Assembly (NCBI RefSeq): GCF_018881635.1
Contig: NZ_JACVPY010000002.1
Coordinates: forward strand, 1,629,795-1,693,794
Length of the DNA: 64,000 nucleotides
Direction of reading: 5' to 3'
Origin: Polynucleobacter sp. UB-Piko-W3
Lineage (GTDB): Bacteria; Pseudomonadota; Gammaproteobacteria; Burkholderiales; Burkholderiaceae
Of this stretch, positions 1 through 64,000 are shown piece after piece (the stretch's first letter is position 1; each line of letters begins with the position of its first letter). The notes below the pieces were generated by a model. It did not search any database. It was given only the letters and a program-made list of their open reading frames with translations, and was not told the DNA's origin. Made by a program: the position numbers and the translations under genes.

Positions 1-55
1 AGTACTGAGTAAGCTCTTTACTGGACACTTCTTTTGCAGCTAGTGATTTGGCCAT
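1..55 (-). CDS. gatA: Glu/Asp-tRNA(Gln/Asn) amidotransferase subunit A, 5' end only
   Basis: Only the first 18 codons lie in the window, read leftward from an ATG at 55. They encode MAKSLAAKEVSSKELTQY, which resembles the N-terminal helix of GatA amidases. The gene starts 26 bases after the end of gatC on the same strand, the usual gatC-gatA order. GatA is the glutaminase subunit that supplies ammonia for converting Glu-tRNA(Gln) or Asp-tRNA(Asn). The call relies mainly on the position next to gatC. Confidence 0.75.
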   Translation of the reverse strand, partial: MAKSLAAKEVSSKELTQY

Positions 56-81
56 GAGGGAGATCGGGGTGTTGTGCCAAC

Positions 82-375
82 TCATTCAATGACCCTCGGT
101 ACCAAGAAATAACCATCTTGCTGGGCGGGGGCAGAAGTCATGTTCTCCTTACGGTGATCAGACTCGCTAACTTGATCAACGCGCATTGGTTGAGCTAAAT
201 CACGCAAAAATAGGATTGGGTGAGCAAGCGGCTCCAAGCCAGTGGTATCAACAGCCTGCATTTCCTCAACCAGAGAAAAAATAGCCTGAAACTGAGGCAA
301 GACTGCCTCAGCTTCTGCCTGACTTAACTCAAGCCTAGAAAGGTGCGCAATGCGCTGGACATCTTCAAGATTCAT
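82..375 (-). CDS. gatC: Glu/Asp-tRNA(Gln/Asn) amidotransferase subunit C
   Basis: This 97-residue protein matches GatC in length and pattern: an N-terminal segment MNLEDVQRIAHLSRLEL, a central helix around FQAIFSLVEEMQAVDT, then GLEPLAHP and a C-terminal FLVPRVIE tail. GatC wraps around GatA and GatB and stabilises the transamidosome that makes Gln-tRNA(Gln) and/or Asn-tRNA(Asn). It is transcribed leftward into gatA and divergently from mreB, with only 61 bases between the two starts, so both promoters must fit in or overlap that gap. Confidence 0.95.
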   Translation of the reverse strand: MNLEDVQRIAHLSRLELSQAEAEAVLPQFQAIFSLVEEMQAVDTTGLEPLAHPILFLRDLAQPMRVDQVSESDHRKENMTSAPAQQDGYFLVPRVIE

Positions 376-412
376 GGGGCGCTAGAGTATCATTCCTATA
401 TAAATTTATTAA

Positions 413-1480
<1,068 letters not shown>

Positions 1481-1504
1481 GCGACATACACGTCGATCAG
1501 GGAA

Positions 1505-2440
1505 TTGCAACATAGCGCTCCACCACTTTTCAGACAGGGCATTCCGGCCTTACTTAAACTGATTGTCTGTCTGTCAATCAGCATCGCTCTGATGCTGATT
1601 GATTTTCGTTTTAAGGCGCTTGATCCGATTCGGAATAATCTGAACTGGCTTTTGCGCCCGCTTGAATATGTCATGATGGCGCCTCGCAATACTTTCGAAG
1701 CGGCTTCAGAATATTTCACCACTCGCTCGACGCTTGATCAAGAAAATCAGGTAATGAAAGTGCGCCAAGCAGAACTCTCATTGCTTGCCAATCAATCCGA
1801 GTTCTTAATGATAGAGAATCAAAATTTACGCGAGTTGATGGCACTACAAAAACAAGTGCCCTTCAAAACTCTGCCAGTAGAAATTCTGTTTAATCCGCCC
1901 AATCCCATTTCACAGCGCATTGTGATCAACCGTGGCAGCAATGATGGCTTAAAGCTTGGTAACCCCATTGCCAATGATTCCGGCGTCCTTGGCCAAGTAG
2001 TTCGCCTCTATGAGCGCTCTGCTGAGGTCTCCTTGCTGGAGGATAGAGACTTTGCTGTGCCCGTTCAAGTCGCCCGCAATGGCTTGCGTGCTGCTGTTTT
2101 TGGGGCGGGACGTGGTAACCCATTGGAACTGCGCTATTTGCCCGTCGCCAGCGATCTAGAGGTTGGCGATATATTGTTAACCTCCGGAATCGATGGCGTC
2201 TATCCACCAGGATTTGCTGTTGCGGTCATTAGCAAAATTGAACGCAATGCCGATAAAAACTCATCTAATGTATTTTGCGTACCAGTGGCCGCAGTGAATC
2301 GCTATCGCCAAGCATTAGCTTTTTTGTATGATCCGCAGTTCGACGCTAAAGCACCAACGATTAACAATACATCAAGTACTGGTCCGGCAACAACCAATAC
2401 TCCTGGCCGTCGCCAAACTCGTGCGCGAGGAATGCAATGA
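1505..2440 (+). CDS. mreC: Rod shape-determining protein MreC
   Basis: MreC is a bitopic inner-membrane elongasome protein that activates PBP2. The 311 residues show a membrane helix (about 14-32, LLKLIVCLSISIALMLIDF), a coiled coil (about 72-105) and the periplasmic beta domain with NRGSNDGLKLGNPI and LLTSGIDGVYPPGFAV. The C-terminus is low-complexity, Thr/Asn/Arg-rich. The chosen start is a TTG at 1505, 24 bases after mreB stops; no ATG fits before the membrane helix. The stop overlaps the mreD start (ATGA at 2437-2440), which suggests translational coupling. Confidence 0.95.
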   Translation: MQHSAPPLFRQGIPALLKLIVCLSISIALMLIDFRFKALDPIRNNLNWLLRPLEYVMMAPRNTFEAASEYFTTRSTLDQENQVMKVRQAELSLLANQSEFLMIENQNLRELMALQKQVPFKTLPVEILFNPPNPISQRIVINRGSNDGLKLGNPIANDSGVLGQVVRLYERSAEVSLLEDRDFAVPVQVARNGLRAAVFGAGRGNPLELRYLPVASDLEVGDILLTSGIDGVYPPGFAVAVISKIERNADKNSSNVFCVPVAAVNRYRQALAFLYDPQFDAKAPTINNTSSTGPATTNTPGRRQTRARGMQ

Positions 2441-2961
2441 TTGATTTCCAAAGCGGCTATATATTGCGTCCGGTCAATCCGGCCTTCATTTATTTCAGCC
2501 TGTTTTGTGCGCTGCTATTAAATCTTTTGCCAATTGGCAACTATGGATGGGTACCAGACTGGCTCATTCTTTGTATTGTGTTTTGGAATATTCATCAACA
2601 TCGTTATGTTGGGGTGATATGGGCGTTTAGCTTAGGACTGTTAATAGATGTCCACAACTCCGATCTTTTGGGTCTGCATGCCTTTAGCTATGCACTAGTT
2701 GCATATATAGCCATCTCTTGGCATAGGCGGATTGTGGCGCTGGCCGTTCTATCGCAAGCACTCCATTTACTGCCGATCTTCTTGCTAGTTTCTTTATTTC
2801 CAGTCTTAGCGCACTGGGTACTCAGCGGAGATATTTATTGGTGGGCTTTAACAGGCACTATTCAGGCCATTATTGAGGCGATGCTTTGGCCGCTAGCAAC
2901 CCGCATATTGTTGGCGCCTCAACGTCGTCCCATTGACGTCGACCCTAATCGGCCGCTCTAA
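2437..2961 (+). CDS. mreD: Rod shape-determining protein MreD
   Basis: A 174-residue integral membrane protein with about five hydrophobic segments, including one starting PAFIYFSLFCALLLNLLPIG and the family stretch ALGLLIDVHNSDLLGLHAFSYAL. MreD works with MreC in the elongasome. It overlaps mreC by four bases and lies eight bases before mrdA, inside one operon. The sequence itself has few invariant residues, so the call rests on length, hydrophobicity and position between mreC and mrdA. Confidence 0.93.
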   Translation: MIDFQSGYILRPVNPAFIYFSLFCALLLNLLPIGNYGWVPDWLILCIVFWNIHQHRYVGVIWAFSLGLLIDVHNSDLLGLHAFSYALVAYIAISWHRRIVALAVLSQALHLLPIFLLVSLFPVLAHWVLSGDIYWWALTGTIQAIIEAMLWPLATRILLAPQRRPIDVDPNRPL

Positions 2962-2969
2962 GAAGCTGT

Positions 2970-4877
2970 ATGGTTTCTTTTAAAAAACCAAACCTCGACT
3001 CATTTCAAGAGCGCATCCATATTGCGACTTTGTTCGTCACATTTTGTTTTTTGCTTTTAGTCACTCGCTTGGTATGGCTACAGCTTTTTAGCCACGGCAA
3101 GTATGCTTTGCTAGCCGAAAGTAATCGTATCGCTCTAGTGCCTGCCCCAGCCAATCGCGGCCTGCTCATTGATCGCAACGGTATCGTAATTGGCCGAAAC
3201 TACTCTGCACTCACCCTGGACGTCAACGCTGAACAGCTTAAGGGCAATGTTGACCAACTGATTAACGAGCTTTCTGAAATTGTGGATATTTCGCCCAAGG
3301 ATCGGCGTAATTTCAAACGCTACCTAGAAGACTCCAGAAATATGGGTACATTTCCTTTGCGCTCCATGCTCAATGAGGCCGAAACTGCACGTTTTATGGC
3401 GAATCGATATCGTTTTCCAGGGGTAGAGATCCGCGCCAGAAGCTTTCGAGAGTATCCCTATAACGAGTTAGGCTCTCATCTGATTGGCTATATTGGTCGG
3501 GTTTCTCAAAAGGATAAGGAGCGCATGCAAGCTGAAATCGAGGGGGCTAAAGTGGATGACCCAGATGCATTGCAAGCTTCTTTTTTATCGGGCATTCAAT
3601 ACGTTGGCAAGATTGGTTTAGAGCAAAGCTACGAAACTGTTCTGCGGGGTGTGCCTGGATATGATCAAGTAGAAATTACTGCCGGCGGAAAACCTGTAAG
3701 GACACTTTCTAGCTCGCCCTCAGTACCCGGTAAAAATGTTGTGCTCTCTGTTGATATCAAATTACAGTACTTAGTAGAGCAACTCTATGGCAATTTCCGC
3801 GGCGCTTTTGTTGCAATAGAACCTGAAACTGGCGATATCTTGGCATTTGTCTCCAAACCTAACTTCAATCCCAATGATTTCGTTGAAGGCATTGACTCGG
3901 TAACCTGGAAAGAGCTTAATGACTCTCCCCAGAAACCGCTCTATAACCGTCCACTCAAAGGTATTTATCCTCCAGGATCAACCTATAAGCCTTTTATGGC
4001 GCTAGCTGCTTTGGAGACTCAAAAGCGTACGCCTTCGCAAACAATTTCTGATCCAGGCTTTTTTGATTTTGGTAATCACACCTTCCGCGATGATAAGAAA
4101 GGTGGTCACGGCATCGTTGATATGCAAAAGTCAATTGTTGAATCTTGTGATACGTATTACTACCTTCTTGCTCGCGATATGGGCGTCAATATGATGCATG
4201 ACTTCATGAAGCCATTGGGCTTTGGTCAGATCACTGGCATTGATTTACAAGGTGAATCTAGAGGCGTATTGCCATCAACCGAGTGGAAAAAAAATACCTT
4301 CAAAAAGCCTGAGCAGCAAAAATGGTACGAAGGTGAAACGATTTCTTTGGGTATTGGCCAAGGGTATAACGCCTTCACCATTTTGCAATTGGCACACGCA
4401 ATGGCAAACGTAGCGAATAACGGCATTGTGATGAAGCCCCACTTAGTAAAAGCAATTGAAGATCCATTTACTCGTAATAGGGTCTTAACTACGCCAAAAG
4501 AAAGCTATCGCATCGCGCTGAACCCAGAAAATATTGAGCTCATCAAAAAAGCGATGGTTGAGGTAAATGTTTCTGGAACAGGTACAGCAGCTTTTAAGGG
4601 TGCGGGATACGTTGCTGGAGGTAAGACTGGTACCGCTCAAGTCTTTAGCCTGAACTCAAAAGAATATAAGCACAGCTCTACAGCAGAATTCTTGCGAGAT
4701 CATGCTTTATATATTGCGTTTGCCCCCGCAGACAAACCCACCATCGTCATTGCTATGGTGGTTGAAAATGCAGGCTTTGGTGCGCAATGGGCTGCACCGA
4801 TTGCGCGTAAAGCATTGGACTACTACATTGAGGGCAAATGGCCTAAGGAGATTCCCGAGTGGAAAAGAGCCCCTTAA
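2970..4877 (+). CDS. mrdA: Penicillin-binding protein 2, elongasome transpeptidase
   Basis: A 635-residue class B PBP. It has one N-terminal membrane helix (about 19-40), a dimerisation/pedestal region with ANRGLLIDRNG and the transpeptidase domain. The catalytic serine is in PPGSTYKPF (STYK, near residue 337), SCD in VESCDTYYY, and the KTG box in AGGKTGTAQV (near 550). PBP2 crosslinks lateral-wall peptidoglycan in partnership with the RodA polymerase, whose gene begins inside the end of this one (19-base overlap). Confidence 0.97.
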   Translation: MVSFKKPNLDSFQERIHIATLFVTFCFLLLVTRLVWLQLFSHGKYALLAESNRIALVPAPANRGLLIDRNGIVIGRNYSALTLDVNAEQLKGNVDQLINELSEIVDISPKDRRNFKRYLEDSRNMGTFPLRSMLNEAETARFMANRYRFPGVEIRARSFREYPYNELGSHLIGYIGRVSQKDKERMQAEIEGAKVDDPDALQASFLSGIQYVGKIGLEQSYETVLRGVPGYDQVEITAGGKPVRTLSSSPSVPGKNVVLSVDIKLQYLVEQLYGNFRGAFVAIEPETGDILAFVSKPNFNPNDFVEGIDSVTWKELNDSPQKPLYNRPLKGIYPPGSTYKPFMALAALETQKRTPSQTISDPGFFDFGNHTFRDDKKGGHGIVDMQKSIVESCDTYYYLLARDMGVNMMHDFMKPLGFGQITGIDLQGESRGVLPSTEWKKNTFKKPEQQKWYEGETISLGIGQGYNAFTILQLAHAMANVANNGIVMKPHLVKAIEDPFTRNRVLTTPKESYRIALNPENIELIKKAMVEVNVSGTGTAAFKGAGYVAGGKTGTAQVFSLNSKEYKHSSTAEFLRDHALYIAFAPADKPTIVIAMVVENAGFGAQWAAPIARKALDYYIEGKWPKEIPEWKRAP

Positions 4878-6010
4878 ACAAAATTAAAAGTGTGTTCTTC
4901 AGCATATTTGCTGGGCTAGATCGCCAGCTAGGCCTTATTTTGCTTGGATTAGCAGCTATTGGCTTTTTTACATTTTTATCTGCAAGCCAAAATACCCCCG
5001 TACAAATCGCTGATGAGTTACGCAATCTAGCGCTCTCATTCATGGTGATGTGGATTGTTTCTCGCATTCCACCCAAGTGGTTAGAGATGGGCGCTGTTTG
5101 GATTTATGGCTTTGGTGTTGCACTATTGATTGCGGTAGCTGTATTTGGATTAATTAAAAAAGGCGCGCGTCGCTGGCTCAACATTGGCATTGTGATTCAG
5201 CCATCTGAAATCATGAAAATTGCAATGCCGCTGATGCTTGCGTGGTACTTCCAAAAGCGCGAAGGCATTCAGACGGCCTGGGACTACGCAGTAGCGGCAA
5301 TTATTTTGGCTATTCCAGTCTTCCTAATAGCACGTCAGCCAGATTTAGGTACTGCACTCCTCGTTTTTGCGGCTGGTCTTTACGTCATCATCCTAGCCGG
5401 CCTACCATGGAAGTGGATTCTACCTTTTGTGGGCATTGGTGTTATCGGTATTCTGCTCATTATCATTTTTGGCAGCACAATTTGTGCGAATGATGTTGTC
5501 TGGCCCCTTGTACATAACTATCAAAAGCATCGTGTTTGTACTTTGCTAGACCCCAATAGCGACCCCCTTGGAAAAGGCTTTCATACCATCCAGTCGATGA
5601 TTGCAATCGGCTCTGGTGGATTTTTTGGTAAGGGCTGGTTTCAAGGGACCCAAGCACATTTGGAGTTTATTCCAGAAAAACATACTGACTTTGTATTTGC
5701 AGTTTTTTCGGAAGAGTTTGGCTTACTTGGCAATTTGATATTAATTGCTTTGTTCTTTGCATTGATTAAAAGAGGCTTAGCAATCTCAGCAAGTGCGCCA
5801 AACTTATTTACGCGCTTGCTAGGCGCTGCTGTAACTCTCATTTTCTTTACTTATGCGTTTGTGAACATTGGCATGGTCAGTGGCTTACTACCGGTTGTTG
5901 GAGTTCCGCTACCCTTTATTAGTTATGGCGGTACCGCCTTGGTTACTCTTGGGTTTGGGGCAGGCATATTGATGAGCATTCATCGCCATCGTCGCCTAGT
6001 ACAGAGCTAA
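4859..6010 (+). CDS. rodA: Peptidoglycan glycosyltransferase RodA
   Basis: A 383-residue SEDS polytopic membrane protein with about ten hydrophobic helices. Signature regions include GARRWLNIGIVIQPSEIMKI, RQPDLGTALLV and the C-terminal GLLPVVGVPLPFISYGGTALV. RodA polymerises lipid II glycan strands for lateral growth together with PBP2. The start is a GTG at 4859 within the last codons of mrdA, so translation is probably coupled. The operon ends 42 bases later at a strong hairpin. Confidence 0.97.
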   Translation: MEKSPLNKIKSVFFSIFAGLDRQLGLILLGLAAIGFFTFLSASQNTPVQIADELRNLALSFMVMWIVSRIPPKWLEMGAVWIYGFGVALLIAVAVFGLIKKGARRWLNIGIVIQPSEIMKIAMPLMLAWYFQKREGIQTAWDYAVAAIILAIPVFLIARQPDLGTALLVFAAGLYVIILAGLPWKWILPFVGIGVIGILLIIIFGSTICANDVVWPLVHNYQKHRVCTLLDPNSDPLGKGFHTIQSMIAIGSGGFFGKGWFQGTQAHLEFIPEKHTDFVFAVFSEEFGLLGNLILIALFFALIKRGLAISASAPNLFTRLLGAAVTLIFFTYAFVNIGMVSGLLPVVGVPLPFISYGGTALVTLGFGAGILMSIHRHRRLVQS

Positions 6011-6051
6011 TTCAAAACTACTACTGTGATGATGTAAATTCTTCAGGAAAT

Positions 6052-6079
6052 AAAAAAGCCCGGCATACCGGGCTTTTTT
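6052..6079. terminator. Bidirectional hairpin terminator between rodA and HU
   Basis: A perfect GCCCGG/CCGGGC stem with a short ATA loop is flanked by an A-run on the left and a T-run on the right, so it can terminate both the mre operon (plus) and the HU gene (minus). Confidence 0.9.
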
Positions 6080-6095
6080 ATCAACAAAGAAGAAA

Positions 6096-6380
6096 TTACT
6101 TCTTACGTTTGTTAACTGAGTCTTTAAATGCTTTGCCAGCTGAAAACTTAACAGTTTTAGCGGCGGCGATTTTGAGTGGCTCACCAGTTTTTGGATTGCG
6201 GCCCATACGCGCAGCACGTTTACCAGATGAGAATGTCCCGAAACCGATCAGTTGTACTGAGTCGCCTTTAGTAACAGCCTTGATAATTGTGTCGATAGCA
6301 GAATTCAGTGCAAATTCAGCCTTTGCTTTAGAGATCTCGGCGTCGTCAGCAATTGCTGCGATTAGTTCGGCTTTGTTCAA
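6096..6380 (-). CDS. HU-family DNA-binding protein (chromosomal copy)
   Basis: A 94-residue histone-like protein with the HU core: an N-terminal helical dimer domain [18 protein letters not shown] and the DNA arm [25 protein letters not shown] ending [16 protein letters not shown] bends and compacts DNA as a dimer. The start is taken as the TTG at 6380, because an AAGGAG lies six bases upstream and the family begins MNKxEL; a longer form starting at 6416 would add 12 unrelated residues. A second HU gene sits in the island at 30593-30874. Confidence 0.95.
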
Positions 6381-6493
6381 GTGAAGCTCCTTATAGATAT
6401 TGATGTCAGCGCACATTACGCTTACATGATTTTAACCACAAAAAATTACAAAAATAAATCTGCGTTACATTAATTTTTTATTACTACTACAAA

Positions 6494-6859
6494 TTAATCA
6501 TCCAAAACGACTATATCGGAAACAAAATATTCAGTATCCCCAAAACAGCTTGTTGGCAAACCAATGTGCTGTTCGTATTTTAGAGCTACTTTTTTACCTA
6601 GATTAGCATTTATTTTTTGCGCCACAGCATCTTCACGCACCGTAAAGAGGAATTTTTCTGACATGGTGCCAGGCATTGAAACCATGGCCAACTCACCTTC
6701 CCAGGTTTTGCATAAATAGCCTCGGTTGGAGAATTTTTGTATATATCCCGCTCTTTCGCCGCTTCCATAGCTCCAAGTTAGCATGATCCAAGTATAGACA
6801 GAAATACCCACTAACCCAATTAAAACAAGGCTTAAGAGCCACTTTGTAAACCTATTCAT
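6494..6859 (-). CDS. Conserved membrane-anchored protein of unknown function
   Basis: 121 residues with an N-terminal signal anchor (about residues 7-29, WLLSLVLIGLVGISVYTWIML) followed by a soluble, presumably periplasmic domain beginning YGSGERAGYIQKFSNRGYLCKTWEGELAM. I recall this family as a conserved hypothetical in many proteobacteria that databases sometimes mislabel as 6-phosphogluconate dehydrogenase; nothing in the sequence supports that enzyme. Two cysteines remain (in YLCKTW and TSCFGD). The gene stands alone on the minus strand, followed by HU. Confidence 0.75.
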   Translation of the reverse strand: MNRFTKWLLSLVLIGLVGISVYTWIMLTWSYGSGERAGYIQKFSNRGYLCKTWEGELAMVSMPGTMSEKFLFTVREDAVAQKINANLGKKVALKYEQHIGLPTSCFGDTEYFVSDIVVLDD

Positions 6860-7122
6860 ACGATCATCCTTGATCTATGTTCACATCAACCCTGGCGGGG
6901 CATCTAAACCTAACCTCATCAAGTATATGAGCATCCCCGAGTAAGAAATAGTCTATTAGTGTTCTACAGACAAATTAAATTGCGGGCGCTTACAGGACAT
7001 CGGCAAGTTCCACACAAATTTTTCACATCCTCTTATTCAGTTTTGGAGCCTCTGCTCTTGATATTTGTTGGGTAGGCAAACGGGTCTTAATTTCAGGAAT
7101 TAATATGCGATGTTCTGAAGGC

Positions 7123-7419
7123 TTAGGGTTTAAGGGCCTGAATGATTTGTTCGGGGCTAATAGGGCCCCAGACTTCAAGCCTCTTCTGCCTGCTATTTTG
7201 TCCAGAAATGAACTGAATCTGCTTTTGGGGCACCTTTAACTGCTTCGAAAGCCAGGCCAATAGCAGCTCATTGGCCTTGTTTTCTGAGGCGGGAGCCTGA
7301 AGAGAAATTTTGAGATAGCCATCATGCAAGCCCACCACTTTAGTGATCTTTGCACCAGGCTGACAATGCAGATTCAACGTAATTCCGTTGGGGGTTTGTT
7401 TTAACCAAATAGGTGTCAT
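7123..7419 (-). CDS. DUF167 / YggU family protein
   Basis: 98 residues with the family pattern LNLHCQPGAKITKVVG, then LKISLQAPASENKANELLLAWLSKQLKVP and ISGQNSRQKRLEV. The family is widespread in bacteria and its molecular role is not established. It starts 22 bases from the divergent carbonic anhydrase gene. Upstream of its stop, 6860-7122 holds no gene that I can recognise. Confidence 0.88.
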   Translation of the reverse strand: MTPIWLKQTPNGITLNLHCQPGAKITKVVGLHDGYLKISLQAPASENKANELLLAWLSKQLKVPQKQIQFISGQNSRQKRLEVWGPISPEQIIQALKP

Positions 7420-7441
7420 TAAAGTACTTTAAACTTAAACC

Positions 7442-8107
7442 ATGATTATGAAGAGCTCCAAAACGCTAGATCACCTATTTGCAAGCAATCGCGACTGGGC
7501 TGAAGGGATGATTGCCAAAGATCCTGATTTCTTTAAACGCTTAGTAAATCAACAGGCTCCAGAATACCTCTGGATTGGTTGCGCTGATAGCCGCGTACCG
7601 GCCAATGAAATTGTTGATCTGATGCCCGGCGAGCTTTTTGTTCATCGCAATGTTGCTAACGTTGTTGTTCATACCGACTTAAATTGTTTATCTGTTATTC
7701 AGTTCGCCACTGACTTGCTGAAAGTAAAACATATCATAGTAGTTGGGCATTATGGTTGTGCTGGCGTGCATGCGGCACTTAGTGATCGTCGCGTAGGCCT
7801 TGCTGACAATTGGTTGCGGCACGTTAAAGACGTTCATCAAAAACATGAACGCTATTTGGGAGAAGTGTTACCTACACCCAAACGCCAAGATCGTTTGTGT
7901 GAATTGAATGTGATTGAACAAGCGGTTAATGTGTGCGAGACCACCATTGTTCAAGATGCTTGGGCCCGCGGCCAAGACCTCACAGTACACGGCTGGGCAT
8001 ATCGTCTTGATACAGGAATCGTTAAAGATTTAGGAATGTCCTGCAGCTCAATTGAAGAGATGGAAGTGTGCTACAAAAAAACCTTAACTCGTTACGACGC
8101 TGAGTAA
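7442..8107 (+). CDS. can: Beta-class carbonic anhydrase
   Basis: A 221-residue enzyme that interconverts CO2 and bicarbonate. The zinc site is visible: the cysteine and the Asp-Arg pair in WIGCADSRVPA (near residue 42) and the His and Cys in VVGHYGCAGV (about 98-101). Length matches E. coli Can. The ATG at 7442 is used; an in-frame ATG two codons later (MKSSKTL) is equally plausible. It is followed after seven bases by an lpxL-like gene on the same strand. Confidence 0.96.
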   Translation: MIMKSSKTLDHLFASNRDWAEGMIAKDPDFFKRLVNQQAPEYLWIGCADSRVPANEIVDLMPGELFVHRNVANVVVHTDLNCLSVIQFATDLLKVKHIIVVGHYGCAGVHAALSDRRVGLADNWLRHVKDVHQKHERYLGEVLPTPKRQDRLCELNVIEQAVNVCETTIVQDAWARGQDLTVHGWAYRLDTGIVKDLGMSCSSIEEMEVCYKKTLTRYDAE

Positions 8108-8114
8108 ATCGCAT

Positions 8115-9014
8115 TTGCTCAAATCTCTTGCTAATCATTTAGTAGTTGCCTTTCTTAAGCTACTATCCATCCTGCCCTATAAGCTTTTAGTGTCCATTGG
8201 ATATGGTTTGGGCTATATCGCCGCAAACATTCCTGGAGACCGAAACCGGGTAGTAAAAACAAATCTACATCTATGCTTCCCGGAGCTCAATACAAGCGAA
8301 ATTGATCTTTTGACCAAGCAACACTGGCGCTTGCTTGGTCGCAGCCTAGTTGAGAAAAGCATTATTTGGTTGGGCAGTAAAAAACAGCTGAGTGACATGA
8401 TTGAGGTGAAATCCGCCGTTGATCTAACGAGTAGAAAGCCTCGAATTTTAGTCAATATGCATTTCACTGGAATTGAAGGCAGCATCATTTTGAGTGCGCT
8501 TGCAAAACAGCATCATTGGCCTCGCACTTCAGGATTTTTTCAGAGAATGAAAAGTCCATTCTTCAACCAAAAAATTATTGAATGGCGCAATCGTTTTGGC
8601 GGAAACTCAATTGATCGGCAGGGTAACTCGAAACAAATCATTCGAGAAATTCGCAATGGAGATTTCATCATCATTGCCCCAGACATTGATCTTGGCACAA
8701 AAGACTCTGAGTTTGTCCCCTTCTTTGGGATTGAAACCAATACCGTTACTACGGTATCTCGTTTAGCAAAGATTACGGGTGCTGATGTTTGTATGATGAC
8801 CACCACTCTAAAGGCGGATGAGTCTGGCTACCTTTGTGAAATCAAAGAACCCTTGCAAGACTTTCCTGGGGTCGATCCTAAAACAGACACTGCTCGCTTA
8901 AACCAATATTTTGAAAAAGAAATTCGCCTTCGTCCCGCTGAATACTATTGGGTCCATAAGCGGTTTAAAAATCCTCCCGGCAATAAAACCAACCCTTACG
9001 ACCCATCTATCTAA
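8115..9014 (+). CDS. lpxL: Lauroyl/myristoyl acyltransferase of lipid A synthesis (LpxL/HtrB family)
   Basis: 299 residues of the LpxL/LpxM family, which add secondary acyl chains to Kdo2-lipid IVA at the inner membrane. There is an N-terminal hydrophobic anchor, the catalytic H-x4-E motif in NMHFTGIEGS (near residue 117) and the downstream PDIDLGTKDSEFVPFFG and EYYWVHKRFK motifs. The start is a TTG at 8115, seven bases after can. Which position on lipid A is acylated cannot be decided from the sequence. Confidence 0.93.
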   Translation: MLKSLANHLVVAFLKLLSILPYKLLVSIGYGLGYIAANIPGDRNRVVKTNLHLCFPELNTSEIDLLTKQHWRLLGRSLVEKSIIWLGSKKQLSDMIEVKSAVDLTSRKPRILVNMHFTGIEGSIILSALAKQHHWPRTSGFFQRMKSPFFNQKIIEWRNRFGGNSIDRQGNSKQIIREIRNGDFIIIAPDIDLGTKDSEFVPFFGIETNTVTTVSRLAKITGADVCMMTTTLKADESGYLCEIKEPLQDFPGVDPKTDTARLNQYFEKEIRLRPAEYYWVHKRFKNPPGNKTNPYDPSI

Positions 9015-9061
9015 AAAGTTGCTTTAGCGCCTATTTCGCACAATTGCCCGATAATATAGGC

Positions 9062-9799
9062 ATGGAAGATAAAGTACGTGTTTCGAAACTATTGTCTGAG
9101 CTGGGGCTATGTTCACGTCGTGAAGCAGACTCCTATATTGAGCAAGGCTTAGTCACCGTAGATGGCGAAGTGGTCAACGAGCTTGGTGTGCGCGCTTATC
9201 GCCATCAAAAGATTGAATTGCAATCTGGTGCCAAAGTCCAGCAAGCTTCTCGTATTACTGTCATTCTGAATAAACCTGTTGGCTATATCTCGCACTTTGA
9301 TGATGAGCAAGAATACCAACCAGCCGCCTCTTTAATTACGCCCGATAACTACTTTGCTAGCCCGCTTGATAAAGGCCGAAATCCCCGATTCAACACTAAA
9401 GGTCTGGCACCTGCAGGCAGGCTAGATATCGACTCCACTGGATTGCTGGTACTAACCCAGGATGGTCGAATCGCTAAATTATTGATTGGCGAAAATAGTC
9501 CCATTGAAAAAGAATACTTAGTTCGCGTTGAAGGCGCGCTTTCTTTTGAAGACTTGGATCGTCTTAAACATGGTCTATCTTTGGATGGGGTCACGCTCAA
9601 GCCCGCACAGGTGAGCTGGCAAAATGAAGATCAACTCCGCTTTGTATTACGCGAGGGGCGCAAGCGTCAGATTCGTAGAATGTGTGAAATGGTTGGACTC
9701 AAGGTCATTGGTTTGAAGCGCGTCAGAATAGGTCGGATTTCATTGGGGCCCCTGCCCCCAGGACAATGGCGATTTGTAAGGCCAGAAGAGCAATTCTAA
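9062..9799 (+). CDS. rRNA pseudouridine synthase, RluF/RluB type
   Basis: 245 residues: an N-terminal S4 RNA-binding domain (VRVSKLLSELGLCSRREADSYIEQGLVTVDG) and a catalytic domain with the conserved Asp in AGRLDIDSTGLLVLTQDG and the C-terminal EGRKRQIRRMCEMVGLKVIGLKRVRIG. It isomerises a uridine in 23S rRNA; the layout resembles RluF (U2604) more than RsuA. The ATG at 9062 starts directly at the S4 domain; an upstream TTG at 9044 would add six residues. Confidence 0.92.
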   Translation: MEDKVRVSKLLSELGLCSRREADSYIEQGLVTVDGEVVNELGVRAYRHQKIELQSGAKVQQASRITVILNKPVGYISHFDDEQEYQPAASLITPDNYFASPLDKGRNPRFNTKGLAPAGRLDIDSTGLLVLTQDGRIAKLLIGENSPIEKEYLVRVEGALSFEDLDRLKHGLSLDGVTLKPAQVSWQNEDQLRFVLREGRKRQIRRMCEMVGLKVIGLKRVRIGRISLGPLPPGQWRFVRPEEQF

Positions 9800-9849
9800 A
9801 TAAGTCCACACGCTTATAATTGCGTCCAAACTAGATTAATAAGCGCAGA

Positions 9850-11484
9850 ATTACCATCGATACCACTACCTCCAGCACTCCAGCAGCAGAAGTATTAAGA
9901 CGCCGCAGCTTTGCCATCATTTCTCACCCAGATGCTGGCAAGACCACGCTCACTGAAAAATTATTACTTTACGCTGGTGCAATCCAAATTGCTGGTAGCG
10001 TTAAAGCCCGCAAAGCAAGTCGGCACGCAACCTCTGACTGGATGGAAATTGAGAAGCAGCGCGGTATCTCTGTCGCAAGCTCTGTGATGCAGATGGAATA
10101 CCGTGACTGCATCATCAATCTACTTGATACCCCAGGCCACCAAGATTTTTCTGAAGATACTTACCGCGTTTTAACAGCAGTAGATTCTGCCTTGATGGTG
10201 ATTGATGCGGCCAATGGTGTCGAATCACAAACCTTGCGCCTACTTGAAGTCTGTCGTGCTCGCAACACGCCTATTGTCACCTTCATTAATAAGATGGATC
10301 GCGAAGTAAAGCCTCCCATGGAATTAATAGACGAAATTGAGACTGCTCTTGGGATCGAGGTTGTACCCTTTACCTGGCCAGTAGGCATGGGTAAATCTTT
10401 TGCAGGCGTCATTGATATCGCCAATATGCGCATGCGTATGTTCAAAGCAGGTGAAGATCGCGTTACTGAAGACTCTCATGCTGTAATTGACGTAAATGAT
10501 CCAGCACTTAAAGAACGTCTAGGCTCCGATCTAGAAAGCGCCTTGGCAGAAGTAGCGCTGATTAAAGAAGCTATGCCTGCGTTTGATCGCGAAGCCTTCC
10601 TAGCAGGCCGCCAGTCCCCAGTATTTTTTGGCTCAGCTATTAATAATTTTGGCGTGCGAGAAATCTTAAATACGCTAGTTGAACTTGCGCCATCACCGGG
10701 ATCACGTAAAGCGCTTCAACGAGAAGTCAGTCCTGCTGAAAATAAATTCTCTGCCGTAGTTTTTAAGATTCAAGCCAATATGGACCCAGCACATCGTGAC
10801 CGCGTAGCATTTTTACGTATCTGTTCAGGGCATTTTCAGCGCGGTATGAAATTAAAGATTTGTCGTAATAACAAAGAAGTACGCACCAACAATGCATTAT
10901 CTTTTCTTTCGCAAAGACGTGATATTTTGGACGAAGCATTTCCGGGCGACATTATTGGCCTACCGAATCATGGATTGCTGCGCTTGGGTGACACACTTAC
11001 TGAAGGTGAGCAGCTGCAATTTACTGGTCTGCCGTTTTTTGCCCCTGAAATTTTTCGCATGGTTGAATCCGCAGATCCCTTGCGCTCCAAGCAGCTCAGA
11101 ACTGGTCTCATGCAACTTGGCGAAGAAGGTGCTATTCAGGTCTTCCGCCCCATGGCTGGCGGAATAATGCTCCTGGGGGCTTTTGGTCAGCTGCAATTTG
11201 AGGTTGTAAGCCATCGACTACAAACCGAATATGGCGCTGAAGTGCGCCTGCTGCCTGCGCGCTATAACTTAGCTCGATGGGTGAGCTCAGATGATCCTGT
11301 TGCTTTGAAAAAATTTACTCAAGAAAATATTCATCGCATGGCAGAGGACATTGTAGGTGCATCGGTTTTCCTCGCCTCCCATAAGTCAGAGCTTGATGTA
11401 GCTCAACAACGTTGGGAATCTATTCAATTCCACGCTCTAAGAGAACACGCCGGCCTAATTTATCAATCTGATTTAGCTGGTTAA
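9850..11484 (+). CDS. prfC: Peptide chain release factor 3, apparently without an ATG/GTG/TTG start
   Basis: RF3 is a translational GTPase that recycles RF1/RF2. The reading frame contains all G motifs: SHPDAGKTT at 9922-9948, the switch region RGISVASSV, DTPGHQDF and NKMDRE, then EF-G-like domains II-III. The first in-frame ATG (10042) lies after the GKT P-loop, so it cannot be the true start. In-frame TAG at 9832 closes the frame upstream, and no ATG, GTG or TTG occurs between it and the P-loop. ATT (9850) or ATC (9856) is the likely start, giving about 542-544 residues against 529 in E. coli. A TATAAT-like box lies at 9815-9820. A sequencing error is the alternative. Confidence 0.85.
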   Translation: MTIDTTTSSTPAAEVLRRRSFAIISHPDAGKTTLTEKLLLYAGAIQIAGSVKARKASRHATSDWMEIEKQRGISVASSVMQMEYRDCIINLLDTPGHQDFSEDTYRVLTAVDSALMVIDAANGVESQTLRLLEVCRARNTPIVTFINKMDREVKPPMELIDEIETALGIEVVPFTWPVGMGKSFAGVIDIANMRMRMFKAGEDRVTEDSHAVIDVNDPALKERLGSDLESALAEVALIKEAMPAFDREAFLAGRQSPVFFGSAINNFGVREILNTLVELAPSPGSRKALQREVSPAENKFSAVVFKIQANMDPAHRDRVAFLRICSGHFQRGMKLKICRNNKEVRTNNALSFLSQRRDILDEAFPGDIIGLPNHGLLRLGDTLTEGEQLQFTGLPFFAPEIFRMVESADPLRSKQLRTGLMQLGEEGAIQVFRPMAGGIMLLGAFGQLQFEVVSHRLQTEYGAEVRLLPARYNLARWVSSDDPVALKKFTQENIHRMAEDIVGASVFLASHKSELDVAQQRWESIQFHALREHAGLIYQSDLAG

Positions 11485-11730
11485 TTATTTGCTTTTGCTC
11501 TGCGGTAACTTACAGTCAAAAACTGCAACCAATTGTGTATCACTATTTCTAAAAGATGCAATTTTGCCGTATTGCGCACAATAGTCGCTTGCCTTCTGAG
11601 TTAATTGCCCAATAGACTCGCCGCTACTATTCAAAAAAGTAACATGATTTGCATCAGATGCATCTGTATAGACTGCTGCACAAGCGCTCAAAAGAGCCAA
11701 ACAAAATACTCCGGAAACATAGATCTTCAT
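11485..11730 (-). CDS. Small putative lipoprotein
   Basis: 81 residues from the ATG at 11730, which has GAGG about ten bases upstream. The N-terminus MKIYVSGVFCLALLSACAAV has a charged start, a hydrophobic core and a lipobox LLSAC, predicting lipidation at that cysteine. The remaining domain has two further cysteines (SDYCAQYG and FDCKL). I do not recognise the family. The gene converges on prfC with no spacer: its stop abuts the prfC stop. Confidence 0.7.
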   Translation of the reverse strand: MKIYVSGVFCLALLSACAAVYTDASDANHVTFLNSSGESIGQLTQKASDYCAQYGKIASFRNSDTQLVAVFDCKLPQSKSK

Positions 11731-11755
11731 ACAAAGCATTCCTCATTATTCACTA

Positions 11756-11986
11756 CTAGCTGGACTTAATCTTCTTAACAATTTCTTCAGTTAGATTGCT
11801 AGCAAGCGGCCTATAAACCAAAATGCAAACAATAGCGACAGGATAGGCTATCGACCAAACTTCTATCCATGCAAAAAAGAAGTTGGCTGTAGGCCCATCA
11901 CGTACGAATGTGGTTACAAAAGTGATGCTTGAAGACATCAGAAAACCCATCACCAGAGAGAAGATGACATTTGGAAGATTAATCAT
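11756..11986 (-). CDS. DUF2798-like small membrane protein
   Basis: 76 residues with two hydrophobic helices: VIFSLVMGFLMSSSITFVTTF and WIEVWSIAYPVAIVCILVYRPL. The pattern of a short loop followed by W-x3-W-x3-YPVA resembles DUF2798, a family of unknown function. It lies upstream of the small lipoprotein on the same strand. Confidence 0.7.
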   Translation of the reverse strand: MINLPNVIFSLVMGFLMSSSITFVTTFVRDGPTANFFFAWIEVWSIAYPVAIVCILVYRPLASNLTEEIVKKIKSS

Positions 11987-12113
11987 GCCTTAATCATAGC
12001 GCCTGAACTTTTAAGCTGTTATTCTGAACTGTGATCACTATTGTGCGCCCTAGATAGGGGGATCTCTTGAGCATCCCTCTTGAATTCATCATTTCATCAA
12101 TCTAGGAAAACTC

Positions 12114-12296
12114 ATGGCTGCAGGCCAAAACCAAAGAAATAGAAAAAACGACCCCATGCTCACCAAAACAGGCAAACCACGTCTTGGGCCATTAAACGCT
12201 ACTCAGCTCAATAAATTGCTGGAGGCTAGCAACAAGCCAAAAGAGAAAAGCAAGATCTTGCGAGCAATTCAGAAACAAGCCGTTGTTGCTGTATAA
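12114..12296 (+). CDS. Small basic protein of unknown function
   Basis: 60 residues, rich in Lys, Gln and Asn and without hydrophobic segments (MAAGQNQRNRKNDPMLTKTGKPRLGPLN...). The composition suggests nucleic-acid or ribosome contact, but that is a guess. It has a clear hairpin terminator seven bases after its stop, which supports a real, separately transcribed gene. Confidence 0.6.
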   Translation: MAAGQNQRNRKNDPMLTKTGKPRLGPLNATQLNKLLEASNKPKEKSKILRAIQKQAVVAV

Positions 12297-12302
12297 ATAC
12301 CA

Positions 12303-12327
12303 AGCCCCGAAATATCGGGGCTTTTTT
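12303..12327. terminator. Hairpin terminator
   Basis: GCCCCGA/TCGGGGC stem with an AAT-like loop and a run of six T on the right, placed just after the small basic protein gene and before the convergent EamA gene. Confidence 0.85.
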
Positions 12328-12347
12328 AATTGGGGATCAAAAAGCAT

Positions 12348-13220
12348 TTAAGCCCTCTTGACCAACATCCTCTTTCCTAAGACAACAGTGTAGACCACCA
12401 AGAAGGCGAAAACTAAATTCATGATTGTGAGCGAATCACCAAGCAAAATACTTGCCACTACAAGAGTGCAGAATGGTTGTGTTAACTGAACTTGACTCAC
12501 CCGCGCAATCCCACCAACAGCAAGCCCTTCGTACCAGAAGAAGAAGCCAATAAACATCGAAAATAGGCTTAAGTATAGAAAACAAGACCAGGCTGTAGGG
12601 CCCGCATAAATGTACTGCGTGTTAAATGTGACATAGCTCATCACGATATTGACCGGCAGCGAAATCACAAGCGCCCAAGAAATGACAGAGCGTGGATTCA
12701 TCTTTCTGGATAGCTCTCCACCCTCTACATATCCGACACAAGCACAAATACCCCCGACCACTAATAGCCCATCTATGTAGGTGAAGTCTCCGGAGCTTTT
12801 GAGTAAGGCATAAACTACCACCAACCCTGCTCCCAATAAAGAAACAAGCCAAAAACCGAGGGAAGGTCTTTCTTTAAAACGAATTACGCCAATGACTGTT
12901 GAAGCCAAGGGCATCATGCCCAAAATAACCGCACCATGGGAAGAAGATCCTTCGACCATGGCGATGGTCGTAAAAATTGGGAAGCCGAAAATTACCCCAA
13001 GAGCAATTACTACAAACTTAGCAAAATCAGCCTTAGATGGCATGATTTCCTTTTTATATAGCAGATAGGCCAAAGCAACCGAACCTGCAAGCGTAGCCCT
13101 CCCAAATGCAATGAAGTATGGGTCAAAGCTCAAAACTGCAATCTTGCTGACTGGCAAAGTCAAACTAAAAATCAGAATGCCAATAAAGCCAATCAGCATC
13201 CCCTTGGTTTCTTTATTCAC
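12348..13220 (-). CDS. EamA/DMT-family transporter
   Basis: 290 residues with about ten membrane helices in two EamA repeats (first repeat starting GMLIGFIGILIFSLTLPVSKIAVL; second starting around GDFTYIDGLLVVGGICACVGYVEGGELS). Members export amino acids or other small metabolites; the substrate cannot be read from the sequence. It converges on the small basic protein gene and is read away from the histidine phosphatase gene at 13295. Confidence 0.88.
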   Translation of the reverse strand: MNKETKGMLIGFIGILIFSLTLPVSKIAVLSFDPYFIAFGRATLAGSVALAYLLYKKEIMPSKADFAKFVVIALGVIFGFPIFTTIAMVEGSSSHGAVILGMMPLASTVIGVIRFKERPSLGFWLVSLLGAGLVVVYALLKSSGDFTYIDGLLVVGGICACVGYVEGGELSRKMNPRSVISWALVISLPVNIVMSYVTFNTQYIYAGPTAWSCFLYLSLFSMFIGFFFWYEGLAVGGIARVSQVQLTQPFCTLVVASILLGDSLTIMNLVFAFLVVYTVVLGKRMLVKRA

Positions 13221-13294
13221 TATCGACCTTTATCTATAAAAGTCATTGTATTGGCAAAGCCATGGCACCGATCATTAGCCCTTATGATTACTAA

Positions 13295-13939
13295 ATGACT
13301 ACAACTCGCTTTTGCTTAGTGCGCCACGGAGAAACAGATTGGAATGCTGAAAGCCGCCTACAAGGCTATACCGATATTCCTCTAAATGCCCGTGGGTTAG
13401 CTCAAGCAGCTCAGATGGCCAAAGCCCTTCAGAAAGCCCATTTTCAATTTGATGTTCTCTACACCAGTGATTTGCAAAGAGCAAAACAAACTGCGCAAGC
13501 GATTGAACGCTTATATGCTGTTTCTGCCACTAGCCACAGCTTACTGAGAGAGCGTCATCTTGGCGTCCTTCAAGGGCTTACTACTAGTGAGGCGCCGCTT
13601 CTAGAGCCAGAGCTCTGGCAAGCACACCTGAGCAGAGATATTCATCAAGAATTACGGGGTGGCGAAAGTATTTTGCAATTTGCAAATCGCATCAAAACTG
13701 CGCTTAAAGAAATTCAAGAAAAATATACCGGTAAAACGATTTTGATAGTGAGTCATGGAGGCGCCCTGGAGATGATGTATCGAATGGCGAGTAGTCAAGC
13801 GCTCGATGCGCAGAGAGTCATCACAGTCCCAAATGCATCGCTAAACTGGATTAGTTGCGATGGCCCCAACTGGAAAGTCGACAGCTGGGCAGATACAAGT
13901 CATCTAGATGGATTGGCTTTAGATAATTTAGATCTTTAG
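13295..13939 (+). CDS. Histidine phosphatase family protein (GpmB-like)
   Basis: 214 residues. The phosphohistidine motif is in CLVRHGETDWNAESRLQGYTDIPLN (RHG near residue 10), with the second catalytic histidine in ILIVSHGGALEMMYR (near 154) and the acid residue in LLRERHLGVLQG. Fold-type 2,3-bisphosphoglycerate mutase or broad-range phosphatase; a role in cobalamin synthesis (CobC) cannot be excluded but no cob genes are near. It is followed closely by a MipA-like gene. Confidence 0.88.
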   Translation: MTTTRFCLVRHGETDWNAESRLQGYTDIPLNARGLAQAAQMAKALQKAHFQFDVLYTSDLQRAKQTAQAIERLYAVSATSHSLLRERHLGVLQGLTTSEAPLLEPELWQAHLSRDIHQELRGGESILQFANRIKTALKEIQEKYTGKTILIVSHGGALEMMYRMASSQALDAQRVITVPNASLNWISCDGPNWKVDSWADTSHLDGLALDNLDL

Positions 13940-13973
13940 GCCTTATATGTAAGTTAATGGCATAAAATGAGGT

Positions 13974-14744
13974 ATGAAGCTCCTTCTAAAGGCGCTACCC
14001 CATCTTCTCATTGCACTCCTATTGACGCCTCTGCATGCAATGGGTGATGTACCAAATAGTCTACCCGATCATATTGTTGGCGATATTGGCGTGGCGGTAT
14101 ACACCTCAAACCTGCATATTGGAGCCGAGGGCACTCAATCTCTTATTCTCCCCTACGCTTTTTTTGATTACCAGCGCTTTTTTGTGCGTATTGATGAAGT
14201 TGGTATTAAAACTTTCAAAATGGGTTATGGCTACCTTGAGGTCATTGGAAAAATTAATTTAGATTCTTATAAAGTAAAGTCGCCATTTAATGGTGCATCT
14301 ATTAATCGTAGTGATCCCATACCTCTTGGCCTAGGTACTTTTCAAGAAACTCCGATTGGTGGATTTTTTGTAAACGCCTATCATGACTTCGGAAAATCTA
14401 AAGGAGCGCTTTATGAGCTCCTTTATTTTGCAGAACTAGAAACTTATCAGAAGATCGTTGTTTACCCTCAAGTAGGAGTAGAGCGGCAATCCAATCAATA
14501 CGCCAATTACTACTACGGCATTAACCCTGGAGAATCACAGCTCACGGGCTATAGTGCGTACTCAGTGCCAGCAACCAACAACCTACTGGCAGGCATTATG
14601 GTGGAGATTCCTGTGATCGATAGCTGGTATATCAATGTCTATGGCAAACGCAAGTGGATGGGCAATGGCATTAACAACAGCCCCGTGGTGAATCGCTCAT
14701 TCCAAGACAATCTTTTTGTAGCGCTAGCCTATCGCTTTAAGTAA
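13974..14744 (+). CDS. MipA/OmpV family outer-membrane protein
   Basis: 256 residues with a signal peptide (MKLLLKALPHLLIALLLTPLHA) and alternating beta-strand sequence ending in aromatic residues (FVALAYRFK), typical of an outer-membrane barrel. Features such as GDIGVAVYTSNLHIG and VYGKRKWMGNG match the MipA/OmpV family, which includes scaffolds for murein enzymes and porin-like proteins. The actual role here is not determined. A bidirectional hairpin follows. Confidence 0.8.
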   Translation: MKLLLKALPHLLIALLLTPLHAMGDVPNSLPDHIVGDIGVAVYTSNLHIGAEGTQSLILPYAFFDYQRFFVRIDEVGIKTFKMGYGYLEVIGKINLDSYKVKSPFNGASINRSDPIPLGLGTFQETPIGGFFVNAYHDFGKSKGALYELLYFAELETYQKIVVYPQVGVERQSNQYANYYYGINPGESQLTGYSAYSVPATNNLLAGIMVEIPVIDSWYINVYGKRKWMGNGINNSPVVNRSFQDNLFVALAYRFK

Positions 14745-14754
14745 GGCTTGCATC

Positions 14755-14780
14755 AATAAGCCACCTGCTGGTGGCTTATT
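14755..14780. terminator. Bidirectional hairpin terminator
   Basis: Stem AATAAGCCACC/GGTGGCTTATT with loop TGCT, between the convergent MipA-like gene and the 63-residue gene under the glycine riboswitch; A-rich and T-rich sides let it work in both directions. Confidence 0.8.
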
Positions 14781-14789
14781 TGCACCATA

Positions 14790-14981
14790 TCACTTGGCTG
14801 GGTGTCCTTTATTCTGCTCTGAGGCGCAGAAATCAACAATCACGTCTGCAAAGTTTAAATAACGAGAATTACTCTTTCTAAATTCATCAATTTCTGCAGC
14901 AAGTGGAGACGCTCCGGCCTTCAATCCTACATCCTCATATCCAGGGTGATATGGCGCTTCTTCAACAAATTTGTTTGGCAT
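14790..14981 (-). CDS. Small unknown protein downstream of a glycine riboswitch
   Basis: 63 residues (MPNKFVEEAPYHPGYEDVGL...), hydrophilic, with one cysteine, no signal peptide and no membrane helix; I do not recognise it. GAGG lies eight bases before the ATG. It is the only convincing gene between the tandem glycine riboswitch (15152-15345, same strand) and the terminator at 14755-14780, so it is the apparent regulatory target. Confidence 0.6.
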   Translation of the reverse strand: MPNKFVEEAPYHPGYEDVGLKAGASPLAAEIDEFRKSNSRYLNFADVIVDFCASEQNKGHPAK

Positions 14982-15151
14982 ACATTAACCTCATCTAGTT
15001 TGCGCTCAAAAGCGGTATCGCTATTAAGCAATATAAAAGGGGATCCGCATCGGCAGACCAAGAAATTTACTAATGAATTATTGACATAGGTTTTGCATAA
15101 AAGCTCTCCCAAAAACGGTCCACCGGTCACATAGCAGCGCTATGCGGATGG

Positions 15152-15345
15152 ATGCCGCTCCCCCTGTCCTTGATACCTGAGAGATTCACCCTAAGCCTAG
15201 CTTAGGGCTTGCTCCTTCGGCGCACCAAAAATGGTGACTCTCCAGACGGCTATTAAGCATAAGCAGTACCTTCCTGTGGGATACCTGAGCGTTCATGGGA
15301 GTTTGCGCCTTCGGTGGAGGGTTACCCCTCACTCTCCTGCTTACA
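15152..15345 (-). promoter_or_regulatory. Tandem glycine riboswitch (two aptamers)
   Basis: Read on the minus strand, the first aptamer (about 15345-15270) contains GGAGAG, CCGAAGGCGCAAAC and GCTCAGGTA, and the second (about 15250-15152) contains GGAGAG, GCCGAAGGAGCAAGC and CTCTCAGGTATCAAGGACAG. This is the conserved core of the gcvT-type glycine aptamer in its usual tandem arrangement. After it come a CATAGC/GCTATG hairpin (15131-15145 region) and a T-run, a possible expression platform. Glycine riboswitches usually turn on glycine cleavage or transport genes; neither is found downstream here. Confidence 0.88.
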
Positions 15346-15348
15346 AAA

Positions 15349-15354
15349 ATTATA
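15349..15354 (-). promoter_or_regulatory. -10 element of the glycine riboswitch promoter
   Basis: TATAAT on the minus strand, placed so that transcription would begin at about 15342, exactly at the 5' edge of the first aptamer. A weak -35 (TAGACC or GACCTC) is 17-19 bases upstream. This lies after the stop of the TSUP gene, so the riboswitch has its own promoter. Confidence 0.65.
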
Positions 15355-15398
15355 TCCTCACACTTTAGCTTGAGGTCTAATTATTTATGACAGTTGCT

Positions 15399-16139
15399 TT
15401 AAAAAGACATCGCTAAGATCGATGCCCCCGAGATCAGCATAACCAGCTCCATCAGCAATAAAAACTTCTTTTCTGGCAGGGCTAAAACAATTTTTTTAGA
15501 AAAAATTGAGCCGACTAAGACGCAGCTGCCAATCAATAGGCCCTGAATCATTGCCGTAGCATTTAAAAACCCCAGCTGATGAAAAGTAATGCCCTTGGTA
15601 AATAGAATGGAGAGAGTACTGGCGGCCTCGGTACCTAGAAAGGCGCCCTTGCTTAAACCAAACGCCAAGAAGAATGGGGTATTAATAGCGCCCGTTGTCG
15701 CCACTATGCCAGTCAGATAACCAATGCCTGCGCCTACTAAACTCATTTGCCACAGCTTAAGGTAAAAATTCTGTTGGCGCATCCATCTGCGAATTGGAAT
15801 CAGCAGAATGAGAAAGAGGCCAAGGGTAATTTCAACAAGTCGATCATCCAGGCTAACTAAAGTGTTCACACCCAATATCACTGCAGGTATTGCAGTGATG
15901 CTATAAACAAAACATACTTTCCAGTTGATGACACTCCACCATAAAAAAATGCGTGAGAGATTTGCGACTGTAGCAACTATCGCAATGACTGGAATTGCTT
16001 GAATGGGCCCATAAAAATAGACTAAGGCTGGCATGAGGATGATCGTAGTACCAAAACCTATCACCCCACCTAAAACTCCAGCCCCCAGACCTAGGAAGCC
16101 CAATACTAGGGCCTGAAGCAGTAGCTCTTGAACAGTCAT
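15399..16139 (-). CDS. TSUP-family (TauE/SafE) membrane permease
   Basis: 246 residues, about eight membrane helices, with the TSUP repeat start LGFLGLGAGVLGGVIGFGTTIILMPAL and the second-half GAGIGYLTGIVATTGAINTPFFLAFGL. The family exports sulfite, sulfoacetate or related organic anions; the substrate here is unknown. It ends 45 bases before the -10 box of the glycine riboswitch on the same strand, so it may share some read-through. Confidence 0.88.
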   Translation of the reverse strand: MTVQELLLQALVLGFLGLGAGVLGGVIGFGTTIILMPALVYFYGPIQAIPVIAIVATVANLSRIFLWWSVINWKVCFVYSITAIPAVILGVNTLVSLDDRLVEITLGLFLILLIPIRRWMRQQNFYLKLWQMSLVGAGIGYLTGIVATTGAINTPFFLAFGLSKGAFLGTEAASTLSILFTKGITFHQLGFLNATAMIQGLLIGSCVLVGSIFSKKIVLALPEKKFLLLMELVMLISGASILAMSF

Positions 16140-16199
16140 GTATCTATATGACTTGAGAAACTAAGAAAGCATCTCGCTAATCTCATTTTAAAAAACTCT

Positions 16200-17501
16200 T
16201 CAGTTTTTAGGACAAGCATTGGCTAGCGCTTTTCCAGCCATGCGATCTTTTACCCAAGGCAAATACAGGGGCGCGGCGGTACCTGGCGTAGAAAAGTGGG
16301 TTTGCTCTCCTGGTAATTGAACTCTGCTAATGTTGCCGCCCAACTTGCACATCTGCTTTTGATAGAGCTCGCCCATCACAGGAGGCACAACCGTATCTTT
16401 CGTACCCCAATAAATAACAACAGGGGCCACCGGCTTGACTGGATCAACGCTTCCCTTCAAAAATGCTTGCGCCCATGCCAGAGTATTTTGCGCCTTTGGC
16501 TTTAAAAGATTTTTATATCCAGCCCCATAGGCATAGTTCAAAGTATCGGCTGATGCATGGAGGCATTTATTAGAGTAAATTTTGTCGATCACTTTTGCGC
16601 CATCATCTGTTAACAAATCGATTAACTTGAGATTAGGAAATGCGGCCTGAGTACCCCATAGAGTCATTGAAAAATGCGCAAAGTTAAATACATTGTCAGA
16701 AAAGCTAGCACTTAACTCGCTGATCATTTTTTCTGATATTGCTTGATCAAGTTTAGCGCCAGGCATTGTTACCGCAACATCATAAGGGGCCAAGGCTACA
16801 AAACCTACTGGCTCGATATCATCAAATGCAGTCCTCTTTTTGGAAATGTAATCTGGCATGCTGGCAGCTGCAATCGCAGTTCCACCGCCCTGTGACCAGC
16901 CATAAATAAATGCCTTCTTACCGGCGCCGGTTTCTTGCATTGAACCAACTGCTCTAATAGAATCAATCGTATCTTTTGCTTGCGTATTAGCTACTGCGTA
17001 TTGATGCTTGCCACCACCACCTAGGCCCTGATAGTCAGTGCCAACCACTACATAACTCTCTTTAATAAAAGCCTCTAGGCTTGGAAGCCCGTAGTCTGAC
17101 CACGAGTTTCCATCCAATAAGAAATATTGATTTAAAGAAACGGCGGGATTGGTCAGCTGAGATGGGCCACAGCTTTGCGCAGTTCCCGTGGTTCCATGTG
17201 CCCATGCCATGACGGGCCTACCTTCAGCAGGAGCTTTCGCAGTTGTAGCAACGACTAAAGCAGTGGCAATCGTTTTCCTGTCGCCCACATCTGAAGAAAT
17301 ATAAGCGATACGCCATGCCTGAGCACCGGGCACTGCGGTGGATATTTGCTCTTTTTTAATAACTTGCCCCAACTTACCATCTGGGCTCATTTTGCTTACA
17401 GCTTGGTAGAAAGGAGGGATGGAAGGTTCAGCGTAGACAATGCCAAAATTTAGACTAAGGAAAATAGACAAAACAGCGGCTTTGCATAAGACTTTTTTCA
17501 T
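16200..17501 (-). CDS. Secreted lipase-family alpha/beta hydrolase
   Basis: 433 residues with a signal peptide (MKKVLCKAAVLSIFLSLNFGIVYA). The nucleophile elbow is GWSQGGG (serine near residue 204), preceded by the oxyanion-side VMAWAHGTTGTAQSCGPS; a later GTKDTVVPP and EQTHFST supply the likely Asp and His. The layout matches the secretory lipase family (LIP type) found in fungi and soil bacteria. Substrate esters are unknown. It lies 12 bases downstream of a TPR protein gene. Confidence 0.85.
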   Translation of the reverse strand: MKKVLCKAAVLSIFLSLNFGIVYAEPSIPPFYQAVSKMSPDGKLGQVIKKEQISTAVPGAQAWRIAYISSDVGDRKTIATALVVATTAKAPAEGRPVMAWAHGTTGTAQSCGPSQLTNPAVSLNQYFLLDGNSWSDYGLPSLEAFIKESYVVVGTDYQGLGGGGKHQYAVANTQAKDTIDSIRAVGSMQETGAGKKAFIYGWSQGGGTAIAAASMPDYISKKRTAFDDIEPVGFVALAPYDVAVTMPGAKLDQAISEKMISELSASFSDNVFNFAHFSMTLWGTQAAFPNLKLIDLLTDDGAKVIDKIYSNKCLHASADTLNYAYGAGYKNLLKPKAQNTLAWAQAFLKGSVDPVKPVAPVVIYWGTKDTVVPPVMGELYQKQMCKLGGNISRVQLPGEQTHFSTPGTAAPLYLPWVKDRMAGKALANACPKN

Positions 17502-17512
17502 TCTGGATACCT

Positions 17513-17959
17513 CTACTTTTTAGACTTATATTTTTGTATGGCGCCTTTTAAATCGGAATATTCCTCACATCCAAAAGTACAGACTTTATCTAATCTCGCC
17601 AATAGCGCCTCAGCTCCCGGCAAATCATTATTAATCAACTTAAGCTTGCCATAGTACTCAAGAGCGCCTCGATGCTCAGGGTCTATTTTCAATGCAGCTT
17701 GATAATATTTTTCAGCGCCCACCAGGTCAGGCGGTTGTTTTTTACGAAGGCTGTAACCTAACAAATTATTCCAATCTGCAGAACTTGTTTCGTTAGCTGC
17801 CTGTAATTGTTTGATAGCCTGTTCGTATTTTTCTGACTTAACACTTGTCCTTGCTTCAGTCAGCCAAACTGGGTCTGACTTAGTAGGTGCAGTATCTGCG
17901 GCCCAAGAAGTTCCTATTAAAGACATGAGTAATAAAAACGTAAAAGATAAATATTTCAT
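17513..17959 (-). CDS. Exported TPR-repeat protein
   Basis: 148 residues from the ATG at 17959, which has TTGGAG six bases upstream. Signal peptide MKYLSFTFLLLMSLIGTSWA, then TPR-like helices (QAIKQLQAANETSSADWNNLLGYSLRKKQPPDLVGAEKYYQAALKIDPEHRGALEYYGKLKL). Two cysteines (VCTFGCEE) near the C-terminus could form a disulfide. TPRs mediate protein contacts. It is probably cotranscribed with the lipase gene after it. Confidence 0.82.
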   Translation of the reverse strand: MKYLSFTFLLLMSLIGTSWAADTAPTKSDPVWLTEARTSVKSEKYEQAIKQLQAANETSSADWNNLLGYSLRKKQPPDLVGAEKYYQAALKIDPEHRGALEYYGKLKLINNDLPGAEALLARLDKVCTFGCEEYSDLKGAIQKYKSKK

Positions 17960-17989
17960 AAAGATCTCCAAGTAAAATTGTCTAATGCC

Positions 17990-18574
17990 CTACAGCTGAG
18001 GACTTAGGTAGATTGTGTGAGAAAGATATTCTCCATTTTTATTCACCCGCACTAAAACCATGTCGCCTACTCCAACGACTTTTCCGGTGAAGGCCTGAAT
18101 ATTCACATGGTGCGTTACTAGAATAATTGGTGTCTTAGATTGCCTGGCTAACTCATTTTTAATGAACGTCTCCAATGCTTTGGTTTGCTTCTTCTCTAGA
18201 CTCATATTATCGAAAAATGACCCTAGTGATGCTTCCGTTTTTACCGGTCCTTTATTGAGCAGATTTGCCGTATCCAAGCACCTACACCATGGGCTACTAA
18301 ACACCTCTGCTTTTTGAATCCCTTGGTTAGCCAACCATGCCCCAATTGCCTTGGCCTGTCTTTTGCCGTAATCACCCAAGTTACGCTGCGTAGAGCACTG
18401 GCCAATGACATACCCAGCAGGATCTCCATAGCCAGGGGCATCGGCATGCCTCATCAGCAAGACATGCTGGCCATCCTGCAAATCACCCGCTAAAGAAGCT
18501 ATCGCTTGCTGGGCAATAAAAAGACTGCCTAGAAGAAAAATACATAGGGAGATTGTTCGATTAAAACGAGTCAT
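17990..18574 (-). CDS. Exported histidine phosphatase family protein
   Basis: 194 residues with a signal peptide (FNRTISLCIFLLGSLFIAQQAIAS). The catalytic motif is VLLMRHADAPGYGDP (RHA) and the second histidine is in IILVTHHVNIQAFTG. It keeps the compact SixA/Ais-like layout rather than a sugar mutase insert. An exported location is inferred from the signal peptide; the substrate is unknown. It leads the TPR-lipase gene run. Confidence 0.83.
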   Translation of the reverse strand: MTRFNRTISLCIFLLGSLFIAQQAIASLAGDLQDGQHVLLMRHADAPGYGDPAGYVIGQCSTQRNLGDYGKRQAKAIGAWLANQGIQKAEVFSSPWCRCLDTANLLNKGPVKTEASLGSFFDNMSLEKKQTKALETFIKNELARQSKTPIILVTHHVNIQAFTGKVVGVGDMVLVRVNKNGEYLSHTIYLSPQL

Positions 18575-18644
18575 AGCATTTCATTATTTGTAAGTAAGCC
18601 ACCCCATCGTAATAGATGCTTAATAATTCTGCCAAGCTGGGTGA

Positions 18645-18697
18645 AAATAGCCCAAGCAGTGGGCTATTTATATTTTTGGTGGCAATGGCGAAATGGG
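18645..18697 (-). repeat. Degenerate tRNA-end remnant with terminator hairpin
   Basis: Hairpin AAATAGCCC...GGGCTATTT (18645-18669) followed by TTGGTGGCAATGGCGAAA (18676-18693), a weak match to the tRNA-Phe 3' end found intact at 39230. On the minus strand the order is tRNA end then terminator. This is the leftmost and most degenerate copy that I can see. Confidence 0.45.
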
Positions 18698-18725
18698 CCG
18701 GGCCTAAGGATATTTGGCTCTAGCT

Positions 18726-20144
18726 CTAGGCGGCCGATGGAAGTTCAAACACAAACGTAGCGCCGCCACCAACAGTATCTTCATAATGAATCGAGCCGCC
18801 ACATCTAGTGACAATATGCTTACAAAGCCACAAGCCCAAACCCATACCAGATTGTTTAGTAGTACTTAGTAATTCAAATAACTGAGGCTTAAATTCGGCA
18901 GACACGCCATCCCCGTTATCAGAAATAATTAAGCGAATAAGCTGGCCAGATTTAGTGGCCTCTATCGTAATGCGGCGTTGGAGGGTTCCCGAGTTAGCCA
19001 AAGCCTGTAAGGCGTTATTCATCAAGTTCAATATGACTTGTTCAATTTCGGTGGCATTTACCTTAACCATCAACTGCTCATCAACTCGAAGTTGAATTTG
19101 GATATTTTTCGACTTCAGTTCTGGCATAACAATATCTAATACTTTAGAGATCAATTTGCCTAATTGGACCTCTTCAGCGCTTGAGTCACTCTCGATAAAT
19201 ATTGACCTGAGTGATTTGACAATCGTCGCCGCACGATGGTTATCCGCCTCTAGAGAATCTAAAATCTCCTTGCCCAACTCAGGACTAATAACGCCCTTTT
19301 CTAATTTCATTTTAAGAAACTGGATATTCAGATTTGATGCACCAAGGGGTTGATTGAGTTCATGAGCAATAGATGCCGACAGAGCGCCAGTGGCCGAAGT
19401 CTTGTTAGCCTTGAGTAGGCCATAGATCAAGCGCTCCTTTTCTTTTAATAGGGCAATAATTTTGGAGCTTTCCTGTATCGCTTGAGCCTTTTCAATACTT
19501 ATTTTTTCTAGCCAATAACCAAGGACTGCCACATAAGATAGGATTGAGATACCAAGCCATGCCCATCTGATTGAAGAGCTAATTACACCTTCTTGATACA
19601 AGTTAGGGGTAGATAATCCACCATCAATGTACAAGGCAGTAAGCCTGGCAATAGTAAGGACTAATTCGATAGCAACGGTGTAAATCAAAAACCTAAGTTG
19701 GTTGGAGCGAATCTCCTTAAGGCGCCTCAACTCCCTGAGCTCCCAAACAAAACATGAGGCTGCTATAAGACTGATCAAGCCAACCCTTTGTATAAAGAAT
19801 CCATTTTGTCTTAAGTATTCAAATAAAGCGGCGAAAACCAACAAGCCCGCAAGAACAAGAATGTTCACATTTTTTGGAATCGGGCCATTAAGAGAACGGC
19901 AAAATAATCCAAAGTAAATAAAGTTAGCAATAAAACAGGTGTTTGCCACTGTAAGCAAACTTAAGGATATTGTTGATGCTAATGCGAAGAGCGTAAATGA
20001 AGTGGCAGTGAGCGTGAGGGCAGTTAGCCATAGCTTTTCAGATTGGCTAGCTTTGCCCGTAGTTAATATAAACCTTGAACCGTAAAGCAATCCCCATAGG
20101 ATCAAAGCAAAAACAAAGAAGAATATTTCGTTTGCGTATTTCAT
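18726..20144 (-). CDS. Membrane sensor histidine kinase with 7-helix-like input domain
   Basis: 472 residues from the ATG at 20144. The N-terminal half has about seven hydrophobic helices (from ANEIFFFVFALILWGLLYGS to SILSYVAVLGYWLEKI) and no periplasmic domain. Then come a short coiled linker, the phosphoacceptor SASIAHELNQPLGA and an HATPase domain with NLMNNALQAL, DNGDGV and GMGLGLWLC. From KANKTSATGALSAS onward it is nearly identical to the kinase at 28586-30301. No response regulator is adjacent. An ATG at 20198 would add 18 residues. Confidence 0.88.
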   Translation of the reverse strand: MKYANEIFFFVFALILWGLLYGSRFILTTGKASQSEKLWLTALTLTATSFTLFALASTISLSLLTVANTCFIANFIYFGLFCRSLNGPIPKNVNILVLAGLLVFAALFEYLRQNGFFIQRVGLISLIAASCFVWELRELRRLKEIRSNQLRFLIYTVAIELVLTIARLTALYIDGGLSTPNLYQEGVISSSIRWAWLGISILSYVAVLGYWLEKISIEKAQAIQESSKIIALLKEKERLIYGLLKANKTSATGALSASIAHELNQPLGASNLNIQFLKMKLEKGVISPELGKEILDSLEADNHRAATIVKSLRSIFIESDSSAEEVQLGKLISKVLDIVMPELKSKNIQIQLRVDEQLMVKVNATEIEQVILNLMNNALQALANSGTLQRRITIEATKSGQLIRLIISDNGDGVSAEFKPQLFELLSTTKQSGMGLGLWLCKHIVTRCGGSIHYEDTVGGGATFVFELPSAA

Positions 20145-20200
20145 AGATTTGAATATTACTACTCTAATAAAGAACACTGCTTGATGGAGATGCCCCAAGA

Positions 20201-20253
20201 AAATAGCCCAACAAGTGGGCTATTTAGACTCTTGGTAGTCCGGGGCGAAATCT
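20201..20253 (-). repeat. tRNA-Phe 3'-end remnant with terminator hairpin
   Basis: Hairpin AATAGCCCAACAAGTGGG and its closing arm (20201-20225), then TTGGTAGTCCGGGGCGAAATC, matching the tRNA-Phe 3' end at 18 or so of 21 positions. Read on the minus strand it is a tRNA acceptor end followed by a Rho-independent terminator that also ends the FAH-family gene unit. Confidence 0.6.
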
Positions 20254-20291
20254 ACCCGGGCTGAGTGTCACATCTTTTTATGCCGCCAATC

Positions 20292-21317
20292 TCAAGACAC
20301 AGTAAATTTGAGATTACCTAGCTTCTCAACACGCGTTTCAAGTTTATCTCCGGGCTTAAGCCATACCTGCTTGTCTTTGGGGTAGCCTGTAATGACACCC
20401 TCTGGCGTGCCAGTAAAAATAATATCGCCTGGCTCTAGAGTAAAAATTTTAGAGGCATAGCTCACAATCTGAGCACAATTAAAAACCATATCGTTAGTAT
20501 TAGATGATTGACGGACCTCACCATTAACATATTGCTCAATCTTCAGTTGATTTGGATTCCCAACTAGATCTGATGTCACAATGTATGGGCCTATGGGCGC
20601 AAAACCATCATTGGTTTTGCCAATCATCCACTGACTACTGCGTTGCTGTAAATCACGTGCCGTAAAGTCTTGTCCTGTTGCATAGCCAAACACATATGAC
20701 AAGGCATCAGCCTCACTAACGTTGTATGCGCGCTTGCCCATCACAATAACTAACTCTGCTTCGTAATCAAACTTTTCTGCATTTACTAATGATGCCTTTA
20801 CAACCCCATTATGGCTATTGAGTGTGTTGTTGAATTTATTAAATAAAATTGGTAGCGTTGGAATGGGATTATTAGTTTCTTTAGCATGCTTTGCATAGTT
20901 CAATCCCACGCAGATAATTTTCTCGGGGTTAGTAATAGCAGGCGCATATTCGATTTTATTTTCATCCAAAAATAAATCTGGGCTGCCCTTACTCAAGGCC
21001 AAACTCACCAACTTACCTAGGCCTTGATCGCCATTCTGAATCAAATCATCAGTATTGATTGGCGCCTTCACCTTGAACTGTTTTGCTGCCTTAGCAACGT
21101 CTAAAATTCCCTTGTCTGTCTTTACGCCTAAGACGTATTTATTGTTCACTTTATAATTTAAAACAGCCATATTCTTTGCCATCTCGGGATTGGCAATCCT
21201 TACAGCCCCTGCACCAGGTCCAGCTGCCTCAGCCTGCTTTGAAATAAAAGGGGTTGTTAGCGCTGCACCGCCAGCTAAGGCGGACACCTTTAAAAACTCT
21301 CGTCTTTGGTTGCTCAT
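20292..21317 (-). CDS. Fumarylacetoacetate hydrolase family enzyme with Tat-like signal
   Basis: 341 residues. The N-terminus MSNQRREFLKVSALAGGAA has the twin-arginine pattern and a cleavable hydrophobic region ending QAEAA. The catalytic part has the FAH fold marks: CVGLNYAKHAKE, DYEAELVIVMGKRA with metal-binding acids, GYATGQDFTARDLQ and GDIIFTGTPEGV. Family members hydrolyse or decarboxylate beta-diketo acids. Export of such an enzyme is unusual, because most are cytoplasmic in aromatic degradation. It is a single-gene unit between two tRNA-end remnants. Confidence 0.88.
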   Translation of the reverse strand: MSNQRREFLKVSALAGGAALTTPFISKQAEAAGPGAGAVRIANPEMAKNMAVLNYKVNNKYVLGVKTDKGILDVAKAAKQFKVKAPINTDDLIQNGDQGLGKLVSLALSKGSPDLFLDENKIEYAPAITNPEKIICVGLNYAKHAKETNNPIPTLPILFNKFNNTLNSHNGVVKASLVNAEKFDYEAELVIVMGKRAYNVSEADALSYVFGYATGQDFTARDLQQRSSQWMIGKTNDGFAPIGPYIVTSDLVGNPNQLKIEQYVNGEVRQSSNTNDMVFNCAQIVSYASKIFTLEPGDIIFTGTPEGVITGYPKDKQVWLKPGDKLETRVEKLGNLKFTVS

Positions 21318-21474
21318 AGTCTCTCCGTATTTACTTCTTATAGTTAATGTTTTTACTCCGGTTAATTATCTAACATAGGGTAAATATCCTCATGCTAGGG
21401 ATTACCCGTGAGTACCTTATAGAATAAAGTTACTAGCTGTAGAGTTCATTAACAGAGTGAGCTATTTAAATGGT

Positions 21475-21496
21475 TGGTAGTGCGAGCCAGAATCGA
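21475..21496 (-). repeat. Degenerate tRNA-Phe 3'-end remnant
   Basis: TGGTAGTGCGAGCCAGAATCGA agrees with the tRNA-Phe 3' end (TGGTGGCCCGGGGCGGAATC...) at about 16 of 22 positions. It separates the FAH-family gene from the EamA gene. Confidence 0.4.
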
Positions 21497-21518
21497 CTAA
21501 GACCGGTAATGCCAAACT

Positions 21519-22427
21519 CTATTTCTTGTTCACTAGCGAAACTCCTAAGACTGCGATAAGGCCGCCAACCACCATAGAAATTAATATCGGCTCACCAAGC
21601 AATACTGCAGAAAATAGCACTCCAAATGCTGGAACCAAGTTGGTAAAAATTGCTGTACGGGATGGTCCAACCATTTGAATGCCTTGGTAATACCAAATAA
21701 ATGCAAGTACAGTACCAAACGCGCCTAAGTAGAAAACTGAAATCCATACATGCCAATCCAGATGAATCCAATCAATGTCATTGAACTCACCAATAGCGCC
21801 AATACTTAAAAACAGAAAGCCCCATAAGGTGCCGTAAGTAGTGGCAGTAATAGGTGAGAGTGTTTCTAAGACCTTGCGTGAAATTAATGTGTAAGTGGCC
21901 CAACTAAAAACAGCGCCAAGCATCATTAGTTCACCTAGCCCAAGTGATTGACTGATATCGGTAATGGCTTCGATTAAATCGCCACGCGTAATCACAACAA
22001 TCGCGCCAAGTAGTGCCACTACTATGCCAGCCCAGCGATGCACTCCAAGCCTCTCGCTAAAAATGAGGCTAGCCAAAACAGCCGTCACGATTGGAGTAAG
22101 GCTTACAAATAAAGAGGTGCGCCCCGCAGGTACCCTCGCTAATGCGCCAAAAAAACAAATGTTGTAAAGAAAAATACCTGTCAACCCTAAAACAGCAGTT
22201 AGTAATACTTGCTCTCGATTTAAGCGCGGCAGCTTTCCCTCCATCTTTACCGCAACAATGATCAGCAATATTGAGACGACAAAGAACCTGCTAAATGCCG
22301 CAGTCATTAAAGGCAAGGACTGGGCCAAAATTCTTCCGGCAATAAAAGTTCCGCCCCACAGTGCGGCCACCATAACCAACTTGAATGCCAGCAAGGGCGT
22401 CATTGCCGAAAGATTGGCTGTTTTCAT
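21519..22427 (-). CDS. EamA/DMT-family transporter
   Basis: 302 residues with about ten membrane helices and two EamA repeats (LVMVAALWGGTFIAGRILAQSLP early; MLGAVFSWATYTLISRKVLETLSP in the second half). Substrate unknown; relatives export amino acids and purines. It is distinct from the EamA gene at 12348-13220. It is transcribed divergently from the GNAT gene at 22524. Confidence 0.88.
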   Translation of the reverse strand: MKTANLSAMTPLLAFKLVMVAALWGGTFIAGRILAQSLPLMTAAFSRFFVVSILLIIVAVKMEGKLPRLNREQVLLTAVLGLTGIFLYNICFFGALARVPAGRTSLFVSLTPIVTAVLASLIFSERLGVHRWAGIVVALLGAIVVITRGDLIEAITDISQSLGLGELMMLGAVFSWATYTLISRKVLETLSPITATTYGTLWGFLFLSIGAIGEFNDIDWIHLDWHVWISVFYLGAFGTVLAFIWYYQGIQMVGPSRTAIFTNLVPAFGVLFSAVLLGEPILISMVVGGLIAVLGVSLVNKK

Positions 22428-22523
22428 TATCGAAGAATACCTTAGAGCAGTTAGGGCGCGCGATTCTTGATTTACTTTTTTATAGGGTCTCTATAGACTG
22501 GTATTTTTATCAAACATAAAAAG

Positions 22524-22931
22524 ATGAATATTAATTATTCCAGCACAGCCAAAATCTCTGCTGATCAAGCGATTGATTTATATATTAGGTCGACACTTGG
22601 AGAAAGACGCCCCATTCATAATCACCAAGCATTTGAGAATATGTATCAACATGCCAATCTGATTATTTCGGCATGGGATGGCGATAAGTTGGTTGGCATT
22701 TCTAGATCATTGACTGATTTCTCATATGTTGCTTATCTATCCGATCTAGCTGTAGATGTTCAATATCAAAAGCAGGGCATTGGAAAGCAATTGATTGAGA
22801 AAACTAAATCAGATCTCGAACCAGAATGTATGTTGGTTTTGCTCGCCGCTCCAAAGGCTAGAGAATATTATGGGCCGCTTGGCTTTGAGCAACATCCAAG
22901 CGCCTGGACTCTGAAGAAGAGTGTGAAATGA
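22524..22931 (+). CDS. GNAT-family N-acetyltransferase
   Basis: 135 residues. The acetyl-CoA binding motif is VQYQKQGIGKQLIEKTK (Q-x-x-G-I-G-x-Q), preceded by strand LSDLAVD, and the C-terminal YYGPLGFEQHPSAWTLKK is the usual last strand. The substrate cannot be inferred. It converges on the redoxin gene with two bases between the stops. Confidence 0.88.
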   Translation: MNINYSSTAKISADQAIDLYIRSTLGERRPIHNHQAFENMYQHANLIISAWDGDKLVGISRSLTDFSYVAYLSDLAVDVQYQKQGIGKQLIEKTKSDLEPECMLVLLAAPKAREYYGPLGFEQHPSAWTLKKSVK

Positions 22932-22933
22932 AC

Positions 22934-23494
22934 CTAGCTTTGATGACTCTTCAAATAATCTATTACCCAAGTTGGATCACTATCACTTGGGAAGATGGGG
23001 TAATGAACGGCCTCGATCACACCATTATTAGCAATGAGTGTGACTCGCTTTAATAAAGTCATTCCAGAGGCTAGAAAGGTAGGCATATTTAATGCCTTTT
23101 GAAATTCATAGTTCACATCGCTGACAACTGGAAATGGCAGATGAAGCCTATCAGCCATTTCTTTTTGGTATTCCGTAGTTTGAACGCTCAAGCCTACAAG
23201 CTCTGCACCCAATGCTTGAAGTTCTTGATAGTGATCTCTAAATGAACAACTCTGGGGAGTGCAACCTCTTGCTCCGGGAATTTGATCCCAACCATCCGGT
23301 AAAGCAACATTAGGTTGCCCTGTCATTGGATAGCAATAGATAACCAATTTACCTTTAATGCCCGCAAAATTAAGAGTCTTACCATTAGTGGCATTTAAAG
23401 AAACATTGGGCAGCTTCATTCCCTTCAAATGATTGGTTGAGCCATCGTCTTGAGGAATGGGGAGGTCTGTAGGGAGCTGGTTTAGATTTGTCAT
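22934..23494 (-). CDS. Peroxiredoxin/redoxin family protein
   Basis: 186 residues with an AhpC/TSA-Redoxin fold. The peroxidatic position is GARGCTPQSCSFRDHYQEL (near residue 83), giving a C-x4-C arrangement instead of the usual single Cys, and LGAELVGLSVQTTEYQKEMADRL follows. It probably reduces peroxides using the second cysteine as the resolving residue, but the physiological partner is unknown. It ends a unit bounded by a hairpin at 23518-23540. Confidence 0.82.
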   Translation of the reverse strand: MTNLNQLPTDLPIPQDDGSTNHLKGMKLPNVSLNATNGKTLNFAGIKGKLVIYCYPMTGQPNVALPDGWDQIPGARGCTPQSCSFRDHYQELQALGAELVGLSVQTTEYQKEMADRLHLPFPVVSDVNYEFQKALNMPTFLASGMTLLKRVTLIANNGVIEAVHYPIFPSDSDPTWVIDYLKSHQS

Positions 23495-23517
23495 AGATTA
23501 ATTCTATACAAAAAGAA

Positions 23518-23540
23518 AATAGCCCAACAAGTGGGCTATT
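23518..23540 (-). terminator. Repeated-type terminator hairpin
   Basis: AATAGCCCAACAAGTGGG and its closing arm, identical to the hairpins at 20201 and 30511. No clear tRNA-end sequence remains beside it. It lies between the BLUF gene and the redoxin gene, which are read the same way. Confidence 0.7.
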
Positions 23541-23567
23541 GTGATCTCGCCAAATGAAAGCAATAGA

Positions 23568-23966
23568 TTATTTAAGATCTCTCAGGGCAACCAAGAGTGG
23601 ATGTCCAGCAGGAAAATCTGCCTCCTCAACGGCTGCCGCTATTTCAGGTAATTTTTTTGCCACTTCTTCACTGCCCTGAAAAACCATTGTCCACTTACTA
23701 AAGCTTCTATGTTCAATTGGCTTTGACTCTACGAGGTGTATATTTTTATGCCTAGTATCTTTTTGAATTTTTTCCCATAAATCTTCAATTTGGGTCCTTG
23801 GCCCCTCAATGACTTGACCAAAGCGATTATTTTCAAAAATCAAAGCGCCTGTAACCCCCGCACTCGCATTTCTCAAATAGGAGTGATAAAGCAAGCGCAT
23901 CAAGCCCAGAAAGGACATTTCTTGGGCAGGCTCACTCACATAGGTTAATTCGATCAACTGGGTCAT
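23568..23966 (-). CDS. BLUF-domain blue-light sensor protein
   Basis: 132 residues: a BLUF domain with the FAD-contacting Tyr in LIELTYVSEPA (Tyr 9), the Asn in LRNASAGVTGALIF and the key Gln in NNRFGQVIEGP. It senses blue light through flavin hydrogen-bond rearrangement. There is no attached effector domain, only a short C-terminal helical extension (KKLPEIAAAVEEADFPAGH), so it must act on a partner. It is a single-gene unit between two hairpins. Confidence 0.93.
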   Translation of the reverse strand: MTQLIELTYVSEPAQEMSFLGLMRLLYHSYLRNASAGVTGALIFENNRFGQVIEGPRTQIEDLWEKIQKDTRHKNIHLVESKPIEHRSFSKWTMVFQGSEEVAKKLPEIAAAVEEADFPAGHPLLVALRDLK

Positions 23967-24041
23967 ATCTGGCTAATACATAGAAGTATCTCAATTAACG
24001 CCGGGAACACCCATAAACCCTCGCGAGACGTAGTGCCAATA

Positions 24042-24095
24042 AAAAACCACCCGAAGGTGGTTTTGGTGTTTCTTAGTGGCCCAGGGCGGAATTGG
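24042..24095 (-). repeat. tRNA-Phe 3'-end remnant with terminator hairpin
   Basis: Hairpin AAAAACCACCC/GAAGGTGGTTTT (24042-24064) followed by TAGTGGCCCAGGGCGGAATTGG (24074-24095), a close but imperfect copy of the tRNA 3' end. The same hairpin occurs at 25389. A much weaker possible copy (GCGGGGCAAAATCGG) lies at 24637-24651. Confidence 0.6.
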
Positions 24096-24124
24096 CAAGG
24101 GGCCAGAATTCATGCCCATAAGTT

Positions 24125-24559
24125 CTAACCGTGGCCGTTAATATAAGTCTCTAAAAACTTAATTTGACTACCTTGAGCCTCAATAATATTTTTTACCAAG
24201 TCCCCAACAGAGATGACACCCACTACTTTGTTTTTATCTAATACAGGCAAATGTCTAATATGTTTATGAACCATTATTGCCATACACTCTTCTAATGAAT
24301 TAGATGGCAGCACAGTAAGCGGGTTTGCTGTCATTATTTTTGAAACGGTCACTTGTTTTGGATTATTGTGCGGCAACAACACTTTTATAGCGCAATCTCC
24401 CTGTGAAACGATCCCCATTAAATTACCGTCATCGACAACTAAAATTGCCCTTACTCGATGATCGCGCATAAGGGTTAAGACATTTTCTACGGTGTCAGAT
24501 GATCGTACAGAAAAAATGGTGTTGGCTTTTTGTTCAATAACTTGTTTTACAGTAGTCAT
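24125..24559 (-). CDS. CBS-domain pair protein
   Basis: 144 residues made up almost entirely of two CBS motifs: the first with VENVLTLMRDHRVRAILVVDDGNLMGIVSQGDCAIKVL, the second with LEECMAIMVHKHIRHLPVLDKNKVVGVISVGDLVK. Such stand-alone Bateman modules bind adenine nucleotides and regulate partners; the partner here is unknown. Confidence 0.92.
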   Translation of the reverse strand: MTTVKQVIEQKANTIFSVRSSDTVENVLTLMRDHRVRAILVVDDGNLMGIVSQGDCAIKVLLPHNNPKQVTVSKIMTANPLTVLPSNSLEECMAIMVHKHIRHLPVLDKNKVVGVISVGDLVKNIIEAQGSQIKFLETYINGHG

Positions 24560-24714
24560 AAATTTAAAAATCTATTAAGGTCTTTGACGATTGCTTATTA
24601 TATTCTGTCCCACAATCTTAAGCTAAGTAAGATTGTGCGGGGCAAAATCGGCCAAGGCCTAGGATGCCCAACTCTATTTCCAGTAAGCTGATGGCTTTCT
24701 ACATGAATCTATAA

Positions 24715-25380
24715 ATGAATATTAATTCGGACTTTTCCCAGAAAACAGTAATTAATACCTCGGACTTAGGCTGGAACTTATCGCCCGTATCAGGCATCGA
24801 AAGAAAATATCTTGATCGAATTGGTGGTGAACTTGCGCGAGCCAGCTCACTGGTGAAGTACAGCCCCGAATCATCTTTCACTGAACATGTTCATGGCGGC
24901 GGAGAAGAAATCCTAGTTATTGAGGGTAGCTTTTCTGATGAGTACGGTGACTATCCGGCCGGCACCTACATTCGCAATCCGCCCAACAGTAAACATACTC
25001 CATACTCAAAAGAAGGTTGTGTCTTATTTGTAAAACTACGGCAATTTAATGCCCAAGATGATTCAATAGTCAGAATAGATACATCTACGGCCACATGGCA
25101 TCCTGGCTTAGTTCCAGGTCTATCCGTAATGCCACTTCATGAATTTGATGGTGTTGGAACAGCCTTAGTTCACTGGGCACCAAATACAATTTTTAATCCT
25201 CATGTTCATCCAGGCGGAGAAGAAATATTTGTCCTCAAAGGCGTATTTCATGATGAGCACGGCTCATATCCTGCCGGAACCTGGATAAGAAGTCCTCGAT
25301 ATAGTAAGCATGCGCCCTTCACCAAGTCAGAGGGCGCACTCATCTATGTAAAAACTGGCCATCTCAGTAACCCACTTTGA
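24715..25380 (+). CDS. Double cupin protein (ChrR-like)
   Basis: 221 residues with two repeated cupin domains of the anti-sigma ChrR C-terminal type. Each has the metal-binding pattern: HVHGGGEEILVIEGSFSDEYGDYPAGTYIRNPPNSKHTP and HVHPGGEEIFVLKGVFHDEHGSYPAGTWIRSPRYSKHAP. The first cupin's histidines and glutamate likely bind zinc or iron. No zinc-finger anti-sigma domain and no sigma factor is adjacent, so the role is open. Confidence 0.88.
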   Translation: MNINSDFSQKTVINTSDLGWNLSPVSGIERKYLDRIGGELARASSLVKYSPESSFTEHVHGGGEEILVIEGSFSDEYGDYPAGTYIRNPPNSKHTPYSKEGCVLFVKLRQFNAQDDSIVRIDTSTATWHPGLVPGLSVMPLHEFDGVGTALVHWAPNTIFNPHVHPGGEEIFVLKGVFHDEHGSYPAGTWIRSPRYSKHAPFTKSEGALIYVKTGHLSNPL

Positions 25381-25388
25381 TTAAATGA

Positions 25389-25490
25389 AAAAACCACCCG
25401 AAGGTGGTTTTAGTGTTTCTTGGTGGCCCGGGGCGGAATCGAACCGGGACCTTAGGAGATTCTCATCCTACCTCTAGACTACTTCCAGCT
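25389..25490 (-). repeat. Truncated tRNA-like gene remnant with terminator
   Basis: On the minus strand: GTAGTCTAGAGGTAGGA, a TAGGA/TCCTA stem around an eight-base loop, a T-arm GGTTCGATTCC, the acceptor end GCCCCGGGCCACCA (ending at 25421) and a GGTGG hairpin terminator (25389-25411). The 5' acceptor strand is missing and the anticodon loop is one base too long, so it is not a working tRNA. The stop codon of brnA falls inside it. Confidence 0.65.
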
Positions 25491-25688
25491 AAGGTTCAAT
25501 TTCTTATGTGAAGCTGCGCAATCTCTCAAATAGAGATTAATGAGACTTTGATAAGGAATGCCCACCTCTTCTGATACAGATTTAAAGTAGCTCACTGAAT
25601 CCTCATCCAATCTAATGGTAATGGGCTTCTTAAGCATAGAAGCATATGGATTTTTACGAGCTTTTGAGAAATCATATTCTTTACGCAT
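25479..25688 (-). CDS. brnA: BrnA-type antitoxin
   Basis: 69 residues from the ATG at 25688, chosen because AGGTGA lies five bases upstream; ATGs at 25694 and a GTG at 25697 are possible. It has the BrnA/CopG-like ribbon-helix-helix region KPITIRLDEDSVSYFKSVSEEVGIPYQSLINLYLRDC. It neutralises BrnT and represses its own operon in characterised homologues. The stop codon lies within the tRNA-like remnant, so the C-terminus may have been altered at the insertion boundary. Confidence 0.88.
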   Translation of the reverse strand: MRKEYDFSKARKNPYASMLKKPITIRLDEDSVSYFKSVSEEVGIPYQSLINLYLRDCAASHKKLNLSWK

Positions 25689-25699
25689 CTTCATCACCT

Positions 25700-25978
25700 T
25701 TAATAAGCTTTTGACTCTTTAGGGGTTGCCTTACGAGCCGAAATAATACGAACGACATTACCCTCGCTTCGATAACAATGGCAAACCAAAATCACACGAA
25801 GAGAATGGCTTACTCCCAGCAAGATAAATCTGTCTTCATCCTCCGAATGATCGGGATCAGAAATTAACTTAGCGCTTTCATCATAAAACACAGATTTCGC
25901 CTCTTCAAACGAAATGCCGTGCTTTTTCAAATTGGCCGAAGCTTTTCTGGGCTCCCATTCAAATCGCAGTGAAGTCAT
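25700..25978 (-). CDS. brnT: BrnT-type ribonuclease toxin
   Basis: 92 residues from the ATG at 25978 (MTSLRFEWEPRKASANLKKHGISFEEA), the typical BrnT N-terminus. Core elements: VFYDESAKLISDPDHSEDEDRFILLGVS, then VILVCHCYRSEGNVVRIISARKATPKE with catalytic Arg/His candidates. BrnT is a RelE-like mRNA interferase. The order toxin then antitoxin, with a short spacer, is standard. The ORF could also start at an ATG in the palindrome (25993). Confidence 0.92.
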   Translation of the reverse strand: MTSLRFEWEPRKASANLKKHGISFEEAKSVFYDESAKLISDPDHSEDEDRFILLGVSHSLRVILVCHCYRSEGNVVRIISARKATPKESKAY

Positions 25979-25996
25979 ATGTACATTGTACATATG
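25976..25996 (-). promoter_or_regulatory. Operator palindrome and promoter of brnTA
   Basis: A perfect 21-base inverted repeat (CATATGTACA around a central base, then TGTACATATG) spans the brnT start. On the minus strand a TACAAT -10 sits within it, with TTGCTT 17 bases upstream. Transcription would begin at or next to the ATG at 25978, so the message may be leaderless, and the operator would be covered by BrnA or the BrnTA complex. Confidence 0.6.
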
Positions 25997-26030
25997 TTAA
26001 ATGGAAGAAGCAAGTCCGCCCGACCAAAAG

Positions 26031-26060
26031 AAAATGCCCCGCACGAAGCAGGGCATTATT
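26031..26060 (-). terminator. Terminator hairpin after tRNA-end copy A
   Basis: AATGCCC at 26033-26039 pairs with GGGCATT at 26051-26057. It lies just after the CCA-like end of the tRNA-Phe fragment at 26067 on the minus strand. Confidence 0.6.
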
Positions 26061-26066
26061 TGAGTT

Positions 26067-26320
26067 TGGTGGCCCGGGGCGGAATCGAACCACCGACACA
26101 AGGATTTTCAAATATCCTCCGATAGACCGCTTTCGCTTTGATTTCAAAGGCTTGAGTCACCAGTCTCGACTTGTCTAAAAATTGTGCGTCCTTGTGTCGG
26201 TCAAATTTGGCAATGAAATCAGAATCTTGCGAGGGACAATTTTTCTGTGCGCATAGATTGCGTTGTCATCCCTATGCCAATCAGCCACCATAGTGTCTTG
26301 TAATGTCGTTTTAAACAACT
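26067..26320 (-). repeat. tRNA-Phe 3'-half copy A plus shared element end
   Basis: 26067-26111 is identical to the 3' 45 bases of tRNA-Phe (39230-39274). The sequence up to 26320 matches 34376-34583 with few changes and ends in a decayed TGTCGTTTTAAAC near-palindrome at 26304-26320. The stretch 25997-26410 holds no gene; the short open frames across it are translations of tRNA sequence. Confidence 0.85.
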
Positions 26321-26410
26321 TTTCCGTAAGCGCTTACTTACTCAATGCTTAAGTTAAAGCTATTATCGACTCTGGAAGATTCTTAGGAAACGTTGGCAAA
26401 TAATTTCAGC

Positions 26411-27265
26411 TTACTTTTTCCTAAGAAATGGAGGGATAAAACTAAATTCTTTTTGCTCTTGAGAGGCTACCATCGACTCGCCTTGTTTAAGAAATCCAAT
26501 TTGCGAGTCTTGAGCCTGTGATCGTATTAAAGGTACTGAACTCAGTGGAGGCTTTGACTGTAAGGTCATAGGAGCCTCAGATTTTTTCTTCTTACCCTCT
26601 AATATGTATTCATGAACGAAGTTACCGAACTCGTACATATTTTCTGAAATGATGCCATTGTCTATACGGAACCAAAAATCATTCAGTATTTCATTATTAA
26701 TTTGTGAGATTCTATAGATAGGTGGGCATATAAAACAGTTATCTAAAAAATCTAGTCCACGAAATTTAATTTCGCTTATTTGGTTCCGATCAACGCGACT
26801 AGGGGCGACTAGAATTATTTGGCCATTTTGCTTTATCTTGAGCATTTGACGCTGTACATACTCGAGAATAAAGATTTCAGTACTGGCAATTTCTACTTTA
26901 CTGTTAGAGCTTGGGACGATAACAATATCAAAATCCAACATAAAGTCGTAAGGCAGGCCAAACGTCCAGGTTAAATCCGCAATAGTAATTTCCGCATGGG
27001 CCCCGTAACGCCTTAATGCGGCCCTAGCTTCAAGCATCGTGTAATTAGAATTTTGCTGATAAGACAACCCAGCTTTATAAGCCTGAATATTTGAGTGGGG
27101 ATTTTTACTAATGAGCACTGATGAGGTGCCCTGTTTATCAAAGTCGATAAGCGAGACTTTGTGATTTTTTTCAATCGCAAGAAATCCCGTTAGATTTGCG
27201 GAGATAGTACTCTTTCCAACCCCACCTTTTTGGTTGGTAATGAGAATCTTGACCTTATCTCTCAT
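26411..27265 (-). CDS. ParA/MinD-family ATPase with FtsZ-tail-like C-terminus
   Basis: 284 residues. The deviant Walker A KGGVGKST (about residues 12-19) and the A' motif LIDFDKQGTSS mark the ParA family, and IVIVPSSNS fits the Walker B region. Residues 231-275 are a Lys/Ser/Pro/Gln-rich linker, ending in FSFIPPFLRKK, which resembles the conserved FtsZ C-terminal peptide (IPAFLRK in E. coli). There is no ParB gene. ATGA overlap with the Sel1 gene upstream indicates coupling. A role in positioning at the division site is inferred only from the tail. Confidence 0.85.
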   Translation of the reverse strand: MRDKVKILITNQKGGVGKSTISANLTGFLAIEKNHKVSLIDFDKQGTSSVLISKNPHSNIQAYKAGLSYQQNSNYTMLEARAALRRYGAHAEITIADLTWTFGLPYDFMLDFDIVIVPSSNSKVEIASTEIFILEYVQRQMLKIKQNGQIILVAPSRVDRNQISEIKFRGLDFLDNCFICPPIYRISQINNEILNDFWFRIDNGIISENMYEFGNFVHEYILEGKKKKSEAPMTLQSKPPLSSVPLIRSQAQDSQIGFLKQGESMVASQEQKEFSFIPPFLRKK

Positions 27266-27933
27266 AGCAATTTATATAGCTGACGCATATTTTCAATCTT
27301 TGAATGTAAATGCTTTGCCTGCTCAAGCTCTTTAGAAAAATCATCTTTAACACTATGCTCCATGATGAGCAAAATTCTTTTTGCCTGATCGTGCTGAGCT
27401 AAGCTTGCTAGTGTTAGGTAGAAAAATGCCTTGCTATAGTTAACGGGAATAATTTCACCCTTACCGAAGTAACTGCCCAGTGTATAAGCCGCCTGCCTAC
27501 TTCCAAGCTCAGCACCCTTAGCCAAAAACTCAATCCCTTTTTCTATATCCTGAGGGATTCCCTGTGTAGCCCCTACTCCAGTGATATAAATATTCCCGAG
27601 ATTACAAAGCGCATCGTGAACATCTTCCTTAATCGCTTTTAAATAGAACTCAACTGCTTTTTTGTAATCAGGTCCATTGCCAATTGATCCCCGCTCATGA
27701 ATTAAACCCACGTTGTAATCTGCGTAGCCATTGCCTCTTCCAGACTCTCGATTTAACCAAGTCATTAGACTTTCAATCTGATCTGTCTTTAATAGGCCAT
27801 CTGAACACATTTTAATTAAGGCAAACTGAGCATCTGCGCTTAGTTCATATTGAGCCAAATCAAAAAAGATCTCAAAGGCCACGTCATTCTTACCATTACG
27901 AAGATTTAACTCACCTAGCTCTACTGTAGACAT
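27262..27933 (-). CDS. Sel1-repeat protein
   Basis: 223 residues with Sel1-like helical repeats: ADYNVGLIHERGSIGNGPDYKKAVEFYLKAIKEDVHDALCNLGNIYITG and KGIEFLAKGAELGSRQAAYTLGSYFGKGE. Sel1 proteins act as adaptors in complexes. No signal peptide, so likely cytoplasmic. GAGGAA lies before the ATG at 27933. It is translationally coupled to ParA, which suggests a joint complex. Confidence 0.88.
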   Translation of the reverse strand: MSTVELGELNLRNGKNDVAFEIFFDLAQYELSADAQFALIKMCSDGLLKTDQIESLMTWLNRESGRGNGYADYNVGLIHERGSIGNGPDYKKAVEFYLKAIKEDVHDALCNLGNIYITGVGATQGIPQDIEKGIEFLAKGAELGSRQAAYTLGSYFGKGEIIPVNYSKAFFYLTLASLAQHDQAKRILLIMEHSVKDDFSKELEQAKHLHSKIENMRQLYKLL

Positions 27934-27952
27934 TGCTTCCTCAACTAAAATA

Positions 27953-28186
27953 TTATTTGGCCACTGAAAACATGTTGGGATCTATTGGATAAGACTTAGC
28001 CCCAATATCAGATAATTCAAATCGCTTAACCTCACCACTATCTTGTTGATAGTCCAAAATTGTGGCCATACGATAAAGACTCAAGACTTGTGAGCAGGCA
28101 TCTCGTAAATTATTGGCATCAATACGAATTGTAGAAATTGGGCTATCAGCTAATTTATTAACCCTAAATCGAATCTTCCAATACAT
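27953..28186 (-). CDS. Small unknown protein in the ParA operon
   Basis: 77 residues from the ATG at 28186, two bases after the stop of the XRE gene; a longer form starting at 28279 would overlap that gene by 91 bases and is less likely. Sequence MYWKIRFRVNKLADSPIS... then IDANNLRDACSQVLSLYRMATILDYQQDSGEVKRFELSDIG is a mixed alpha/beta pattern that I do not recognise. Tight packing in the operon supports a common function. Confidence 0.65.
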   Translation of the reverse strand: MYWKIRFRVNKLADSPISTIRIDANNLRDACSQVLSLYRMATILDYQQDSGEVKRFELSDIGAKSYPIDPNMFSVAK

Positions 28187-28188
28187 CT

Positions 28189-28506
28189 CTAGTCTTGCTT
28201 TCTTAGAAAATGAGGAATAGACATGTCTAATTCTTTTGCGGTAATGGGCCCCTCTTCTTTTGTGGGGCTTGTTGCGCATGAAGAATCGAAACGAACCGCT
28301 TGTGCGTAGCGATCAGCCGATTCTGAAAATGCCTCTAATGAATTATCAAATGCGTATAAGTTGCCATCTTCAATGGCAACTAATTCAACTACGGTGACTT
28401 TCAGTGTAGAGGCAAGGATTGCTAAATTGAACCCCTGCTCTTCGCGAACCTTACGCAAGCGCTTACCTAGCAACTTGGCGGCTTTTATTTGTTCTAGGCC
28501 TGCCAT
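28189..28506 (-). CDS. XRE/RodZ-like helix-turn-helix protein with FtsZ-tail-like C-terminus
   Basis: 105 residues from the ATG at 28506, with GGAGGGG five bases upstream. Residues about 8-50 form a helix-turn-helix of the XRE/RodZ type (LGKRLRKVREEQGFNLAILASTLKVTVVELVAIEDGN). After a Ser/Thr-rich stretch the protein ends in MSIPHFLRKQD, very close to the E. coli FtsZ end (DIPAFLRKQAD). It could bind DNA through the HTH and the FtsZ-tail receptors through the tail. No membrane segment. Confidence 0.85.
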   Translation of the reverse strand: MAGLEQIKAAKLLGKRLRKVREEQGFNLAILASTLKVTVVELVAIEDGNLYAFDNSLEAFSESADRYAQAVRFDSSCATSPTKEEGPITAKELDMSIPHFLRKQD

Positions 28507-28585
28507 TGTCCCCTCCAATGGCACGATCTTAATTACTAAAAATGTATTTGGTAATTAGCTATTAGGCTAATAAAAATATTAAACT

Positions 28586-30301
28586 TTATTGATGTGCTTG
28601 TGGCAGCTGAATGACAAATCTAGCCCCACCTCCGACTCCATCCCCATGCTGGATAGAGCCTCCATGTCTAGTGACGATATGCTTACAAAGCCATAACCCC
28701 AAACCCATACCTGTTTGCTTGGTTGTGCTTAGCAATTCAAATAGTTGGGACTTAAATTCGGGAGATACCCCTGGACCATTGTCAGAAACAGATAATTGAA
28801 CTGACTTACCATCCCCAGTGGCTTCTACAGCAATGCGCCGCTGGAGAGTACCTGAATTTGACAATGCTTGAATCGCGTTATTAAGTAAATTTAATATGAC
28901 TTGTTCGATTTCGGAAGAATTTACCTGAATCAATAAGCCATTATCAACTCGAAGCTGAATTTGGATATTTTTACTCTTAAGTTCAGGCTTAACAATATCG
29001 AGAACTTTTACTATCAAATCGCCCAACAGAAATTTTTGAGTATTTGTTTCGCCTTCTGTAAATATTGACCTCAGCGACCTAACAATCGTTGCTGCCCTCT
29101 TATTATCTTGCTCCAGCGAATCCAATATTTCTTTACCCAATTCTGGATTGAGCACTCCTTTTTCTAATTTCATTTTGAGAAACTGAATATTGAGATTAGA
29201 TGCGCCAAGCGGTTGATTGAGTTCGTGGGCAATCGATGCCGATAAGGCGCCAGTAGCCGCTGTCTTGTTGGCTTTAAGAAGTGAGCCAACCATAAGATCG
29301 CGCTCATCCAGCAAGGCTTGTATTTGCGCTTTATCTTTTTTTAGTTTTTTATTCCAAATCCAAAATAGTATTAGCCCCAGCAATAACGCTATCGTCAGTA
29401 TCGCCAAATAATTCGCAAACGTACGCCAACTACCATAATCAAATCGCACTGAAAACCACTTTGTTCTTAGGCTTTGCTTTTCCTGCTCAGTTAATGTGTC
29501 GAGCACTTTGTTGGTTAAGGTGACTAACTCAGGCCAATCCTTTCTAACCATCATAGACTCACCCTGAATGGGAAAGTTTGTAGGGGCCGCCACTTTAAGA
29601 TTCGAAAAACCATACTGAGAAATCATAAAAGTAGCATTGACTAAGTCCGCGACGTAAGCATCGCCAACACCCGATGAAATGGCTTGTAACGCTTCATGTT
29701 GTGTCTTTTTTTCGATAAACTCAAAATCAGATACCTCTTTACGCACCAAGCCATTTACGACAAAGCCCTTAACGCCTACAATTTTTTTTCCAGACAGATC
29801 ACCAAGCGAAATAATTCGCGCGCTATCGGTCCTAGTGATAATTACCCATGGATAGAAAAGGTACTGATTTGTATACAGCACATACTTCAGTCGTTCTGGT
29901 AAAAATCTGCCAGTCATGAACACATCTGGTCCATTCGCTGTTCCTATAAAAGGGATTGCCTCAGAAAAGGAGCCAGAGAATTGATCTTTGAATTCGCAAT
30001 TTAGCTTATATACCGCACATGTAATCTTGGCGTAATCTATTGCCAAGCCAACGGGCTTTTTTTTATCGTAAAAATATGGCGGGGCTTCAGTACTTACCCA
30101 AAATCTAATTTTATGATTGGCATCGATCCACTGTTTTTCAGAATCCGATAGCTGAATTTTCCCAGTCAAGCGATCTGAAATCGCCACAACATCTGGGCTA
30201 ATAGCATCATCTTTTATCTGAGCCAACGCATTGGAAGTAAAGATTCCAATGAAAAAGACAATATAAATATTGCTTAAATGGATTTTGGCAATATTTTTCA
30301 A
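28586..30301 (-). CDS. Hybrid periplasmic-binding sensor histidine kinase
   Basis: 571 residues: signal peptide, a periplasmic solute-binding type domain (SBP_bac_3 pattern, about 60-285, with IRFWVSTEAPPYFYDKKKPVGLAIDYAKITC and LGDLSGKKIVGVKGF), one membrane helix (about 302-320), a short coiled linker and the kinase core with the phosphoacceptor SASIAHELNQPLGA, NLLNNAIQAL, DNGPGV and GMGLGLWLC. The kinase core is nearly identical to that at 18726-20144, but the input half is unrelated. No response regulator next to it. Confidence 0.9.
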   Translation of the reverse strand: MKNIAKIHLSNIYIVFFIGIFTSNALAQIKDDAISPDVVAISDRLTGKIQLSDSEKQWIDANHKIRFWVSTEAPPYFYDKKKPVGLAIDYAKITCAVYKLNCEFKDQFSGSFSEAIPFIGTANGPDVFMTGRFLPERLKYVLYTNQYLFYPWVIITRTDSARIISLGDLSGKKIVGVKGFVVNGLVRKEVSDFEFIEKKTQHEALQAISSGVGDAYVADLVNATFMISQYGFSNLKVAAPTNFPIQGESMMVRKDWPELVTLTNKVLDTLTEQEKQSLRTKWFSVRFDYGSWRTFANYLAILTIALLLGLILFWIWNKKLKKDKAQIQALLDERDLMVGSLLKANKTAATGALSASIAHELNQPLGASNLNIQFLKMKLEKGVLNPELGKEILDSLEQDNKRAATIVRSLRSIFTEGETNTQKFLLGDLIVKVLDIVKPELKSKNIQIQLRVDNGLLIQVNSSEIEQVILNLLNNAIQALSNSGTLQRRIAVEATGDGKSVQLSVSDNGPGVSPEFKSQLFELLSTTKQTGMGLGLWLCKHIVTRHGGSIQHGDGVGGGARFVIQLPQAHQ

Positions 30302-30371
30302 AATGAATTAGTTGGCGCCTTTGTTTCTTAAATTCTATAGCAATACTTTGGCAGAACATAGAAGTAATAAA

Positions 30372-30563
30372 TGTCGTTTTAAACGACATTGAGAGTTAAT
30401 GGACTATTGACCGACACAGGGATGAATAATTGACATGTCCTTTTGAAGGACAGTTCATGATGCGGATATCCGAGACTAATGGCGCCGAACCCCGCCAAAC
30501 CATAAAAGAAAATAGCCCAACAAGTGGGCTATTGAGATTCTTGGTGGCCCGGGGCGGAATCGA
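30372..30563 (-). repeat. Element-end repeat with tRNA-end copy D
   Basis: Contains TGTCGTTTTAAACGACA (30372-30388), the second near-palindrome TGTCCTTTTGAAGGACA (30436-30452), the AATAGCCC hairpin (30510-30533) and 22 bases of tRNA-Phe 3' end (30542-30563). The arrangement and much of the sequence recur at 32502-32722. No gene lies between 30302 and 30592. Confidence 0.8.
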
Positions 30564-30592
30564 CCAGGGTCCAAGATGTCTAATCCGAAGAA

Positions 30593-30874
30593 CTATTTGC
30601 GCTTATTCACCGCGTCTTTAAATGCTTTACCAGCAGTAAATTTAACCGTCTTAGAGGCTGGAATTTTAATCTCAGCGCCAGTCTGAGGATTACGTCCCAT
30701 ACGAGCGGCACGCTTACCCGACTTGAAGGTCCCAAAACCAATTAACTGAACATCACCCCCTTTGCTAATGGCTTTGATAATGTGTGCAATTGCTGAACTT
30801 AAGGCGCGGTCAGCTGATGCTTTAGATATATCTACATCATTTGCAATCTTTTCCACTAATTCAGATTTATTCAT
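30593..30874 (-). CDS. HU-family DNA-binding protein (island copy)
   Basis: 93 residues from the ATG at 30874 (TTGGAG and an A-run upstream). [29 protein letters not shown] and [25 protein letters not shown] show a complete HU fold; similar to but clearly distinct from the HU at 6096-6380. It lies 30 bases from the tRNA-end copy D inside the island, so it belongs to accessory cargo. HU can assist site-specific recombination, but that is not shown here. Confidence 0.93.
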
Positions 30875-30927
30875 TTTTTTCTCCAATTTATTTTTAAAAA
30901 AATTGCCTGACTCACCAATACAGGATC

Positions 30928-31137
30928 CTATTCATGAGACCACTCATAGTCTACATCGATAACTTCTAAAACATAGCCATATTTATTTAAGCAATACTGA
31001 TTCCAAGCGATTACAAAGTCTTTGGTATTGATATCGCAGTGGTAGCGATTGAGTAAATGAATCAAGCCATGGTCCTTCATTTCCACTTGCCCGTGAGTAG
31101 TCTTTACGGTGACTGCTTTGGCATGCTTAAAACTCAT
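30928..31137 (-). CDS. Small unknown protein
   Basis: 69 residues ([17 protein letters not shown]...) ending [21 protein letters not shown]-like, with no signal or membrane segment. GGAGGTCAGG directly precedes the ATG, a strong ribosome site. Not recognised. It sits between the CDGSH and HU genes, same strand. Confidence 0.6.
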
Positions 31138-31169
31138 CCTGACCTCCGATAGATTTATATTGTCAATAC

Positions 31170-31406
31170 CTAGAGGGAGGAGTGCGTCCCATCACACAGG
31201 GGTGCATTGGCTGATTGCTTACAACCACAGAAATAGACAGTCATACTTTCTGTGGCAATAAATTCCAGAGGCGACATGTCGGTTCTTTGATGTGAGCTAT
31301 CACAAAACGGTTGGCTCTCACTTAAGCCACAAGTGCACCAATAATAAGTCTGGCCTTTGATAACTTCTACAGGATATGGCGCGTTCTTGGCAGTTTTCAT
31401 TTCCAT
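31170..31406 (-). CDS. CDGSH iron-sulfur domain protein
   Basis: 78 residues with two short CDGSH-type motifs: YWCTCGLSESQPFCDSSH and YFCGCKQSANAPLCDGTH. Each has three Cys and one His, the ligand set of a 2Fe-2S cluster (mitoNEET-like). These small proteins transfer electrons or clusters. GGGGGG lies five bases before the ATG at 31406. Confidence 0.93.
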   Translation of the reverse strand: MEMKTAKNAPYPVEVIKGQTYYWCTCGLSESQPFCDSSHQRTDMSPLEFIATESMTVYFCGCKQSANAPLCDGTHSSL

Positions 31407-31707
31407 AGCAACCCCCCGATATTTACAGCACTCAGATTTAATTTAATCTTTATTGCCCCTATTAGCAATTGATACCAATAAATAAAAGCTAAGTGAGTGA
31501 TTACTCAATTTCTACATTTTTTTGATGCTATGCAACAGATTTTCACCAGATAAAAAAGCCTGGAAATTGATTCGACAATCGTCCAATTTTGGAGCAGACT
31601 AAATTTCTGCTGATAAGTTGTTTGGACACCCCTAGGTCCTGTTTCGATACAGCGTGTCTCAAGCAATTTATTGGCAACCAAATTTATTTTGTTGATAGGA
31701 GCCAACC
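31407..31707. other. Gap with no recognised gene
   Basis: AT-rich spacer between the divergent CDGSH gene (minus) and the small plus-strand ORF at 31708. I see no structured element beyond presumed promoters; a minus-strand open frame at 31505-31705 has no ribosome site and runs through non-coding-looking sequence. Confidence 0.5.
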
Positions 31708-31881
31708 ATGAACCACCAGCAACTAGAGATCGAAGAGGACAGTCTGCCTGAGAAGTTTTTTGAACTGCAAAGCAATGAATTGGTGCAAGAACGACTGATT
31801 TGGCAACACCTAGTCCGGCGAAAAATTAATGAAAAGCAGCATATTCCCAATCAAGATAACGCTGATTGGGGTGATGATTAA
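31708..31881 (+). CDS. Small unknown acidic protein, plus strand
   Basis: 57 codons encoding MNHQQLEIEEDSLPEKFFE...QDNADWGDD, acidic and helical-looking. TAGGAG lies seven bases upstream of the ATG. It is the only plus-strand gene in element E3. Unrecognised; supported by the ribosome site, length and clean amino-acid composition. Confidence 0.5.
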   Translation: MNHQQLEIEEDSLPEKFFELQSNELVQERLIWQHLVRRKINEKQHIPNQDNADWGDD

Positions 31882-32016
31882 TATGACTCTTTAGAGGTGG
31901 ATGAGTCAGACTTAGATACCCTAGGTCGGATCCAAATTGACAAATAAAGTTAGTAGCCGGCGGCATACAAATTCACCCAGCAAAAAACTCCTACTTATGT
32001 GACAATAATTACCAGG

Positions 32017-32088
32017 CTAAGTAGTCTGTATCACCAAGGCAAAACAGCACAGTATTAAAAATAACCATACAGAATCGGTATTGAACAT
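32017..32088 (-). CDS. Possible 23-residue membrane peptide
   Basis: An ATG at 32088 preceded by TAAGGAG six bases upstream opens a 23-codon frame, MFNTDSVWLFLILCCFALVI then QTT, almost entirely one hydrophobic helix with two cysteines. The strong ribosome site and the hydrophobic pattern make it a candidate small membrane protein; the short length leaves it uncertain. Confidence 0.35.
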   Translation of the reverse strand: MFNTDSVWLFLILCCFALVIQTT

Positions 32089-32169
32089 AAGTGCTCCTTA
32101 AAAGGATTTACTTACTAATACATATGCATAAACTGTGCCATTTTGAACTCCAAAACTCGCTGTTATTCC

Positions 32170-32445
32170 TTACAGTCCATTTTTATCACGATATTCTTTA
32201 ATCATTGTTTTGGTCACATTTGATGGATAACAAAGAATAGCGAGCCTAGCGGTTTTTGAGTAGGCACTATTAAGGCCACACTGGCCACCGTTGGGTGATT
32301 TACTGTAGGGGCATGGACAAGACTTTCCATACTCTTGGATCGACTGTTGGATCAAGGTCTTTTTAATTTCCTTATCTGAGATGCTGTCATCGGCCATGGA
32401 CCATGTTGCGCCTAATATAAAGGTCATGAATATCAGAAATTTCAT
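32170..32445 (-). CDS. Small exported cysteine-containing protein
   Basis: 91 residues from the ATG at 32445, which has AGGAGG five bases upstream. Signal peptide MKFLIFMTFILGATWSMA, then GKSCPCPYSKSPNGGQCGLNSAYSKTARLAILCYPSNVT. The CPCPY..CG..SAYS pattern recurs in uncharacterised secreted and phage-linked proteins as I recall them; function unknown. Four cysteines suggest disulfides. Confidence 0.7.
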   Translation of the reverse strand: MKFLIFMTFILGATWSMADDSISDKEIKKTLIQQSIQEYGKSCPCPYSKSPNGGQCGLNSAYSKTARLAILCYPSNVTKTMIKEYRDKNGL

Positions 32446-32501
32446 AGGGTCCTCCTGAGTTTTTACTCTACTATGAATTAAACTATTCAAATATTTAAAT
32501 T

Positions 32502-32748
32502 TGTCGTTTTAAACGACATTCCCAGTAGAAACTGCAGATGAGTATCGATTTAAGCAACTCTGGACCAACGCAGGGATGACTAATTGACGTATCCTTTTAA
32601 AGGACAGCCCTAGATGGGGATATCCGATCCTAATGGCGCCTAAACCCGCCCTGCTAAACCTTAAAAGAAAATAGCCCAACAAGTGGGATATTGAGATTCT
32701 TGGTGGCCCGGGGCGGAATCGAACCACCGACACAAGGATTTTCAATCC
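32502..32748 (-). repeat. Element-end repeat with tRNA-Phe 3'-half copy C
   Basis: TGTCGTTTTAAACGACA at 32502-32518, a variant of the second near-palindrome (TATCCTTTTAAAGGACA, 32590-32606), a decayed AATAGCCC hairpin (32669-32692), then 48 bases identical to the tRNA-Phe 3' half (32701-32748). A further TGTCCTTTTAAAGGACA lies at 32958-32974. The stretch 32446-33002 holds no gene. Confidence 0.85.
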
Positions 32749-34330
32749 GTTCAGCTAGACCAATTTCGCTTTTCAATCATCTGGTTCTCCCACCATGTGA
32801 AAACTTTGTTCACAAAATCAACATGCCCTTTGTATGGGATTGATTTGGAAGAAGTATTTGACCGACACAAGGAGTGCGGTAGTTAATGCGTCGGTCATGA
32901 GGCTTGACTGGCACAGGGATGGAACATCCTTGGAGTGCTCGCCACCGCTACATGAAGTGTCCTTTTAAAGGACATTGCTTCTTGGGCATTAAGTAGTCTT
33001 AGTTATTTGTAATCAAACTTCATTTGCTCAGAAATCAAAATATCTTTACTGGTTAGCTCACAAAGTCCCGCGTACTTTGCTAATGGAGTGGGCCCACCCA
33101 TTCCCTCTTCAATCAATCTTTGATTATCAAAAGCAAGCTCAAGGGTTGAAAAGTTTCCATAAGTTTTAATTGCTTTAGCCACAATGCGTCGATTACATTC
33201 ACCAAGAAGCGTTTTAAATTGATCTTTCATCTTAAGGATTTGTTCGTATGACTTTTGCTGATAATTCGTCAGCGGGGGCAAACCTGTTGCCTTAGTTATG
33301 GCTTCATCAATTTCAGCAAAACTTGAGGAATACTTTTCTCCCGCTGAGATATGGTACGAGTCATACTTTAGCTTTGGTTTAGTTAAAAGCAAATAAAGAG
33401 CATCGGCACAATAATCTACTGGAACAACATCAATCTTCTGATCTAAGGCACAAGGGAATGCTTTTAATGCCAGCGCCATTCTAAAAACCCAAAAGATACT
33501 TCCCGACGGCTTACAGCCTAGCTTGGTATGTCCGACAACAATGGATGGCCTAGCAATGACCAAGGATAAATCAGGCAGTTCTTCCTTTAGGCGTTGCTCA
33601 ACTTCATGTTTACTATGCGTGTACTCTAAAAAATGCTGAGTTTTTTTACCGCGGTTATAGCCCTCGGGAACGGGATTTGGTGAATCCAACCCACAAGCCA
33701 TTGCGGTACCAATATGAAGAAATCTTTTTAACTTACTCCGATGACTTAGGCCATGGGCCATATTTAAAACCCCGTCTACATTCGTTGGCCAGATAGAGGG
33801 GTGATTGCCAAAAGAGGCTACTGCGGCAGAGCTAACAACATTTTCAATGGAGCTCAGGCGTGGGTCATCAATCCAACGATTCACAACATTTAAATCACCG
33901 CACAGAATCTGCTCTAACCTAAGTTTTAATAACTGATCTGTTTTAATGCCATGATTTCTGAGTGTGTTAACTAACCTCACCATGCCCTCTTCAGGTTTTG
34001 ATGAGCGAATTAGAAAAATCGCGTCCTCAACTTCACCACGAGCAAAAAGCTTGGCCGTCAAAGCTCCGCCAATAAAACCATTTGCTCCAGTAATTAGTGT
34101 TTTAGGTTGGAAAATCATTAGTGCGACTATCTAATAGAATCCATTAATTCTAATGGGTAGCTCAAAAGTCGCTTAAATCGACGCTTGACCACCACAAGGA
34201 TGTCAAATTGGTTTGTCGTTTTAAACGACATTCCGAGTCAAGGGGAAAGTTGGAAGACCTTGGGAAATGGTGCCTGACCGCGGCTGACACTAGAGATTCT
34301 ATGGACCACATCTAATGTTCGGAGAATTCT
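32701..34330. mobile_element. Putative tRNA-Phe cargo element E2 (reductase)
   Basis: Single-gene unit between tRNA-end copies C (32701) and B (34331), carrying only the NAD-binding reductase gene. The right end (34169-34330) is identical in layout to the sequence directly downstream of the intact tRNA-Phe (39068-39229). Inferred. Confidence 0.5.
33003..34118 (-). CDS. NAD(P)-dependent thioester/acyl-CoA reductase-like protein
   Basis: 371 residues of the extended SDR type. N-terminal nucleotide motif TGANGFIGGALTAKLFARGEVEDAIFLIRSSKPEEG, then LCGDLNV, SSAAVASFG and the catalytic Y-x3-K in EYTHSKHEVEQRL, followed by ARPSIVVGHTKLGCKPSG. This pattern is that of NAD_binding_4/fatty acyl-CoA reductase and polyketide thioester reductase domains. 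Substrate unknown. No carrier protein or synthetase nearby. Confidence 0.83.
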   Translation of the reverse strand: MIFQPKTLITGANGFIGGALTAKLFARGEVEDAIFLIRSSKPEEGMVRLVNTLRNHGIKTDQLLKLRLEQILCGDLNVVNRWIDDPRLSSIENVVSSAAVASFGNHPSIWPTNVDGVLNMAHGLSHRSKLKRFLHIGTAMACGLDSPNPVPEGYNRGKKTQHFLEYTHSKHEVEQRLKEELPDLSLVIARPSIVVGHTKLGCKPSGSIFWVFRMALALKAFPCALDQKIDVVPVDYCADALYLLLTKPKLKYDSYHISAGEKYSSSFAEIDEAITKATGLPPLTNYQQKSYEQILKMKDQFKTLLGECNRRIVAKAIKTYGNFSTLELAFDNQRLIEEGMGGPTPLAKYAGLCELTSKDILISEQMKFDYK

Positions 34331-34375
34331 TGGTGGCCCGGGGCGGAATCGAACCACCGACACAAGGATTTTCAA
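34169..34375. repeat. Left copy of a 207-base direct repeat
   Basis: Matches 39068-39274 with a constant offset of 4899 bases and only scattered substitutions. It includes GTCGCTTAAATCGACGC, TGTCGTTTTAAACGACA (34214-34230) and 45 bases of tRNA-Phe 3' half (34331-34375, copy B). Confidence 0.9.
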
Positions 34376-34583
34376 ATATCCTCCGATAGACCGCTTTCGC
34401 TTTGATTTCAAGGGCTTGAGTCACCAGTCTCGACTTGTCTAAAAAATGTGCGTCCTTGTGCTGGTCAAATTTGGCAATGAAATCAGAATCTTGCGAGGGG
34501 CAATTTTTCTGTGCGCACAGATTGTGTTGCCATACCCTGCCAGTCAACCACCATAGTGTCTTGTAATGTCGTTTAAAACGACA
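34330..34583. repeat. Second copy of the 254-base element-end repeat
   Basis: Matches 26066-26320 with one indel and few substitutions, beginning at the tRNA-end copy B and ending with TGTCGTTTAAAACGACA (34567-34583), the exact reverse complement of the near-palindrome at 34214. The stretch 34119-34624 holds no gene. Confidence 0.88.
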
Positions 34584-34624
34584 CTTTGATCAGTGCCGCT
34601 TAATTTTGTAACTCTTTACTTGGC

Positions 34625-35101
34625 TTAACTGTTTTTCTTAAACCACGCTTTTACGGACTGAAAATTTACAGATCCAACCGTAGTTTCTTTCTTGCCAACT
34701 TTATCTATAAAAATAGTAATTGGCGTCTCCCCCCTCCATTTAGGGTCGATCTCATAGCGCAAACGCTCATCAAGGCTACTGGTTATGTAGTAATTATTTG
34801 CATTGCCTAAATTAGCCTGCCTCAACATCTTGCGAATCATCTCAGGCGAAACATCATCTACCTGAATAAAAACAACCTTAGCATCTTTATCAGACAACAA
34901 AAATTTACTCCATTGCGGCATCTCTTTGACACAAGGGGCACAAGTAACGCCCCAGAAATGAACAGCCATTGGTTTACCATTAGCCAAATTCAATATAGCA
35001 CTCCAGTCACCTTTTTGATAAGGCTTGAGCGAAATCTCATCTGCATTCACAAAAGTGGATATGAATAAAAAAGTAGCAAATACAGTCAGAATCTTTTTCA
35101 C
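34625..35101 (-). CDS. TlpA/thioredoxin-like periplasmic protein
   Basis: 158 residues: signal peptide MKKILTVFATFLFISTFVNA and a thioredoxin fold with the redox pair in HFWGVTCAPCVKEMPQW (CAPC), plus IDPKWRGETPITIFID with the cis-proline. It is likely a periplasmic thiol reductase, perhaps maintaining cysteines of the upstream proteins. Its start overlaps the BNR-protein stop by four bases. Confidence 0.88.
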   Translation of the reverse strand: MKKILTVFATFLFISTFVNADEISLKPYQKGDWSAILNLANGKPMAVHFWGVTCAPCVKEMPQWSKFLLSDKDAKVVFIQVDDVSPEMIRKMLRQANLGNANNYYITSSLDERLRYEIDPKWRGETPITIFIDKVGKKETTVGSVNFQSVKAWFKKNS

Positions 35102-36348
35102 TCAATCTGTCCAATCTTAGTTAGCTGATAACCGTCAGCCCTAGTAAGCCAAGATAAAAATACTTGGTTACCTTGGGAAATCAAAAGGGGATGATCAGAA
35201 TAATCAGCAGTTTTAGAAAGCATCGTTTCTTTTGACCAAGTTTTTCCATCATCACCTGATTGCTTCATCACCACTACTGTATCGTGACCATCAAACTCTT
35301 TCCACACAAGCCATACATTCTTTCCCAATGCCAGAAGATATGGTCTGGAGGTGCTTGCGTCTGCCTTTCCCAAGCGCATAGGCTCAGAATAGGATGCGCC
35401 TTCATTATGGGAGTTTGCATAAAACACTCCGGCTCTATTAGCACCCTGTGTAAACCATGCCGTGTGAATAGTTCCTTGGCTGGAAACCCCTATGGCAGGG
35501 CCATGATGTGGGCAAGCATCTGTTTTCCATCCATCATTAGCAATACGCCTAATCTTGTCAGGACCATTGCTTGAAATAATTTGGGAAGCATGGTCTCGAA
35601 CGCCGCCTGGAAATATCGCCCTATAGATGATGACTGGTTGATTCTTTTGATTCAAACTAACCCCAATTCGACAGCACTCGCAACTATCTTCATTAGCAAT
35701 GCGCTCAGTTTGAAAAGTTCTGCCACTATCAAGAGAGTTTGAATAAGAAATTGAACCCCCTAGTTTCTTTTGCCCACCCTTGTTTGAGGCAGCTACCAGG
35801 CGTTTATCAATCCATGTAATAAAAATGTTCCCGTCTGGACGCATTAAGACCGAAGGAAATCTCTCGCTGGAGCCATTCACAACCAGTGATTCAGGAGCAG
35901 AAAAAGTGGTGCCGCTATCGGTAGATCGAGCCGTATTAATTTGTGCGTTCCACTTAGAGTCTTTGAAAAAAGCATATGCGAGAAATATATTTCCTTTAGC
36001 ATCAGAAACGATTTGTGGGCGAGCGTCTCCACCAGCATCTAAAGACTTGCCGTGCTCAGCCACAACTGTTGGCAAAGAAAATGTTTTGCCCATATCCACT
36101 GATTGAGCAACGGATACTTTTCCACCTGAAGTCCAAGCCAACAATAGCTTGCCATCAGCCTTTAGAAATGGGGTTGCAGCATTTGCACAATCCAAGCCAC
36201 TTCCCTCGCAAGCAGGGGGTTTACCCATACTCATCTTTGACATATGGGCAGAGTGATCCATTTGAGCAAATGCAGAATTAAGCGCGAGCAATCCCAAAGC
36301 ACCCAACAAGAGCGTCTTGAGATTGAGGCGATGATATTTATTCAGCAT
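35098..36348 (-). CDS. Exported BNR-repeat (sialidase-like) protein with Met/His/Cys metal motifs
   Basis: 416 residues with a signal peptide (TLLLGALGLLALNSAFA). Repeated SxDxGxTF Asp-box motifs (SVDMGKTF, STDSGTTF, SLDSGRTF, SGDDGKTW) give a sialidase-like beta propeller. The N-terminus MDHSAHMSKMSMGK is a Met/His cluster, and EDSCECCRIG and DACPHHGP add Cys/His motifs, which suggests a metal-binding role, possibly copper, rather than glycan cleavage. It overlaps the TonB receptor stop by one base (TAATG). Confidence 0.82.
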   Translation of the reverse strand: MLNKYHRLNLKTLLLGALGLLALNSAFAQMDHSAHMSKMSMGKPPACEGSGLDCANAATPFLKADGKLLLAWTSGGKVSVAQSVDMGKTFSLPTVVAEHGKSLDAGGDARPQIVSDAKGNIFLAYAFFKDSKWNAQINTARSTDSGTTFSAPESLVVNGSSERFPSVLMRPDGNIFITWIDKRLVAASNKGGQKKLGGSISYSNSLDSGRTFQTERIANEDSCECCRIGVSLNQKNQPVIIYRAIFPGGVRDHASQIISSNGPDKIRRIANDGWKTDACPHHGPAIGVSSQGTIHTAWFTQGANRAGVFYANSHNEGASYSEPMRLGKADASTSRPYLLALGKNVWLVWKEFDGHDTVVVMKQSGDDGKTWSKETMLSKTADYSDHPLLISQGNQVFLSWLTRADGYQLTKIGQIE

Positions 36349-38552
36349 TAGAAGATGATACGCGCACCAATAGTAATAGCTTGCGGCATACCAGCCTGAT
36401 AACTTGTAGATTGTGTAGCCGAATTGAAAGTAATGTAATTACGATTAAATAAGTTAACAACTGATGCAAAAATAGAAGCTTGTTGAGTTAACTCATAATT
36501 TGCCCTCATGCCAACCACGGCATAAGCAGGCACTGGCAAGCTATGGCTCGTATTCATCCAGGAATTTCCAACATAGCGAACATTAGCCGTAAGACTTACT
36601 TTTGGAATGGGATAGTATGTTATTCCGGCATTACCAATATTTGCTGGTACCCCGCCCACTTGATTTCCAACATAAGGGGCATCACTCGTAGTCGTATAGG
36701 TTAACCAAGTTCTTGTGTACGCATAACCTGCGTCAAACGCCCACTTCGAATTTAAATCATGATGAAACTGTAATTCCACACCTTGGCTCTGTAAATTCTG
36801 GTTATTTGTGTAATAACTAATAGACTTTGACACGCAGTTGCCCGCAGCAGCAGAAAGAGGATTTGCGCCATTAGTAACGCCGCAGAGACTTTGTGCCAAA
36901 GCTACATCTGATGCACTTGTGGAGCTAAGACTATATGTTGCAACAGCATTTCTCACAAAATTATTAAATGCAGTAGCCTGAAAAAAACCTTGTTTCCAGC
37001 GATAGTCAGAACCAAATTCATAACCAGTCATTGTCTCTGGTGTTAAGTAGGGATTTGCAAAAAAATTTCCTCCGCTCGATGAGGCATATGACCTAAGCGT
37101 ATTGTTCATTCCTGGCGCATGGAAAGCTTGATATGCGGCAGACCTCAAGTCCCAGTCCTTAGAAAGCTTATAGAGAAGTCCTAAGGTTGGGCTTAATTGA
37201 GTCTTACTTTGATTTGGAATATTTTGGTAAGACGGATTTGAACCATTTGCACCAGTGTTGTAGTAACTAGGCGTTTGACTGGTCCAGTAATCCACGCGAG
37301 CAGCAAGAGTGGTTTCCAGCGGAATTGCTTCACTTTTTGATTTAACCTGCCCCATTAAGCCGCTAAAGTTTTGTTGCCCTTTTGCATAATTAGTAGTGCT
37401 CAAACCGCCAGTGGTGGTCAAATTGTTCCCCATGTTGGAACCAGAAACATTTCTAACATCAACTGCCGCCACATACTGATCAATTAGACCTTTTGCTTCT
37501 TTGGTGTATTGCACTGATCCACCTAAGGTCGAATACGGATTTTGATAATTGGCACTAATGTATCCAGTTCCCGTAGCAATCAGTGCAGGATTAAGCGAAG
37601 TGCTTACTGCGGCGGCTGAACCATTTTGTTTATTAAAAATAGTATTTTCATAATATAGATTTGCTTGAACTTTAGAGCTATCGTCTATGCGAGTGGTGGT
37701 TCCGCCTGCAAAATTTGAATCTTGCTTAAGATTAGTAGCGAATCCATAGTTGCTGGAGATATCTTGCATTGTGTGATATCCAATTCTAAAAAAACCATCG
37801 GTGCTCTGAGAAGCCTTAAAGTTACCTTGTAGTCGAATATTGGAATTTTTAGACCAAGAGGAATTTTGTCCAGAACTAATATTTGCAGGAGAGGCGGGAT
37901 AAATTGTGGCTATATTTTGATAGCCCTCAGTCCCAAAATAATCGGCTGAAAATCGTAACTGAAGCGAGTCTGATGCGATGATGTCTTTTGAGGCCGAAAC
38001 ATTGCCGGTGCCAAATGCACCATAGCTGGCAGAAATGTCCTGCTGACTATTCTTAGGGTTTTTTGTGTTGACGTTAATGACACCGCCCATTCCATAGTTT
38101 CCCCACAAACTAGAAACGCCTCCTCGAATAAATTCCACGGTATCAATTGAAGATAGTGGCACAAGATTCCACTGTATCGTTCCATAGAAAGCATCATTCA
38201 ATGGAACGCCATCTACCATTACTAAAGTTCTTGAATTACCCAGACCGCGAACGTTAATACTTTGTCCTGTGGGATCCTTCTGGTAATAAGGAACATCATT
38301 TAGCAAAACACCAGGAGTATTTTTTAATACCTGATCAATAGTCTGATCTGGTGATGACTCTATAACCTCTTTAGTTAAGACGGTAGTATTTAATGGAATC
38401 TCATCTAGAGGCGTTCCAGAGCGAGTGGCATTCACAATTACGTTAGCTAACCGCTGATCGTAGTCTGGCGGAGGTGCTATCTGAGCATAGGCTTGAGATA
38501 CCGTTAGAGATACACTCAAAGCTATCGGCGATATTTTTTCTATTAAAGACAT
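36348..38552 (-). CDS. TonB-dependent outer-membrane receptor
   Basis: 734 residues: signal peptide, plug domain (SGTPLDEIPLNTTVLTKEVI and VNVRGLGNSRTLVMVDGVPLNDAFYG) and a 22-strand barrel ending in ITIGARIIF with the terminal Phe typical of barrel insertion. It imports a chelated nutrient with TonB energy. Grouping with DUF2946 and the Met/His protein suggests copper or another metal, but no ligand motif proves it. Confidence 0.92.
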   Translation of the reverse strand: MSLIEKISPIALSVSLTVSQAYAQIAPPPDYDQRLANVIVNATRSGTPLDEIPLNTTVLTKEVIESSPDQTIDQVLKNTPGVLLNDVPYYQKDPTGQSINVRGLGNSRTLVMVDGVPLNDAFYGTIQWNLVPLSSIDTVEFIRGGVSSLWGNYGMGGVINVNTKNPKNSQQDISASYGAFGTGNVSASKDIIASDSLQLRFSADYFGTEGYQNIATIYPASPANISSGQNSSWSKNSNIRLQGNFKASQSTDGFFRIGYHTMQDISSNYGFATNLKQDSNFAGGTTTRIDDSSKVQANLYYENTIFNKQNGSAAAVSTSLNPALIATGTGYISANYQNPYSTLGGSVQYTKEAKGLIDQYVAAVDVRNVSGSNMGNNLTTTGGLSTTNYAKGQQNFSGLMGQVKSKSEAIPLETTLAARVDYWTSQTPSYYNTGANGSNPSYQNIPNQSKTQLSPTLGLLYKLSKDWDLRSAAYQAFHAPGMNNTLRSYASSSGGNFFANPYLTPETMTGYEFGSDYRWKQGFFQATAFNNFVRNAVATYSLSSTSASDVALAQSLCGVTNGANPLSAAAGNCVSKSISYYTNNQNLQSQGVELQFHHDLNSKWAFDAGYAYTRTWLTYTTTSDAPYVGNQVGGVPANIGNAGITYYPIPKVSLTANVRYVGNSWMNTSHSLPVPAYAVVGMRANYELTQQASIFASVVNLFNRNYITFNSATQSTSYQAGMPQAITIGARIIF

Positions 38553-38621
38553 TTACTTCTCCAAACAACAATGCAGCAACGTAGTTGCCAATTACATAGC
38601 TAGGCTATGTCCTAAGAATTT

Positions 38622-38993
38622 TTAGGCTTGTGCTGGAGGTGCCGCTGAGGGCGGAGTTACCCAAACGGTACGGGGTTTGGGTGATTCATAGAAAAGTCTT
38701 GGGAGCATCGCAAAGGTTTGCGGTGCTTTGAAAGTAAGCTTAGTGTTGAATACTGGGGTAATGCTGCTATGTGCTAAGCAATATGGGCAAGGTTGAGTAG
38801 TATCAACTTGATGGGTCTGATCATTAGCCTGAACAGTAACCTGCATTTTGCTTCCATCAACGGAACAAATTTCCATCGAGAAACCATGACCGCCTTTTGC
38901 AAGTGATGCGGCCTGAGAAAGTGCTGGCGCAAGCGCACTCATCGCGATAGCTGCGGCAGCAATCCAATGAACAAGTTTGCGGTTAAATTTCAT
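38622..38993 (-). CDS. DUF2946-like exported protein
   Basis: 123 residues from the ATG at 38993. Signal peptide (LVHWIAAAAIAMSALAPALSQA), then SMEICSVDG and the TQPCPYCLAHS motif; the C-terminus is Pro/Ala-rich. DUF2946 proteins are often encoded next to TonB copper receptors, and the Cys pairs are candidate metal or redox sites. First gene of the operon. Confidence 0.82.
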   Translation of the reverse strand: MKFNRKLVHWIAAAAIAMSALAPALSQAASLAKGGHGFSMEICSVDGSKMQVTVQANDQTHQVDTTQPCPYCLAHSSITPVFNTKLTFKAPQTFAMLPRLFYESPKPRTVWVTPPSAAPPAQA

Positions 38994-39067
38994 CACAAAA
39001 GAATTTTAAGTCATAACTCAAATACCCATGACAACAACCGTCCTTTAAAAGGACGATTTGATAAGCG

Positions 39068-39274
39068 TCGCTTAAATCGACGCTTGACCACCACAAGGAT
39101 GTCAAATTGGTTTGTCGTTTTAAACGACATTCCGAGTCAATGGGAAAGTTGGATGGCCTAGAGAAATGGTGCCAGACCGCGGCTAACACTAGAGATTCTA
39201 TGGACCACTTCTAATGTTCGGAGAATTCTTGGTGGCCCGGGGCGGAATCGAACCACCGACACAAGGATTTTCAA
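39068..39274. repeat. Right copy of the 207-base direct repeat
   Basis: Partner of 34169-34375. It runs from GTCGCTTAAATCGACGC through TGTCGTTTTAAACGACA (39113-39129) to the anticodon loop of the intact tRNA-Phe. Just outside it, CGTCCTTTAAAAGGACG (39039-39055) is the second near-palindrome in inverted orientation. Confidence 0.9.
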
Positions 39275-39305
39275 TCCTCTGCTCTACCGACTGAGCTACC
39301 AGGCC
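39230..39305 (-). tRNA. tRNA-Phe (GAA)
   Basis: A complete 76-base cloverleaf on the minus strand: GGCCTGG acceptor pairing with CCGGGCC, D-arm AGCTCAGTCGGTAGAGC, anticodon loop TTGAAAA with anticodon GAA, T-arm GGTTCGATTCC, and an encoded CCA (39230-39232). Its 3' half is the sequence copied across the island, so it is the integration target. Confidence 0.97.
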
Positions 39306-39351
39306 AAGACTTGGAATTATAGATGAAACTGCATTCTGGCTTGAAAAATGG

Positions 39352-41547
39352 CTAAGCCATAGCTTTTGCCCGAGCTGCATGCAATTTTCTGTAGCTATCG
39401 ATCATCCGGTGGTGCCTATCCAGGCCCTCCAGCTTTAGGTTCGTTGGAGTCAATCCGTAGAAGCGCACGCTACCATCTACCGACCCCATTACGGCATCCA
39501 TTCTCTCATCGCCAAACATCCGGCGAAGGTTGATGATGTAGTCATTAATCTCAAGGTCATCGGCCAGCAAAATCTCCAGTACTGCATTTAGGGCCTGATA
39601 AAACAATCTACGCTCTACTGTGTTGTCGTTATATTGAAGGAAAGCGGCGACTAACTCATGCGTATCATCAAATTGTTTTATTGCTAGGTTAATCAACAAT
39701 TTCAATTCCAAAACTGTTAATTGACCCCAAGGTGTGTTTTCATCAAACTCAATGCCAATCAATGTAGCAATATCGCCATACTCATCGAGCTCGTTATTCT
39801 CTAGGCGCTCAAGCAGCGCACTTAAGCCTGCATTATCAAGCCGATGTAAATTCAAAATATCATTTCGGAACAACAAAGCCTTATTGGTGTTATCCCAAAT
39901 CAGATCCTCTATCGGATAAACCTCAGAATAGCCTGGTACTAAAATTCTGCATGCGATCGCACCTAGCTGATCGTATATCGCTACGTAAGATTCTTTACCT
40001 AGGCGCTTGAGAATATCAAACAAAGTTTTTGCCTCTTGTGCATTAGCGTTTTCGCCATGGCTAGAGAAATCCCATTCAACAAAATCGTAATCTGATTTAG
40101 CGCTAAAGAAACGCCACGATACGATACCGCTTGAATCAATGAAGTGTTCAACAAAGTTGTTTGGCTCAGTCACCGCTTCACTTGCAAAAGTCGGTGGCGG
40201 CAAGTCATTCAAGCCCTCTAAGCTGCGCCCCTGTAGTAATTCGGTCAAACTTCGTTCAAGCGCTACCTCTAAACTTGGATGTGCGCCAAAAGATGCAAAC
40301 ACTCCGCCTGTTCTTGGATTCATTAAAGTAACGCACATCACTGGATAGATGCCACCTAGCGATGCATCTTTTACTAATACTGGAAAGCCCTGTTCTTCTA
40401 AGCCCCGAATGCCTGCCAAAATACTCGGATATTTTTCGAGCACTTTTTGCGGCACGTCAGGCAGCGCGATTTCACCTTCCAGAATTTCACGCTTTACTGC
40501 CCGCTCAAAAATCTCTGATAGGCATTGCACCTGCGCTTCAGCCAGCGTATTGCCAGCACTCATGCCATTACTGACATAAAGATTTTCAACCAAATTAGAT
40601 GGGAAGTAGATCGTTTCGCCATCCGACTGACGAACATACGGCAATGAACAGATGCCACGCTGCGCATTGCCTGAATTCGTATCAATGAGATGTGAACCGC
40701 GCAAATCGCCTTCGGGATTAAAAATTTTCAGGCAGTGTTCATCCAAAATTTCTACTGGTAGCGCATCGTCCTTACCCGGCTTAAACCAGCGCTCATTTGG
40801 ATAATGTACAAATTCAGCTTTAGCAATATCTTCCCCCCAGAATGTACCGGCATAGAAGTGGTTATTACTGAGGCGCTCGATATACTCGCCCAAAGCTGAT
40901 GCCAGCGCGCTTTCTTTTGTAGATCCCTTCCCATTGGTAAAGCACATCGGCGAATGCGCATCACGAATATGTAAGGACCAGACATTAGGAATAATGTTGC
41001 GCCACGAGGCGATTTCAATCTTGATGCCTAACTTAGCTAACACTCCAGTCATATTGGTAATTGTTTGCTCAAGCGGAAGATCTTTTCCGACAATATAGGT
41101 GCTGGCCTCAGAAGCCGGGCTTAAGGTCAATAAGCTCTGCGCATCTGCATCCAGATTCTTTACCTCTTCAATCACAAACTCTGGCCCAGCTTGCACTACT
41201 TTTTTAACTGAACAACGTTCAATGGAGCGCAAAATACCCTTGCGATCACTTGCAGAAATGTCTTCTGGTAATTCAACCTGAATCTTGAAAATCTGTTGAT
41301 ACCGGTTTTCAGGATCAACAATATTATTTTGTGAGAGACGAATATTTTCTGTAGAAATATTGCGAGTCTCGCAATAGAGCTTTACAAAATAAGCGGCGCA
41401 TAAGGCAGAGGATGCTAGAAAATAATCGAAAGGACCGGGCGCAGAACCATCACCCTTATAGCGAATAGGCTGGTCAGCAATCACCGTGAAGTCATCAAAC
41501 TTGGCTTCAAGACGTAGCTTATCGAGAAAGTTGACCTTAATTTCCAT
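39352..41547 (-). CDS. OsmC-YcaO fusion protein
   Basis: 731 residues. Residues 1-140 form an OsmC-like domain (GDGSAPGPFDYFLASSALCAAYFVKLYCETRN), followed by a YcaO ATP-dependent domain (TKESALASALGEYIERLSNNHFY, then CLSEIFERAVKREI and the Glu-rich ATP site) and a TPR-like C-terminal region. YcaO proteins activate amide backbones with ATP; in E. coli YcaO affects ribosomal protein S12 methylthiolation. No RiPP precursor or cyclodehydratase partner lies nearby, so a housekeeping role is likelier. Confidence 0.88.
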   Translation of the reverse strand: MEIKVNFLDKLRLEAKFDDFTVIADQPIRYKGDGSAPGPFDYFLASSALCAAYFVKLYCETRNISTENIRLSQNNIVDPENRYQQIFKIQVELPEDISASDRKGILRSIERCSVKKVVQAGPEFVIEEVKNLDADAQSLLTLSPASEASTYIVGKDLPLEQTITNMTGVLAKLGIKIEIASWRNIIPNVWSLHIRDAHSPMCFTNGKGSTKESALASALGEYIERLSNNHFYAGTFWGEDIAKAEFVHYPNERWFKPGKDDALPVEILDEHCLKIFNPEGDLRGSHLIDTNSGNAQRGICSLPYVRQSDGETIYFPSNLVENLYVSNGMSAGNTLAEAQVQCLSEIFERAVKREILEGEIALPDVPQKVLEKYPSILAGIRGLEEQGFPVLVKDASLGGIYPVMCVTLMNPRTGGVFASFGAHPSLEVALERSLTELLQGRSLEGLNDLPPPTFASEAVTEPNNFVEHFIDSSGIVSWRFFSAKSDYDFVEWDFSSHGENANAQEAKTLFDILKRLGKESYVAIYDQLGAIACRILVPGYSEVYPIEDLIWDNTNKALLFRNDILNLHRLDNAGLSALLERLENNELDEYGDIATLIGIEFDENTPWGQLTVLELKLLINLAIKQFDDTHELVAAFLQYNDNTVERRLFYQALNAVLEILLADDLEINDYIINLRRMFGDERMDAVMGSVDGSVRFYGLTPTNLKLEGLDRHHRMIDSYRKLHAARAKAMA

Positions 41548-41638
41548 GGGAAAATTCTAAAGATGATGGGAGGGCGATATGGACATCATTGTCCCTTGCA
41601 ACCCCAATGTAAAGAATCAGCGCTTGCTGCCCAAGGCC

Positions 41639-42322
41639 TTATTGCTCACCCTTGTTGCGAGAGGTATCAATTCCTAGGGCTTTGAGCTTGCGATACAAAT
41701 GCGTTCTCTCCAAGCCGGTGTACTCAGAAATCTTTGTCATGCTGCCGCCCATAATTTGCATTTGATGCTCAAAGTAGGCCTTCTCAAAGAGGTCTCTTGC
41801 CTCTCTTAGCGGCAAATCGAAATAAGTTTTTGCAATGCCGCTAATGAACTCGCCTTCCAAGGGTGCTGGGGCTGCTTCATTTATTGCTGGCTTAGGGGTC
41901 GCTGCCTGACTGGTATTGGGCTGAGCGACTCTCTGGGTTTCCGGCTCAACGTATTTTGGAGAGCTCTCTAGCGCTTTGCTAACCGTCTTTAACAGCTTTT
42001 GTAGGGCAATGGGCTTTTCCAGGAAATTCAATGCGCCAATACGGGTAGCCTCAACCGCTGTATCGATAGTAGCGTGACCAGACATCATCACTACGGGCAT
42101 AGTGAGCTGTCCTGTTTTAGACCACTCTTTAAGTAATGTAATGCCGTCGGTATCTGGCATCCAAATATCGAGTAAGACCAGATCGGGGCGCATTTGTTCA
42201 CGAATAGTTCGAGCCTGAATAGCGCTCTCTGCTGCATACACGGTATGGCCTTCATCGGTCAGAATCTCATTGAGAAGCTCACGAATTCCCATCTCGTCAT
42301 CAACAACCAAAATACTAGCCAT
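41639..42322 (-). CDS. NtrX-like response regulator lacking the AAA+ domain
   Basis: 227 residues: a receiver domain (ILVVDDEMGIRELL with the acidic pair; phosphoacceptor Asp in VLLDIWMPDTDG; Lys in LEKPI), a Gln/Thr/Pro linker and a Fis-type HTH (MTKISEYTGLERTHLYRKLKALGI). The sigma-54 AAA+ domain of classical NtrX is missing. It follows the NtrY-like kinase with a two-base gap, forming a two-component pair. Confidence 0.93.
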   Translation of the reverse strand: MASILVVDDEMGIRELLNEILTDEGHTVYAAESAIQARTIREQMRPDLVLLDIWMPDTDGITLLKEWSKTGQLTMPVVMMSGHATIDTAVEATRIGALNFLEKPIALQKLLKTVSKALESSPKYVEPETQRVAQPNTSQAATPKPAINEAAPAPLEGEFISGIAKTYFDLPLREARDLFEKAYFEHQMQIMGGSMTKISEYTGLERTHLYRKLKALGIDTSRNKGEQ

Positions 42323-42324
42323 GT

Positions 42325-44634
42325 TTAGGCTGCCTCTTTTGCTAAATTCATAAACAATATTGATACCTGCGCACCAACTACTTCAGCTCCATGCATACGA
42401 TTTCGTATTTCAATTTTGGCAGAGTGATCATCAATAATTTTTTTAACGACTGCCAAACCCAATCCCGTACCCTTGCTCTTTGTTGTGACATAAGGCTCAA
42501 ATGCTCTTACCAATATCTTAGCTGGAAATCCTACCCCAGAATCGCTTATTGTTAATCGCACTGCCTTTTGCTCTATGCCATTGTGCTCTCCATAGGGAAC
42601 TAGCTCTGTTTTTACTTCGACTGCTTCGCCAGGATGCGGGCCCTCCAGAGTTGCATCTTGAGCGTTTTGCAATAGATTATGTATCACCTGCCTGAGTTGG
42701 GTAGGGTCGCCCATAATGTCTGGGCAATGTGGATCTAGCTGGGTGCGCAATGGACTTCCCTCATACAGACCCAGGATTTCTGAGGTGAGCGTATTGATAG
42801 ACAGGGGTTTAAGCTGTGGCGCAGGTGTTTTAGCAAAATCTCTAAAGTCATTCACCATCTCCTTCATCGCTTGTACCTGACCAATAATGGTTTCGGTGCT
42901 GCGATTGATCATTTCTTCATGCTCGGGAGTCAGTTTGCCAGCAAGCTTGTGCTGCAAACGTTCAGCCGATAACTGAATTGGGGTAAGTGGATTTTTGATT
43001 TCATGGGCTAGGCGCCTTGCAACCTCACTCCAAGCAATGGATCTTTGTGCACTGACTACATCAGTGATGTCATCAAACACCACCATGCGCAAATCTTCAG
43101 TTAACTCTGTACCGCGAACAAATAAAGTAGCGCCTAACTCATTCTCAAATTCATTAGTCGTGTGTAGTTGAATTTGCTTTTGCCAAACGGGAGCAGCCTT
43201 AAGCGTGCCCTGGGAGGTAGGAGCGCCTTCATTGGTAACCGCAAGCCGCATTGTTGCAAAGCCCTCTTTAATGGCGCCCTCAAACTCAGCAAGTGCCGGA
43301 TTACTGCTTAACGGCTTACCATCTAAATGGGTCAGGTCTTGCGCAAAAATACGGTCTGCGCCTGCGTTGCTGGATACCACGTTATAGCGCTTATCAAAAA
43401 TGCAAACGCCTGCAGTGAGGTTGCCTAGAACCTTCTCTAGGAAAGCCTTTGATTCTTGCAGGGAGTTACGTGTATCGGCAAGTTGCCGGGTCATCAGATT
43501 GAACTGACGAGTCAACATTCCCAGCTCATCTCCAGTATCTAACTCGGGCTTTGGAGATAAATCGCCTTGCGCAACGGCCTGGGTTCCTTTGAGCAACATT
43601 AATAGTGGGCGAGCCAATTGGCGGCCCAACAATAAGGCCAGGGTGACAGCAACAAATAAGGCAAAAAATAAGGTGAGCGTTAACGTACCAACGAACATTT
43701 TTCGCAAACCAGTACGCCCTAAAGATTTCTCTTGATATTCAGTGTAGGCAGACTCAACTGCAAAAATATTTTTAGCCAATGGAGTCGGGATAGTGCGCAC
43801 TAATTGTAAGAAATATCGATCCTCTGCATCTTTGTTGCCGTCTTGTTTACTAAGGCCGCTCTTCTTGCGCACAATCGGTACGACAGCCCTTACTTGATAG
43901 CCCTGCTGTCCACCTTCTATTTCGACTTGATCTAAAAAGGCAATGCCTTTCTTTTTAAAAGCTTCAGCCACTATTTCAGCGTTGGGTGCAGGTAAATATT
44001 TTTTGGGCCTTAGCTCGCTAGTCAAAATCAAATTGCGCTGTACATTAAACAGGGTAACCTCTTGAATGCCAAATTGATTACGAATCTTCATAATCATCAC
44101 GCCAACCTGGTCAGAGCTCGCGCCCGGGGGAACCTGAACAACCTGTTCCGCAATAAATTTTCCCTCAGCTAAAATCTCTTCTTGGGCAATTTGCAAGGTC
44201 ACACGCCCCAACTCTAGACCAGAGTTCAGCGCTGATTCAACCTTCACATCAAACCAAGTTTCAATGCTGCGTGACACGAACTGCAGTGAGACGCCGTACA
44301 AAATCAAGCCCGGGACAACGCCAACCAAAGCAAAAATCATTGCAAGCTTGGCAATCAAGCGAGTACCAAAATGTCCTCTGTACCAACGAATACCAATCAC
44401 TGTTACCAAAATCAAAATCACTAGAGTTAAGCAAGCTCCAATAACGACATTGGCTGCATAAAGCCAAATAAAATATTTATCAAAAAAATCTGTATTGGAT
44501 GATGCGATCGATAGTAAAACCAGAAGAAACAAAGCAAATACGCCAATAACACCTATAGAAATGGGAATCGCCTTCTTTCTCCAGACTTTGGATGTAAAAA
44601 AAGTGCTCTGAAACAGTGTTGAAAATACTTTCAT
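42325..44634 (-). CDS. NtrY-like sensor histidine kinase
   Basis: 769 residues from the ATG at 44634 (four-base ATGA overlap with the previous gene). Several N-terminal membrane helices, a large periplasmic region, HAMP (RQLARPLLMLLKGTQAVAQGDLSP), PAS (FLEKVLGNLTAGVCIFDKRYNVVSSN), the HisKA histidine in EVARRLAHEIKNPLTPIQLSAERLQ and HATPase GTGLGLAVVKKII. NtrY kinases sense redox or nitrogen status in relatives; the signal here is unknown. Confidence 0.93.
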   Translation of the reverse strand: MKVFSTLFQSTFFTSKVWRKKAIPISIGVIGVFALFLLVLLSIASSNTDFFDKYFIWLYAANVVIGACLTLVILILVTVIGIRWYRGHFGTRLIAKLAMIFALVGVVPGLILYGVSLQFVSRSIETWFDVKVESALNSGLELGRVTLQIAQEEILAEGKFIAEQVVQVPPGASSDQVGVMIMKIRNQFGIQEVTLFNVQRNLILTSELRPKKYLPAPNAEIVAEAFKKKGIAFLDQVEIEGGQQGYQVRAVVPIVRKKSGLSKQDGNKDAEDRYFLQLVRTIPTPLAKNIFAVESAYTEYQEKSLGRTGLRKMFVGTLTLTLFFALFVAVTLALLLGRQLARPLLMLLKGTQAVAQGDLSPKPELDTGDELGMLTRQFNLMTRQLADTRNSLQESKAFLEKVLGNLTAGVCIFDKRYNVVSSNAGADRIFAQDLTHLDGKPLSSNPALAEFEGAIKEGFATMRLAVTNEGAPTSQGTLKAAPVWQKQIQLHTTNEFENELGATLFVRGTELTEDLRMVVFDDITDVVSAQRSIAWSEVARRLAHEIKNPLTPIQLSAERLQHKLAGKLTPEHEEMINRSTETIIGQVQAMKEMVNDFRDFAKTPAPQLKPLSINTLTSEILGLYEGSPLRTQLDPHCPDIMGDPTQLRQVIHNLLQNAQDATLEGPHPGEAVEVKTELVPYGEHNGIEQKAVRLTISDSGVGFPAKILVRAFEPYVTTKSKGTGLGLAVVKKIIDDHSAKIEIRNRMHGAEVVGAQVSILFMNLAKEAA

Positions 44635-45212
44635 CGCTTGATGAGATTCGGGCCAGATGGTGAAAAGGGAATGCGCAGCCAATCGCTAGAAACATTCCAC
44701 TGACGGTTATTTAAGGCATTCACTTGGAAGGGCTTGGGTAGCTTGGTCAAATCTAAAGCCATCCGCAGAGACGCTATATATGACTTGCCTACATCTAACT
44801 GACTATTATCAATTACGCGCCAACCACCAACACCACCAACTACTTGCAAGGCCTCTGAAATTGTCTGTGCGGAAAATGTAAATCCCTCTGAAGCAATTCG
44901 ATATTGTTGAGTTAGGGGCTGGTAAGACAGTCGGGTTTGTCTCTGAATAATCACAGGTTTTTCATCAAACCAATACCAACGCGAGCGCGTTAAATCAAAC
45001 TCTGTTTGAAAGTAAAGCACTACACCTTTTTGAACCGCATCCTCAAGATCGGGAGAAAGTTCAATCTGAAAAGTGGCATTCATAAGCCAATCAGTATCTA
45101 CCCTCTCTAACTCAAAGGATTTGATTTTGATTCCTTCTGCGCTTGCATTTATTGAAAATACAGTCAGCGCCATCAAGCATAAAAAGAGGTATTGTTTAAT
45201 TCTTTGGCTCAT
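44631..45212 (-). CDS. DUF4390 protein
   Basis: 193 residues with a signal peptide (YLFLCLMALTVFSINASA) and the family sequence FELERVDTDWLMNATFQIELSPDLEDAVQKGVVLYFQTEF. Function unknown; in betaproteobacteria it is typically found between rsmB and ntrY, as here, with ATGA overlaps at both ends. Confidence 0.88.
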   Translation of the reverse strand: MSQRIKQYLFLCLMALTVFSINASAEGIKIKSFELERVDTDWLMNATFQIELSPDLEDAVQKGVVLYFQTEFDLTRSRWYWFDEKPVIIQRQTRLSYQPLTQQYRIASEGFTFSAQTISEALQVVGGVGGWRVIDNSQLDVGKSYIASLRMALDLTKLPKPFQVNALNNRQWNVSSDWLRIPFSPSGPNLIKR

Positions 45213-46525
45213 TGCCCATTCTTCTTAAACAAAGCATAGTAAAAACCGTCGCTTACGTCAGTCGGCAGAATCTGTCCTGGAGCGCCTAATCGTAACGCAT
45301 TGCCATGCTGGGCAGCAAACCAAATGGCCTGCTCCTCTCCCTCCTCGGGAAATACCGAGCAAGTAACGTAGAGCATGAGACCTTCCGGCTTCAACATTTT
45401 CCAGGCCTGCTCCAAGATTCCGCGCTGCTTTTGCTGCAAGGACTTGATATCAGCCTCGCGTCTTAGAAAGGGTATATCTGGGTGTCTAGCCACAATGCCT
45501 GAGGCGGAACATGGCGCATCGAGCAAGATTTTGTCAAAAGGGCGGCCGTCCCACCAAGTTGCTTTTGAAGCGTCGCCCCGCAGCACCTGTACTTTGTCAG
45601 AATGCAAACGCAAGCGATCTAAATTACCGCTGACTTTACTAAGGCGCTCGCCGTCAAGCTCCAAAGCCACCATCTCACAATTAGCCAACTCGAGTAAATG
45701 CGCAGTCTTGCCGCCAGGCGCCGCACAAGCATCCAAAACTCGCTCACCTGACTGAGGACTTAAGAGGGCTGCTGCCAACTGTGCTCCAGCATCTTGAACC
45801 GAGACTGCGCCAGCATAAAAACCTGGTAGATCTGAAACCGGGACCGGGCTAGACAATACCAAAGCTGCAGCCAGCTTTACCCCAGCAACTTCCTCGACTG
45901 GAGCGGATGTAATTCCACTCTCGCTTAACAAGGCTTGATATTGATCTCGTGAATATTGTTTTTGATTGACACGCAAAATTAATGGCGCCCGCTTTGCTTG
46001 TGCAAACAGAATCGATTGCCATGTCTTTGAGTAATGCCGCTTTAGATTAGCGCGCCACCAAGGCGGAACAAACATTGGAATAGGGTCTGGCGCAAAACGG
46101 GTTTCGCCATCTGCTGGCTGAACGACAAGGCTTACCTTGCGAAGTACCGCGTTCACCAAGCCTTTGGCATACATGGTCTTATCGTAATTGTCACAGGCAC
46201 TGACAGCTTGATCAACAATAGTGTGAGCTGCATAGCCCTTGCCGTCTGCGTTTTCATTTAAGAACAGCGCAATAGCAACGCTCAACAAATGATCTACCTC
46301 TGGAGGGGGGTTCTTTGGGATAAATTGTTTGATGAGCTCATGCGATCGCACCCATTTACGCAAAGCGTCAAAGCTTAAGCTTTGCACAATAGGGCGCTCA
46401 TGGGGCTCTAATTCATCCAAAACCTCCGTTAGCGACCTCCCACTCATTACCTCACCGACAGCCTGAGCAGCAATAGTGATTGCCTCAGAAAGTGGAAGAC
46501 TAAGCGACGTTTTTTTATCAGTCAA
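45209..46525 (-). CDS. rsmB: 16S rRNA (cytosine-967-C5) methyltransferase
   Basis: 438 residues: NusB-like N-terminal domain ([30 protein letters not shown]) and an SAM domain with [45 protein letters not shown] and the catalytic Cys in [15 protein letters not shown]. It methylates C967 of 16S rRNA. The start overlaps htpX's stop by eight bases. Confidence 0.95.
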
Positions 46526-47393
46526 CTGAATTTGCTCTGGGGTATGACCCGGTTTTTGCCATAGCCATCAGGCGCCCTACCCGCTCCTCAGTAGGTGGAT
46601 GGGTTGAAAATAATTGCGCAAGGCCGCCAGCGCTTAAGGGATTTAGGATCATCATTTGCGCCGTTTCTGGGTGCTGCTCTACTGCTCTAAATGGCATGCC
46701 TTGTGCATAGTTATGTATTTTCTCTAGCGCATGGGCCAAAGCCTCGGGATCGGCGCTAATCTCTGCTCCGCCACGATCTGCCTCATATTCTCTTGCTCGC
46801 GAAATACTCATTTGAATCAAACTTGCGGCAATCGGCGCCAAGATAGCAACCAATAAACTGGCGATCGGATTGTGGGGTCTACCTTCGGAGTCACGCCCAC
46901 CAAAAAACATTGCAAAGTTAGCAAGGGCTGAAATTGCGCCTGCCATCGTTGCCGCAACGGTTGAAATCAAAATGTCGCGGTGCTGCACATGCGCTAGCTC
47001 GTGAGCCATCACACCACGCAACTCGCGATTAGACAAAATCTTAAGAATGCCCGTGGTAGCTGCTACTGAAGCGTTCTCAGGGTTTCGTCCTGTTGCAAAG
47101 GCGTTAGGCGCGTCTTCATCAATTAAAAAAACTTTGGGCATTGGTAAACCAGCTCTATCTGCAAGCTCTTTTACCAATGCATAAAACTGGGGCGCAGACC
47201 GCTCATCAACTTGCTGAGCATTTGTCATCTTCAACACCATGGTGTCGGAAAACCAGTAGCTAAAAAAGTTCATGCCAACTGCGAGCAACAAAGCCATCAA
47301 CATTCCTTGCTCGCCACCTAACATGCCGCCAACCACAATAAACAATGCAGTAATTGCTGCCATCAAAATAGCAGTTTTTGCGAAATTAAACAT
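46518..47393 (-). CDS. htpX: Membrane metalloprotease HtpX
   Basis: 291 residues: two N-terminal helices, zinc motif [12 protein letters not shown] with the third ligand Glu in [13 protein letters not shown], and further membrane segments. It degrades misfolded membrane proteins together with FtsH. It sits three bases from fmt and overlaps rsmB, in a single operon. Confidence 0.96.
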
Positions 47394-47395
47394 TC

Positions 47396-48394
47396 CTACT
47401 CCTTTTTATGAAAGCGCAATACTTGTTCACGGAAAGTAAACACCTGCAAGCAAATACTGGCAGGCATCTTCTTGCCACCCGGCTTTTGCATTTCTAAAAT
47501 TTCTATCGCTCCCTGCCCGCACTGAATATAGGCGCCGTTTTCACTAAGGCCTAATAGTTCGCCGGGATGTCCAGTTGCGCTAACAGCGCCCGCTTTTGGA
47601 ATACGAGAGTTCCAAAATTTGATCTCGAGCTCTTGGGCATTACTAGTGGCGCCAGGAAAAGGGTTAAAGGCCCGAATCCGTCGATCAATTTCTTGGGCAC
47701 TCAAGTTCCAGTCAATTTCTGCTTCGCTCTTTAATATTTTTTCTGCATAAGTTACGCCGTTTGTTGCTTGCGGGGTGCGCACTAAAGCTTTGCCTACTTG
47801 CAAACAATTTAGCGTTTCCACAATTGATTGGGCGCCTAATTCTGCCAATCGATGATGCAGGCTACTGCTGGTTTCTTCAGGCGCAATATCAAGCTCACTA
47901 ACAAGGACCGTATCGCCCGTATCAAGACCGACATCCATTTGCATAATACAAATGCCCGTTTTTGTGTCGCCCGACTCAATCGCTCGCTGTATCGGAGCAG
48001 CGCCACGCCAACGCGGCAATAAGGATGCGTGAATATTAAAACTGCCGCTTCTTCCGGGCTGCTGCGAAATATCTAAAACATCTTGTGGCAGGATAAGCCC
48101 ATAAGCAACTACCACCATGGCATCAAAATCGATTTCGGATAATTGCCGATATGCTTCTAGAGCCTGAGCTTGTTTTTCGGGATCGGCGCTATTGCGCTTA
48201 AGGGTCTCCGGCTGAAGTAGGGGAATATTTTTTTCTAATGCAAACTCTTTTACTGGGCTTGCTTGTAAGTGCATGCCCCTTCCTGCACGGCGATCGGGCT
48301 GGGTCAGCGCAAGAACAATTTCATAGCCTGCATCATCAATTGCGCGCATTGCGCACGCCGCAAACTCAGGGGTTCCAGCAAATACAATTTTCAT
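47396..48394 (-). CDS. fmt: Methionyl-tRNA formyltransferase
   Basis: 332 residues. [19 protein letters not shown], the formyl-THF site [21 protein letters not shown] and [11 protein letters not shown] are diagnostic; a C-terminal OB-like tRNA-binding domain follows. It formylates initiator Met-tRNA, acting before def, which lies nine bases upstream on the same strand. Confidence 0.97.
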
Positions 48395-48403
48395 CGGCAG
48401 CGC

Positions 48404-48919
48404 CTAGCGCTCACCCGCAAACTCTTTGGCGCGCTTTTTTAGTTTTTGAGAAATACGAGTTCGCTTGAGTATCGACAAATACGCAACAAATACCTTACCC
48501 TGTAAATGGTCAAGCTCATGTTGTAAACAGACCGCCAATAAACCATCTGCATCAAGCTCGAACTCTTTTCCATCAATATCTAAGGCCTTCACTCGAACTT
48601 GTGATGGCCTTTCAACTTCATCATAAAAATCGGGAACCGAAAGACAGCCTTCGCGCCAGGATTTTTTTTCAGGGCTTGACCAAATAATTTCTGGATTAAT
48701 AAAAACCTTCAAATCATTTTGGTCTTCTGATATGTCGATAACGACAATGCGCTCGTGAATATCAACCTGGGTTGCAGCTAGGCCAACCCCTGGGGCCTCA
48801 TACATTGTGTCGGCCATATCAGCAACGATTTTTTTTATGCGCGCATCCACTTGCGCTACCGGTTTAGCAACCTGATTTAAGCGCGGGTCTGGGTAACAAA
48901 GGACGTTTAACAAAGCCAT
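48404..48919 (-). CDS. def: Peptide deformylase
   Basis: 171 residues with the three motifs: [26 protein letters not shown] with the metal-binding Cys, and [14 protein letters not shown] with the HExxH (HELDH). It removes N-formyl groups from nascent proteins. Leads the def-fmt-htpX-rsmB-DUF4390-ntrY-ntrX run. Confidence 0.97.
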
Positions 48920-48990
48920 CTAGGAATTATCTAACAGAGCAATCAGTCTGTCCTGATTGCGGTAATTCCCCTGAAGATCAAAATCTTTTT

Positions 48991-49665
48991 ATGCATCCAT
49001 TTCCAAAACCAAACCAAATCTCTTGTATTGCTAGGGGCGATGAAAAATACCCGCCCCGTCTTAATGATTTGTATGATCCGCCTGAGCGTCTATATATAGA
49101 CGGGGATCTTGGCTTACTCAAAACCCCCATGATTGCCATTGTGGGCTCTCGCAAGGCTAGCACTGAGGGCCTTAAAAACGCCGCCGCTTTTGCCAAGGAG
49201 CTCTCGCAAGCAGGCTTGCTGATTGTCTCAGGGCTTGCAAGGGGCATTGATGGGGCTGCCCATCAAGCAACCCTTGGGCTCGGCACCAAGCACCTCACCA
49301 TGGCAGTGTGTGGGACCGGCCTGGACGTGATTTACCCCAAAGAACATCTTGATTTAGCCAGAAACATCAGAAATCAAGGACTTTTAGTCTCTGAGCTGCC
49401 CTTGGGCGCCCCGCCCAAATCATGTCATTTCCCTAGGCGCAACCGGATTATTGCAGCGCTATCAATTGGCGTCGTTGTGATTGAAGCAGCCGAAAAATCG
49501 GGCTCCCTCATCACAGCAAGGCTTGCATCAGAGCTGGGAAGAGAGGTTTTTGCTGTGCCAGGGTCGATTCGTCACCCCCTTTCTAGCGGCTGCCACCTTC
49601 TCATTCAGCAAGGCGCAAAACTGGTGCGTAACCCCAAAGAAGTGCTAGAAGAGTTGGTTTTTTGA
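48991..49665 (+). CDS. dprA: DprA core protein, short form
   Basis: 224 residues covering only the Rossmann core: AIVGSRKASTEGLKNAAAFAKEL, LIVSGLARGIDGAAHQATL, AVCGTGLDVIYPKEH, and FPRRNRIIAALSIGVVVIEAAEKSGSLITARLASELGREVFAVPGSI. The usual N-terminal helical domain and C-terminal winged helix (together about 140 residues) are absent, and no frameshifted pieces of them are visible around it. DprA loads RecA on incoming single strands in transformation. The frame is open upstream but without a start codon. Confidence 0.9.
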   Translation: MHPFPKPNQISCIARGDEKYPPRLNDLYDPPERLYIDGDLGLLKTPMIAIVGSRKASTEGLKNAAAFAKELSQAGLLIVSGLARGIDGAAHQATLGLGTKHLTMAVCGTGLDVIYPKEHLDLARNIRNQGLLVSELPLGAPPKSCHFPRRNRIIAALSIGVVVIEAAEKSGSLITARLASELGREVFAVPGSIRHPLSSGCHLLIQQGAKLVRNPKEVLEELVF

Positions 49666-49887
49666 GAAAACCCCTATTTAAAAGGGTTTAAATGCGGTTT
49701 TTTCCCCATAAACGGCCTTAAGGGGGGGTCTCTGTATAGTCGAAAAGTTGACCTTTTTGGACTTTTCCCAATTTATCGGTTAATAATAAAAAAGGGGGTA
49801 AGCAATTGACCAAACCCTGATTTGGTTTAAATTGTTCATCTTTTTTCTATTAGAAACATCATTTCAGGCTCAAATTTAGGCAAACGC

Positions 49888-52551
49888 GTGGCTAAAGTAT
49901 CTACTAAAAGCAGCACCAAGACCGCATCTGTGGATCACCCAAAGACCCTCGTCATTGCGGAGAAGCCGTCTGTGGCTAATGACATTGCCAAGGCCCTGGG
50001 TGGCTTTACTAAGCATGAGGACTATTTTGAAAGCGATGACTTCGTTATCTCCTCTGCAGTTGGACATCTCTTAGAAATTGCGGCGCCAGAAGAGTATGAC
50101 GTTAAGCGCGGCAAATGGTCTTTCGCCAACCTGCCGGTAGTGCCCCCCTATTTTGATTTGCGGCCGATTGTAAAAACAGAATCGCGCCTGAAGGTTTTGC
50201 AAAAACTCATCAAGCGTAAAGACATCACCTCCCTAATTAATGCATGTGACGCGGGACGCGAAGGCGAGCTGATCTTCCGCTTAATTGCACAACATGCCAA
50301 AGCATCGCAAAGCGTCAAGCGTTTGTGGCTCCGGTCAATGACACCAGCAGCAATTCGTGATGGCTTTGCAAACTTACGCACTGATGTAGATATGCAACCG
50401 CTTGCTGATGCAGCACGTTGCCGCTCAGAAGCTGACTGGCTAGTTGGCATTAATGGCACTCGTGCCATGACTGCATTTAACAGCAAGAGTGGTGGCTTCT
50501 TTTTAACCACCGTGGGTCGCGTTCAAACCCCAACCCTCTCGATTGTGGTCGAGCGAGAAGAACTCATTCGTAAGTTTATTTCCAAAGACTATTGGGAAGT
50601 AAAAGCGGAATTTATTGCTGCTGCTGGAGTTTATGAGGGTCGCTGGTTTGACCCTAAATTCAAGAAAGATATCGCCGAACCAGATGCACGTGAGAATCGC
50701 CTCTGGAGTGAGGCTGCAGCGCAAAGCATTGTTGCGGCATGTCGCGATAAAAAAGCAAGTGTTACAGAGGATTCCAAGCCAGCAACCCAGCTTGCCCCGC
50801 AGCTTTTTGACCTCACCAGCTTACAGCGTGAAGCAAATGCCCGTTTTGGTTTTTCTGCAAAAAATACTTTAGGTCTTGCGCAAGCACTTTATGAACGTCA
50901 TAAAGTTTTAACGTATCCCCGTACCGATGCAAAAGCACTGCCAGAGGACTATTTAGATACCGTTAAACAAACCATGGAAATTCTTGCAGAAAACTCTCAA
51001 GACTATCGTGCGTTTGCCAAACAAATTCTGACGGGCGACCCGAAAGACCCAAAATCAAAAGCGGGTTATGGTTGGATCAAACCAAACAAACGCATCTTTG
51101 ATAACTCTAAAATTTCAGATCACTTTGCCATCATTCCAACCCTGGAAACACCCAAGACCCTTAGTGAGCCAGAGGCAAAGTTATATGACTTAGTGGTGCG
51201 GCGCTTCTTGGCAGTCTTTTATCCTGCCGCAGAATTCAAGGTTACCACCCGAATTACCGAGGCTTCAGGGCACCATTTCAAAACCGAGGGTCGTGTACTA
51301 GTTAATCCTGGCTTCCTAACTGTCTACGGCAAGTCGAATCAAGCCGATGATGAGTTAGTGCCAGTACAAGAGGGCGAGGCCGTTCAAAGCGAATCGATCG
51401 CAGCGGTGCCACTAAAAACAAAGCCGCCTGCACGATACACAGAAGCAACCTTGCTGTCGGCAATGGAGGGCGCCGGCAAATGGGTTGATGATGATGACAT
51501 GCGCGAGGCTATGGCAGAGAAAGGTTTGGGAACACCTGCAACGCGAGCTGCAATTATCGAAGGCTTGCTTGCTGAAAGATATATCGTGCGCGAAGCGCGT
51601 GAACTCATCCCCACAGCAAAAGCGTTTCAATTAATGACTTTATTGCGCGGCCTAGATGTTGAAGAACTAACCCGCCCTGACTTGACTGGTAGCTGGGAAA
51701 ACAAGCTCTCTCTCATTGAGCAGGGCAAAATGAATCGCGATACCTTCATGCAAGAAATTGCACAAATGACTCAGCGTATCGTCAAACGCGCCAAGGAATA
51801 TGACAGCGATACTATTCCGGGCGACTATGCAACGCTGACCACACCATGCCCGCACTGTAAGGGCTCGGTGAAAGAAAACTATCGTCGCTTTGCTTGTGAA
51901 AAGTGTGGCTTTACGATCAGTAAAACTCCGGGCGGGCGGGCGTTTGAATATCCTGAAGTAGAAGAATTGCTGCGTGAGAAAACAATCGGACCTCTGCAAG
52001 GCTTCCGCAGCAAAATAGGTCGCCCATTTGCTGCCATTATTAAGTTAAGCGAAATTCCAGAAGATGATGCTGACTATCCAAATGCGGGCTTCAAGCTTGA
52101 GTTTGATTTTGGCAACACTCAAGATGAAGAAACTGAGGCAATCGATTTCACGGGTCGCCTGGCTTTGGGTGCTTGTCCAAAATGTTCTGGCGCAGTATAT
52201 GAAGATGGCATGCGTTACCTTTGCGAGAAAAATACTGGGCCAAGCAAAACGTGTGATTTCAAAACAGGCAAGGTAGTTTTGCAACAAGAAATTTCACCTG
52301 AGCAGGTGCAAAAACTGCTGACAGAAGGTAAGACTGACCTCTTGACCAACTTCAAATCAAACCGAACTGGTCGTGGCTTTAAGGCCTATTTAGCCTTAGG
52401 CGCTGATGGCAAAATTGGTTTTGAGTTTGAAGCCAAAGCTGCAGGTACGGCTAAAGCTCCGGCAAAGAAACGTGCGGGGGCTAGTGCAGCAACTAAGTCT
52501 GCTGCAAAGCCCAAGCGCGCAAGCAAAGCAAAGTCATCATCTAGCAGCTGA
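49888..52551 (+). CDS. topA: DNA topoisomerase I
   Basis: 887 residues from a GTG. Toprim domain with LVIAEKPSVANDIAKALGG and CDAGREGELIF, catalytic Tyr in VLTYPRTDAKALPEDYL, then zinc ribbons CPHCKGSVKENYRRFACEKCGF and CPKCSGAVYEDGMRYLCEKN. The C-terminus is a Lys/Ala/Ser-rich tail (KKRAGASAATKSAAKPKRASKAKSSSSS-like, written here in part). The last 166 bases overlap the mnmC-like gene on the other strand. Confidence 0.97.
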   Translation: MAKVSTKSSTKTASVDHPKTLVIAEKPSVANDIAKALGGFTKHEDYFESDDFVISSAVGHLLEIAAPEEYDVKRGKWSFANLPVVPPYFDLRPIVKTESRLKVLQKLIKRKDITSLINACDAGREGELIFRLIAQHAKASQSVKRLWLRSMTPAAIRDGFANLRTDVDMQPLADAARCRSEADWLVGINGTRAMTAFNSKSGGFFLTTVGRVQTPTLSIVVEREELIRKFISKDYWEVKAEFIAAAGVYEGRWFDPKFKKDIAEPDARENRLWSEAAAQSIVAACRDKKASVTEDSKPATQLAPQLFDLTSLQREANARFGFSAKNTLGLAQALYERHKVLTYPRTDAKALPEDYLDTVKQTMEILAENSQDYRAFAKQILTGDPKDPKSKAGYGWIKPNKRIFDNSKISDHFAIIPTLETPKTLSEPEAKLYDLVVRRFLAVFYPAAEFKVTTRITEASGHHFKTEGRVLVNPGFLTVYGKSNQADDELVPVQEGEAVQSESIAAVPLKTKPPARYTEATLLSAMEGAGKWVDDDDMREAMAEKGLGTPATRAAIIEGLLAERYIVREARELIPTAKAFQLMTLLRGLDVEELTRPDLTGSWENKLSLIEQGKMNRDTFMQEIAQMTQRIVKRAKEYDSDTIPGDYATLTTPCPHCKGSVKENYRRFACEKCGFTISKTPGGRAFEYPEVEELLREKTIGPLQGFRSKIGRPFAAIIKLSEIPEDDADYPNAGFKLEFDFGNTQDEETEAIDFTGRLALGACPKCSGAVYEDGMRYLCEKNTGPSKTCDFKTGKVVLQQEISPEQVQKLLTEGKTDLLTNFKSNRTGRGFKAYLALGADGKIGFEFEAKAAGTAKAPAKKRAGASAATKSAAKPKRASKAKSSSSS

Positions 52552-53612
52552 GCGGTAATCAGCTTGGCTGCTAGCGCTGACCATAAAATACCTCGTGAGC
52601 CCAAAGCGGTAGCTAAAAAGATTCCTGGTCTTTGAGTAAGCGCGCCAATGATCGGCAAGCGATCGCCGGCAACGCAGCGCACCCCAACAAAATCGCCAGC
52701 CTTAATTAGCCCCTTGAGATCTCCTTCAGAATAAGCAAGCAAGCCTTGTGCTTGCTCACGATTGAATGCATCGCTGCTGTCTCTTGAGCCCAGATCATCT
52801 TCGCCCTCATCAAAACTAGAGCCAACCATCCAACGATAGCTACCGTCCTCAAGATGCTGGGCAGGAAGACAATAGCCATCGCCCGATATTCCAACTCGCG
52901 GTAATTTTGATGCCCAAGCATCATCTTTTTTGATTGAAAAAATACTGAGTTGTCCACGCACAGGTTTTAAGGGCAACTTTATTCCGATACTGCTCATTAA
53001 AACCTTGCTATCCATTGCCGTTGCAACCACCACCTTATCTGCAGTAAGAATGACTTCATCAGCCTCATTCAATAAAAGCCATTTGCCATTAGCTTGTTCG
53101 AGTTTTGCGACACGCGTGTTCCATAAACAAGTTAAATGCTGTTGCTCTTGCAGTAGTGCATTGCTCGCCTCAAATATGCTTAAGGATGCTCCGCGAGAAA
53201 GCCACACTCCATTTTGTTTAATGCCACAAATTTTTTCTGCTTCTTGGGCATCTAAAGCAACCGCAATATCTTCATCAAGGCCTAATGACTTCAAATAATT
53301 GGCAACTTCTACTCGGTCAAAGTGTTTGTCTTTTTTGCTGGGCTGAAAAATACCGTGCTGGTTCCAGGCCTTGCCCCATCTAGCCTCAGCCAACAAAAAG
53401 GCGATGCGCGTTAAGCGCAATAAACGCGGTGATCCTATACCTATGTGTGGATGCGCAATAGCATATGCATGACTTGAACAGGCGGTAGCGGCAGATGATG
53501 CAGCATCAACAATACATACAGATTTGCCACGTTGGAGCAACTCATTTGCGATGGTTGCGCCGCAAATGCCTGCCCCTATCACCACTATTTCATGGTGTTG
53601 GGGTTTGGTCAT
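52386..53612 (-). CDS. FAD-dependent oxidase, MnmC C-terminal domain type
   Basis: 408 residues. Glycine-rich FAD motif VVIGAGICGATIANELLQRG, then TACSSHAYAIAHPHIGIGSP and the C-terminal VGVRCVAGDRLPIIG and ATALGSRGILWSALAAKLI match the oxidase domain of MnmC, which converts cmnm5(s2)U34 to nm5(s2)U34 in tRNA. The methyltransferase half of MnmC is not in this gene. The segment DLVAALAPARFF, near-terminal in homologues, lies within the overlap with topA, so the overlap codes for real protein on both strands at least to about 52450. Confidence 0.85.
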   Translation of the reverse strand: MTKPQHHEIVVIGAGICGATIANELLQRGKSVCIVDAASSAATACSSHAYAIAHPHIGIGSPRLLRLTRIAFLLAEARWGKAWNQHGIFQPSKKDKHFDRVEVANYLKSLGLDEDIAVALDAQEAEKICGIKQNGVWLSRGASLSIFEASNALLQEQQHLTCLWNTRVAKLEQANGKWLLLNEADEVILTADKVVVATAMDSKVLMSSIGIKLPLKPVRGQLSIFSIKKDDAWASKLPRVGISGDGYCLPAQHLEDGSYRWMVGSSFDEGEDDLGSRDSSDAFNREQAQGLLAYSEGDLKGLIKAGDFVGVRCVAGDRLPIIGALTQRPGIFLATALGSRGILWSALAAKLITAQLLDDDFALLARLGFAADLVAALAPARFFAGALAVPAALASNSKPILPSAPKAK

Positions 53613-53632
53613 TTAACTAATTAGAAAAAAGC

Positions 53633-55498
53633 TTAAGCGTTTAAGCGCTGTTCAATTTTCGCGCGAGTTTCTTTGAGCTCTTTTGGTAAGCGATCGCCAA
53701 GATGATCAAATAATTCGGTGTGAAGCTTCAACTCGTTCTTCCAGTCATCAACGGAAACATGAATGGCTTTAGCAAATTTCTCGGCTGAATAATCTAGGCC
53801 ATTCCAATGGATATCGCCGTGCTCTGGGCAAATGCCAAAAGGCGTTTCTTTGCCTTCTGCCTTTCCTTGTGCTCGCTCCAAAATCCAAGAAAGCACGCGC
53901 ATGTTTTCGCCAAAGCCTGGCCAAACAAATTTGCCATTCTCATCCTTGCGGAACCAGTTAACGCAATAAATCTTAGGCAAAACGGCGCCTTCGGCCTCTA
54001 ACTTCTTGCCGATATTGAGCCAATGCTGAAAATAGTCGCTCATGTTGTAGCCAGCAAATGCGATCATCGCAAACGGGTCGCGACGCACGACACCAATTTG
54101 ACCAGTGATCGCTGCGGTCGTTTCTGAGCCAAGGGTAGCAGCCATGTAAACACCCTCAACCCAATCCCGCGCCTCACTAACCAAAGGCACCGTGTTTGAG
54201 CGACGGCCGCCAAACAAGAATGCATCAATTGGAACGCCTTCTGGATCGTCCCATTTAGGATCAACAGCTGGGTTGTTGGTGGCAGCAACAGTAAAACGTG
54301 AATTTGGATGTGCAGCTTTGCGACCTGCGGCACCATCTGCTGGAGTCCAGTCTTTGCCTTGCCAGTCAATCAAATGGGCTGGCGGGGTTTCTGTCAAGCC
54401 TTCCCACCAAACATCACCATCGTCAGTCAAACCAACGTTCGTGAAAATCACGTCCTGATTTAAAGAGTCGATACAGTTTTGATTGGTCTGACGATTTGTG
54501 CCAGGCGCTACACCGAAGTAACCGGACTCCGGGTTAATTGCAAACAAACGGGTTTTGCCAGTAACCGGATCTTTACGCGGCTTGATCCATGCAATGTCAT
54601 CACCAATCGTAGTGACCTTCCAGCCATCAAATCCTTTGGGTGGAATCATCATAGAGAAATTAGTTTTGCCGCAAGCCGATGGGAATGCAGCGGCAATGTG
54701 ATGTTTTTTGCCCTCGGGTGAAGTTACTCCCAAGATCAACATATGCTCTGCTAACCAACCTTGTTCGCGACCCATATTGGATGCGATACGCAGTGCAAAA
54801 CATTTTTTACCTAACAATGCATTGCCTCCGTAACCAGACCCAAACGACCAGATCTCACGGGTTTCTGGATAATGAACAATGTACTTAGTCTTGTTGTTTG
54901 GCCAAGCAACGTCCTTTTCGCCAGCGGCTAGGGGCTTGCCAACAGTATGGACACAGGGCACGAACTCGCCATTAGCGCCCAGCTGATCAATCACAGCTCT
55001 GCCCATGCGGGTCATCAGGCGCATATTGATTGCAACATAAGGGCTGTCGGAGAGCTCAACACCAATGTGAGCAATCGGGGATCCTATTGGGCCCATGGAG
55101 AATGGCACAACATACATTGTTCTGCCGCGCATGCAGCCATCAAACAAAGGGTTTAGTGTTGCACGCATTTCGCTTGGCTCCACCCAGTTATTGGTGGGGC
55201 CAGCATCGTCTTTTTTTGCAGAGCAAATAAACGTTCGGTCTTCGACTCGCGCTACATCCTCTGGGTCTGAAAGGGCTAAAAATGAGTTTTTGCGCTTGCT
55301 TGGGTTTAAGCGCTTAAATACTCCAGCCTTCACCAGGAGCTCACAAAATTCGTCATATTCAGCCTGGGAGCCATCACACCAGCGAATTGCATCTGGCTTA
55401 GTAAGAGCAGCCATCTCGCCAACCCACTCTATCAATTGCTTGTTTTTTACGTAAGCTGGCGCATTCGCATCAATTTGGTCAGTAGTTGCTGTAGTCAT
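53633..55498 (-). CDS. pckG: Phosphoenolpyruvate carboxykinase (GTP)
   Basis: 621 residues from the ATG at 55498 (an ATG at 55510 is also in frame). Kinase-1a loop [13 protein letters not shown] with the hyper-reactive Cys, metal site DDIAWIKPR and GTP-site [13 protein letters not shown]. It makes PEP from oxaloacetate for gluconeogenesis. Stands 20 bases upstream of the mnmC-like start. Confidence 0.97.
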
Positions 55499-55586
55499 AT
55501 ATTTACCCATGAAAATTTAATTTTTTAATCCAACAATTTTATCATTTTGGGGATATTTGGCCCTTTAAGCGACGGCAAAAAGGCCC

Positions 55587-56945
55587 TTATTTGCCAATAC
55601 AGAATTGACTAAAAATTTTGCCTAAAAGGTCGTCTGGGAGCAATTTTCCAGTGATTTGTCCAAGGTGATTTTGTGCTAAAAACAGCTCTTCAGCGAACAA
55701 TTCTAGCGAACTGTTGCCATTTGCAGCGAACTGCTCCGATCTTGTAATATGCTCCGATGCTCGCTCCAGGCAGTCTAAATGCCTTCGTCTAGCGACAATT
55801 ACCCCTTCTTGTGAGCCATTCCAGCCTACTATCTCTAATATCCTCCGTTTTAAGGCCTCAACCCCATCGCCAGTCTTGGCTGAAATGCAAATAGCGTCTT
55901 TTGGAGGGGCAACAGAGCCTGATGCCATCAAATCTGATTTATTAAGCACCTCTAAAACGGGGCACTTTGGGGGCAGCACTCGCAGAATTTGTTCTTTCAG
56001 GCCATCCTCACCAGAGCTGGGGTCGGTCAAAAAAATGACGAGGTCTGCCAAACGAATGGCATCCCAGGATCTTTCAATGCCTTTTGCTTCGACCAAGTCA
56101 TCCGTTTCTCGCAAGCCGGCTGTATCGATAATGTGCATCGGTACGCCCTGGATGGTAATGCTTTCCTTCACCCGATCACGTGTAGTGCCCGCAATGGGGG
56201 TGACAATTGCCACCTCTTCGCCAGCAAGCCTATTGAGCAAAGAGCTCTTCCCCACGTTGGGGGCGCCTGCCAAAACCAGCTGAATGCCGTCGCGCAAAAT
56301 TTTTCCCTGCTTAGCTTCACTGCGTAAGGTCTGTAGTTTTTGTTTAACTGCGGCCAAACGTTCGTGTGCTTGCGCATTCTCCAAAAACTCAATTTCTTCT
56401 TCGGGAAAATCTAAGGTAGATTCAACCAAAATACGTAACTGTGTAATTTCTTCGATTAGATCGTTAATGCTCTCTGAAAAGATGCCCTGCAGTGATCTGG
56501 CGGCACCACGCACTGCAGCCTCGCTCTGTGCATCAATTAAATCAGCAATCGCTTCGGCCTGGGCTAAATCAATTTTGTTATTCAAATAAGCGCGAAGTGT
56601 AAATTCGCCAGGCTCTGCAATCACCAAGCCCTCTGCTTTGCCGAGCTCGAGGCACCTCTTCATTACTAGCTCGAGAAGTTGTGGTCCACCATGACATTGC
56701 AGCTCTAAAACATCTTCACCCGTATATGATGCTGGCGCTACAAAATAAATCGCAATGAGTTGGTCGATAGTTTGACCGCCAGCATCACGTAAGGTGAGCA
56801 AGTTTGCTTGTCGCGGAGAAAGTACTTTTTGAAAAAGTGCTTTTGTAATTGCGCTTAGGTTTTGTCCACTAATGCGCACAACCCCAACACCCGCCTTACC
56901 CGGAGCGGTAGCTACAGCAATGATGGGCAACTTTCTGGTCATCAT
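55587..56945 (-). CDS. mnmE: tRNA modification GTPase MnmE
   Basis: 452 residues: N-terminal formyl-THF domain (PIIAVATAPGKAGVGVVRISG), helical domain and G domain (LAGAPNVGKSSLLNRLAG, IAGTTRDRV, DTAGLRE, NKSDL), ending with the conserved CIGK. With MnmG it installs the cmnm5 group at U34 of tRNAs, the substrate that MnmC-type enzymes finish. Confidence 0.97.
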   Translation of the reverse strand: MMTRKLPIIAVATAPGKAGVGVVRISGQNLSAITKALFQKVLSPRQANLLTLRDAGGQTIDQLIAIYFVAPASYTGEDVLELQCHGGPQLLELVMKRCLELGKAEGLVIAEPGEFTLRAYLNNKIDLAQAEAIADLIDAQSEAAVRGAARSLQGIFSESINDLIEEITQLRILVESTLDFPEEEIEFLENAQAHERLAAVKQKLQTLRSEAKQGKILRDGIQLVLAGAPNVGKSSLLNRLAGEEVAIVTPIAGTTRDRVKESITIQGVPMHIIDTAGLRETDDLVEAKGIERSWDAIRLADLVIFLTDPSSGEDGLKEQILRVLPPKCPVLEVLNKSDLMASGSVAPPKDAICISAKTGDGVEALKRRILEIVGWNGSQEGVIVARRRHLDCLERASEHITRSEQFAANGNSSLELFAEELFLAQNHLGQITGKLLPDDLLGKIFSQFCIGK

Positions 56946-56983
56946 TGCTGTGCCTTTTTCATTGAATGCTATGCCATCAAAAA

Positions 56984-58696
56984 TTACTTGGCTTCTTTTT
57001 TTCCGAACATTTGGTTAATCTGCCATTGCTGTGCAATCGACAACAGGTTATTCACCACCCAGTACAACACTAAGCCAGCCGGGAAGAAAAAGAACATCAC
57101 CGAAAATATGATTGGCATGTACATCATCACCTTAGCCTGAATAGGATCAGGTGGCGTTGGATTGAGTTTGGTTTGCACATACATCGAAATAGCCATGATG
57201 ATCGGCAAAATTCCGACCGGGAAGTGCTGCGTAAAGCCCAAGAGGTCACTAATTGAAGTATCTGGCAAAGATAGGTCGTGTACCCACAAGATCCAAGGGG
57301 CGCCACGCAGCTCAACGGAAGACAACAACACCCAATACAAAGCAATAAATACTGGGATCTGAACCACCACCGGCAAACATCCTCCTAGTGGATTGATTTT
57401 CTCTTTGCGATACATCTCCATCATCGCTTGATTTAACTTCTGAGGGTCGCCCTTATATTGGTCTCTCATGGCCATTAGTCGTGGCTGCACTTCTTTCATG
57501 CGCGCCATAGATTTATAGCTTGCGGCCGAGAGAGGGAAGAATACTAGCTTGATCAAAACTGTGAGGAGAATAATTGACCAACCCCAATTGCCAACATAGC
57601 CATGGATTTTTTCCAAGAGCCAAAAAATGGGTTTTGCCAAAATGGTCAGGTAACCGTAATCTTTAAGTAACTCAAAGCCGGGAGCAATCGTTTCTAGAAC
57701 ACTTTCCTCTTGTGGTCCAACGAAGAGGCGGGATTTTTCAACAACCGTTGAGCCTTGAGCGACTACACCAAGCGGTGTTTGCATGCCTATGCGATATAGG
57801 CCGTTATCAATTTTTCCAGCATAAATATCGCGTGCAAATTTATCACTTGGAATCCATGCGCCAGCAAAATAATGCTGCACCATTGCAATCCAGCCCGGAT
57901 CTCCGGCAGGGACTTGGGTTGGGGTAGTGATTTTATTTTTATCAATCGCTGTAAATTCTAGTTTGTTGAATTTTTCTTTGTCGGTATAAACAGCCGGGCC
58001 AGTAAATGTGCTTGCTGAAAAAGCGCCATCAAACGGGCCAATTTTTTGCTCTTGACTACCGTCGCGCACTAGCTCTGTGTAGAGAACCAAGGGAGTAGCG
58101 TTACTGCTTGACTGGGTAACGCGGTGATCAACCTCAACAACATAACTTCCAGCATTGAGGCTGAAAGTTTTTTCTAACCTAACCCCGTTGCGATCGCTAG
58201 CAAGTGTAAGAAAAGGTCGTCCAGCACCGTCTTTACCAGACTGGGTTAACTTGAATGTGCTGGTGTGGTTTGGCAAATCATTGTTATTGAGAGAAATCAA
58301 GCCAGAGCGTGCAAAATATTTGTGGTTTGGTGTGTATTGAAATAGCTCAATCAGTTTATTTTCTGCGGTCAACGCTTTCAGCAATTTTGCGTCGATGACA
58401 TTAGCGCCATTTGCACTAATTTCTAATACCAATACATCATTTTTTAATGTGAATTTCTCGGCGCCCTCAATTGGGCCCGAAGCAACAGCGGGTGTTGCGG
58501 TGATTACTGGCGCACCCGATATTTGAGTTGGTAGATCTGCCTTGTTATTTCTGGTGGGCTTTTCGGAAGGCGCTGGTGCACTGGCGGGCGTTCCGCCAAA
58601 TAAAGATGGTTTGCCCTCATAAACCTGCCAATTGCTATAGAGCATTAGGCCCGACATCGAGAACACTGCCCAAAGAATTGTTTTTTTAAAGTCCAT
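56984..58696 (-). CDS. yidC: Membrane protein insertase YidC
   Basis: 570 residues from the ATG at 58696 (58702 is also in frame). N-terminal anchor (TILWAVFSMSGLMLYSNW), a large periplasmic domain, and the five conserved C-terminal helices with YGYLTILAKPIFWLLEKIHGYVGNWGWSIILLTVLIK and SYKSMARMKEVQPRLMAMRDQYKGD. It inserts proteins into the inner membrane. Confidence 0.97.
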   Translation of the reverse strand: MDFKKTILWAVFSMSGLMLYSNWQVYEGKPSLFGGTPASAPAPSEKPTRNNKADLPTQISGAPVITATPAVASGPIEGAEKFTLKNDVLVLEISANGANVIDAKLLKALTAENKLIELFQYTPNHKYFARSGLISLNNNDLPNHTSTFKLTQSGKDGAGRPFLTLASDRNGVRLEKTFSLNAGSYVVEVDHRVTQSSSNATPLVLYTELVRDGSQEQKIGPFDGAFSASTFTGPAVYTDKEKFNKLEFTAIDKNKITTPTQVPAGDPGWIAMVQHYFAGAWIPSDKFARDIYAGKIDNGLYRIGMQTPLGVVAQGSTVVEKSRLFVGPQEESVLETIAPGFELLKDYGYLTILAKPIFWLLEKIHGYVGNWGWSIILLTVLIKLVFFPLSAASYKSMARMKEVQPRLMAMRDQYKGDPQKLNQAMMEMYRKEKINPLGGCLPVVVQIPVFIALYWVLLSSVELRGAPWILWVHDLSLPDTSISDLLGFTQHFPVGILPIIMAISMYVQTKLNPTPPDPIQAKVMMYMPIIFSVMFFFFPAGLVLYWVVNNLLSIAQQWQINQMFGKKEAK

Positions 58697-58711
58697 TTGC
58701 ATTCACTTAAA

Positions 58712-58945
58712 TTAATGAGTTGTTTGTTTTACCGCAGGATCATAACCACCGTGTGACCATGGGTTACAGCGCAGAATGCGCCAAACAACCAGGCCTAAGC
58801 TTTTAATAAATCCATAATGATTGAAGCAGTCGCAGGCATATTGAGAGCAACTTGGTACATATTTACAATGCATACCTAGGTAGGGGCTCAAAGCCAGTTG
58901 ATAAATTTTTACCAGCTTTGTTGCGGCATTGTTTAAAAATCGCAC
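58712..58945 (-). CDS. yidD: Membrane protein insertion efficiency factor YidD
   Basis: 77 residues from a GTG. YQLALSPYLGMHCKYVPSCSQYACDCFNHYG and RCNPWSHGGYDPAV are the family signature. It lies between rnpA and yidC in the conserved origin-proximal order and starts one base after the rnpA stop. Confidence 0.95.
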   Translation of the reverse strand: MRFLNNAATKLVKIYQLALSPYLGMHCKYVPSCSQYACDCFNHYGFIKSLGLVVWRILRCNPWSHGGYDPAVKQTTH

Positions 58946-58946
58946 T

Positions 58947-59264
58947 TTAAATTAACCCCAAGATCTGACAGCGCAGAAGTTCTTTTTCTTTTTTTCTGAG
59001 CTTGCCCCGAGTTTGGCGACCAATTGGTTTTTTTAGCCTGACCACCACATCTTTGTTTAGGGTGTTGGCTTGCGCAGTCCAAACTAGCTCGCGAATCATT
59101 CTCTTTAGGCGGTTGCGGTCAACCGCTCTTTTTGCTAATTTTTTAGCTACCGCAACACCTAAATCTGGTTTGCACCCCTCTTGAATGGGCGCAACATACA
59201 TACCCCAAAACAAACTCGTTTTAGGGTGTATTTTTAATAATTCAGAAATCCTGGCGCTATTCAA
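58947..59264 (-). CDS. rnpA: Ribonuclease P protein component
   Basis: 105 residues from a TTG at 59264. RNase P signature: GVAVAKKLAKRAVDRNRLKRMIRELVW. With the catalytic RNA it matures tRNA 5' ends. Eight bases after rpmH, same operon. Confidence 0.94.
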   Translation of the reverse strand: MNSARISELLKIHPKTSLFWGMYVAPIQEGCKPDLGVAVAKKLAKRAVDRNRLKRMIRELVWTAQANTLNKDVVVRLKKPIGRQTRGKLRKKEKELLRCQILGLI

Positions 59265-59272
59265 TGGCTAAA

Positions 59273-59407
59273 TTAAACGGCCAAACGCTTGCGGCCTTTT
59301 GCACGGCGTGCGTTTAATACTGCGCGGCCGCTTTTGGTTTTCATACGAACACGAAAACCGTGTGTACGCTTACGACGTGTTACTGATGGTTGGTAGGTTC
59401 TTTTCAT
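59273..59407 (-). CDS. rpmH: 50S ribosomal protein L34
   Basis: 44 residues: [20 protein letters not shown], then [29 protein letters not shown]-type ribosome site (CCGGGATATATC) precedes the ATG. Classic start of the rpmH-rnpA-yidD-yidC operon, transcribed away from dnaA. Confidence 0.97.
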
Positions 59408-59630
59408 GATATATCCCGGGAAAACCAATTATTTTCCTTGTTGCAGAGCAAAAGGTCAATCTATCTCGATGAATATATAGGTGTTTTTCACTATTTTGCT
59501 TCTGTTTTTTGCTTAAACCATTAATTTATATATCTTTTTTGGCTTTATACACAAGTTATCCACAGTTTTTCCACGTTTTTGTTGCTTGTGGATAACTTTG
59601 TAGCCTCGCTACAATGGATCCTCTAAAAAT
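59408..59630. promoter_or_regulatory. rpmH-dnaA intergenic region with DnaA boxes and dnaA promoter
   Basis: TTATCCACA at 59556-59564 and an inverted box TGTGGATAA at 59587-59595. An AT-rich stretch (59480-59550) lies to the left. A -10 TACAAT at 59610-59615 with TTGTGG (59586-59591) 18 bases upstream is a plausible dnaA promoter; the -35 overlaps the inverted box, as expected for autoregulation. No clear Shine-Dalgarno before dnaA. Confidence 0.75.
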
Positions 59631-61058
59631 ATGAGCAACTTACAAAATCCCGCCGCCTTGAATTCAATCAACCCCTTGGGTTTTTGGGATGGCGCTGTTA
59701 GCGCGCTCTCCCGCGAGCTATCGCCCCAGCAGTTTAAAACATGGATTCAGCCCCTAACACTCGTATCTTTTGATGAGAGTGGCCACTCACTAACCATTGG
59801 CGCCCCAAACAGATTCAAGCTTGATTGGATTAAGAAAACATTCGCAGACCGCTTCCAAGAGCTGGCCACACAGTACTTTGGCCTGCCCATAAATGTTAGT
59901 TTTGTCCTCGACCTTGAGGCGGGCACCCCCTCGGTTGTGGCTCCAGCAGCGCCGGAGGTCTCGGCGCCTGCAGCCCAACAAAATAGCGTGGTCGATACTG
60001 CCGCCTCATTGGATGAGGGTGCGTTTGAAATTGAAGATCACTCAAAACTTAACCCCAACCTTACCTTTGAAACCTTTGTTACCGGTAAAGCAAACCAGCT
60101 TGCCAGGGCGGCATCAATTCAGGTTGCGCATAACCCCGGTAGCTCATACAACCCCATGTTTTTATATGGTGGGGTAGGGCTTGGCAAGACCCACCTAATT
60201 CATGCAATTGGCAACCACCTTTTAAAAGAGAAGCCCAACGCCCGCATTCGCTATATACATGCCGAACAATATGTCTCAGATGTGGTGCGCGCTTATCAAC
60301 AAAAAGCGTTTGATCGCTTTAAGCGCTACTACCACTCGCTAGACCTTTTATTAATTGACGATATTCAATTTTTTAGCGGTAAGTCGAGAACTCAAGAAGA
60401 GTTTTTCTATGCCTTTGAGGCACTGCTTAGCAACAAGGCCCAAGTCATCATTACCAGTGATACCTACCCAAAAGAAATGGCTGGTATTGATGATCGCTTA
60501 ATTTCGCGCTTTGATTCTGGTTTGACGGTAGCGATTGAGCCGCCAGAACTGGAAATGCGAGTTGCTATTTTGATGAAAAAGGCAATTAGTGAGGGCATCC
60601 CCATGAGTGAGGATGTTGCTTTCTTTGTGGCGAAGCATTTGCGTTCAAACGTGCGCGAGCTTGAGGGTGCGCTGCGAAAGATATTGGCCTTTGTTCGCTT
60701 TCACGGGCGCGAGGTCACCATTGAGGTTGCTAGAGTGGCACTGAAGGACCTCCTCTCAATACAAAACCGTCAAATATCTGTCGAAAATATTCAAAAGTCT
60801 GTTGCTGATTTTTACAGCATTAAAGTTGCTGATATGTACTCGAAAAAGCGGCCTGCCAATATTGCGCGCCCACGCCAAATCGCCATGTTTATGGCCAAAG
60901 AGTTGACCCAAAAAAGCCTTCCAGAGATTGGCGAGCTTTTTGGTGGCAGGGACCACACGACTGTTTTGCATGCGGTTCGCAAGATAGCGGAGGAGAGGGC
61001 CCATGATGGGCAGCTAAACCATGAAATTCATGTTATTGAACAAACCTTAAAGGCTTAG
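59631..61058 (+). CDS. dnaA: Chromosomal replication initiator DnaA
   Basis: 475 residues: domain I ([28 protein letters not shown]), a variable Ala/Pro/Val-rich domain II, the AAA+ domain ([31 protein letters not shown]) and the DNA-binding domain with [15 protein letters not shown]. It opens the origin; DnaA boxes lie on both sides. Confidence 0.98.
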
Positions 61059-61066
61059 TTTTTACT

Positions 61067-61300
61067 TGTGGATAAGGGTGTGGATAAGCCATAGGATAAG
61101 TTTGGGGATTGCATGTGGATAAGTTGTGGAAAGTCCGGGCTTCATGCAAAAATAGGATGTTGAAAGAAAGTTGTTCACTTTTTATGCGGTACTTATACAG
61201 GGGTTTTCCACAGGTTTTTTGTCTTTCAATGCGCTGATTTATATGGCTTTTTTGACTTATCCACTAAAATAAGAAGCCTTATTACTACTACTAATAAGAT
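61067..61300. other. Probable origin core: DnaA boxes and DnaA-trio-like unwinding site
   Basis: DnaA boxes at 61067-61075, 61079-61087 and 61114-61122 (all TGTGGATAA) and TTATCCACT at 61257-61265, with a weaker TTTTCCACA at 61204. Sixteen bases after the last box, TTACTACTACTAATAA (61282-61297) repeats the three-base pattern of DnaA-trios, followed by AT-rich sequence just before dnaN. Confidence 0.7.
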
Positions 61301-61321
61301 ATATACAAGGATTTAAAAGCA

Positions 61322-62437
61322 ATGCAACTCGTTAACACTTCTCGCGATAACTTACTAAAACCCCTGCAGGTTGTTAGTGGAATTGTTGAACGTAGACACA
61401 CGCTGCCAATTTTGGCAAACCTACTATTTAAAAAAAGTGGTGAAAAAGTTTCTTTTATCTCAACTGATATTGAAATTCAAATCACCACGAACGCAAATTT
61501 TGGTGTTGGTACAGAAGAGGCAACAACAACGGTTGCCGCCAGAAAACTGCTTGATATTTTGCGCGCACTCCCAGAGGGCCCAGTTTCTCTTAACCTAAAA
61601 GACAACCGCATGGTTGTTCAGAGCGGCAAAAGCCGTTTCTCACTCCAAACTCTATCGGCCGCTGAGTTTCCAGTAATGCAAAGTGTTGGTGAAGTTACTG
61701 CTACGTGGAAGATGTCGCAAAAAAGTTTTCGTCAGCTCATTAGCCAGGTTCATTTTTCGATGGCGCAGCAGGACATTCGTTACTACCTAAATGGAATGTT
61801 GTTAGTTGTAGAGGGTAAGGAGGTTGTGGCGGTTGCAACAGATGGCCACCGTCTTGCCTACTCCCAAGTTGAATTAGCCGAGGCACCATCAGGCCTTGGG
61901 CAAAGACAGGAAATTATTATTCCTCGAAAAACTATTTTAGAGTGCCAACATCTTTTAGAGGATTCGGATGAGCCCTTGGAAATAAGCCTAACAACCAACC
62001 AGGTGAAGTTTGCGTTTGGAGACATTGAATTAATTTCTAAGTTAGTCGAAGGTAAGTTCCCGGACTTCCAAAGAGTTATCCCTAAGGGACACAAAAATAC
62101 ACTGGTTGTTGGTCGTGACGTATTGCAAGCAGCGCTTCAGCGCGCAGCTATTCTAACTACAGATAAATTTAAAGGTGTTCGCTTTTCTTTATCACCAAAC
62201 CGTATCACCGTTCAATCTACTAATGCCGAACAAGAAGAGGCCCAAGAGGAGATTGAAACCGAGTACAGTGGCGAGACTGTAGAGATTGGCTTTAATGTAA
62301 GTTATTTATTGGATGTTTTATCTAATCTAAAGAACGAAAAAATTCAAATTAGTTTGGGCGATGCAAATAGTAGCGCCGTAATTACTCTGCCTGGCTCAGA
62401 GAGCTTTAAGTATGTCGTGATGCCAATGCGTATTTAA
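61322..62437 (+). CDS. dnaN: DNA polymerase III beta clamp
   Basis: 371 residues with the three-domain clamp: MQLVNTSRDNLLKPLQVVSGIVERRHTLPILANLL at the start, IRYYLNGMLLVVEGKEVVAVATDGHRLAY in domain II and the conserved end VVMPMRI. It tethers polymerase to DNA. GGATTTAAAAGCA lies before the ATG. Confidence 0.98.
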   Translation: MQLVNTSRDNLLKPLQVVSGIVERRHTLPILANLLFKKSGEKVSFISTDIEIQITTNANFGVGTEEATTTVAARKLLDILRALPEGPVSLNLKDNRMVVQSGKSRFSLQTLSAAEFPVMQSVGEVTATWKMSQKSFRQLISQVHFSMAQQDIRYYLNGMLLVVEGKEVVAVATDGHRLAYSQVELAEAPSGLGQRQEIIIPRKTILECQHLLEDSDEPLEISLTTNQVKFAFGDIELISKLVEGKFPDFQRVIPKGHKNTLVVGRDVLQAALQRAAILTTDKFKGVRFSLSPNRITVQSTNAEQEEAQEEIETEYSGETVEIGFNVSYLLDVLSNLKNEKIQISLGDANSSAVITLPGSESFKYVVMPMRI

Positions 62438-62442
62438 CTTAG

Positions 62443-64000
<1,558 letters not shown>

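Follow-up and report, generated by a model that had tools for sequence, protein, structure and literature searches.

An FtsZ-tail-like peptide at the C-termini of a ParA-type ATPase and a RodZ-type helix-turn-helix protein in Polynucleobacter

The window analysed here is a stretch of 64,000 nucleotides from the genome of Polynucleobacter sp. UB-Piko-W3. Its minus strand encodes, in this order, a 105-aa "XRE" protein (28189..28506; start ATG at 28506, preceded by GGAGGGG), a 77-aa protein for which a Pfam search gave no family (27953..28186), a 223-aa Sel1-repeat protein (27262..27933), and a 284-aa ParA/MinD-family ATPase with the Walker A motif KGGVGKST (26411..27265). Gaps of 2 and 19 nt, an ATGA overlap, and the shared strand place these genes in one operon by position, as a first-pass annotation made from the sequence alone had proposed. 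A sensor histidine kinase with a solute-binding domain is encoded 79 nt upstream of the XRE gene (28586..30301, minus strand). In 14 of 45 XRE loci the gene immediately preceding XRE, in the same orientation, belongs to this histidine kinase cluster; the tally includes the window and genome G205, contains several loci with short flanks, and misses the XRE gene of L228, which was dropped by the ORF filter. Homologs of the 77-aa protein are found directly downstream of XRE in three other genomes (G400, G481, and G051), and Sel1 homologs occur within the XRE operons of two genomes, G400 (L214) and G573 (L227).

The first and last proteins of the operon end in nearly the same peptide. The ParA protein terminates in ...KEFSFIPPFLRKK, with FSFIPPFLRKK at the very end (IPPFLRKK-stop at 26411..26437, minus strand), and the XRE protein in ...LDMSIPHFLRKQD, with MSIPHFLRKQD at the very end (IPHFLRKQD at 28192..28218, minus strand). 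Host FtsZ, a single match in the genome (L001), terminates in ...DYYEIPAFLRKQAD (YEIPAFLRKQAD; YYEIPAFLRKQAD), that is, IPAFLRKQAD, and the three proteins agree at IPxFLRK(Q). The translated C-termini and the comparison with the host's own FtsZ thus bear out the earlier suggestion that both proteins carry a mimic of the FtsZ tail. All have the I-P-x-F-L core expected of an FtsZ-type docking peptide; the basic residues that follow are common in the two families and not fixed. The peptide also lies behind a linker, as had been claimed. In the ParA model an ordered core (residues 1-231; pLDDT 76-97 in ten-residue blocks) is followed by a linker predicted to be disordered (residues 232-275, 26441..26572, minus strand; pLDDT below 50). 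The single-sequence fold of the XRE protein has a mean pLDDT of 42, and the flexibility of its linker was therefore read from sequence divergence.

A search of the 2.05-Mb genome with the pattern IPxFL-[K/R/Q/H/S/N], which fixes I at position one and allows only some residues after FL and so misses other variants, gave 22 matches, against nine for the reversed control pattern. When matches are restricted to the C-termini of ORFs no shorter than 100 aa, four remain: FtsZ, the window ParA, a ParA paralog (C2:927 kb), and the window XRE. The two tails first noticed are both real, and the genome holds three such mimics rather than two. As a background set, 686 other ORFs (100 aa or longer) were drawn from some of the retrieved loci; [ILV]PxF[LV] terminates none of them, and a looser form of the motif occurs in one (LLPNILGE).

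Homologs were examined for loss of the tail, which the first-pass annotation had named as the result that would count against it; the mimicry withstood this check. The genus search profiles included the tail columns and may favor tailed members (tailless ones were still found), and the ORFs at each locus were therefore re-scored with HMMs of the cores alone. By this measure, and with rows identical over the last 80 residues merged, the strict tail [ILV]PxF[LV] is present in 46 of 48 distinct ParA proteins of the genus scoring above 200 bits; the exceptions end in ILAFLIKQN (L211) and IPQYLFKGD (L217). The full ParA tally numbers 49, one of which (L015) comes from another family and ends in IPSIIRAKPANF; it excludes rows below 200 bits (the tailless L136-L138 and the broken G020 copy L014) and contig-edge fragments (L032 and L092), and keeps L003, which lacks its N-terminus at a contig edge. 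I-P-x-F-[LV] is likewise kept in 43 of 45 XRE proteins (exceptions L205 and L207), in a tally limited to ORFs shorter than 140 aa with core scores of at least 40 bits, cut-offs that drop one tailed (L112/G205) and one tailless (L208) protein.

In the first alignments (14 ParA and 13 XRE sequences) tail identity was 64% for ParA and 73% for XRE, compared with 18% and 19% for the respective linkers. For the I, P, F, and L codons, 33 synonymous spellings occur among the 46 tailed ParA genes and 22 among the 43 tailed XRE genes, and selection is therefore taken to act on the peptide. A chance origin of the tails was rejected on the absence of the motif from the 686 background ORFs together with these different encodings; judged from the sequences, the C-terminal tail is a linear motif under selection. 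A tree built from 52 ParA proteins shows the tail on all major branches of the genus. None of the four outgroup ParA proteins (L055 and L136-L138), whose long branches have unsure joins, has the strict tail; three are tailless and one ends in IPSIIRAK.

Both families are patchy within the genus, with ParA found in 46 of 186 genomes by profile search and XRE in 43 of 186 at E 1e-6 (three of these by partial or RodZ-like matches only), a distribution that points to an accessory function. Co-occurrence of the tailed ParA and XRE families, also raised by the first-pass annotation, exceeds expectation: the two are present together in 21 genomes against 9.9 expected once the three partial or RodZ-like genomes are dropped, or 22 against 10.6 with those genomes retained, kinship being ignored in both counts. 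A genus-wide scan for the C-terminal pattern matched 98 of 186 genomes, and among the matches listed, 30 examined loci yielded two ORFs longer than 100 aa, both ParA; other carriers of the tail may exist in the genus.

The ParA protein has Pfam matches above cut-off to CbiA, AAA_31, ParA, and MipZ, and its predicted fold is that of a ParA/MinD-family ATPase, with TP228 ParA, MipZ, MinD, and ParF among the nearest solved structures. The ATPase fold and Walker A motif (KGGVGKS/T) of partition ParA proteins are both present; a ParB partner had no match in the window operon (histidine kinase, RodZ-type helix-turn-helix protein, 77-aa protein, and Sel1 protein). Elsewhere in the family the usual neighbor is a bactofilin: with an HMM built from seven Pfam-confirmed (PF04519) bactofilins, 41 of 52 ParA loci contain one no more than 2.5 kb away, a minimum figure, since flanks are short at many loci. 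An M23 peptidase is Pfam-confirmed near three of the bactofilin-ParA loci (L052, L051, and L056), and the flagellar export gene flhB lies within another (L123), so a role near flagella is possible for the bactofilin-linked ParA proteins. An earlier assignment to a cellulose (BcsQ) operon was dropped, the neighbors being bactofilins. With the same HMM and distance, no bactofilin was found near the window-type ParA, nor was one found near the four outgroup ParA proteins. The window ParA falls in a seven-member clade (support 99/95); four members adjoin or lie near an XRE gene (G000, G054, G400, and G012).

The profile of the XRE family, searched against the PDB, matches best 2wus_R (E 1.9e-6), which we take to be RodZ of the MreB-RodZ complex, followed by 3fym_A, presumably the RodZ-type helix-turn-helix of Staphylococcus aureus. 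A further match, 4gqm_A, is reported to be CT009, a chlamydial RodZ (PMC4047632). The matches to RodZ chains span the helix-turn-helix and the helices after it, and the profile also matches the helix-turn-helix of L045, a protein bearing RodZ_C. Searched as a single sequence, the window XRE protein retrieved no RodZ chain from the PDB, and its Pfam matches (HTH_25/HTH_19) fall below curated cut-offs; the RodZ-type helix-turn-helix is assigned by the family profile. Membership of RodZ proper fails on the MreB-binding feature: the aromatic pair given for RodZ (F60/Y64 in Escherichia coli, Y66/F70 in CT009; PMC4047632) is absent, the aligned columns holding mostly D/K/N/Q and N, with Y at the second in seven of 45 proteins. 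The RodZ transmembrane segment and periplasmic domain are likewise absent from the 105-aa protein, which consists of helix-turn-helix, linker, and tail. The RodZ match suggested a role as an MreB bridge, which the lack of the aromatic pair makes less likely; a conventional DNA-binding repressor is disfavored, the closest solved relatives being RodZ-type helix-turn-helix domains. The XRE protein may nonetheless bind DNA.

Bactofilins were found within 2.5 kb in four of the 45 XRE loci with the same HMM, two of them Pfam-confirmed (L227 and L223). A second, longer HTH_25 protein is encoded downstream of XRE in L196, and one scoring below the Pfam cut-off in L201. Across the order, the XRE profile matched 116 of 399 genomes; the best matches outside the genus are mostly ORFs of 280-420 aa, which we take for RodZ on the basis of their length and ends, L045 being confirmed by RodZ_C. 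One genome of another Burkholderiales family (G205) encodes, immediately downstream of a LuxR-type response regulator gene, a 95-aa HTH_25 protein ending in FIPKFLRDDLSA. A scan of viral contigs returned 94 pattern stretches and no relative of the XRE family.

On its downstream side the operon is bordered by a 45-bp sequence identical to the 3′ half of a tRNA-Phe gene (26067..26111, minus strand), and on its upstream side by an exact 22-bp copy of the 3′ end of that gene (30542..30563, minus strand). Further exact 3′-end copies in the window give a set of 45-48 bp at 26067, 32701, and 34331 and of 22-25 bp at 30542 and 25421, and the complete tRNA-Phe gene lies at 39230-39305. No tyrosine recombinase was noticed in the ORF list for 22-41 kb. 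A similar arrangement occurs in G007 (L057): eight repeat copies, exact over the last 22 bp, are spaced at 0.6-2.1 kb, and further on lies a ninth copy that carries a single mismatch. One interval holds a histidine kinase-XRE pair and another a BrnT/BrnA pair identical to that of the window at 96 of 97 and 72 of 72 residues. A scan of 44 XRE loci found several copies (at most two mismatches) in four: L057, L060, L196, and L225. Islands with tRNA repeats of a comparable kind have been described from Methylophilaceae (PMC10872708, available text). Flanked by repeats of a tRNA 3′ end, the window copy thus probably travels in a tRNA-anchored cassette array. The first-pass annotation spoke of a mobile element, which suits this copy; the ParA family overall is mostly outside such arrays, and 20 bactofilin-ParA loci scanned contained no tRNA-Phe 3′-end repeat. 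Its suggestion that the proteins position element DNA is not the leading reading, since the relatives of the ParA protein are mainly bactofilin-linked and the XRE protein is of RodZ type. Both look like accessory cytoskeleton proteins rather than partition and repressor genes of an element.

The C-terminal tail of E. coli FtsZ binds ZipA, FtsA, MinC, ZapD, ClpX, and SlmA. Residues I374, F377, and L378 of FtsZ are reported to be needed for ZipA binding (PMC8669495), and I374 and L378 are described as critical for FtsA, MinC, and SlmA in the available text of PMC4117426. These receptor-contact residues are the ones nearly fixed in the mimics (I, F, and L), and the resemblance to FtsZ is in this sense both real and conserved. 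The host genome encodes FtsA, beside ftsZ (Pfam), ZapD (E 5e-63), and a ZipA-like protein (E 1.9e-7, partial match). MinC, one of the receptors originally put forward, was not found in the host genome by a search whose control was positive in E. coli.

Our analysis favors, with a probability of about 0.6, docking of the tails at the division site, with FtsA, the ZipA-like protein, or ZapD as receptor, binding and localization being predicted from the residues conserved and the receptors encoded. The ParA and XRE proteins would then be accessory cytoskeleton factors, each bearing a mimic of the FtsZ docking peptide behind a linker. The tail would most likely insert in the FtsZ-tail pocket of FtsA (and/or that of the ZipA-like protein or ZapD). 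The division site would thereby receive a ParA ATPase and a RodZ-type protein, which would share, or compete for, the anchors of FtsZ itself; in the window operon the upstream histidine kinase may couple docking to a signal. A single FtsZ tail is reported to bind weakly (20 µM for ZipA and 50 µM for FtsA; PMC4117426), so docking would require avidity.

Recruitment to the division site appears more likely than inhibition. Competitive division inhibitors would follow the same receptor logic, their tails occupying FtsA, ZipA, or ZapD and displacing FtsZ so that division is delayed, with control by the histidine kinase that directly precedes XRE in 14 of 45 loci; free FtsZ tail peptide is indeed reported to compete with FtsZ for SlmA in vitro (PMC4117426). 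The micromolar affinity of single tails would, however, demand very high expression, and the bactofilin neighborhood that is the commonest ParA setting (41 of 52) suggests structure over inhibition; we regard the inhibitor reading as unlikely. That same neighborhood would fit a shared receptor that is a bactofilin, or another cytoskeletal partner reading the same peptide, instead of a divisome protein, and the four outgroup ParA proteins have neither the strict tail nor a bactofilin nearby. Such a receptor would leave unexplained why the tails agree with host FtsZ at IPxFLRK(Q), and bactofilin neighbors were not found for most XRE proteins (present in 4 of 45 loci) or for the window-type ParA, which makes it quite improbable.

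Because the FtsZ C-terminus is listed as a ClpX signal (PMC8138137), the tail could also be a degron making both proteins ClpXP substrates. ClpX is reported to read FtsZ residues 379-383, with R379 mattering (PMC5256927). In the mimics this is the variable part (R at the matching position in 33 of 48 ParA and 27 of 43 XRE proteins, with a variable end), as opposed to the nearly fixed I, P, F, and L. This pattern argues against a pure degron and leaves it a very doubtful explanation. Membrane targeting of the MinD kind, through a short C-terminus that is both basic and hydrophobic, considered because ParA belongs to the MinD/ParA superfamily and MinD proteins end in amphipathic helices, is scarcely credible, as the near-invariant proline and fixed I-P-x-F-L spacing (46 of 48 and 43 of 45) are unexpected for a membrane helix and some tails have few residues and little charge (IPAFLSKQN and IPVFLQKIA).

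Docking through an FtsZ-like tail has partial parallels in known systems. The FtsZ C-terminal peptide itself shares IPxFL[RK]K on a disordered linker and the conserved I, F, and L; the carriers described here differ in not being tubulin homologs, and their receptor binding is predicted. MipZ, MinD, and ParA regulators of the Z ring, whose ParA-superfamily fold the window ParA has (MipZ 2xit and MinD 1hyq are among the nearest structures), act on FtsZ directly or via MinC, and we know of none that carries an FtsZ tail. In Myxococcus xanthus, ParA/PadC is tied to the bactofilins BacNOP with a role in chromosome segregation; this too links a ParA-type ATPase to bactofilins, in a different organism and role, and to our knowledge an FtsZ-like tail has not been reported for it. 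RodZ has the same XRE-fold helix-turn-helix (2wus_R being the best profile match), and its cytoplasmic domain is reported to interact with FtsZ in E. coli (PMC6946637); the XRE protein, at about 105 aa, lacks the transmembrane and periplasmic parts and the MreB-binding aromatics and has an FtsZ-like tail added.

The GpsB-recognition motif at the C-termini of S. aureus FtsZ and PBP4 likewise places an FtsZ motif on an unrelated protein and directs both to one hub, but it is (S/T/N)-R-x-x-R-(R/K), is reported as unique to S. aureus FtsZ, and is not of the FtsA/ZipA type (PMC11062636, available text). EzrA of Firmicutes, an accessory division protein, reaches the septum via a short motif (QNR) read by FtsA; EzrA is transmembrane, and the QNR motif is not FtsZ-like (PMC12288466, available text). 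The available texts on the FtsZ C-terminal peptide or IPAFLRK, bactofilins, ParA-like ATPases, and FtsA describe no such FtsZ-tail mimic. What is new here is a known docking peptide on unexpected carriers, the nearest precedents being the GpsB and EzrA motifs.

The FtsZ tail is usually viewed as FtsZ's own contact with the divisome. A wider, tentative interpretation is that it could serve as a general, transferable docking address, acquired independently by at least two unrelated families (bactofilin-linked ParA proteins and soluble RodZ-type helix-turn-helix proteins) and partly spread on tRNA-anchored cassettes; accessory modules and two-component signals might thereby plug into FtsA, ZipA, or ZapD and adjust how the division site is assembled, in a host for which the MinC search was negative. 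The docking idea is testable with peptides alone. If it is true, the receptors of the FtsZ tail would form a shared docking hub, with the peptide under strong selection on other cytoskeletal proteins, and bactofilin-linked proteins would have a route to FtsA-type anchors. It would also provide a genetic handle on division control in Polynucleobacter, an abundant group of freshwater bacteria.

Across 25421-39305 of the window, the 3' end of tRNA-Phe recurs as an array of direct repeats, with small gene cassettes between the copies; the repeats are 45-48 bp and exact, those at the edges being shorter. Among the ORFs listed for 22-41 kb, no integrase was noticed. The corresponding array of a relative (locus L057, 435-7563) has eight copies spaced 0.6-2.1 kb apart, of which the last 22 bp are exact. 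A BrnT/BrnA toxin-antitoxin pair forms a separate interval between repeats in both genomes (window 25479-25993; L057 7005-7519) and is nearly identical (96/97 and 72/72 residues), with different neighbors in the relative.

The window that carries the ParA/XRE operon also contains mreB (about 467-1456; G000:C2:1630261-1631250). Elsewhere in the host genome, three bactofilins identified by Pfam (L236 1824-5845; G000:C2:993000-999000) cluster around a 329-aa HTH_25-like protein, whose match to HTH_25 is below the cut-off. A search of the host's own genome (G000, 99.94% complete) gave no match to MinC_C.

Among the related loci, a conserved protein of about 130 aa adjoins XRE in four (L223 4461-4850, L197 3571-3963, L231 3615-4016, and L204 3464-3889), three of which include a bactofilin; a Pfam search with the L223 copy found no family.

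One ParA copy (L014; G020:C8:48294) is apparently frame-broken: its ORF is 225 aa, and an IPTFLRRK-stop tail lies downstream in a different frame. In another locus, flhB, confirmed by Pfam, lies near the ParA gene (L123 2165-3295); look-alike ORFs, called from the resemblance of their start sequences, occur near the ParA gene in L049, L052, L121, and the outgroup locus L055. The ParA family may have a flagellar link.
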